Both the position numbers and the translations under genes were made by a program. The notes beneath the pieces were generated by a model. The model did not search any database, was not told where the DNA came from, and worked only from the letters and a program-made list of their open reading frames with translations. 30,453 nucleotides of DNA. Origin: a virus. Below, in pieces: positions 1-30,453 of the stretch (positions within the stretch are counted from its first letter, which is position 1; every line of letters begins with the position of its first letter). Where the stretch lies: positions 1 through 30,453 of IMG/VR virus record IMGVR_UViG_3300045996_000582, one strand, 5' to 3'.

Positions 1-6
1 CGCGAG

Positions 7-1155
7 GTGCAGTATCGTCCGCTGCCGCGCCATGCGGTTCGGGCTGCGCCGCCGCGTCGCCAAGCCTATAGAATGCCGCGACGCACGACGCCGCCGCTTG
101 AGCGACTGGCCGTTTACCTGATCCTGACCGGCGTTGTCTTGATTGCGGGTCTTGCGACTGGCTACGTCTCGCGGGACACGGTGCTGGGTCTGTTTACGCG
201 AGCGGTTAATACGGTTCAGGGCGTGGACTTCGGCGGCAAGGAGTATTTGCTGGAGTGGCGCGGCGAGCAGCTTTTGTTCCGCTCCGTGACTGGCTGCGTG
301 CCGACGTTCTATGCGGTGAATGAGAACCGTGTTGTGCAGCCGCCGCCCTCGCAGTGGCCCGAAGTTCAGCGCGAGGCGCTGGCTGAGAACCTGGCTGAGG
401 GGTGCAAGGGCAAGTTCGCGATCCGCGACCAGATCATGATCTTCGGCTACTTCGACGGCGCACAGCAGGACTGGCTGGTGCTGCATCAGCCCAAGAAGGG
501 CGTCAACGCCCCTGACCCTGAAAATCCAAACCACTGGGTGGACGTGTGGGTGGCGGCGGACTGGATCAACTTGTCGGTTGAGAAGGCGCGCAGCACGCCA
601 GGCATCTGGAACATGGACGCCTGGATCGGCAAGACGGTGGACCCGGCGACGACGCTGCTGATGCCTAAGGGCGCTTCGGCGCCTCAGACGACGGGCGAGC
701 TGCCGACAGCAGCGGTGGCCCAGCCGACTCCGCTACCGACAATTGTGGCAGCTCCGGCGCCTGAGCCGCCGCCTGTCGCACAGCCCGCAGCAGCCCCTGA
801 GCAGGGAGCTGCGCCCGTAGTGGCCCAGGAGACTGCTCCTGAGCCTACCGTCGCTCCTGGGCCGTCTGAGGAGCTTACAGAGCCTGTTCCAGGGCAGTCA
901 TTGGAAGCTACTGCGCCGCCGCCGACTGTCGCTCCTGTGAGGCCGACTAGCATGGCGACGCTGGTTCCGGCGGGTTCGATGCCGGAGCCAGTCGTCGTGC
1001 AGCGTTCGATCTACACCGCGAATAACGGTGCGACCTACTCGCCGGAGTGCGTGAAGCTCAAGGACCGCTACAAGGACAAGACCGACAGCGCGCCAATTCC
1101 GACCGGCGACTTTGTGAAGCTGACGCGCTGCCTGCTCCAGGGTACAACGAGTTAG
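7..1155 (+). CDS. Membrane-anchored protein with Pro/Ala-rich stalk, unknown function (start uncertain, possibly cut by window edge)
   Basis: This is one of two convincing plus-strand genes. The first in-frame start is a GTG at 7, but the frame is open to the window edge, so the N-terminus may lie outside. An ATG at 73 is an alternative start just before the membrane segment. A basic N-terminus is followed by one hydrophobic helix at about residues 34-53 and a domain at about 70-215 with several Trp and two Cys. Then comes a Pro/Ala/Thr/Val-rich linker at about 220-325 and a short C-terminal Cys-containing domain. The layout suggests a type II membrane protein with an extracellular part. I recognise no family. 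Its stop overlaps the stop of the convergent tail operon. It could be a host gene at a prophage border or a phage accessory gene; nothing decides this. Confidence 0.7.
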   Translation: MQYRPLPRHAVRAAPPRRQAYRMPRRTTPPLERLAVYLILTGVVLIAGLATGYVSRDTVLGLFTRAVNTVQGVDFGGKEYLLEWRGEQLLFRSVTGCVPTFYAVNENRVVQPPPSQWPEVQREALAENLAEGCKGKFAIRDQIMIFGYFDGAQQDWLVLHQPKKGVNAPDPENPNHWVDVWVAADWINLSVEKARSTPGIWNMDAWIGKTVDPATTLLMPKGASAPQTTGELPTAAVAQPTPLPTIVAAPAPEPPPVAQPAAAPEQGAAPVVAQETAPEPTVAPGPSEELTEPVPGQSLEATAPPPTVAPVRPTSMATLVPAGSMPEPVVVQRSIYTANNGATYSPECVKLKDRYKDKTDSAPIPTGDFVKLTRCLLQGTTS

Positions 1156-1622
1156 ACCACATACAGCATCGGGCACGCCAGCACCAGCGACCCCGGCGTG
1201 CCCGTCTTCACCGCCTCAACATTGAGATAATCATCGGACTCAGGGATGACCGTATCCAGGCTGGTTGCGTCGTTCCGATTCCAGGTGCCCCAGGGTCCCG
1301 ACTTGGTGTCGAACGTCGTGATCGTCGTGCCGCCTCGCCACAGCTTGACGGTCCAGTAGTTCGAGGTCGCGTCTCCGCTGGACAAGTACCAGGACTGCTT
1401 CCACGACAGCAAGACGAGCTGGCGCGGGATGCCGGTTACAAATACGGACGCCGAGGATGCTATGGCATTGGGCAACACGCCGTAGGTGGTGGTCGGCAGA
1501 TAGAAGCCGCCCGATTCCAGGGTCTGGAGCCGGTTGACGCGGCTCTTCAAATCAACTATGTCCCTGGTCAGCCCCCTGAGGCTATCGGCCATGTTGCGGA
1601 GAATTTGGTCAATGGTCGCCAT
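1152..1622 (-). CDS. Small tail-tip or fibre-like protein, hypothetical
   Basis: The protein has 156 aa. Residues 1-35 form a heptad-rich amphipathic helix containing RNMADSLRGLTRDIVDLKSR, probably a trimeric coiled coil. The remaining about 115 residues are rich in Ser, Thr, Trp, Gly and beta-prone residues, like a small beta-sandwich head. A short coiled-coil stem with a beta head is common in tail-tip and receptor-binding proteins. The gene is last in the tail operon, where such proteins usually lie. Its ATG overlaps the stop of the upstream tail-tip gene by one base (TAATG), so translation is probably coupled, and a GGAG lies about 9 bases upstream. A receptor-binding role is inferred from shape and position; no family is recognised. 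Confidence 0.75.
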   Translation of the reverse strand: MATIDQILRNMADSLRGLTRDIVDLKSRVNRLQTLESGGFYLPTTTYGVLPNAIASSASVFVTGIPRQLVLLSWKQSWYLSSGDATSNYWTVKLWRGGTTITTFDTKSGPWGTWNRNDATSLDTVIPESDDYLNVEAVKTGTPGSLVLACPMLYVV

Positions 1623-3991
1623 TATTCGTCGCTCCTGAGGGCCGCGTCAATGACCTCCTCGCCGTTGTTCGAGAGGGTGACATGGACCGCGTTTACCCGG
1701 CAATCATACTGGTTGTGGTCGTCGTCTTGCGCGGTCAGCCGGTCGCCAAAGCGCCAGTCCAGGCCGTAGATCGCGCCTGGCACTGAGGCCAGCTTACCTG
1801 CGTAGGTGATCCGTGGCGCCCCAGCTCGTAATCCTCGGTTGCCTTCGTCGGTGAAGGTCTGGAGCGAGTTGCTTTCGCGCAAGTCAACAAAGCCCTCTTT
1901 GTGCGAGAAAGCCCCGCGCTGCGAGCGATCCTCGTCCTCGGCAATCACAACGGGCCGGTCGTCCTCGGCGCCGGGTCCGGCGACAAAAACATAGTTGACC
2001 TCGCCCTTGTAGTCCTCCAGGATCGAGAACGCAGTGATCGACTTTTGGGCTGGCCCGACGATCAGCGGCGACTCCGAGCCTGAGCGTCGATCCCTGCCGC
2101 GCTGATCGGTATAAACCCTGAACTCCAGCCCGACCGGCGGGTTGGTTGCGATCACATCCCAGTACAGCGGCGTGCCTGCCTGGTAGCTGGTCTCGCAAAT
2201 CTCCTTGAACACTTCGTCCAGGTAGCGCCAGCCGAACTGCTTGTAAATTGTGGCGCCCTTGCCTGAGTCGCCCTCGATTGTCATCGAGATTTGCCTGAGC
2301 GCGTCAGTGGCCGAGGTGCCGAAGTTTTCCCTGGCGATGGTCAAGATCATATCGCCCGCCTGGTCGAACTTGGTGGTATACCCCAGCGTCTTGAGGTTCT
2401 GGTAGGCGACGATGTACTGGTGCGCCAGGCTGTTTGCGCTTTCGGCAGTGACCATGATGGTCTTAACGCCGTCCTCGCTGGTCGTGCGCTCAATGCTGCG
2501 GATGAACCAGACGGTTTGGGTGTCAAGGTAGAGCGGGCTGCCGCCGATCTTGCGGTACACCTGAATGATGCCGTCCGCCTCCAAGAAGCGGTAGTTGAAC
2601 GTGCCCGGCAGCATCAGTTTCAGCTCCGTCACCTGGTTGACCGCCCGCGTGTAGTCCAGACTGATGATGTGGCGGCTTGACAGGCTCGCGAGCTGGACGC
2701 CCGCTCGGTTGCCGATGCGAATCTCGTAGCTGGAGGTGTGGCTGACCTTGGGCTGGAAGGACACCTTCGGCCCGGTCGCCATAATTTTGAACGACGCCGA
2801 GGCGCTGAATGATATAGTACGGCCTTCGCTCCAGAACGACGCCGAGGCGGTGAACTCCTCAGCGATCAGAGTTGAGAACGACGCCCTGGCCGTAAAGGTT
2901 GTCAGCGACTCGGACGGCTCAAACGCGGCTGAGGCGCTGAACGACGTGTCCAGGGTCGCGACAAAGCTGGCCTGGGCGGTGAACTCTTCGCTCAGTGTTG
3001 CGGCAAAGCTGACCTGGGCGGTGAACTCCGTTTCAACGGGAGTGGCGAAGCTGGCCTGAGCAGTGAACTCCTCGTCCAGGGTCGCCTGAAAGCTGGCGGC
3101 AGCCTCGAACTCACTGTCGAAGAGCACCTGGAAGCTTGCTGCGGCGGTGAACTCCTCGTCCGAGGTTGCAGCAAAGCTTGCTGAGGCTGTAAATTCCTCG
3201 TCCAGGGTTGCGACGAAACTGGCCTGAGCGGTGAACTCCTCGCCCAGCGTTGCGACGAAACTGGCCTGAGCGGTGAACTCCTCGTTCACGACTGCATGGA
3301 AACTAGCCGCAGCGGTGAAATCAGTATCAACCTCTGCGCCATCAACAAACGGCTTTACGGCCAGGGCGATCACTACCCAGTCAGTGGTTGAGCTGAGAGT
3401 CGCGTTGACCGTGGTGGAGGCGGCGGTTGCGACCTCTTTGTACTCGCCCGACACCGAGGTAATATCGCCCGCTGTGCCGATCGAGTTATTGATTGAGAGA
3501 TCGGAGTAGCCGGAGCCCTTGGTGAGGGTTCGCTGACGGTGGGTGAAGTAGCCCACCGCCCAGGCGTTGTTAGTCAGCGTGGTGACATTGACGGTCGGAG
3601 CATCCGAGTCGACGCCGCCCTGGTTGGCCGAAGCGCTGGCCTCAATCGCGCCGGAGCCGTTTGTGCCGCTGGTGTCAACGCCGCTGAACCGGCTGGCCTC
3701 GGCTACGACAGCGACGGCGGTGCCGGAGAGGGTCGCGGTGATCTGTCCGGTTGAGGGGCTGGCGCCCATCGCCCGCCACACGCTCAGGCGACACTGGTTT
3801 TGGCCGTCCTGGATGTCAAGCACATTCACCCAGGTGAGGCCGTTGCCTGCGACCGAGCTAACCGAAACGGTCGCTCGCGTGGCGATTGCGACAAGCACTA
3901 GCTCGTTGGCTTGCGGAGTCCACGAAGTCAGGGAGACCGAGTTAACCGATGTCCCTGACCCCGTAACTGTCTGTTGAAGCGCAATCGCCAC
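1622..3991 (-). CDS. Tail-tip protein, ReqiPepy6 Gp37-like, with N-terminal beta domain and 13 tandem 14-residue repeats
   Basis: The protein has 789 aa in three parts. Residues 1-213 look like a beta-sandwich domain rich in Ser, Thr and Val. Residues 224-402 are 13 tandem units of about 14 residues with core EFTAQASFVATLDE. Residues about 415-789 resemble the siphovirus ReqiPepy6 Gp37-like family, baseplate or tail-tip components next to the distal tail protein. Motifs there include RVYTDQRGRDRR and a region ending in LSNNGEEVIDAALRSDE. The GTG start at 3991 lies 6 bases after the preceding stop, with AGGG about 9 bases upstream. In related phages this protein forms part of the tip that contacts the cell. 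The repeat block is probably a spacer or beta-solenoid stalk between the N-terminal domain and the hub. Family call from recognition; repeats seen directly. Confidence 0.85.
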   Translation of the reverse strand: MAIALQQTVTGSGTSVNSVSLTSWTPQANELVLVAIATRATVSVSSVAGNGLTWVNVLDIQDGQNQCRLSVWRAMGASPSTGQITATLSGTAVAVVAEASRFSGVDTSGTNGSGAIEASASANQGGVDSDAPTVNVTTLTNNAWAVGYFTHRQRTLTKGSGYSDLSINNSIGTAGDITSVSGEYKEVATAASTTVNATLSSTTDWVVIALAVKPFVDGAEVDTDFTAAASFHAVVNEEFTAQASFVATLGEEFTAQASFVATLDEEFTASASFAATSDEEFTAAASFQVLFDSEFEAAASFQATLDEEFTAQASFATPVETEFTAQVSFAATLSEEFTAQASFVATLDTSFSASAAFEPSESLTTFTARASFSTLIAEEFTASASFWSEGRTISFSASASFKIMATGPKVSFQPKVSHTSSYEIRIGNRAGVQLASLSSRHIISLDYTRAVNQVTELKLMLPGTFNYRFLEADGIIQVYRKIGGSPLYLDTQTVWFIRSIERTTSEDGVKTIMVTAESANSLAHQYIVAYQNLKTLGYTTKFDQAGDMILTIARENFGTSATDALRQISMTIEGDSGKGATIYKQFGWRYLDEVFKEICETSYQAGTPLYWDVIATNPPVGLEFRVYTDQRGRDRRSGSESPLIVGPAQKSITAFSILEDYKGEVNYVFVAGPGAEDDRPVVIAEDEDRSQRGAFSHKEGFVDLRESNSLQTFTDEGNRGLRAGAPRITYAGKLASVPGAIYGLDWRFGDRLTAQDDDHNQYDCRVNAVHVTLSNNGEEVIDAALRSDE
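2786..3322 (-). repeat. Tandem 42-bp coding repeat (13 units) in the tail-tip gene
   Basis: Thirteen consecutive units encode variants of [D/E]EFTAxASFxATL. Most are 14 codons; the unit with SESLTT is 16. The central units are nearly identical in protein, while the last three are more diverged (FSASAAF, FTARASF, FSASASF). The alternation of aromatic and small residues around FTAQASF suggests beta strands. Such arrays can change copy number by slippage or recombination. Confidence 0.9.
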
Positions 3992-3997
3992 GGCGGC

Positions 3998-4300
3998 TTA
4001 CCCTAGCTGAACCAGGATGCGAATATCGTGGCCCGATCCGGTGATGCTGGGCTCGCCGGTCTCTTCGTCAATGCCGAGCTTGAGGCCGCTTGGCAAGCCA
4101 ACCCGGCGAGTCGTGTGCGGAGGGATGGTCGCGACCAGGCCAATGCCGTCTTCGACCCGCTCGCAGCGGATCAGCATGGTGTAGAACGAGTTATTGACCG
4201 CAATTGCGGCGACCCCGCGCATTGTCTGGTCGTTGTACTCCATTGAGAGCGTGGCGTTGCCGCCGTCCATGGAAGCGATGAGCAGTGTCTGAAATGCCAT
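3998..4300 (-). CDS. Small tail-region protein, hypothetical
   Basis: The protein has 100 aa with an ATG start; GAGG lies about 9 bases upstream. Composition is mixed and beta-prone, with no signal peptide or membrane helix. The C-terminal half contains GLKLGIDEETGEPSITGSG, which looks like a beta-hairpin with a charged turn. It sits between the distal tail protein and the Gp37-like tip protein with 6-base spacing on both sides, so it is very probably co-translated with the tail-tip set and may be a small baseplate or tip component. No family is recognised. Confidence 0.75.
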   Translation of the reverse strand: MAFQTLLIASMDGGNATLSMEYNDQTMRGVAAIAVNNSFYTMLIRCERVEDGIGLVATIPPHTTRRVGLPSGLKLGIDEETGEPSITGSGHDIRILVQLG

Positions 4301-4306
4301 GATGCG

Positions 4307-4699
4307 TTACCTCGGCGGTTCTGAATTGGTCGTTACAAGGATGGAGCCGTCAGGAAAAGCGTAGTGCCACACCGCCACCTGGCCCTGACTGTCGGCCAGG
4401 CCGAATGCGTCGATGACCGGCAGCTCGGCGGTGTCCTGCACACGGTCCATGCCCTGCTGAAACGTCCGAATCCACTTCTTTACAATGCGCTGACCAGGCG
4501 CAACATCGAGTCGGATGTAGCTGCGCGGTTGATCGGGTAAAAACGGAACAAGGTGGAACTCGGCCACGTCCAGCGACCGCAGGACATTGACCGACTTTTG
4601 CGGTTCGTTGTTGATATACTCGTAGACCGCGCTCCCGTTTCTAAGGATCGCGACCCACGAGTAGTAGCCGAGCGGCCTGGAGTCTTTGTCGATGGTCAT
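4307..4699 (-). CDS. Small tail-region protein, hypothetical
   Basis: The protein has 130 aa when started at the ATG at 4699. A second ATG two codons upstream (4705) touches the AAGGA Shine-Dalgarno directly, so the inner ATG, spaced about 6 bases, fits better. The sequence is compact and beta-rich, with YYSWVAILRNGSAVYEYIN near the N-terminus and no membrane segment. It is packed in the tail-tip gene run, 6 bases before the next gene. It is probably a minor virion protein. No family is recognised. Confidence 0.75.
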   Translation of the reverse strand: MTIDKDSRPLGYYSWVAILRNGSAVYEYINNEPQKSVNVLRSLDVAEFHLVPFLPDQPRSYIRLDVAPGQRIVKKWIRTFQQGMDRVQDTAELPVIDAFGLADSQGQVAVWHYAFPDGSILVTTNSEPPR

Positions 4700-4728
4700 T
4701 GCCATTCCTTTGCTGTGTTGTACTGCTG

Positions 4729-5241
4729 TTATGTTTCGTCTACGCGGTAGGTCAAGGTCCTGGCGCTGGTCGTGCCCGCCGCTGCGCTGCTGGTTCCGCC
4801 GACCTGCATGACCACATAGTCCTGCGTGCCATATCCGGTGTCAGGGTTTGCGATCACCTCGCCGGAGTTGACCGACAATGGGCTGGCGCTGGTGTAAGTC
4901 GTGACATCGGCGCTCGAAGCGAGCTGGGCTGAGTTATCGCTTGAAGAGCCCTGGGTGTAGCTGGCGTCCTTCTTCGCGTAAGCGGTCACGCCGGTGCCCC
5001 AGGAGCTTCCATCCGAGAAAAAGCGCAGGTTCGAGACGGCGCCCACCGGGGTGGTCGTCACCTTGAGCTTGAAATGCTTGCGCCAGCTATAGTTTGTGCC
5101 CGATGTAGGGATCGGGATGTACGTTGTCGCCCCGTCCGTCGTCGGGCTGGTGTCGGCGCGGTGGAACCTGCCGCCCGCAGGCCAAGCCTCCTCAGTCGGG
5201 CTCGCGCCGTGAAACACATTTACCTCATAGGCCGCTGCCAT
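4729..5241 (-). CDS. Minor tail protein, hypothetical, beta-rich
   Basis: The protein has 170 aa with an ATG preceded by AGGAG at about 6 bases. It is rich in Ser, Thr, Gly and Tyr, with few charged residues and no signal peptide or membrane helix. The sequence reads like an all-beta jelly-roll or Ig-like domain, for example LKVTTTPVGAVSNLRFFSDG and a C-terminal strand TSARTLTYRVDET. Proteins like this often sit next to Dit and tip genes in environmental siphoviruses. It lies directly downstream of the large distal tail protein and is most probably a tail-tip component. The family assignment is open. Confidence 0.75.
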   Translation of the reverse strand: MAAAYEVNVFHGASPTEEAWPAGGRFHRADTSPTTDGATTYIPIPTSGTNYSWRKHFKLKVTTTPVGAVSNLRFFSDGSSWGTGVTAYAKKDASYTQGSSSDNSAQLASSADVTTYTSASPLSVNSGEVIANPDTGYGTQDYVVMQVGGTSSAAAGTTSARTLTYRVDET

Positions 5242-5262
5242 GATGTACTCCTTCGATGTCTA

Positions 5263-7773
5263 CTAGGCTGACGGAACGCCGCCGTCAATTGACCAGTGCT
5301 TTTCACGCCAGTTAAACCACACATCAATGTTCGCCTCTTCCCAGTTGCCCGGCGTGTACTGAAAGAAGAACTCAATCTCGTTGTCGCCAGGGACCAAAAA
5401 GAAGCCGCCCACGTCCGAGTTGGGCATCAAGTAGTCCGCCCAAACCTTGCGGCGATTGCTCGACACGCTGCCAAGCGCGGTGTTGATGACGGTGCGCTCG
5501 CCGTCGTACTGATAGTGCGACAAACTGCCCCACAAGGTCGCGCCGGTGGTCCAGTTCTTGGCGAAGAGAAAGCGGCCATAGCCGGTGACGACAATGTTTG
5601 GCTGCACCTCGGCTGACCCTTCGTTGGTCACGGTTGTGTGCACTGAATAGTTGTCAAAGCCGCCGGAGTTTGAGCCAAAGGCCGAGAACCACATCACCAT
5701 GTTGTTGCGACCATCGAAGGCGACGCCGCTCCACACCGCCATTGTCGGCATCCGACTCCAGCGATTGCCGCTGTAGACGGCTGAGTGGAAGGTGAAGATG
5801 TCGTCAATTGTGCGCGGCGGCGAAGTTGTCACCGGCGAAGTGGCGCGGAACGAGGAGACGAACAAATCGTCGTTCTCTGGATCGATGTGCATATAGTCCA
5901 GATACCCGTCCGCCGTGCCAAGCCTGACCCATCCCGATCCGCTATGCGCCAGGATGTAGTGGAACGTATTGCCGACATTGGTGTAGCCAGCCGGAACCGT
6001 GGTTGTAGACCGGTAAATTGCGTAAACCGTCGCATTGTCGGCGCTTACCTTGGTGGCGAGCGCGCCGCCAGTCGTGCCGGTCGGCTGGCCGAAACTGGTC
6101 ATCTCCGTCGTGTTAGTGTTGTATGAGACCAGCCCAGGCCGCGCCACGCCGCCCATGGTCGTGAAGGTGCCGTAGATCAGCACCTCGTCGCCGCTTGGTC
6201 GCAGCACGACCCCCCACGGGTTGGCGTTGAACGACGACCAGTTGCCCCAACTTCCGGTAAAGCCGTCGTTGACGGTCATGTCCGGTACGAAGATTGCGCC
6301 GCCGGTCGCACCGGCGCCCCATCCGCCGCCAGTGAAGTTGCCGACGATGAAGTGCTTGTTGTTGTTCGCCACGACCACGCCGACCGCCGCAGCATTAGGC
6401 GTCTGACTGCCCAGTCGCTGGAACGAGGAGCCGTTGTGCTTGACGACATACGGCCAGGCGTTGCCGTTCACCGTCGTGAACGCGCCGACTGCGATGACAT
6501 AGCCGAGGTGGTCGAACGCAATATCGTTGACCGCCCCGCCCGCAAACGTGCCCATGCTGCTGAACGTATCCGACACCGGGTCGTACTTGGCGAATGAGGC
6601 GGTGTTTGCAACGCCGCCGCAGGACGTGAAGGCCCCGCCGAAGTACCAGCAGCCGTCTGGACCATGCTTGACGACATTGACCGCGCCGCCGGTCGGCCCG
6701 GTCCCGCCAGGGACGCTCCAGTCGCCGTTTGCATCGCGGAACATGGCGTAGGTGGTGGAGCTGAGTCCGCGACTGGGCTCATCTATGAAGCCTTTATGCT
6801 CTTGGACCTTGTACCAGTACGGGTCCGAGGCGATCACCTTGATCGGCAGCGTCTCAATCTCATACTTGCCGTCAGCGATCTCAAAGCCGGAGTCGTAGTG
6901 GCACCTGATCTCAATATCTTCGCCGCCGCTGGTGTAGCCGAGAATAAATTCCTGCTGCGGGTACACCAGGTCGGGCTTGATTGCGTCGATCAGCGCCAGG
7001 CGCTTTTGGTGCAAGTCGGCCACACTATTGCCTGCAACTGAGAAAGCCAGCGTGAAAGCGCGCTCAGTCGCCTGCTGACCCTTCCAGAACGAGCCGGGGC
7101 CGTTGCCGTAGGCGACCGAGTTGTTCTTGATCGTCGGCATTCCGGTGCCCTGCTGAGACACCAGGTAGGCGCTGTAGCTGTCCAGGTCCACCTTGCGCCC
7201 GCCTGCGCGGCTCATGCCTGAGCGCGAGCTGGCCGATATGTGCGCGCCAGCCGGTCCGCCGTGCCACTTGCAGCCCTCCTGATCGCCGTCGCAGTAGGTG
7301 GTTTCGTAGGGCAGGTTTTCGATCTGGCAGGCGTCGATGTAGAGCGCGGTGCTGCTGGTTGAGCCCGCGTTCTTGGTAATATAGAAGCGCCGCGAGGCAG
7401 TGGAAGTTTCGGTGTAGCTGACCGAGACGCGCTGCCATTCGCCGGTGCCGACAAAGGTGTCGGTCGCCAGCGCGTTGCCGCTGGTGTCGGCAATGTATAT
7501 TTTGTAGGTCTCGTCCGCCTGGCCCTTGACATAGGCCGAGAAGGTGTAGTCCTCGCCGCTGGTAAGTTGAACTGTGCCGTAGTAGCACCCGCCTGCGTTC
7601 GTGGAGCCGGTCATGCACTTGATGCAGAATGCGCCGCGAAACGACTCCTCGCTGGAGCGAGCGACGCTTGCGGCAGTGCCGCTGGCGGTGTACCCGGTCG
7701 CGTTGATTTCGGCGCTGGGATTTTTGTGCAGGTTCTCAATGCCCTGCGGAAGCACAATGTAGAATTGGCCCAT
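5263..7773 (-). CDS. Distal tail (Dit-type) protein with N-terminal carbohydrate-binding-like domain and inserted beta-propeller
   Basis: The protein has 836 aa, much longer than a normal distal tail protein (about 250-500 aa). Residues 12-156 resemble a CBM4/9-type jelly roll: NLHKNPSAEI, then SGEDYTFSAYVKG, then ALYIDACQIENLPYETTYCD. Residues about 190-325 match the first half of the siphovirus tail-component (Sipho_tail) fold, ending in the characteristic IKVIASDPYWYK. Residues about 340-700 hold repeated blades of the form xGxFTTxxGxxxxxxxVxxYxxxxxxxxxG, a beta-propeller. Residues 710-800 match the second half of the tail component, with TNEGSAEVQPNIVVTG and FFLVPGDNEIEF. The propeller therefore appears inserted between two halves of one fold. 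The start has GAGGGG about 4 bases upstream. The protein should sit at the tail tip just after the tube. Confidence 0.85.
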   Translation of the reverse strand: MGQFYIVLPQGIENLHKNPSAEINATGYTASGTAASVARSSEESFRGAFCIKCMTGSTNAGGCYYGTVQLTSGEDYTFSAYVKGQADETYKIYIADTSGNALATDTFVGTGEWQRVSVSYTETSTASRRFYITKNAGSTSSTALYIDACQIENLPYETTYCDGDQEGCKWHGGPAGAHISASSRSGMSRAGGRKVDLDSYSAYLVSQQGTGMPTIKNNSVAYGNGPGSFWKGQQATERAFTLAFSVAGNSVADLHQKRLALIDAIKPDLVYPQQEFILGYTSGGEDIEIRCHYDSGFEIADGKYEIETLPIKVIASDPYWYKVQEHKGFIDEPSRGLSSTTYAMFRDANGDWSVPGGTGPTGGAVNVVKHGPDGCWYFGGAFTSCGGVANTASFAKYDPVSDTFSSMGTFAGGAVNDIAFDHLGYVIAVGAFTTVNGNAWPYVVKHNGSSFQRLGSQTPNAAAVGVVVANNNKHFIVGNFTGGGWGAGATGGAIFVPDMTVNDGFTGSWGNWSSFNANPWGVVLRPSGDEVLIYGTFTTMGGVARPGLVSYNTNTTEMTSFGQPTGTTGGALATKVSADNATVYAIYRSTTTVPAGYTNVGNTFHYILAHSGSGWVRLGTADGYLDYMHIDPENDDLFVSSFRATSPVTTSPPRTIDDIFTFHSAVYSGNRWSRMPTMAVWSGVAFDGRNNMVMWFSAFGSNSGGFDNYSVHTTVTNEGSAEVQPNIVVTGYGRFLFAKNWTTGATLWGSLSHYQYDGERTVINTALGSVSSNRRKVWADYLMPNSDVGGFFLVPGDNEIEFFFQYTPGNWEEANIDVWFNWREKHWSIDGGVPSA

Positions 7774-7823
7774 GAACCCCTCGTGGTCAAACGAACGTGC
7801 GATGTCGGAGGTCTATTGCTATT

Positions 7824-7854
7824 CTAGCCGCACTTCCGAAATGCGGGCGGCTAG
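7824..7854 (-). other. Hairpin over the stop codon of the tape-measure gene
   Basis: CTAGCCGC and GCGGCTAG form an 8-bp stem that includes the tape-measure TAG stop. A nested alternative, CCGCATTTCGGAAGTGCGG on the minus strand, forms a tight stem with a three-base loop. No U-tract follows, so it is more likely a weak attenuator or RNA-processing/stability structure than a full terminator. It lies in the 77-base gap before the distal tail gene. Confidence 0.5.
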
Positions 7855-10800
7855 GAGGCCAGCCCGCTGTACGCCTGCATGGTTGCGTAGTCGTCTACGA
7901 CCGTGCTGGTGGTCGCCTGGGTGTGAACGGTCATGTGCCAGTGGTGGTGCTCTTCCTTCTTGATCGTTGTGACCGTGTTATTGACCACCCGCTCGGTTGC
8001 GCCCTCCAGGCTTGGCTTGGACTGCTCAACCGCGCCGACGAGCCTGCTGACCGCCTGGTCTAGGCTGCGGCTCATCACCGCCATCGCCCGGTCCACGGTC
8101 GCGTTGACTTGCGCGGTCATTTGCTGCGCGGCCACGTCGAACATCTGCTGCGTGCGGCTGCTGGTCTTCACCTCAGCGCCACGCGGCAGGTGCACAATTT
8201 CGGGGCCGTCCTCACCGACCAGCGCCATTCCGCCGGGGGCGAACATAGTTCCCATGGCGTAGCGGCCAATGTGGTCGATCCGGTCGATCGTCGGCCCGCC
8301 GACTGCGCTGGACAGCTCGTTGATTGCATCGACCGCCTCGTTCACTACGTCGATGACATCGTTGATGGCGTCGATCATCTTGTTCTTGGCAGCCCGCAAG
8401 GCGCGTTGCATAGCCTCGCCAATGCTGTCGCCCGACTGGCCGATCTTGTCGGAAACCCAGTCCCATCCCTTGCTGACCAGTCCCCTGAGCGTGCCGTCTC
8501 CTTCACCGGTGAAGAAGTTTGCGATAACGTCTTTAACCTTGCTGACCGAGTCGCTCACATTCGAGACGATTCCGCCCGCCTTATTCCAGGCATCGCTGGC
8601 GGTGTTCTTGGCGCTCTCCCAGGCTGCGCTCATAGCGTCCCTGGCGGCGTTGACCATCTCGGTCACTTTGTCTTTGAGCGCGGTGGCGGCGCTGACAACG
8701 GCGTCTTTCAGACCGTTCCAGAGGTCGGTCGCCTTAGCCTTAAGCTCGGTCCACTTTTCGATCGCCCACTTAACCCAGGCGGTGATCTTGTTGGTCAGCC
8801 AGTCGATCTTCTCCTGGACCAAGGCTTTCAGGTCCAGGACGAACTGCGTCCAGAGCTGCATGGCCTGGGCTTTGTGGAAGTCCCACTTCTCAAGCAGCCA
8901 GTTGACCCAGGCGACCGCCTGGTCCTGGACCCAAATAAATACGCCAATGACCAGCTCCAGGCCGAGCCGTAGACCCTCAACAATGAATGTTCCCATGTCC
9001 TGGAACAGCTTGGACGGCGAGGCGATGCCAAGGAAGGTCTTGATCCAGGTGATGAACCCGGTCCACCACTCGTTCAGGCGGTCGGCCAGCCACGGCCAGG
9101 CGTCCCTGATGCCGTTCCACAGCCCCTCGATCAGCATTCTCCCGGCGTCGATCATGCCCCATACAAAACCTGCGATCAGGCCAGCAATGCCGGAGAAGAT
9201 ACTGATGAACAGTCCGACGACGATGTTCAGGCCGGTCCAGACCAGCTTGCCGATCACCACCAGGGCGTTCCAAATGACTGCGGCGACGCCCGCCAGCAGC
9301 AGCAGCAGGTACTGCGGCACGTTCACAATCACGGCGATCAGCAAGTTGGACACGAATGCCAGCGCCTGCATGACCAGGCGTCCCAGGCCGAGCGCCAGGC
9401 CGAAGACAATCGCGGGCAGCGCCTGAGCGATGCTGTTGACCGTGTTCAGAATAAGGTTTAGCGCCGCCTGGAGCAGGCGTGGCACGTTCACGATGATCAG
9501 CGTCAACAGGTTTGGAATGGCCGAGGAGATCAGCCAGATTCCCAGCCGCTGGAGCAGGCTCAGAATGATCCTGGTCAGCTCGGTCAGGATGATTGGGCCA
9601 TACGTGCCGATCCAGACCAGCGCCTTGCCGATCAGCGGCGGCAGGTACTCGGCCAGCCAGTTGACCACATTGGCGAGCATATTGACCAGGTGCGGCAGTC
9701 CGGTCTGTAAAATCCAGTTGCCCGCCATGATCACAAAGTCCAGCAGCTTGTTCAGGCCGACTTCCAGCGCTGGCAGGATGCGCGGTCCAAGCCAGGCCAT
9801 GGCCGTGGCGATCAGGTCGCCAAGCTTGGACAGCAGCGGTGAGACCATGCCGCTGATCCACTCAAAGATGCCGCCGCCCGCCGTCTTGGCCGAGGAGAAC
9901 CACTTGGGCGCCTCGGTCACAAGGTAGGAGATCGCCTGGCCCGCCAAAGCGCCCAGCTTGCCGATTACAATCGGTATCATGCCCTGGACCCAGGCGATTG
10001 CCAGCGGAACCCACTCGGCCAGCTTGCCCTTGAGCCAGGTCCAGGCGCTGGACAGTGCGTTCAGCGCCCACGGCAGGCCCGTACCGATCAGCCAGTTCCA
10101 GGCGCCCTGGAGCACTGCGGTAATCGCTCCGATGATCTTCTGCATATCCTCGGAGTTGACAAAGCCCAGCACGCCCTTCCAGATCGAAGCGAAGATGTCC
10201 TGAATGAGCGAGCCGAGCGCAGGCAGCGCATTAAGCAGCGCCTTGAACCCGGCGACGATCCCGCCCTCCTGAAACACCGCGACGATCCGCGAGATGATTG
10301 CAACGATCAGCTCCAGCTTGGGTCCAATGATATTCCAGACGGTCTGAACGATCTGTTGAATGCCGCCGAAGTTGGTCGCCCAAATTGCGCCCAGGGCGGC
10401 GGCGGCGATCATGATCAGCCCCATTGGGCTCAGGACAAACGCAATAGCCGAGCCGAGCGCTGCAAACAATGGGGCCAGTCGCATGATCAGCAGGCCAAGC
10501 TGGAGCCAGCCTTGGTGCGCTGCAATGACGGTGAGAACGCCTGCCAGCGCGCCCAGGACGGCGCGGTTCTGGTCCAGGAAGCTTGTGAACCGGTTGATCG
10601 GGTTCATAGCGCTCTGGACATTGCTTTTGAAGATGTTTACGCGTGCGTTCACCTTGTCAAAGAACTCGGAGAAGCGCGTCCCCAGGGTTTTAAGCGGCGT
10701 AGTAGCAGCGTCGATCTCGGTCTTGAGGCTGTCCAGCGGGTTGCCCTTGAACAGGCTGCCCGGCTTGGGAGCGTCGGCCTTGCCCTTGCCTGCGCCCGCC

Positions 10801-13800
10801 CTGGCCTTCGATGCAGCGGCATTCGCCTCCTGCTGCTCTAGCGAGGTCAGCTTGGCAAGCGTGTCGTAGTACTCTTCGGTGCCTTCCTGGAGGCCGCCCA
10901 GTTTCTCGCGGTAGTAGTCGATTTTCTCGGCGCGGTCCATACCGGCGAGCATCGCCTGTTCTTCTTTGCCGAACAGCCGATCCTCAGCCTTGCCTTGCGC
11001 TTCGAGCGCCTTTTCTAGTTGCTGCTTGCGCTTAATGTACTCTTCCGAAGTCGGGTCAAGCGAGGCCAGGCGCTCTTCGAGCATCTGCACCTTGTCGGCC
11101 TCGTCAGCCAATGCCAGGGCATGGTCGAACGCCTTCTCGCTGGCGCGAGCAGTTTGATTGGCCTCGTCTTCGCGAGCCTTGGTTACTTTGTCTTCCTGGG
11201 CGGCAATGCGTTTGCGGAGGTCCAGATACTCTTTGGACCCCTCGGCGTAGCGCGACTGCCACTCCTGGAGGATTTGAAGCTTCTCCTCTTCGGTCTCAGC
11301 CTCGGCAAGGCGGGCCTCGAACTCAGCCCTGGCGCGCTGCTCCTCTTCCCTAGCAGCCTTGTCGGCTGAGGCGTCCTTCTTGCCCTTCTTGCCTTCCTTC
11401 TCGGCCTCTTCCTTTTCCTTCTGCTCCTCAACGAGTGCGATCTGCTCGCGAATAAGCGCGTTTTGCTCGCGCTGCGCGGCGATCATGTCCTGGCGGAAGG
11501 TATACTCAGCCTCGGCCTGCGTCAGGGCTTCCTCAGCCGCCTTGATCTTCTCCTCGCCCGCCTTGATCTCAACGTCGCGCTGCTCTTCGATCGCGGCGAT
11601 CTGGCGCTCAGTCTCAATCGCGTCGATCTGCGCCTGGAGGTTGTCCTTGTCCATCGACAGGCCGGGGACGTTCTGGAGCGTCATCAGCTCCTTGAGGTAC
11701 TTGAGTTCCTTGTCCTGCTGCTTCTTCGCGCCGACGTTCTGAATCTTGTTCAGCTTGTCGTACAGCGGGTTAAGCTGTGCGTCGTACTTCTTGGTCGTCG
11801 CATTGAGCGACTCCTGGGCGGCTTGCAGCGCCTTGGTCGCGGTTTGGGTCTTGAGCATCGCCCGTGCGAACTGCTCAAAGTCTTCCCCGACTGGACCGGC
11901 GGCGTCATGTATGGCGGCGAAGGTCTCGTTGGAAACCCTGCCGACGTTCTTGATCTCCTCGACCGCCTGGGCCAGCACATCGCCGGTGCCAAGCATAGCC
12001 GGGATAAGATCGAGGTCGGCCATTTGCCCGCCAGCGACAGCTTCGTCTAGGAAGTTCTTAAGCTCGCCCTGGAGGTCCTTAAACAGCGTGAAGTCGCTGA
12101 CATTCCAGTCTGACTGGAGGCTGCGCTTGATCGCGCCGCCGAGCGAGTTTAACGGAGTGGCGACATCGACTTGCTTTGCGCCGTCCGCGTACATCTGGAA
12201 GGCTTCGCGGCCCCACTTCTGGATTTTGGGCAGGAACGGCGGCGGCGAGTGCGGAGCGATCCAGTCGGCAATAACCGAGGCGATCTCCATCACCGCGTCG
12301 ATGACGTAGCTGGCGGCGTCGATGATGCCCTGGCCGTACTGGTTCATGAGGCCCGCGCCCCACTCATACGCCGCGTCAGCAATGTAGGCAATCTGCGAGA
12401 CGCCCGCCATGATCGACGGGTAGAGGTAGTTGAAGCCTTCGATCAGCGCCGGTATCGCGGTGCCGGAGAGAAAGCCCATCGCCGCGCCAAGCACTGAGCC
12501 GAGCGCGCCGCCAATCTCGCGGATCGAGCCAATCACGGCAGGGTCGCCTACCGTGTCCACAAACTGCTGAATGTAGGGCTGAATGGCCTGGAAGGTGCCG
12601 GTGAAGAACTCGCGCAAGCTGACGGTCGTAAGGTCTTGCAGCGAATTGAGCAGGCCGTCCATGGAGCTTGAGGCGCGCAGACCCGCGCCCGCGTAGTCCT
12701 TGTCCAGGCTCTCCGCGATGGCGGCGATGGCGTCCTTGGCCGGGATCAGACCCTTTTCCTGCATCTTGACGATCTCTTCGGTGGTTTTGCCGAAGGCTTT
12801 CGCCAAAATGTCACGAACCGGCAAACCGGCCTCGGTGAGTTGCAAGAGTTCGTCGCCGGAGACCTTGCCCTTGGCCTGCATCTGGCCGAGCGCCAGGATA
12901 ACCCGCTGCATACCGGCTTCGGTTTTACCGGTGGCCGAGGCCCAGTCCACCATCGTGGTGGTCAGCCGCTGGCTTTCCGCAACCGTGAAGCCCAGCGCCT
13001 TGGACATCTGGAAGGCGTTCGCCACGCCCTCCTGGGAGAACGGCGACTTGATCGCCAAATCCTGGGTCCACTTGATCAGCTCTTGGGTCTTGATGCCCGC
13101 CTGCTGGAGCGCGGCGGCGCGATCCAGGCCGGAGTTCTTTTGCTGGAGTTCGGTGGCGACCAGCTCTTTAAGACTGAGGTTCAGCCGCTCATTGGCCCTG
13201 AATGCTGTCAGAGCGGTGTTGACCATGCCCTGGGTGGACATTGCAACGCCCTGGATGGCTGTGCCAAGCACGGTTCCAATCGCGATTGTGCCGATGCCGC
13301 CGAGCTTTTGGGTCAGGTGAACAACGCCTTGCGCGGCCTTGCCGCAGGCTTGCTGGAAGCGGTTGAGGACGCCAAAGTTGTTGCCGAAGGATGCGCCAAA
13401 GCGCATGTTGATGTTGATCAGCCGTCCCTGGCTGTCATACATCTTTTTGCCAGCCGCAATCGCCTGCTCGATCTCCAGCTTCTCGATCTTGCGCTTCTCT
13501 TTAAGCGACTTGATCCGCTCTTCCTGGAGTTCGTAGGAGTTGTTGACGCGGTGCTGCTGCTCGGCCAGGCTTTTCAGACGCTGCTTGACCAGCTCAACCT
13601 GCTCGCCAGCGACCTTCTGGCCCTGGGCGAGTCCTTCGAGACGGTCTTTGGCGACCTTGGTGGAGGCTGCGGCGGTGTCTAAGGCCAGCTTGAACTGGTT
13701 GACCTTAGCCGTGGCGTCAGCGATGGTCTTGGCGTTGCCGCCCGCCTGAGCCTTAGCAAGCTGGGCTTCCGACTGCGCCAGAATGGCCTGGAGCCGCTTT

Positions 13801-14198
13801 TCCTCAGACTCGCGTTCCTTGACGATCGCAGTCTGGAGCTTGATCTTGTTGGTGTAAGAGTCGTGGGTCGCCATAGCAGACTGGAGCCTCATTTCCGAGG
13901 TCTTCATCTGCTGTTCTAGCCGACTCTGCTCCTGGCGATAGGTGTAGAGCCATTCGTTGGCGCGGCGCATTTCGGGCGAGGTGTCCCGAATCCAGCGCGT
14001 GTAGCGCTCGCCGGTCTTGGTAACGTTGAAGAGCCCGTCGTCCAGCTTCTTGAGGCCGGTAGCGATCGAGCCCATGCCAGGCACAAACTTCGAGGCGAAG
14101 CCTGCCGCACTGGCGCCCATGTTGGTGAACCCCTGCACGAAACGTGAGGAGTCGATTGCGAACTCAAAACTCGCAGCGCCAAGTGAACCAACGCCCAT
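7851..14198 (-). CDS. Tape measure protein
   Basis: The protein has 2115 aa and is the longest gene here. Residues about 80-250 are a charged coiled coil. Residues about 300-540 carry the conserved tape-measure domain, with SPFSQEGVANAFQMSKALGF and a GKVSGDELLQLTEAGLP segment. Long Lys/Glu coiled coils (around 780-1150), then many hydrophobic helices with Trp (about 1200-1700) and further amphipathic helices follow. The C-terminus has the typical YAMGTMFAPGGMALVGEDGP and LPRGAEV. No lysozyme or peptidase domain is visible. It spans the inside of the tail, sets its length and is thought to help DNA entry. At about 0.15 nm per residue the tail would be near 300 nm. It follows the chaperone genes, as usual. 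GAGAGG lies 11 bases before the ATG. Confidence 0.97.
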   Translation of the reverse strand: MGVGSLGAASFEFAIDSSRFVQGFTNMGASAAGFASKFVPGMGSIATGLKKLDDGLFNVTKTGERYTRWIRDTSPEMRRANEWLYTYRQEQSRLEQQMKTSEMRLQSAMATHDSYTNKIKLQTAIVKERESEEKRLQAILAQSEAQLAKAQAGGNAKTIADATAKVNQFKLALDTAAASTKVAKDRLEGLAQGQKVAGEQVELVKQRLKSLAEQQHRVNNSYELQEERIKSLKEKRKIEKLEIEQAIAAGKKMYDSQGRLININMRFGASFGNNFGVLNRFQQACGKAAQGVVHLTQKLGGIGTIAIGTVLGTAIQGVAMSTQGMVNTALTAFRANERLNLSLKELVATELQQKNSGLDRAAALQQAGIKTQELIKWTQDLAIKSPFSQEGVANAFQMSKALGFTVAESQRLTTTMVDWASATGKTEAGMQRVILALGQMQAKGKVSGDELLQLTEAGLPVRDILAKAFGKTTEEIVKMQEKGLIPAKDAIAAIAESLDKDYAGAGLRASSSMDGLLNSLQDLTTVSLREFFTGTFQAIQPYIQQFVDTVGDPAVIGSIREIGGALGSVLGAAMGFLSGTAIPALIEGFNYLYPSIMAGVSQIAYIADAAYEWGAGLMNQYGQGIIDAASYVIDAVMEIASVIADWIAPHSPPPFLPKIQKWGREAFQMYADGAKQVDVATPLNSLGGAIKRSLQSDWNVSDFTLFKDLQGELKNFLDEAVAGGQMADLDLIPAMLGTGDVLAQAVEEIKNVGRVSNETFAAIHDAAGPVGEDFEQFARAMLKTQTATKALQAAQESLNATTKKYDAQLNPLYDKLNKIQNVGAKKQQDKELKYLKELMTLQNVPGLSMDKDNLQAQIDAIETERQIAAIEEQRDVEIKAGEEKIKAAEEALTQAEAEYTFRQDMIAAQREQNALIREQIALVEEQKEKEEAEKEGKKGKKDASADKAAREEEQRARAEFEARLAEAETEEEKLQILQEWQSRYAEGSKEYLDLRKRIAAQEDKVTKAREDEANQTARASEKAFDHALALADEADKVQMLEERLASLDPTSEEYIKRKQQLEKALEAQGKAEDRLFGKEEQAMLAGMDRAEKIDYYREKLGGLQEGTEEYYDTLAKLTSLEQQEANAAASKARAGAGKGKADAPKPGSLFKGNPLDSLKTEIDAATTPLKTLGTRFSEFFDKVNARVNIFKSNVQSAMNPINRFTSFLDQNRAVLGALAGVLTVIAAHQGWLQLGLLIMRLAPLFAALGSAIAFVLSPMGLIMIAAAALGAIWATNFGGIQQIVQTVWNIIGPKLELIVAIISRIVAVFQEGGIVAGFKALLNALPALGSLIQDIFASIWKGVLGFVNSEDMQKIIGAITAVLQGAWNWLIGTGLPWALNALSSAWTWLKGKLAEWVPLAIAWVQGMIPIVIGKLGALAGQAISYLVTEAPKWFSSAKTAGGGIFEWISGMVSPLLSKLGDLIATAMAWLGPRILPALEVGLNKLLDFVIMAGNWILQTGLPHLVNMLANVVNWLAEYLPPLIGKALVWIGTYGPIILTELTRIILSLLQRLGIWLISSAIPNLLTLIIVNVPRLLQAALNLILNTVNSIAQALPAIVFGLALGLGRLVMQALAFVSNLLIAVIVNVPQYLLLLLAGVAAVIWNALVVIGKLVWTGLNIVVGLFISIFSGIAGLIAGFVWGMIDAGRMLIEGLWNGIRDAWPWLADRLNEWWTGFITWIKTFLGIASPSKLFQDMGTFIVEGLRLGLELVIGVFIWVQDQAVAWVNWLLEKWDFHKAQAMQLWTQFVLDLKALVQEKIDWLTNKITAWVKWAIEKWTELKAKATDLWNGLKDAVVSAATALKDKVTEMVNAARDAMSAAWESAKNTASDAWNKAGGIVSNVSDSVSKVKDVIANFFTGEGDGTLRGLVSKGWDWVSDKIGQSGDSIGEAMQRALRAAKNKMIDAINDVIDVVNEAVDAINELSSAVGGPTIDRIDHIGRYAMGTMFAPGGMALVGEDGPEIVHLPRGAEVKTSSRTQQMFDVAAQQMTAQVNATVDRAMAVMSRSLDQAVSRLVGAVEQSKPSLEGATERVVNNTVTTIKKEEHHHWHMTVHTQATTSTVVDDYATMQAYSGLAS

Positions 14199-14276
14199 AG
14201 AAGCAGCGCCTCTCAGCTACAATGAGGCAAACATCGGCACCGCGTCTCTATGGGCGTCTCACCGGTATTATCCGTC

Positions 14277-14489
14277 CTAACTGTCCAACTGGGGAGCCAG
14301 TCCGATCGTCTCGTTGCAACGCCAGCACTTAATCATAAGCATGGCGTCGCGGACTGGCTTCTCGACCCAGGATTGCCGGGCGTCAAACAGGCGGGCATTG
14401 CACTTCCGGTGCCGCACCTGTTTGACGACCTCGCTTACGGGTCGGGGCTGGACGGGTTTTGTCGTTGTTGTCTCAGTTGTTCCAGCCAT
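14277..14489 (-). CDS. Com-like small zinc-ribbon protein
   Basis: The protein has 70 aa. Residues about 25-66 contain HRKC, then 20-odd residues later a second pair in IKCWRCNETIGLAP. This resembles the zinc ribbon of phage Mu Com, a translational activator, where both pairs are CxxC. Here the first pair is HxxC, which can still bind zinc. The N-terminal 20 residues are Thr/Pro-rich and probably disordered. The ATG at 14489 overlaps the upstream chaperone gene by 55 bases. A GTG close to the HRKC motif is an alternative start that would remove the overlap. It lies between chaperone and tape measure. An RNA- or DNA-binding role is inferred from the fold only; a structural zinc knuckle in tail assembly is also possible. 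Confidence 0.65.
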   Translation of the reverse strand: MAGTTETTTTKPVQPRPVSEVVKQVRHRKCNARLFDARQSWVEKPVRDAMLMIKCWRCNETIGLAPQLDS

Positions 14490-14818
14490 TGTTCTCGATT
14501 TTCCTTCATCGCCTTCGCTGCCGCGATCTGGCGCTCACGTTCGGCCTGGATTTCGCCGCTCGCTCCCTCGTACTTGGCTTCGCCTTTGAGGACCAAGGCG
14601 GTGCTCGGCTGCGACCCCTCGATGCCCTTGATGCGGCTCAACAGTTCTTTGAGCCGGTCGCCGGGCTTGGAGTTGTGCGCCACCGAGATCGCCTTGGATT
14701 CTTCCTCTGCGTCCAGTCGGCCAATGCTCTCGTTCAGCGCAAAGAAACGGCGAGCAGGCATCGCTAGGACTGCTTCTGCGGTGTAAGCAGGAAAGAAGCG
14801 GCAGAACCTAGCGACCAT
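14435..14818 (-). CDS. Tail assembly chaperone, second (T-like) frame
   Basis: The frame has 127 aa from an ATG at 14818. The N-terminal half is helical (ARFCRFFPAYTAEAVLAMPA), the C-terminal half very charged and coiled-coil-like, ending in QWLEQLRQQRQNPSSPDP. It lies directly before the tape-measure region and after the first chaperone frame, the position of lambda gpT or its equivalents. It is in the -1 frame relative to the upstream gene and the two can be joined by a -1 frameshift near 14835. Free translation from the ATG would need reinitiation 11 bases after the upstream stop, and no good Shine-Dalgarno is present. The chaperone role (binding the tape measure during tail assembly) rests on context, size and frame arrangement. 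Confidence 0.75.
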   Translation of the reverse strand: MVARFCRFFPAYTAEAVLAMPARRFFALNESIGRLDAEEESKAISVAHNSKPGDRLKELLSRIKGIEGSQPSTALVLKGEAKYEGASGEIQAERERQIAAAKAMKENREQWLEQLRQQRQNPSSPDP

Positions 14819-14829
14819 AAGCGCCAGGT

Positions 14830-15168
14830 CTATTCCCCCGCGTCGTCGGTCCCAAGCTTCTGGCCCTCGGCTTCGTCAGCCTCAATGCCCATTAGCTCCT
14901 GAATGATGTCGGTCAGGGCGGTGAGCGCCTTGAGCGGCAGCCGTCCCAGTCGGCCACGGTCGATGGTCGGGCAGGACATGACGATCAAATTGATCGCCTG
15001 GTTCATCTGCTCGGCCTCGTCGTTCGCCAGCCGCAGCTTCTCGCGACTCTTCATGATCTTGAGGTAGCTGTCCACCGTGGGCGGGTAGACTTCGTGCTGC
15101 GTGTTGTCCAAAATGACAAACTGCGATTCGGGGATAAGCTCGTCCAGGTTGATGATCTTCGCCGCCAT
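14830..15168 (-). CDS. Tail assembly chaperone, first (G-like) frame
   Basis: The protein has 112 aa. The start is the ATG at 15168, with AGGAG about 9 bases upstream. A longer frame reaching 15387 would run through a tRNA-like gene and a terminator, so it is rejected. An N-terminal beta-prone segment (IINLDELIPESQFVIL) is followed by helical, acidic sequence ending in an Asp/Glu-rich tail, the usual look of G-type chaperones. It should be made in excess over a G-T fusion produced by -1 frameshifting. It is preceded by a structured RNA region and a terminator, so its expression may be set separately from the major tail gene. Confidence 0.8.
   Translation of the reverse strand: MAAKIINLDELIPESQFVILDNTQHEVYPPTVDSYLKIMKSREKLRLANDEAEQMNQAINLIVMSCPTIDRGRLGRLPLKALTALTDIIQELMGIEADEAEGQKLGTDDAGE
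14833..14839 (-). promoter_or_regulatory. Probable -1 ribosomal frameshift site joining the two chaperone frames
   Basis: The minus strand reads GCG GGG GAA TAG at the end of the first chaperone. A one-base backward slip on the run of five G reads GGG GGA ATA GAC and enters the frame of the downstream ORF. The -1 frame is blocked by a TGA only 14 codons earlier (14882-14884), so a slip must occur within this short window. GGGGGAA is not a perfect X-XXY-YYZ heptamer: the P-site Gly codon re-pairs perfectly, the A-site Glu codon does not. Confidence 0.6.
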
Positions 15169-15199
15169 TTGGTGCATCTCCTGTTGGTGCGTCGAATGG

Positions 15200-15228
15200 T
15201 CCAATGTTTTGGAGCCAGCACAGTGCTG
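15200..15228. other. Two small palindromes between tRNA-like RNA 1 and the chaperone gene
   Basis: TCCAA-TGTT-TTGGA (15200-15213) and CAGCAC-A-GTGCTG (15216-15228) lie back to back, starting 3 bases downstream of the CCA end of tRNA-like RNA 1. They could be RNA-processing hairpins, an operator, or a leader for the chaperone gene. No clear promoter boxes are visible. Confidence 0.45.
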
Positions 15229-15231
15229 ACA

Positions 15232-15330
15232 TGGAGCGGTGGGCCGGAGTTGAACCGGCTGTCCAGACGTACCTTTTGGGCCGTGTCTAGTATTGTGGAT
15301 TTGTAGCGGCTTCCGACCGCAAACCACCGC
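15232..15330 (-). tRNA. tRNA-like RNA 1, encoded CCA, atypical or missing anticodon arm
   Basis: The 5' GCGGTGG pairs perfectly with CCACCGC (7-bp acceptor), followed by discriminator T and encoded CCA (15232-15234). The T arm is perfect: GCCGG, loop TTCAACT, CCGGC. A D-like arm GCGG-TCGGAAG-CCGC carries GG in its loop. The 46 bases between the D and T arms do not form a normal 5-bp/7-base anticodon arm. They hold about 15 unpaired bases and then CTAGAC pairing with GTCTGG around a 16-base loop, in which no U33-type anticodon is evident. Total length is 99 bases. It could be a degenerate tRNA, a tRNA with an unusual insertion, or a tRNA mimic. No amino acid is assigned. Confidence 0.5.
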
Positions 15331-15333
15331 CTG

Positions 15334-15372
15334 AAAAAGGAAACCCCGCCCAAGCTTGTCGCTCAGGCGGGG
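15334..15372 (-). terminator. Strong intrinsic terminator between the two tRNA-like RNAs
   Basis: On the minus strand CCCCGCCTGAGC pairs with GCTTGGGCGGGG (12 bp including two G-U pairs) around loop GACAA, followed by TTTCCTTTTT. This should end transcripts from the major tail gene and tRNA-like RNA 2. RNA 1 begins only 3 bases beyond the T-tract, so RNA 1 and the chaperone genes need readthrough, antitermination or their own promoter. Confidence 0.9.
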
Positions 15373-15438
15373 CGCGCTGTCCCGCATTCCTCCCAGTCAA
15401 AGCTGGTTGGCGCTAGATTGTTTCACTGGTGAAGAAAA

Positions 15439-15561
15439 TGGTCGTCGCACCGGACTCGAACTCGGCACACCCTCCTCTTGATTAGGAGTGAGGTAAGCGG
15501 CTTGCAGGCATACGCCTGTAGTCCCGGTAGTTGCAACCCACAACTTACGCTTTGACGACCA
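15439..15561 (-). ncRNA. tRNA-like RNA 2, cloverleaf-like, with enlarged D-side arm
   Basis: TGGTCGTC at the 5' end and GACGACCA at the 3' end are perfect inverted repeats over a 123-base span. Next to the 3' strand a T-arm-like hairpin has the consensus loop TTCGAGT, with a 7-bp stem if one A is bulged. A third arm is CTCCT-AATCAAG-AGGAG, a 5-bp stem with a 7-base loop that puts UCA at the anticodon position but has A, not U, at 33. In place of the D arm, AAGCG/CGCTT closes two further hairpins (AGTTG-CAACT and CAGGC-GTAT-GCCTG). This four-way layout resembles a tRNA with an expanded D arm, but it is not a standard tRNA. It lies just 3' of the major tail gene. Confidence 0.45.
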
Positions 15562-15565
15562 GACC

Positions 15566-16084
15566 TTACCGCTCGAACTGAATGTAACCAGGCAGGGCGC
15601 TCGGATTGGTCAGGGTGTACAGACCGATGAAGGTCAATTCCAGGACCGTCTCCTTGCTCTCCGAAAGCTCGATGTTGCCAAGCTCGACATACGCCTGCGG
15701 GATAGTGGCCTTGAACGCCTTGCCATCGTTGCGGGTGATGCCGGTGACAATCACGTCCTCGACCTCGGTGATCGTGCCGATGTTGCCGCCGCCGATCTTC
15801 TCCGAGTTGGCGTCCGAGCTGGCGCCGTAGCTGCCGCAGAACAGCGAAAGCACGCTGTACTGCCACTCGGTGATCTTGCACTTGATTTTGAAATCGCCCT
15901 TGATCACCCGGCCCGTACCGGCGACCGGCCCGCGAGCCTGCGCCAGGTCAGGGTAGTATTGCTCGATCGACCACTCGACCGAAATGGCGTCCTCGGTGGC
16001 GCCGATGTCGGTGCCGTCCACGGTCAGGTATCCGCCCGTGCCATACAGAATGTTGTTGCCAGTATTGGCGCTAATGCCGCCCAT
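15566..16084 (-). CDS. Major tail (tube) protein
   Basis: The protein has 172 aa, a normal size for a siphovirus tube protein. The N-terminus has a Gly-rich strand set (NILYGTGGYLTVDGTDIGAT). It continues as alternating beta strands with a central acidic/hydrophobic pattern (ITEVEDVIVTGITRNDGKAF) and a C-terminal strand-rich domain with TLTNPSALPGYIQFER. The ATG has a strong GGAGGG about 6 bases upstream, fitting high expression. It precedes the chaperones and tape measure and is followed by a structured region with a strong terminator, all typical of major tail genes. It would polymerise into the tail tube around the tape measure. Confidence 0.88.
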   Translation of the reverse strand: MGGISANTGNNILYGTGGYLTVDGTDIGATEDAISVEWSIEQYYPDLAQARGPVAGTGRVIKGDFKIKCKITEWQYSVLSLFCGSYGASSDANSEKIGGGNIGTITEVEDVIVTGITRNDGKAFKATIPQAYVELGNIELSESKETVLELTFIGLYTLTNPSALPGYIQFER

Positions 16085-16125
16085 GAGTACCCTCCAAAAG
16101 GTCTTGGTAGTCGCTCATGGGCGAT

Positions 16126-16141
16126 CAACAGTATGCTGTTG
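16126..16141. promoter_or_regulatory. Palindrome in the divergent intergenic region, possible operator
   Basis: CAACAG-TATG-CTGTTG is a perfect 6-bp inverted repeat with a 4-base centre. It lies between the start of the major tail gene (minus) and the promoter of the small plus-strand gene, where it could be an operator or a 5'-leader hairpin for the tail gene. A minus-strand TACAAT nearby could be a -10 box, but no good -35 box accompanies it. Confidence 0.45.
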
Positions 16142-16185
16142 TCTATAGAGATTGTAGCAGCGTTTTTGAAAAGCGGGCGTTGCTC

Positions 16186-16214
16186 TTGCGATTTGTTTCG
16201 CTGTGGGGTATACT
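16186..16214 (+). promoter_or_regulatory. Sigma70-like promoter for the small plus-strand gene
   Basis: TTGCGA at 16186-16191 and TATACT at 16209-16214 are separated by 17 bases. Both match the -35 and -10 consensus in at least four of six positions. The gene's ATG is 32 bases downstream of the -10 box, behind a GAGGAGGG Shine-Dalgarno. Confidence 0.75.
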
Positions 16215-16245
16215 TGAGCGGTGTTCAATTGTGAGAGGAGGGCGA

Positions 16246-16500
16246 ATGTCCAACAAACACGAGAAAAACACATCGCAACAGGGCACAGGCAAGGGTGGCG
16301 GTTCGCCCAATCCTGTCAGCCCTTCGCAGGACCAGGAGGAGTTCGCTCGACTCTGCGCCAGGCAGAACATCGCCCCGTATAACGATGTGATGAAGGCGTG
16401 GAAGAACGGCGACAACGAAAGCATTCAGCGGTGGCGAAAGATGGCTGAATCTTCCAATGCCACTGCAACGCAGCGGGAGACCGATCCTTCTGGCGCCTAG
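16246..16500 (+). CDS. Moron-like small hydrophilic protein, unknown function
   Basis: The protein has 84 aa. The ATG at 16246 has an excellent GAGGAGGG about 6 bases upstream; an upstream ATG at 16117 lies before the promoter and is rejected. The N-terminal 35 residues are polar, Gly/Ser/Pro/Gln-rich and probably disordered. A predicted helical segment follows (EEFARLCARQNIAPYNDVMK and a Trp-containing SIQRWRKMAE), and then a Ser/Thr-rich tail. There is no signal peptide or membrane helix. It is the only plus-strand gene inside the structural block and has its own promoter and a hairpin behind it, the signature of a moron expressed independently, possibly from a prophage. No family is recognised. 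Confidence 0.85.
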   Translation: MSNKHEKNTSQQGTGKGGGSPNPVSPSQDQEEFARLCARQNIAPYNDVMKAWKNGDNESIQRWRKMAESSNATATQRETDPSGA

Positions 16501-16528
16501 TCTCCCAGCTTCCGGTAGCGAGGGAAGC

Positions 16529-16564
16529 GCAACGCCTCGGTGGATGACCTCACCGGGGCGTTGC
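16529..16564. terminator. Long hairpin between convergent genes, possible bidirectional terminator
   Basis: GCAACGCC pairs with GGCGTTGC (8 bp) and inside it CGGTG pairs with CACCG around an 8-base loop, with one unpaired base on each side. It sits between the end of the small plus-strand gene and the end of the minus-strand holin-like gene. No T-tract follows on either strand, so termination may be weak or Rho-assisted. Confidence 0.6.
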
Positions 16565-16569
16565 TGCGT

Positions 16570-16746
16570 CTACTTGCTCCGGTGCAGCCCTACCCCGATC
16601 AGAATCCCCAGGACCGCCGCTGACAACGGGCCAAGAAACAGGTGGCTAGGGAAGAATGCCGAGGCGACCGCCCCGACGATCATGCCGAGGACTAGCAGGA
16701 ACATAAACGCCAGGGCGCGAAACAGAATGTGTTCTTGTCCGATCAT
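16570..16746 (-). CDS. Two-helix membrane protein, holin-like
   Basis: The protein has 58 aa. A short polar N-terminus (MIGQEHILFR) precedes a hydrophobic helix at about residues 11-31 (ALAFMFLLVLGMIVGAVASA). After a turn with Pro and His comes a second helix at about 38-54 (GPLSAAVLGILIGVGL) and a basic HRSK end. Two helices with a short loop and a basic C-terminus fit small class II holins. The ATG overlaps the upstream stop (ATGA), with GGAG about 7 bases before it, so the frame is well supported although short. It lies downstream of a secreted lyase; a lysis role is inferred. It could instead be a superinfection-exclusion or other membrane protein. Confidence 0.7.
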   Translation of the reverse strand: MIGQEHILFRALAFMFLLVLGMIVGAVASAFFPSHLFLGPLSAAVLGILIGVGLHRSK

Positions 16747-17003
16747 ACCGCTCTCCAGACACGGCCATACCGTGTCATGCTCACAAGTTCAGTCAAAAAG
16801 TAATCCCGATACACAGGGTAGCCAAGCCGGTCAGTAAACCGCAGCATAATGCGGCTGTCGCTCGCTTGAACGACGATGCCGGTCTGTCCCGCAAAGGGCA
16901 GGCTACCCTGCGTCGGCACAGACACACGCAAGCCTTGCGGCCACACGAATGTCTGCAAACTACCTCGCGTGGGTCCACTCAGTCCAACCCATGTTTTTGC
17001 CAT
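16743..17003 (-). CDS. Small beta-rich protein, hypothetical (start uncertain)
   Basis: The protein has up to 86 aa. The ATG at 17003 overlaps the lyase gene by 44 bases and has no Shine-Dalgarno, so a later GTG or TTG start (around residue 16-21) may be the true one. Residues about 26-75 read as a small all-beta barrel (VSVPTQGSLPFAGQTGIVVQ, then IMLRFTDRLGYPVYRDYF), similar in pattern to SH3- or KOW-like folds. The stop overlaps the ATG of the holin-like gene (ATGA), which supports real translation. Function unknown. Confidence 0.6.
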   Translation of the reverse strand: MAKTWVGLSGPTRGSLQTFVWPQGLRVSVPTQGSLPFAGQTGIVVQASDSRIMLRFTDRLGYPVYRDYFLTELVSMTRYGRVWRAV

Positions 17004-18219
17004 GGGTTGCAGCGCTGGTGGGGAAGCTCGTGCCGTACATCTTGTTCACGATGTAGGTGATGAACGTGTCATCGCCCTCCGGCGCGTACTGATTCTGGTT
17101 GAACTGCCAGGTCGCAGCCCGTTTCAGCGCCTGGTTCGACCAGTTGGGCGAGTCGTAGCCAGCGCGGCGCAACACCTCGAAGGCCACCGAGAAGCCCTGC
17201 ATGGCCTCCCACACATAGTTCTCGTTCGGCGGGTTGCTCGTCACCGAACCGGCGGTGCGGCGCTGGTCGTCGGGCAGCACGCCGTCCACGTTGACGCCGC
17301 CAATGGTCGCGCCCTGCGGATTCACCCCGACCGGAGCGGACGGGTTGGCCTGCCAGGTCAGCTCGCCAAACTCGAACTTGGCGTATGCGGCGCGGTCGCC
17401 CGCGTAGCCGCGCCATACCAGGGCGGCGGCGTTCAGGTCGTTTACGTCGCCCAAATAGCGAGCGATAATGACACGGGCCGCGCCCGCGTGCGTACCCCAG
17501 TTGTTCGGGCGGTCGTTGTGGGTTGAGATGATTGAGCGACCGTCAAAGCTGCGGGTCCGAACCGCCGCCAACCAGGTGCGGAAGGCGGTCTCGCGGGAAG
17601 GGTCAAAGGACTTGAAGTTGATGATGTCCGCCGCGAGAACGTAGCCCTGGATATTGCGGCTGATCTCCAGCGACCGGCTGCTCGACTCGGTGCCGATTGC
17701 GCTCATAATCGCAGCGGCGACCTTGCTTTTCATGGCCGAGTCGTTGTTCCGCACCGCGATCAGCGCGCCCGCCAGGGTCAGCACGTCGTGGTTGCTGTTC
17801 AGATCGGACAGATTCGGGCTGCCCCATGAGCCGTTGGCTGCGTTCAGCACCTTGCTGTATGCCGCGCCGCTGTTGGGCAAGGCCAGTATCTCGGCCTGGC
17901 TGATCCAGATGCCGCTTGTGCTCGCAGGCGTTGTGACGACGGGCGGAGCGGTGGGCGCGGGCGCGGCGGTCGGCGCCGGAACAGCAGTCGGCGCAGCGGT
18001 GGGCGCGGTCGGCTGAGTCGGGGCGACTACCGCAGCCTTGCAGGCCAGCGAGGCGGTCTGCGAAGATGCGCTTGCCACCAGTGTGACCGTCAGCGTGGAC
18101 GGGCATGAGACATTCAAGACATCGCCTGCGGCCATTCCGATGTTGTTGGTCGCCGCGTAGGCGGCGCCGGAACCGAGCGCTACGACGAGGGCGAGAATGC
18201 AGAGTACGATGCGTCGCAT
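16960..18219 (-). CDS. Secreted alginate-lyase-like polysaccharide lyase
   Basis: The protein has 419 aa. Residues 1-22 are a signal peptide ending in AAYA. A small Cys-containing beta domain (about 24-68) and a Pro/Thr/Ala/Val linker (about 69-115) precede the catalytic domain, about 120-419. That domain is helical and carries SRNIQGYVLAADIINF and the NNWGTHAG motif. The Asn-His pattern matches the catalytic region of alginate lyases of the PL5-type (alpha/alpha)6 fold, which cleave uronic-acid polysaccharides by beta-elimination. AGGAGG lies about 11 bases before the ATG. A Sec-type signal on a phage-borne lyase is unusual: the enzyme would leave the infected cell rather than stay on the virion. 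The family call is by motif; substrate unknown. It is followed by a holin-like gene. Confidence 0.75.
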   Translation of the reverse strand: MRRIVLCILALVVALGSGAAYAATNNIGMAAGDVLNVSCPSTLTVTLVASASSQTASLACKAAVVAPTQPTAPTAAPTAVPAPTAAPAPTAPPVVTTPASTSGIWISQAEILALPNSGAAYSKVLNAANGSWGSPNLSDLNSNHDVLTLAGALIAVRNNDSAMKSKVAAAIMSAIGTESSSRSLEISRNIQGYVLAADIINFKSFDPSRETAFRTWLAAVRTRSFDGRSIISTHNDRPNNWGTHAGAARVIIARYLGDVNDLNAAALVWRGYAGDRAAYAKFEFGELTWQANPSAPVGVNPQGATIGGVNVDGVLPDDQRRTAGSVTSNPPNENYVWEAMQGFSVAFEVLRRAGYDSPNWSNQALKRAATWQFNQNQYAPEGDDTFITYIVNKMYGTSFPTSAATHGKNMGWTEWTHAR

Positions 18220-18251
18220 GGTGTGTTTGACCTCCTGAGTCAGTGTGTCTT

Positions 18252-18307
18252 AGCGGCTTGCGTGGCCGCTCCAATATGGCGAGACAAGCCGGGCTTGTCC
18301 GTATTGG
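18252..18307 (-). other. Two adjacent hairpins between the GT4 and lyase genes
   Basis: AGCGGC-loop-GCCGCT (18252-18270) abuts a second structure in which GACAAGCC and GGCTTGTC (18283-18299) form a nearly loopless stem enclosed by CCAATA/TATTGG (18271-18276 and 18302-18307). There is no T-tract. The pair fills most of the 92-base gap and may be a weak terminator, an mRNA-stability element or part of a leader for the lyase gene. Confidence 0.55.
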
Positions 18308-18311
18308 CCTC

Positions 18312-19334
18312 TTAGTCGTAGTGTTGCTGGAGGAAGGTGTACGCTTTCTGCGTCACCTGCTCCCAGGTCCACTGCTTCGATTCGTGCGACGCCTGGTCGC
18401 CCATGGCGTGCAGCTCGTCGCGGTGGTTGTAGGCCCACCTGATCGCCTCGACCGCCGCCTCGAACGATGGCTGGGCGATCTCAGCCTTGTAGTTAAAGCT
18501 GGCGGTGAGCGAAGGCGAAGGCACGTTGTGCGGGCAGGGAATCCGCAAGTAGCTATCGGTCAGATACTCGCGCATTCCGGTGTTGTCCGCGCAAATAACC
18601 GGGAGACCGGTCGCGGCCATTTGCAGCGGCATAAGGCCGAAGCCCTCGCCGCCGGAAAGGTAGATGCCGCAGTCGCCGGAGTGCAGCCAGGACACCAGCT
18701 TGTTCATCGGCCAGGAGCCGGAGTGCAAGGTTACGTTCGCCAGCGGGTTGCCGCGCTCGTCGGAAAACAGCTTGCCGACGTTGGCGCCCATGCCGTTAAA
18801 TGAGTAGACCTTGATCTCCAGCTCGGCGTCCGGCAGCCCTGCCGCGACAAACGCCTTCGCCGCCAAAAACACATTTTTGCGGCTGACCAGCGTATCGGCC
18901 CAAATGATGAACTTCATGCGCTGGCTGCGCTCGCGGCGGTCAAGGTACTCAAACGAGTGATGCTTGATGCCGTAGCCGGAGACGAATATCGGCGCAGTGA
19001 CGCCCTCCTGGCGAAACAGATCGTGACAATACTGTGAGGGCGTCCAGATCAAGCCCGCGCAGTTTAGGTTGTCCGACCAGCCGGGCGGCAAGGCGGTGGC
19101 CTCGAACATAGTGTGAAACACCAGGTCGGGACGGTGATGCCGGTGGTTGCCGATCGCCCAGGCAGTGGGCGTGCAGACCGAGATCAGCGCGTCCCAGCCG
19201 GTCTCGTATGGGCTGTGTATCTTGGCGCCCAGGCGAATAAGTTCGGGCCGGTACTGAGCGGCGATGCTGCCGTAGCCATTCGCCTGATCAGCCTCCCAAG
19301 CCATCCAGCCCAGGGTCAGGTCGCGGTATGTCAC
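18312..19334 (-). CDS. Glycosyltransferase family 4-type (GT-B fold)
   Basis: The protein has 340 aa with a GTG start overlapping the upstream stop (GTGA). The N-terminal half resembles an acceptor-side Rossmann domain. The C-terminal half begins around MKFIIWADTLVSRKN and contains the donor-site motif SGGEGFGLMPLQMAATGLPV at about 230. This matches the E-x7-E motif of GT4 enzymes except that the second Glu is Gln. Such enzymes are retaining transferases that move a sugar from a nucleotide-sugar. No membrane helix or signal is seen. It lies after the tail terminator and before the lyase. Together with the upstream GT2 and methyltransferase genes it suggests phage-directed glycosylation, perhaps of virion proteins. 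Confidence 0.85.
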   Translation of the reverse strand: MTYRDLTLGWMAWEADQANGYGSIAAQYRPELIRLGAKIHSPYETGWDALISVCTPTAWAIGNHRHHRPDLVFHTMFEATALPPGWSDNLNCAGLIWTPSQYCHDLFRQEGVTAPIFVSGYGIKHHSFEYLDRRERSQRMKFIIWADTLVSRKNVFLAAKAFVAAGLPDAELEIKVYSFNGMGANVGKLFSDERGNPLANVTLHSGSWPMNKLVSWLHSGDCGIYLSGGEGFGLMPLQMAATGLPVICADNTGMREYLTDSYLRIPCPHNVPSPSLTASFNYKAEIAQPSFEAAVEAIRWAYNHRDELHAMGDQASHESKQWTWEQVTQKAYTFLQQHYD

Positions 19335-19543
19335 GGGGTTGTCTCCTTCTGCTGCGCCTGCTCAATGTATTTTTGAGCAATGCGGGCGGTCAGGTCGTTC
19401 AGGGCGGCTTCTTCGTCTTCTTTACTGGTCTCCTGGCGCGTGCGGGCGTAGCTGTAGCCGACGAATAAGGCCAGCATAACGCCGAACATGACGCCGCAGC
19501 AGAGCGCGAACAGCACCAGGGTTACGACAACGGCTCCGCTCAC
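19331..19543 (-). CDS. Small single-pass membrane protein
   Basis: The protein has 70 aa with a GTG start overlapping the stop of the tail-terminator gene (GTGA); its own stop overlaps the GT4 start. One long hydrophobic segment spans about residues 5-30 (VVVTLVLFALCCGVMFGVML), followed by a charged, helical C-terminal tail rich in Glu, Gln and Lys. The layout would fit a spanin-like or accessory lysis protein or a membrane partner of the neighbouring glycosyltransferase. No lipobox is present. Function unassigned. Confidence 0.75.
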   Translation of the reverse strand: MSGAVVVTLVLFALCCGVMFGVMLALFVGYSYARTRQETSKEDEEAALNDLTARIAQKYIEQAQQKETTP

Positions 19544-19968
19544 GGCAGGCTCCTTTCAACAAAGTGAAGATTGAATACGGCGTAGGTGAACGACCAGCCG
19601 TCCTGAAAGTCCACCCGGTCCTGCGGGCCGCTGCGCCGGTTCGCCTTCTGGAAAATCACATCCTCGCCGCTGACGGTGATATGGACGTGGGTTTTGAAGC
19701 GAAAGAAGTTCGCCAGCGCCAAGTAGACCTCCCTGGCCTGGCTTGCGTCGGGCGCCCAGCAGTAGAACACGAAGTCTTCGCGAGTGATTGGCGTGTACTC
19801 GTCGTCCGCCCCGCCGTCGCCCAAGAAGACGATCGCCTTGCGAATGGTAAAGTCGTCAGGCAGTCCCGGCGGGCCGTAGATGTGTACGCCGTCCGCGTCA
19901 GTGACGACGCCCGCAAGCGTTGCATCGGATGTGAGCAGGACATACAGCGCTTCTGCGGTGTCAATCAT
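19540..19968 (-). CDS. Tail terminator (tail completion) protein
   Basis: The protein has 142 aa, the usual size for tail-terminator or minor tail U-like proteins. The N-terminus is helical (IDTAEALYVLLTSDATLAGVV), then a strand region with a DDFTIRKAIVFLGDGGADDE turn, and a C-terminal strand ending FTYAVFNLHFVERSLP. These proteins cap the tail tube and join it to the head connector. The position, third after the first connector and just before the small membrane protein, matches HK97-like order. The ATG overlaps the upstream stop (ATGA). The call rests on size, pattern and gene order. Confidence 0.75.
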   Translation of the reverse strand: MIDTAEALYVLLTSDATLAGVVTDADGVHIYGPPGLPDDFTIRKAIVFLGDGGADDEYTPITREDFVFYCWAPDASQAREVYLALANFFRFKTHVHITVSGEDVIFQKANRRSGPQDRVDFQDGWSFTYAVFNLHFVERSLP

Positions 19969-20819
19969 TCCTGGCCTCCCTTGTTGCCCTGAATACGCCT
20001 TCGCAGCTCGTCAATATCGGACTGAATTGCATCCTCGATGTTCTTCGGCTCCTTCGGCTTTTGCGATGTCGTCTGCGCGGGCGCCTGGGGCTTCTTATCG
20101 GCTGGCTTCTTGAGCTTATTGGTCTCGACCCGGCGCTTCTTGCGCGCCAGCGCCTGGGTTGCCTTGCGTGAGATGGTCAGAATCGACTTGACATACTCTT
20201 TGTGGCTGCCAATACTCTCGATCGCTTCGCTGACGGTCGCATTCAGCGCTTCGTCGTCGCCTTTATTCGCCGCCAGGATGCGGTTGAACTCCTCAGTGTC
20301 GGCAATAAACTTGGCGATTTTCCGCTCATCCATAATTACGCCAGCGCGGCGACCCTTGGTCGAGTCGGCCAGGGTTCGTTTCAGGCGGGTTCTGGCGACC
20401 GCAGCGAACTCCTTCTGCGCCTTCTCCCAGGCCGGTTTCAGCCACGGATAGCGGTAAATCTCGCCGCTCGGCCCGGTCCAGCCAATCTCAAGGTAGGCGC
20501 CCGCCTGGCTTGGCGTGTAGACGTAGCAGTGAACGAAAATACCGTCCGGCACACGCCTGATGCCCAGTTGCGAACCGAGACCGCCGCCCTTGATGCCGCG
20601 ATCCTCGTACACCCAGCCGTAGTCGGTGCGGTGCGGGTGCGGACCCGGCCCTTTGTCGGCGTCCACGTTCTCAGCCGCGTACTCCTTGGCCTTGCTGCCG
20701 ACCTCGGCCAGAATATCGAGCACAGCGCGAGCTGACATGCCCTGGAACTCTTTCAAGTTCATCGAGGCGGTCATGCGCTGCGAAAATTCAATCAGTTTTC
20801 CATCAACCCTGGTAGGCAC
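19965..20819 (-). CDS. HK97 gp10-like head-tail joining protein with long C-terminal extension
   Basis: The protein has 284 aa; typical HK97 gp10-like proteins have about 110-180 aa. The GTG start at 20819 overlaps the previous stop by one base. The first about 150 residues fit the family: an N-terminal helix region, then RTDYGWVYEDRGIKGG, and a characteristic AYLEIGWTGPSG, IYRYPWLKPAWEKA segment. From about residue 170 on the sequence is helical and very basic, with KKRRVETNKLKKPADKKPQA and a final charged helix (IDELRRRIQGNKGGQE). This extension is probably disordered or a coiled coil and may contact DNA or the tail. It is needed for joining filled heads to tails. Confidence 0.8.
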   Translation of the reverse strand: MPTRVDGKLIEFSQRMTASMNLKEFQGMSARAVLDILAEVGSKAKEYAAENVDADKGPGPHPHRTDYGWVYEDRGIKGGGLGSQLGIRRVPDGIFVHCYVYTPSQAGAYLEIGWTGPSGEIYRYPWLKPAWEKAQKEFAAVARTRLKRTLADSTKGRRAGVIMDERKIAKFIADTEEFNRILAANKGDDEALNATVSEAIESIGSHKEYVKSILTISRKATQALARKKRRVETNKLKKPADKKPQAPAQTTSQKPKEPKNIEDAIQSDIDELRRRIQGNKGGQE

Positions 20820-21247
20820 TAGCCGACGCTCCTGCGAATAGTCAGCCGCATATGGTGGTTGCGGCCAGCCGGAGTCTGAATGCTCTCAATATCGAATGGT
20901 CCGGCGTCGTAAAGCTCGCCGTCCTCGTCGTAGACATCCCATATTTGCCAGTTGGCGGCGGCGTCCTGCTCCTTGAGGCCGCTCGGCACCTCCTGGGCGG
21001 GCAGGTACAACACGTAGTAGGCAGTGTTCTCCGCCGCCTTGCCCTGGGTGCTCTGCTCCTGCATGGTCTGCGGGCGGCACAGGCACTGGTCAATTGCGTA
21101 GGTCTCTTCGGCGTCCATGCGACCGCCCGCCAGAATAGGCACGCTCTTATGGCCGTAGCTGCCGCTCGTGCTTACCGCCCGCCGCTCACCCTTAATCAGC
21201 GTGCAGGTGTGGATCATCAACTTGTCGAAGTTAAAGTCCTGGTTCAT
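20819..21247 (-). CDS. Head closure protein (putative)
   Basis: The protein has 142 aa with an ATG one base after the upstream stop. It is beta-rich: LMIHTCTLIKGERRAVSTSG near the N-terminus, a short Cys-x-Cys in the middle (IDQCLCRPQTM), and a C-terminal DAGPFDIESIQTPAGRNHH followed by a strand ending in LTIRRSVG. This is the pattern of head-closure or stopper proteins (gp16/gpFII-like) that bind below the connector. It sits between the adaptor and the gp10-like gene, where a stopper is expected. Assigned by position and general fold, without a diagnostic motif. Confidence 0.7.
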   Translation of the reverse strand: MNQDFNFDKLMIHTCTLIKGERRAVSTSGSYGHKSVPILAGGRMDAEETYAIDQCLCRPQTMQEQSTQGKAAENTAYYVLYLPAQEVPSGLKEQDAAANWQIWDVYDEDGELYDAGPFDIESIQTPAGRNHHMRLTIRRSVG

Positions 21248-21248
21248 G

Positions 21249-21872
21249 TCACCACTTCACGTTGCTGTGAATCGTCGTGCGCTTGAAGCGCGCCAGAATG
21301 CCCGCCACCTCGTTCGGCGGACCGTTCTTGAGGTAGTCCAGCGCCGCCGAGTACGAGACCGAGTAGTCGCCAATGCTGGTGCTCTTAACGCCCGCGTTCT
21401 TAGTCGCCTGAATGAGGTAGCTGATCCAGGCGTTGCAGGCCAGCGCGATCGAGGTCGGCGTGTTGCCGTCCGAGTCTAAAAAGCCCCACACGCCAGTTAC
21501 TTGAATTGCCGCCTGGTCGGTCCTGACCCAGCGGAAGCCGTAGCCGTAGTGCTTGTTGGTCACAATCCAGCGGTAGGGCGGGCCAAACAACGGGTACAGA
21601 ATGTAGTATTGCGAGTCCAGCGTCTCGTTGTCGCCGTGCACAATGCTGGTGAGCGAGTGCAGATCGCCGCGCAGGTGCAGCTTGAACTGCTCCTGGTAGT
21701 CGTAGGTCTGCGTCTCGGTCTTGGCGTAGAAATGCCGGTGGCAGTACCCGTCGATCTCGCGGCTGACCGGCGCAATTAGCGACGAGATCAGCGCGTCATC
21801 CTTGGTGTTCGCCGTTTTGTATTGCCGGAAAGTGCGAAACCCCGCCAGTGTTGTGTAATCGCCTACCGCCAC
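21249..21872 (-). CDS. Head-tail adaptor (connector) protein
   Basis: The protein has 207 aa. The start is a GTG at 21872. The N-terminus has the helical adaptor pattern (YTTLAGFRTFRQYKTANTKD, then LISSLIAPVSREIDGYCHRHFY), as in HK97 gp6 / SPP1 gp15-like proteins, where an Asp-rich helical start is followed by 'I..FC.R.F'. A central beta insertion follows (LRGDLHSLTSIVHGDNE), then a helical segment and a C-terminal GDYSVSYSAALDYLKNG, another hallmark of the family. It should form a ring below the portal. It opens the connector set that continues downstream. Confidence 0.85.
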   Translation of the reverse strand: MAVGDYTTLAGFRTFRQYKTANTKDDALISSLIAPVSREIDGYCHRHFYAKTETQTYDYQEQFKLHLRGDLHSLTSIVHGDNETLDSQYYILYPLFGPPYRWIVTNKHYGYGFRWVRTDQAAIQVTGVWGFLDSDGNTPTSIALACNAWISYLIQATKNAGVKSTSIGDYSVSYSAALDYLKNGPPNEVAGILARFKRTTIHSNVKW

Positions 21873-21876
21873 GGTG

Positions 21877-22155
21877 TTACCTCAAGTCCTTCAAAGCCGC
21901 TCGGATGGCGGCTTGCGGTGTAGCACACGCTCCCGTGCAGTAGCGCAGCCCCATACGGTCGTTGCGCTCAGACACGTCACGCATCACATGCCAGGGATCG
22001 GTGTCGATCAGCAGGGTCCATTTGTTGTCTTTACTACTGTGCAGGCTGGCGAACTTGCCTTCTTTTTGCCAGTCGGCAAGCTGATCGAACAGGTCCTGGT
22101 CGTCCCAGTTGTCTGGACTAACAGCTTGTCGTGGCCGCGAGTTCATTGTGTTCAT
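21877..22155 (-). CDS. Small acidic protein, hypothetical
   Basis: The protein has 92 aa. The ATG at 22155 has GAGGGG about 6 bases upstream; an ATG three codons later is also possible. The protein is soluble, with DNWDDQDLFDQLADWQKEGK near the N-terminus and a C-terminal Gly/Ala helix (GACATPQAAIRAALKDLR). The middle KWTLLIDTDPWHVMRD could be a beta strand with an adjacent helix. It lies between the glycosylation set and the head-tail adaptor. No family is recognised. Confidence 0.75.
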   Translation of the reverse strand: MNTMNSRPRQAVSPDNWDDQDLFDQLADWQKEGKFASLHSSKDNKWTLLIDTDPWHVMRDVSERNDRMGLRYCTGACATPQAAIRAALKDLR

Positions 22156-22167
22156 TGTCGTCCCCTC

Positions 22168-22863
22168 TTATGGGTGGATCACCAGTTGATTCGGGTCCAG
22201 CCAGAGCTGATAGCCCTGGGCGTTCATGTCATAGCCAAAGCCGACGATGCCGAACTCCGGCGGGGTGAAACGCGCCTTGCGGGCGACCTCGCCGCGCATG
22301 ACGATGCACGAGCCAGCGCTGTCGATCGGGGTCAAAATGTCCTGCACGTCCAGGTGGTACGGCGGCTTGGGCTGGAACTGCTTGCCGTTCTTGCGAAAGC
22401 CCCAGGTGTCATAGAACAGCCCGGTCGTCGCGTGAAAGCACATGGGCGCAACTGCGTTCACCTGCCACAGATGCCGGATCAGGCTGGTCATGACATCGGG
22501 GCTCCACAGCAGATCGCTCTCGACGTAGATCACGATGTCATCGCTTGGCTGAATGCGATCGAGCGTTGCATTGCACACCCTGGAGATATTGCGCCAGCGG
22601 GTCTTGTTGTCCACCGATCCGAAGGACGGCCCGCCGTGGTTGACTTGCTCAAGGTCGTAGGAGAAGCCTTTTCCGGCAGCCGCCAGGTCCAGCAAGTCGT
22701 AGGTGTCGTCGGTCGAGTCGCCCTCGGTCAAGACGAGACGGAGCGAATGGGTGTTCTGCGGATGCAGCTTGTTGATTGCGTCCCTGAGCAAGCTGGCCTG
22801 GCGAATGTAGCGATCGACGTAGCTGCTGCTATTGCGAAAGATTGATGCCAGTACAAAGTTCAT
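22168..22863 (-). CDS. Glycosyltransferase, GT-A fold (GT2-like)
   Basis: The protein has 231 aa. The ATG at 22863 overlaps the methyltransferase stop (ATGA) and has GGGAGG about 7 bases upstream; the longer upstream frame is not needed. An N-terminal nucleotide-binding segment has LVLTEGDSTDDTYDLLD, like the conserved DGSTDDT of GT-A enzymes. The metal-site region is YVESDLLWSPDVMTSLIRH, with an E-S-D acid motif. A later PIDSAGSCIVMRGEVARKA and a C-terminal FGIVGFGYDMNAQGYQLWLD fit acceptor-side elements. Soluble, with no membrane helix. Part of a coupled group with the methyltransferase and the DPM1-like transferase. Substrate unknown. Confidence 0.75.
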   Translation of the reverse strand: MNFVLASIFRNSSSYVDRYIRQASLLRDAINKLHPQNTHSLRLVLTEGDSTDDTYDLLDLAAAGKGFSYDLEQVNHGGPSFGSVDNKTRWRNISRVCNATLDRIQPSDDIVIYVESDLLWSPDVMTSLIRHLWQVNAVAPMCFHATTGLFYDTWGFRKNGKQFQPKPPYHLDVQDILTPIDSAGSCIVMRGEVARKARFTPPEFGIVGFGYDMNAQGYQLWLDPNQLVIHP

Positions 22864-23531
22864 ACAATGCCTCCCAGGCGACCAATAAACGACGGAACCC
22901 AGCGCGAGCTTGTGTGCCACAGCACGCCGAGCACGCCGGGGGTCGGAAGCTGGAGCAAGTGGTAGCCCCGATCGCACAAAAAGTTGGCGGCGGCGCGCAC
23001 ATCCGGCATCCACAGGTCGTGCATGACGATTGCGGCGTCCTCGGCCAGGTGCGGCAGCAGACCTTCCACGTCACGGCGCGGCTGGCCGTCCAGGTGCCAT
23101 CCATCGACAAACGCCACCTCCCACTTGGGGTGGCCGTAGGCGATCAGCGGCAAAACGCCGGGTGAGTCGGCTTCCCACAGCCGGACTCTGTCTGTAACAG
23201 AGGCGCGGTCCATGTTTCGCCAAAAGCGCTCGGAGACCTTCGGGTTTGGCCCTTCCAGCTTCCCCGCGCCCTCGCGCAGGTTGTCCACACAATCGAGCGT
23301 GCCGTCTAAGTGCCAGGCCAGGTGCGCCGAGGACCAGCCGACGTAGCTGCCGATCTCGATCGCCCGGCGCGGATCGACCGCCAGAATCAGCGCGTCCAGG
23401 ATCAGCGCCTCGGTTTCGGTGCAGGTGAGCGCGCCGCCCAGCTCGGCGTCCTGAAAGAAGGTTCCGCCGATTGGGCTGGGTGAGGCGACCTCGATCAGAT
23501 CAGGAAAGAAGCGCCGCAAGGATGTCCTCAA
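22860..23531 (-). CDS. Class I SAM-dependent methyltransferase (Methyltransf_24 type)
   Basis: The protein has 223 aa with a TTG start at 23531 chosen because AGGAGG lies about 5 bases upstream. The SAM-binding motif I is AIEIGSYVGWSSAHLAW (about 58-74). Motif-like acids follow in LDCVDNL, and VAFVDGWHLDG with RRDVEGLLPHL near 143-163. IVMHDLWMPDVRAA is the post-motif strand and helix. This arrangement is typical of small-molecule and sugar O-methyltransferases rather than DNA or rRNA enzymes. Its position between two glycosyltransferases suggests sugar methylation. Substrate is inferred from context only. Confidence 0.85.
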   Translation of the reverse strand: MRTSLRRFFPDLIEVASPSPIGGTFFQDAELGGALTCTETEALILDALILAVDPRRAIEIGSYVGWSSAHLAWHLDGTLDCVDNLREGAGKLEGPNPKVSERFWRNMDRASVTDRVRLWEADSPGVLPLIAYGHPKWEVAFVDGWHLDGQPRRDVEGLLPHLAEDAAIVMHDLWMPDVRAAANFLCDRGYHLLQLPTPGVLGVLWHTSSRWVPSFIGRLGGIV

Positions 23532-23540
23532 GCTGACCTC

Positions 23541-24272
23541 CTACCAGTCAATTTCATGCAAATTGGAGCCAGGCCAGCCAATGTCTAAGACCAGGCGCCG
23601 GTACGCCTTGAACGCCTCCAAAGCGACCTTAAGGTTGAAGCTCGAAACGCCCGCCCGATAGGTGATCGGCGCCTCGCGGACATCAGCCCCAAGCTCCAGG
23701 GCGTAGCCCAGGACCTCGATCTGCCAGCCGTGCATCTTGCACGCATACGGCAGCTCCAGCAGGGCGCGCACGAGCGCGGGATTGAAGATGCGGTAGCCGC
23801 TGGTCCAGTCCTTGATCAGCGCGCCGGTGGCCCAGTTGCACGCCAGTGCGGCGAGCTTGCTCAGGAATGGCCTGAGCCCGTGCGTCGGCGCAAACTCCCA
23901 GGGCCGCACATACTGCGCTTCGGGAACGAAGCGGCTGCCAATGATCAGATCGGGGGCGTAGGCCAGCTTCGCCATGGTCAAAATGTCACGCGGGTCGTGC
24001 GAGCCGCCTGCGTCAATTTGAATGATTTTGCGCGGGTTGTCCTCAAGCGCCCGCGCCCAGGCTTTCATGAGGCCGGGGCCGATGCCTGCGCCGCCGCCGG
24101 TTTGGCCGACCCAGTAGGCTCCGGCTTCGAGCGCTGCGAGCACAGTGTCATCACTGGAACCGTCGTCCACCAAGTAGACCCGATACCATTCGCTCCCAAA
24201 CTGGGAAAATTCCTTCACCAGTGAAGCAATTGTGCGTTCTTCGTTGTAGGTTGTGATGACAACTGCTATCAT
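23541..24272 (-). CDS. Glycosyltransferase family 2, DPM1-like
   Basis: The protein has 243 aa. The ATG at 24272 overlaps the previous stop by one base (TAATG). Family motifs are clear: VVITTYNEERTIASLV at the N-terminus, LVDDGSSDDTVLAALEAGA, QIDAGGSHDPRDI and DWTSGYRIFNPALV. This matches polyprenol-phosphate mannosyl- or glucosyltransferase (DPM1) sequences, but the usual DAD metal site is DAG here. No C-terminal membrane helices are present, so it is a soluble DPM1-type enzyme, normally using a nucleotide-sugar and a lipid or other acceptor. It heads the transferase-methyltransferase group, interposed between virion genes. Confidence 0.88.
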   Translation of the reverse strand: MIAVVITTYNEERTIASLVKEFSQFGSEWYRVYLVDDGSSDDTVLAALEAGAYWVGQTGGGAGIGPGLMKAWARALEDNPRKIIQIDAGGSHDPRDILTMAKLAYAPDLIIGSRFVPEAQYVRPWEFAPTHGLRPFLSKLAALACNWATGALIKDWTSGYRIFNPALVRALLELPYACKMHGWQIEVLGYALELGADVREAPITYRAGVSSFNLKVALEAFKAYRRLVLDIGWPGSNLHEIDW

Positions 24273-24709
24273 TAGCGCCTCTTTGACCCCGCACGCTTGC
24301 GAATAACCTCAGCCTCGCTGACACGGCCTGGGAGCGGCGACCCTAACCCAATAGGCTTCGGGGGAGACTCTGTCTCCTGAGGCTGCTGAGGGGCCTCTAC
24401 GGGCATGTTTTCAGTGGGCTCCTCAGTCTCAGCAGGCTCCTCAGGCTGGTTGTCCTCGGAGGCCGAAGCAAGCGCGGCCTCGGCGGCGCGCAGCTCACTC
24501 AGCAACGCCTCGGTCTCACCGAGCGAGACGATCAGCTCGGCCTGCTTGGGATTGTCAAACTCAACCAGCTTGGATGCGACCAGGCTCTCGGCGTACCAGC
24601 CGCCTGCGACTGTCACGACATCGCCGTAGCGGCATGTGAATGCCTGGTGGTTCGGGTCGTTAAGCCGCAGCTCCTCTACGACGACACGGACTTTAACTGC
24701 TTGGGCCAT
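24272..24709 (-). CDS. Putative virion-associated protein with acidic Pro-rich tail, hypothetical
   Basis: The protein has 145 aa from the ATG at 24709 (GGAG about 8 bases upstream); a longer frame overlaps the HTH gene heavily. Residues 1-55 are a small beta domain (VKVRVVVEELRLNDPNHQAF, then YGDVVTVAGGWYAESLVASK). A helix (AELIVSLGETEALLSELRAA) and a Glu/Pro-rich disordered segment follow. The C-terminus is short and basic, VIRKRAGSKRR. It lies where HK97-like phages often carry small proteins between capsid and connectors. No family is recognised. Confidence 0.75.
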   Translation of the reverse strand: MAQAVKVRVVVEELRLNDPNHQAFTCRYGDVVTVAGGWYAESLVASKLVEFDNPKQAELIVSLGETEALLSELRAAEAALASASEDNQPEEPAETEEPTENMPVEAPQQPQETESPPKPIGLGSPLPGRVSEAEVIRKRAGSKRR

Positions 24710-24905
24710 TGGTGTTCTCCTCGAAGCCCGACCGCTGCGCCAGTCTTTGCAGCGCACGCTGAAACATGCGTCGGGGCGTCGTCTTGCTGTTCTCCCACCC
24801 GCTGATTGTCGCGTCCCTGACCAGCAGCTCGTCGGCCAGTTGCGCCTGGGTCCAGCCCAAGAAGGTGCGGAGATCGCGTATGCGTTGTGCGGTCCAGGTG
24901 TTCAT
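24693..24905 (-). CDS. Small XRE-type helix-turn-helix protein
   Basis: The protein has 70 aa with an ATG at 24905; a longer frame is not needed. Residues about 7-52 form an XRE/Cro HTH: IRDLRTFLGWTQAQLADELL, with the recognition helix at RDATISGWENSKTTP. A short polar tail follows. A minus-strand GATAAT (24912-24917) ends 6 bases before the ATG with no good Shine-Dalgarno, so a leaderless transcript is possible. Its stop overlaps the next gene by 17 bases. A single small XRE protein inside a virion-gene block is odd; it might regulate these genes or be a transferred cargo regulator. Operator sites are not evident. Confidence 0.85.
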   Translation of the reverse strand: MNTWTAQRIRDLRTFLGWTQAQLADELLVRDATISGWENSKTTPRRMFQRALQRLAQRSGFEENTNGPSS

Positions 24906-24911
24906 ACCTGG

Positions 24912-24917
24912 ATTATC
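24912..24917 (-). promoter_or_regulatory. Possible -10 box for a leaderless HTH transcript
   Basis: GATAAT on the minus strand matches TATAAT at five of six positions and lies 6 bases before the ATG at 24905, the spacing expected if transcription starts at the ATG. No -35 box is seen at 16-18 bases, so confidence is low. Confidence 0.35.
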
Positions 24918-24969
24918 CCGGCGTTCAGCGTTCGCGGGGTTTGCCGATTCGTATCGACTTGATAACAAA

Positions 24970-26031
24970 TTAGCCCGAAGTCCAGCCAATTGCGCCACTG
25001 CTGGAGGAGAGCCGGGCGGTCTCTACCGCAATCTTCCACACCCCGCCGCCAAGGTTGATCAGCGGTGCGCTGGCCTGCACCCCGCCGCCGAGGATGCGAA
25101 TGCCGCCATGGCCGAGCACGCTGGCGTTGGCGGTGATCATGCGGGCGTCGTAGTCGAGTCCGCCATAGCGGTTGACTGAGCAATTTTCCAAACTCAGGGT
25201 TGCGGCAGTACCAAGCCAGAACAGAATGCCATCCTCGGAGCTGTAGGAGGCGATGTTGACGCCATCGAGCTTGGCGCCTGCCGCGAACGACGCCGCATTG
25301 CTGCCCAGGCTGAGGAAGCGTTTGCCGGTCTCGTAGCGCCCGCCGGAGATCAGGTTGTAGCCGCCTGCGTAGAAGTCGAAGTCCAGCGCAGTGCTGGTTG
25401 AGACCAGGCCGTAAAACGACATCGATCCGCCGCCGTGCTGCGCGCCGCCGACCGGATTGCGATTGGAGAAGATTGTTGCGATATTGACTGCGCCGCCGCC
25501 GTGCCAGGTCCAGGCGAGGTTGTTTCGCCTAAGACCCTGCCAGCCGATGTCGCCGTAGGAGCGCGACAGGCCGCGCACCATGCAGTTGTCAAAGACGAGC
25601 GCGCTGACATCGCCGTAGAGGTTGCCGCCTACTGAGCCGCGCCAGCCGACCCCGCCGCCGCCCCACCCAAAGTTGATCTGGCAGTTCTGCCACAGCAGGC
25701 CGCTGGTGCTCGGTGAGCTGTCGGGCGTGTCAAGGTCTACGCCGACGATGTTGGCGCCGTTGTTTGCGTCCAGGTGCAAGCCGCGTATGACGCTATTCTT
25801 CCAGCCGCGAGCGTACAGCATCGCCTGGCCTGCTGCGCCGCCCCAAATGAGGCGCACGTTGTCAGCGAAGAGGTTCAGGCGATGCTGGCTGCCGCTCGCG
25901 GGAACGGCGAACAGGGTTTCGTCAATCACATACACGCCTGGCTCAATCGTGAGCGGGGCGTTGGCTGCAATAGCGTCGGTGAGTTTTTGCTGGAGAAATG
26001 CCGTCGCTGCGTTCACAGACCGTCCTACCAC
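24970..26031 (-). CDS. Right-handed beta-helix protein (tailspike- or decoration-like)
   Basis: The protein has 353 aa. The GTG start at 26031 overlaps the end of the glycine-rich gene by 7 bases; a later GTG at about 26016 is an alternative. After a helical N-terminus (ATAFLQQKLTDAIAANAP) the sequence has the pattern of a pectate-lyase-type beta helix: PGVYVIDETLFAVP, then repeated strands with Asn/Gly turns, such as IRGLHLDANNGANIVGV, VFDNCMVRGLSRSYG and YNLISGGRYETGKRF. The Gly-rich middle (NFGWGGGGVGWRGSVGGN) is unusual. No catalytic site can be assigned. Beta helices of this kind bind or cut polysaccharide in tailspikes. The location next to capsid genes, not the tail tip, suggests a head fibre or decoration protein. 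Confidence 0.75.
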   Translation of the reverse strand: MVGRSVNAATAFLQQKLTDAIAANAPLTIEPGVYVIDETLFAVPASGSQHRLNLFADNVRLIWGGAAGQAMLYARGWKNSVIRGLHLDANNGANIVGVDLDTPDSSPSTSGLLWQNCQINFGWGGGGVGWRGSVGGNLYGDVSALVFDNCMVRGLSRSYGDIGWQGLRRNNLAWTWHGGGAVNIATIFSNRNPVGGAQHGGGSMSFYGLVSTSTALDFDFYAGGYNLISGGRYETGKRFLSLGSNAASFAAGAKLDGVNIASYSSEDGILFWLGTAATLSLENCSVNRYGGLDYDARMITANASVLGHGGIRILGGGVQASAPLINLGGGVWKIAVETARLSSSSGAIGWTSG

Positions 26032-26885
26032 ACAAAGATGCGAACTGTCCCTGGGGCGCCATTGCCGCCCGCGCCGGAGCTGTTGCCGTTGACGCTGGCC
26101 GCGCCGCCGCCGCCGCCGCCGCCGTAGTTCGAGCCATTGCCGCCATTGCCGCCTGCACCCGTTCCAGCCCCGCCGCCTGCCCCGCCGCTGCCGAGCCTGT
26201 TGCTGGCCGAGGAGGAGGTTGTTCCATTGCCGCCTGCCGTACCCGCCGAGCCGCCGGTCGCCGCCGTGCCATTGCCTGCGAAGGCTCGTGCCCCGGTGCC
26301 GCCAAAGCCGCCGTCCCGCGCCACGTTCGCCGTATCAAGCCCGCCGCCTGCTCCAGCGCCGCCAGGGGCCATGTTCGCCCCGCCGCCGCTGGCTGCCTGC
26401 GCGCTGGTCGATGAAGCCGCCCCGCCGCCGCCCGCAAAGGTCAGGCCGTTGGTCGGAACCGAGCCAGCCGCGCCCGCCGAGGCGGTGCCACCGCCGCCAG
26501 CATTGCCGCCTGACGCGGTTGCGAGCGTGTTTGCGCCTGCGGCGACCGAGGATGCGCCGCCCGCTGTGCCAGCCGCGCCGTCTGTGCTGTCGGTGGCGAC
26601 GGCTGCGCCGCCGCTTCCGGCTGCGCCGACCGTAATGGTCAGCGATGTTCCGCCGCCGCCGAGTTCAGCAGCGGTGTAGGTGACATCGGTGCAGCATCCG
26701 CCTGCGCCGCCGCCGCCGCCAAAGCGCGCCGAACCGGCTGCGCCCCGGCGACCCGATCCGCCGCCGCCGCCGCCGCCAACCGCAATGAGGCGCACCATGG
26801 TCGCCCAGGCGGGAATGACAAAGCTGTCGCTTGAGGTGAAATCAGTGACTTTCGGCTTAAGCGGCGTATTGATCTGAAATCCCAT
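26025..26885 (-). CDS. Glycine-rich adhesin- or fibre-like protein
   Basis: The protein has 286 aa. The opening FTSSDSFVIPAWATMVRLIA followed by a Gly run is the signature of the glycine-rich domain of phage fibre and adhesin proteins. The body is about 40-50% Gly with Ala, Ser, Thr and Asn, as in polyglycine-II sandwich folds. The end GAPGTVRIFVW is the typical closing strand. Two Cys (GGCCTD) lie near residue 64. No signal peptide. The ATG is directly adjacent to the previous stop (TAAATG). It lies beside the beta-helix gene and near the capsid, so it may be a head-attached fibre. The extreme GCC/CGG-rich DNA follows from the protein and is not a separate repeat element. Confidence 0.8.
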   Translation of the reverse strand: MGFQINTPLKPKVTDFTSSDSFVIPAWATMVRLIAVGGGGGGGSGRRGAAGSARFGGGGGAGGCCTDVTYTAAELGGGGTSLTITVGAAGSGGAAVATDSTDGAAGTAGGASSVAAGANTLATASGGNAGGGGTASAGAAGSVPTNGLTFAGGGGAASSTSAQAASGGGANMAPGGAGAGGGLDTANVARDGGFGGTGARAFAGNGTAATGGSAGTAGGNGTTSSSASNRLGSGGAGGGAGTGAGGNGGNGSNYGGGGGGGAASVNGNSSGAGGNGAPGTVRIFVW

Positions 26886-27251
26886 TTACGACCTCCCCAG
26901 GAAGTTCAAGGTCGCCGTGCCGCTGACGGTTTTGGCGTAAAGGGTTGCCAGGTCGGCCACCGGAATGACAATGCTGTCGCGAGGGGCGAGCTGGATCACC
27001 TGGGCGGTTGAGTCGCCAATCAGGATGTCCACTGTGTTGTCGGGGTCGTTTTGCACAATCACTTCGCTGACCGCCTGCGAGGTGGAAATGGCGGCTGCGG
27101 TCGTAGTAAGCGACTTTGTGCCGGGAAACAAGGAATCACTGGTCCCGGCGCTGCCGCCGTGGATCACGACTTCGGGTCGATGCCCGTCCGTGATTGTGGC
27201 GTCCACGTTGACGATCGGGGACGTGCTATTGCCGAATTTTTGGGTTGTCAT
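26886..27251 (-). CDS. Small virion protein, hypothetical
   Basis: The protein has 121 aa with an ATG start and beta-rich sequence: NSTSPIVNVDATITDGHRPE, then VSEVIVQNDPDNTVDILIGD with a compact DSIVIPVADLATLYAKTVSG end. The final pattern, a strand pair and short helix, resembles small beta-sandwich decoration or fibre-base domains. It begins just after a strong terminator and is adjacent to the glycine-rich gene. It is probably part of a head- or fibre-decoration set with the two downstream genes. Confidence 0.75.
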   Translation of the reverse strand: MTTQKFGNSTSPIVNVDATITDGHRPEVVIHGGSAGTSDSLFPGTKSLTTTAAAISTSQAVSEVIVQNDPDNTVDILIGDSTAQVIQLAPRDSIVIPVADLATLYAKTVSGTATLNFLGRS

Positions 27252-27265
27252 TGCTGTTCCTATAC

Positions 27266-27291
27266 AAAAGGGGCGGGACTAAGCCCGCCCC
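27266..27291 (-). terminator. Intrinsic terminator downstream of the 152-aa gene
   Basis: On the minus strand GGGGCGGG pairs with CCCGCCCC (8 bp) around CTTAGT, directly followed by TTTTG. It lies in the 65-base gap between the 152-aa gene and the 121-aa gene and should end or attenuate the highly expressed capsid transcript. Confidence 0.88.
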
Positions 27292-27316
27292 CTCATAGCC
27301 TGCTTATGTGCCAGGA

Positions 27317-27775
27317 CTAGCCGTCCACGATCACAATCTCGGCCTTGTCGCTGCCGTAGGTCGGCGGCAACTGGCGCGAGCGCCAACCCAGGAAGAACAC
27401 CGCCAGGGTCGTCTCGCTGCCGCCGGTGGCGCCAAGCGTGATCGCCACATGGTCGAAGTCGTTGGCGATGTCCAGCTTGGACCGCTCAACCTCGATCATC
27501 GCCCACTTGTTATCGTTCGAGCCAGCCAGCACGGTGCCGGTGATCGCGGCGCCGGTGATGTTCTTCGAGCCCGTGCCCGCAGCCGCCGTGGCCTGGACAA
27601 CCTGCGCCGTGACGGCGGTGTCGTCGGTCGGGCCGACCGCGATCAGGAACGCAAAGCGCTCGTAGCTCTCGACGCTGATGTACGAGGACGGAAACGTCCC
27701 ATCGGCCAGGGCGTCGATCACCTTGATCTGCTGAATGAAGACGTTCTCGCTGAAACGTCGCATCTGATGGTTCAT
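27317..27775 (-). CDS. Putative head-decoration or minor capsid protein, hypothetical
   Basis: The protein has 152 aa. The ATG at 27775 has AGGAG about 8 bases upstream and is preferred over an earlier start at 27817, which falls in the hairpin leader. Segments such as NVFIQQIKVIDALADGTFPS, a beta-rich centre, and a Gly/Ala/Thr run (AAAGTGSKNITGAAITGTV) followed by strands suggest a small beta domain. It is directly downstream of the major capsid gene, with a structured leader before it and a terminator after it, and probably well expressed. The order suggests a capsid decoration or cement protein, but no family motif is seen. Confidence 0.7.
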   Translation of the reverse strand: MNHQMRRFSENVFIQQIKVIDALADGTFPSSYISVESYERFAFLIAVGPTDDTAVTAQVVQATAAAGTGSKNITGAAITGTVLAGSNDNKWAMIEVERSKLDIANDFDHVAITLGATGGSETTLAVFFLGWRSRQLPPTYGSDKAEIVIVDG

Positions 27776-27799
27776 TGGTCGATTCTCCTTGTGGGGCTG

Positions 27800-27828
27800 C
27801 CTCGGCCTGGCGACCAAACCAGGCGAGG
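27800..27828 (-). other. Leader hairpin upstream of the 152-aa gene
   Basis: CCTCG-(G)-CCTGG pairs with CCAGG-CGAGG around an 8-base loop, one base bulged. Together with a GGGG/CCCC pair and the hairpin at 27849 it makes a structured leader between the capsid gene and the 152-aa gene. It could serve in RNA processing or attenuation. Confidence 0.5.
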
Positions 27829-27848
27829 GGACTCCCCGTTATTGATGC

Positions 27849-27873
27849 GAGAGGGGCCACTGCGACCCCTCTC
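27849..27873 (-). terminator. Hairpin just after the major capsid gene, weak terminator or attenuator
   Basis: GAGAGGGG pairs with CCCCTCTC (8 bp) around a 9-base loop, 24 bases after the capsid stop. No T-tract follows, so partial termination, pausing or mRNA protection is more likely than full termination. Confidence 0.55.
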
Positions 27874-27896
27874 TGTTAGGTCAAAGGAACGGTGGA

Positions 27897-29345
27897 CTAC
27901 GCAGCAACCTTCTGCGCCGTCAGACGCCACTGCTCCAGCGGCTGTCCGCCGAGGCGCCGTCGCATGACGTAGTAGATCAGGTTCTGGCGAGCCGTTTGGC
28001 TGTCCAGATAGCGCTCCACGGTCATGCCCAGCCGGTCCACAATCGTGTAGGCCGAGAGATCACCGAAGAGGATCGGGAAGGCGTTGGCAGCCACATCGGG
28101 CATGTCCTCGTCCTCCAGCACCGGGTAGCCCAGGAGCTGGTGCCCGATCGGGTTGTGCTCGCCCAGGCTGCCGCCCACCTGCGCGTAGGGGGTCAGCAGG
28201 TAGTTGTTGTTGGCGTCCTTCATCAAGGCGATCGCCTGCAACGTGGACTTGTTCATCAACCACACCGAGTTCTGCTGGCGGTACTGCGCCGGAACCGCGA
28301 ACGGAACCTTGATCAGGCCGTCCCAGGTCAGGCTGCTGCCCGCGCCGGAGTTGACTTCGGTGTAGCTCTGGCTGTTGGCCGCGCCGGGCAGAAGACCCAG
28401 CGGCTTGCCAACGCCGTTGCCGAGGATGAACTGGCGATCCTCGTCAATCGCAGCCGCCTCAGCGAGCTTGCGGGCCAAATAGCCCTCAATGTCGAAGGCG
28501 CTGTCCTCGATCAGGTTGCGGGACAACGGCGTCTCGGCCATGGCCGTGTGAACGCTGATGCCGCGCAGACCGAAGGTCACATAGTTTTCAGCAATGCTGC
28601 CCACGGTCGGGGTCTCGTCAACCCAGGTCACGCGCACAGGCGAGGTGTACTTGCCCGACGCGCCGGTGGCCTCCGGCAGCTCAACCCGGTCACGGCTGGT
28701 GCTCATGACCGAAGCGCGCTGGCGGATAACGGTCAGACCAGCCATGCGCTCAAGCAGCCGCATCTGGAAATCGACCGGGACCATGAAGCCGCCCAGGGTG
28801 TCGGCAGCCTCAACCATCGTCGTGCGGAAGGTGGCGATGTCCTCAACGCCCTGGTTCAGCGCCATTTTCACGGCGGCAGGCGTGAAGACCAGCTCGGACA
28901 GGCGGGCGCGATGCTCGCTGTTCAGAGCCTCGATGCCGCCCCGAATGTAGCGGCGGAACGCAGCCTTCTGCGCCCAGTAGGCGCTCTCGTGGTCGTTGCC
29001 ATGCAGTTCGGTCAGAATCTGCTTGACCATGGACGGCGTGTCACCGAACCGCGCCGCATAGGCGGCCTGGCGGGTGCTGGCGTCCAGACCGGCCACGGTC
29101 GGCTCGGTCTTCGCTACAGGCTCGCTCGACGCAACCTGCGGCACATTGCCCTCACCGGTCCCTGGCAGGGTCGGGCGCACAGGCGCATACGACTTGCTCA
29201 GTTCCTCGGTCTTCTTGGCTTCCGCAAGCATGTCGCGGATGCCCTCAGCCTCGGCGTTGGCACTTTTCAGTGCTTCCAGATTGCCCGCTGCAATCGCAGC
29301 CTTGGCATCGGCAACCGCCTTCTGGAGTCGCTCCATCAGTTCCAT
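27897..29345 (-). CDS. Major capsid protein, HK97 fold
   Basis: The protein has 482 aa. Residues 1-45 form a charged helical coil (ERLQKAVADAKAAIAAGNLE), followed by a flexible Pro/Gly/Thr-rich stretch. This is the usual N-terminal scaffolding (delta-like) domain, so no separate scaffold gene is needed. HK97-type capsid motifs begin near 185 (DTLGGFMVPVDFQMRLLERM) and continue with ASVMSTSRDRVELPE, VTWVDETPTVGSIAE, LSRNLIEDSAFDIEGYLARK, AIDEDRQFILGNGVGKPLGL and a late LGYPVLEDEDMPD. GGAG lies 10 bases before the ATG and overlaps the protease stop region. The protein builds the icosahedral head and its N-terminus is presumably removed by the adjacent protease. Confidence 0.96.
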   Translation of the reverse strand: MELMERLQKAVADAKAAIAAGNLEALKSANAEAEGIRDMLAEAKKTEELSKSYAPVRPTLPGTGEGNVPQVASSEPVAKTEPTVAGLDASTRQAAYAARFGDTPSMVKQILTELHGNDHESAYWAQKAAFRRYIRGGIEALNSEHRARLSELVFTPAAVKMALNQGVEDIATFRTTMVEAADTLGGFMVPVDFQMRLLERMAGLTVIRQRASVMSTSRDRVELPEATGASGKYTSPVRVTWVDETPTVGSIAENYVTFGLRGISVHTAMAETPLSRNLIEDSAFDIEGYLARKLAEAAAIDEDRQFILGNGVGKPLGLLPGAANSQSYTEVNSGAGSSLTWDGLIKVPFAVPAQYRQQNSVWLMNKSTLQAIALMKDANNNYLLTPYAQVGGSLGEHNPIGHQLLGYPVLEDEDMPDVAANAFPILFGDLSAYTIVDRLGMTVERYLDSQTARQNLIYYVMRRRLGGQPLEQWRLTAQKVAA

Positions 29346-29352
29346 TGTTGTC

Positions 29353-30453
29353 TTACTCCGATGTGTCGATGAGAGAGATTTCGAGTTCCAGCAGACGAAG
29401 CCTCTGCTCCTCAGCTTCTATGTCAGCGGTCTTGACATCCGGCTGCGCTTCCTCAGCGCCTGTTGCGGACCTTAGGACCTCATCCATTTGTTCAGGGAGT
29501 TCGAGACCAACATCAGCGTATAACGACTTCACTTCCGCCACGCCAAGCTCACGCATTCGCGGCTCGGCAGGCGTCGGCGTGAAGGAGCCTTCGATGATCA
29601 CCCACTGCGTGATTTCGCCAGTGGCTTTGGACGCCTTGCGCGCCCCCGGCAGCGTGCCGCTGCTTGCACCGAGCGCCCGCTTGCGCGCCAGAGTTTGCAC
29701 CTGCTGCGCGTAGCGGTTCGCCATGTCAAGTTGCGTCTCGGTCCACAGCCCGATCTCGTCCACTTCCATCCGGTCGATCGTGCCGATTGGGGTGAACTTC
29801 ACCTGGTCGTCCATAGCGTGTTGGTACAGCGCCGGGAGCTTGCCCAGGTGGTCGAACATAGCCGTCAGACCGGCGGTGTTCTTGGTAAAGTATTCGCCGT
29901 ACAGGTCGCGGTTTTTGTCGTCGCCCCACAGCACCAGATAGTTGCCTAGCCGCCCGTCCTTGATGCTCTTGACCACGCCCGACTCGCGCCGAGCAGCGTC
30001 TTGCATGATCCGCATCGGCACCGACTTGGCGACCCACTCCTGCTCAACCGACTCCCACTGATCGCGCTCGGCCAGCGTGACGCCGGTGTCGCTCACCGTG
30101 TAGGAAACCTTGTAGTAGGCCAGGCCGATCTTGGCGATGGCGTAGCCTTCGTACACGGCGACGCAGGAGGCGCACAGGTCGTGGTCGTAGTCCCAGTATT
30201 CGTCAACCGGTTTGCCCGCCTCGACCGCCTGGCGCTTGCGCTCGGCGGTGCGGAGGTCCCAAAAGGCGTCCTGCACCTCGTTGACCAGCACATTCAGCGG
30301 CACCTGCTTGATTGCCTCAAGCGCCGTTGCGTCCAGGTCAGCCGACTTGGCGTGGCCCTGACAGGCTGCGCCCATGCCAGCGGCGTGGTCATGAATCTCC
30401 TGCACCCGCTTAGAGTTGTGGCGGTTGAGGACCGCGCCCTTTTTGATGACCGA
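29353..30453 (-). CDS. Prohead protease, S78-like (N-terminus beyond the window)
   Basis: The frame is open to the right edge, so the gene is cut. The internal GTG at 30405 is probably not the start, because 16 upstream codons read KKGAVLNRHNSKR, a conserved segment often seen upstream of such proteases. The protease core is recognisable: YLVLWGDDKNRDLYGEYFTK, LYQHAMDD (catalytic His), a LGASSGTLP segment (catalytic Ser) and WVIIEGSFTPTPAEP near the end. It cleaves the scaffolding part of the capsid protein during head maturation. A long acidic, Leu/Glu-rich tail follows. A portal gene is expected further right. Confidence 0.9.
   Translation of the reverse strand, partial: SVIKKGAVLNRHNSKRVQEIHDHAAGMGAACQGHAKSADLDATALEAIKQVPLNVLVNEVQDAFWDLRTAERKRQAVEAGKPVDEYWDYDHDLCASCVAVYEGYAIAKIGLAYYKVSYTVSDTGVTLAERDQWESVEQEWVAKSVPMRIMQDAARRESGVVKSIKDGRLGNYLVLWGDDKNRDLYGEYFTKNTAGLTAMFDHLGKLPALYQHAMDDQVKFTPIGTIDRMEVDEIGLWTETQLDMANRYAQQVQTLARKRALGASSGTLPGARKASKATGEITQWVIIEGSFTPTPAEPRMRELGVAEVKSLYADVGLELPEQMDEVLRSATGAEEAQPDVKTADIEAEEQRLRLLELEISLIDTSE

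Follow-up and report, generated by a model that had tools for sequence, protein, structure and literature searches.

Sugar-modifying enzymes in the late operon of an uncultured phage and their possible part in virion glycosylation

Described systems of viral glycosylation

According to three later articles (PMC12363180, PMC11256854, PMC12619734), virion glycosylation was reported for the mycobacteriophages Che8, Corndog and Myrna by Freeman et al. 2023, and the glycosyltransferases (GTs) of Che8 glycosylate its capsid and tail tube proteins (PMC12363180). Che8 is the nearest working precedent for the set of enzymes analyzed here. The likeness lies in several phage GTs occurring together, and the sole shared element is the Methyltransf_24 Pfam domain, which in Che8 gp108 is fused to a GT2. 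Homology to the Che8 virion GTs gp108–110 was tested and rejected, as the sequences are not homologous. The Che8 GT genes are also found towards the 3' genome end, whereas the present enzymes are located inside the virion operon.

In the chlorovirus PBCV-1, A064R is a GT-GT-methyltransferase for the capsid glycan, in which the O-methyltransferase caps the glycan (PMC9614988). The chlorovirus systems resemble the present set in their soluble virus GTs and O-methyltransferase, and B736L of NY-2A is the best solved relative of the present GT4, the role and acceptor of B736L itself being open (PMC9614988). They differ in the eukaryotic host, the N-linked glycans and the absence of an operon shared with capsid genes. 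The fibrils of the Mimivirus family are glycosylated by variable clusters of GTs, aminotransferase, acetyltransferase, methyltransferase and sulfotransferase (PMC10117803). This is the toolset seen across the phages of this study taken together, but the giant-virus clusters are large and the present locus includes only GTs and one methyltransferase. The GtrABC serotype conversion systems are approached by the GT2, which resembles GtrB (phrog_841). Unlike them, the present set lacks GtrA and the Gtr membrane transferase, and its GT2 has no membrane helices, including the C-terminal ones; no flippase or multi-helix membrane protein was found near the enzymes in this record, which is a fragment.

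The enzymes and their place in the operon

The window, which here means the whole stretch of DNA analyzed, comprises an IMG/VR virus record of 30,453 bases from an uncultured phage. Its minus strand carries a standard siphovirus late operon from the protease and major capsid protein (MCP) to the tape measure. Interspersed among the adaptor, closure, neck and terminator genes of this operon are a DPM1-like GT2, a Methyltransf_24 methyltransferase, a GT-A and a GT4. The features are listed below in operon order, with identities to the related viral locus L003 where available.

27897..29345, minus: MCP, upstream border of the variable interval; PF05065 E=6e-61, 49% to L003
27317..27817, minus: orf166, 166-aa protein behind the MCP, kept in relatives; phrog_28483 E=9e-16, 41% to L003
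24272..24757, minus: orf161, 161-aa protein; homologue of a 109-aa virion-module gene of L003, 44% over 52 aa
23541..24272, minus: DPM1-like GT2, soluble; PF00535 E=5e-9, GtrB-like phrog_841 E=7e-8
22860..23531, minus: class I methyltransferase, Methyltransf_24; PF13578 E=6e-13
22168..22863, minus: GT-A glycosyltransferase; PF00535 E=0.0035, below cut-off
21877..22155, minus: 92-aa ORF in the gap between GT-A and adaptor; without family match (Pfam/PHROGs)
21249..21872, minus: head-tail adaptor; phrog_442 E=2e-19
20819..21247, minus: head closure, by position, without family match; 28% to the L003 gene at the same place
19965..20819, minus: neck or tail completion protein (gp10-like); phrog_5 E=0.006, 30% to L003
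19540..19968, minus: tail terminator; phrog_123 E=0.08, 35% to the L003 terminator at the same place
19331..19543, minus: 70-aa protein (TM70) with a single transmembrane segment at its N-terminus; 4-base overlaps couple it to GT4 on one side and to the terminator on the other
18312..19334, minus: GT4 glycosyltransferase (phrog_2170 family); PF00534 E=1.6e-8, phrog_2170 E=2.8e-26
15566..16084, minus: major tail protein (MTP), downstream border of the variable interval; phrog_885 E=3.5e-4, 30% to L003

Profile matches for closure, neck and terminator are weak; the identity of these genes is confirmed by one-to-one homologues that L003 carries in an identical arrangement (28, 30 and 35%, respectively). 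The positions of the four enzymes on the minus strand and their interleaving with the connector genes agree with the original prediction, and the junctions are mostly overlaps of 1–4 bases: one base for orf161/GT2 and neck/closure, and four bases for methyltransferase/GT-A, terminator/neck, TM70/terminator and GT4/TM70. As these overlaps are accompanied by good ribosome-binding sites, the enzyme and virion genes are coupled. The GC content is even across the enzyme set. For GT-A, the best start is the ATG at 22863, preceded by GGGAGG, which gives the gene 22168–22863.

The gap between GT4 and MTP contains an alginate-lyase-like gene (16960–18219, minus strand; PF05426 E=6e-7), the product of which has a signal-peptide-like N-terminus and a P/T-rich linker and is probably exported; this is unusual for a virion operon. 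The sole long plus-strand gene (7–1155) encodes a protein with one transmembrane segment and P/T/A-rich linkers, without family match, and might hint at the host group. No prophage was found in MCP scans of 84,980 genomes.

The GT4 exceeds the cut-off of Pfam Glycos_transf_1 (PF00534; 34.7 bits against 26.4) and has the two Rossmann-like domains and the EGFG...E/Q donor motif of GT-B enzymes. The fold matches of its AF2 model (pLDDT 92.9) are GT4 enzymes, the best being chlorovirus B736L (3oy2, E=2e-15), which is also the closest solved relative by profile (E=3e-12). Gln occupies the second Glu position of the E-x7-E motif, and this had been proposed to indicate an unusual donor or acceptor. 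Among the 102 members of the phage GT4 family (redundant contigs included) the residue at this position is Q in 48 cases and E in 45, and E is found in the nearest relatives L003, L007 and L020. The Gln is real but ordinary in the family, and it was consequently rejected as the mark of an unusual GT4.

The GT2 carries the DPM1 motifs (DDGS and a DxTSGFR-like motif) in the alignment, but has DAG in place of the DAD metal/donor motif, four homologues having DAD or DGD. Here, too, the substitution itself was confirmed; the unusual donor or acceptor read from it is one possibility, and DAG could equally signal a weak or inactive enzyme. DPM1-like GT2 enzymes normally produce polyprenyl-phosphate sugars at the membrane. 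For the methyltransferase, tblastn found no homologue in phages or plasmids, and single-protein scans of viral contigs with the GT2, GT-A and methyltransferase gave no matches.

PHROGs includes no family for the window GT-A. The alignment query of viral contigs, the sole way in which its family was reached, recovered 47 viral loci with up to 42% identity and with invariant GDSxDxT, ESD (D117) and FYDxW motifs; this is a previously undescribed, phage-borne GT-A family. The L020 homologue matches Anp1 below the cut-off, and ESD with the invariant D117 is the candidate for the DxD equivalent in the window GT-A. The structural model has low confidence (pLDDT 55) and its matches are limited to GT-A-fold enzymes; a match to COLGALT1 was rejected as a guide to specificity because the model is too weak.

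Relatives and the interval between capsid and tail genes

L003 has the window order for nine virion genes and GT4 (33%), including MCP, orf166, orf161, adaptor, closure, neck, terminator and MTP. It is without homologues of the window GT2, GT-A and methyltransferase, and its gap between terminator and GT4 holds a non-homologous GT2, a second GT4 (GT4b) and a different methyltransferase. A TnpB-like ORF, recognized by eye from its zinc-ribbon sequence, lies inside the L003 sugar gene set (6134–7255, minus strand). In L007 the GT4 is located directly behind the terminator, and the order in L020 is terminator, hexapeptide acyltransferase, GT-A homologue (33%, E=3e-21), GT4 and MTP. GT4 orthologues thus occupy the same place in all three loci, overlapping the MTP gene by 4 bases in L003 and L020, while the window has the alginate-lyase-like gene in between.

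The identities between L003 and L020 are 59% for GT4, 47% for neck, 45% for MTP and 41% for terminator, and those of all other pairs are 27–39%, so that the divergence of GT4 keeps pace with that of the connector and tail genes. Since L020 has no match to the window-type MCP, GT4 seems to move with the connector-tail part and not with the capsid gene. A search for the same four genes in related phages did not recover the set: the window combination was found in no other phage, GT4 being kept and the other three swapped. In these gene orders GT4 is the constant member and the other three are exchanged for different sugar chemistry within the MCP-to-tail interval, where the replacements include other GTs, other methyltransferases, hexapeptide acyltransferase and sulfotransferases. 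The four window genes can be seen as a single example of a set of sugar-chemistry genes that is open to exchange within the virion operons of phages.

The loci retrieved by GT4 or GT-A query, which include those described next, are by this very choice of query selected for holding those genes. In 17 of the 54 GT4 loci examined, unrelated phages show the order minor head, scaffold and MCP (phrog_283) followed directly by GT4, in most cases accompanied by two more GT-B genes. About 20 GT4 loci are of a Streptomyces-phage type, in which GT4 precedes a ribonucleotide reductase and then, where the contig reaches, a portal gene. A phrog_3116 protein, which judged by its position may be a capsid protein, lies directly before the phrog_2170 GT4 in L153, L023, L056 and L075.

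The loci of the GT-A family have their enzymes placed between MCP/adaptor and neck/MTP. A hexapeptide acyltransferase was present within 2.5 kb of GT-A in 29 of the 47 loci, with one match elsewhere in 339 kb; a DegT/DnrJ sugar aminotransferase was found in all six loci tested, preceding GT-A in several, and a formyltransferase in one (L124). The order in L143 is head decoration, MCP, adaptor, small gene, DegT aminotransferase, acyltransferase, GT-A, GT4-like, GT4, neck, small gene and MTP, which is a nucleotide-aminosugar pathway with transferases within the virion operon.

Searching with the MCP involves no selection for sugar genes, and a sugar-modifying enzyme was present downstream of the MCP in nine of its 24 loci, many of them short fragments (L007, L003/L018, L015, L016, L110, L111, L112, L115 and L114). 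Sulfotransferases lie directly behind the MCP and o149, a decoration-like gene, in L015, L016, L110, L111, L112 (two) and L115, and sulfation of the phage particles or their glycans is possible. L114 has a row of a two-domain GT, a rhamnosyl-O-methyltransferase/CmcI-like gene (below cut-off) and a sulfotransferase-like gene (by eye, without Pfam match). In L104–L109 and L113 downstream sequence is present, and no such enzyme was seen in it. L115 also includes a diversity-generating retroelement (7622–10550), with the variable repeat at 9089–9205 at the end of a 530-aa protein, the template repeat at 9253–9369 and the reverse transcriptase at 9486–10550; 12 of the 13 differences between the repeats are at template A.

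In the five largest contigs, sugar enzymes accounted for 13 of the 55 ORFs lying between MCP and MTP and for three of the 126 ORFs outside this interval (p=1.6e-5); several of these contigs had been retrieved by GT4 itself, and the capsid border of L020 was set by position. All three outside matches are GT2s in G002. No relevant article on sulfotransferases or aminotransferases encoded in the capsid modules of phages emerged from literature searches.

Possible functions of the enzyme set

That the phage glycosylates its own virion proteins with the operon-embedded enzymes, as originally predicted, is the best-supported reading and is probably, though by no means certainly, correct; homologues of the enzymes are accompanied by virion genes and not by host-polysaccharide genes, the latter having been named in the original prediction as a refuting outcome, while for acceptor, donor and product we can only infer. 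Translational coupling would cause the enzymes to be made along with the proteins of connector and tail. Their action on a virion protein would take place in the cytoplasm, either ahead of assembly or in the course of it. GT4, as the constant enzyme, would most likely attach the first or core sugar. A subunit of the tail or connector is the probable acceptor because GT4 moves with terminator, neck and MTP and not with the capsid gene; orf166 is a candidate decoration protein and also a candidate acceptor. GT2 and GT-A would lengthen the chain and the methyltransferase would O-methylate a sugar, plausibly as a cap, the sugar donors presumably being supplied by the host. Fast turnover of the peripheral enzymes would provide related phages with chemically different coats, which may help to evade host or competitor binding or to keep the particles stable.

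The enzymes could instead modify surface polysaccharides of the infected host, be it O-antigen, capsule or wall polymer, leading to superinfection exclusion or serotype conversion, and phage GTs are well known to bring about the latter. The best phage family of the GT2 is GtrB-like; this counts against the virion reading as well, as do the membrane chemistry normal for DPM1-like enzymes, the possibly dead DAG site, the lack of homology to the Che8 GTs and the MCP relatives in which downstream sequence shows no such enzyme. The putatively secreted alginate-lyase-like protein adjoining GT4 indicates that the phage handles polysaccharides. However, a GtrA flippase, a multi-helix Gtr and GT membrane anchors are all missing near the set, the enzymes lie within the late virion operon in many lineages, and late expression would be poorly timed for exclusion. 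Modification of the host surface is therefore considered unlikely, and less likely than virion glycosylation. The Streptomyces phages in which members of the same GT4 family adjoin a ribonucleotide reductase gene, with the portal gene further downstream, likewise speak against virion glycosylation and, together with ThyX in Evy, could point to decoration of modified bases in phage DNA by the GTs and methyltransferase; DNA-glycosylating phage GTs are known (PMC12619734). This is very improbable, as there is no base-modification gene near the set, the acyl-, amino-, formyl- and sulfotransferases of the relatives are sugar-tailoring and not base-modifying enzymes, and Methyltransf_24 is not of the DNA-methylase type, seen elsewhere as PF01555.

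The set might also be unrelated cargo in an insertion-tolerant place of the late operon, consisting of small-molecule enzymes or partly decayed genes such as an inactive DAG GT2. The differences in peripheral enzymes among close relatives, the DAG substitution and the TnpB-like insertion in L003 would fit this, but GT4 is retained and co-diverges with the virion genes, the genes brought in are not random but encode sugar-chemistry enzymes in nearly every case, and all enzyme frames are intact with tight overlaps, so that cargo seems a rather improbable explanation.

Virion glycosylation, in turn, would supply a function for the undescribed phage GT-A family and for phrog_2170. A wider and more tentative proposal, held with somewhat less than even confidence, is that the head-to-tail part of the operon harbours, in many tailed phages, a hotspot of exchangeable glycan-coat genes, with a core GT and swapped genes for aminosugars (DegT, hexapeptide acyl- or formyltransferase), O-methylation and sulfation, and thus a chemically distinct coat for each phage. 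If true, it would mean coat variety like that of the giant viruses packed into a few kilobases. Phage virion glycosylation has so far been documented in a few mycobacteriophages; with sugar-tailoring enzymes recognizable amid the capsid and tail genes of diverse uncultured phages, it would turn out to be common. This operon signature would predict which phages carry such coats and with what chemistry (amino, methyl, sulfate), and it would account for differences among phages in adsorption, stability and immune recognition.
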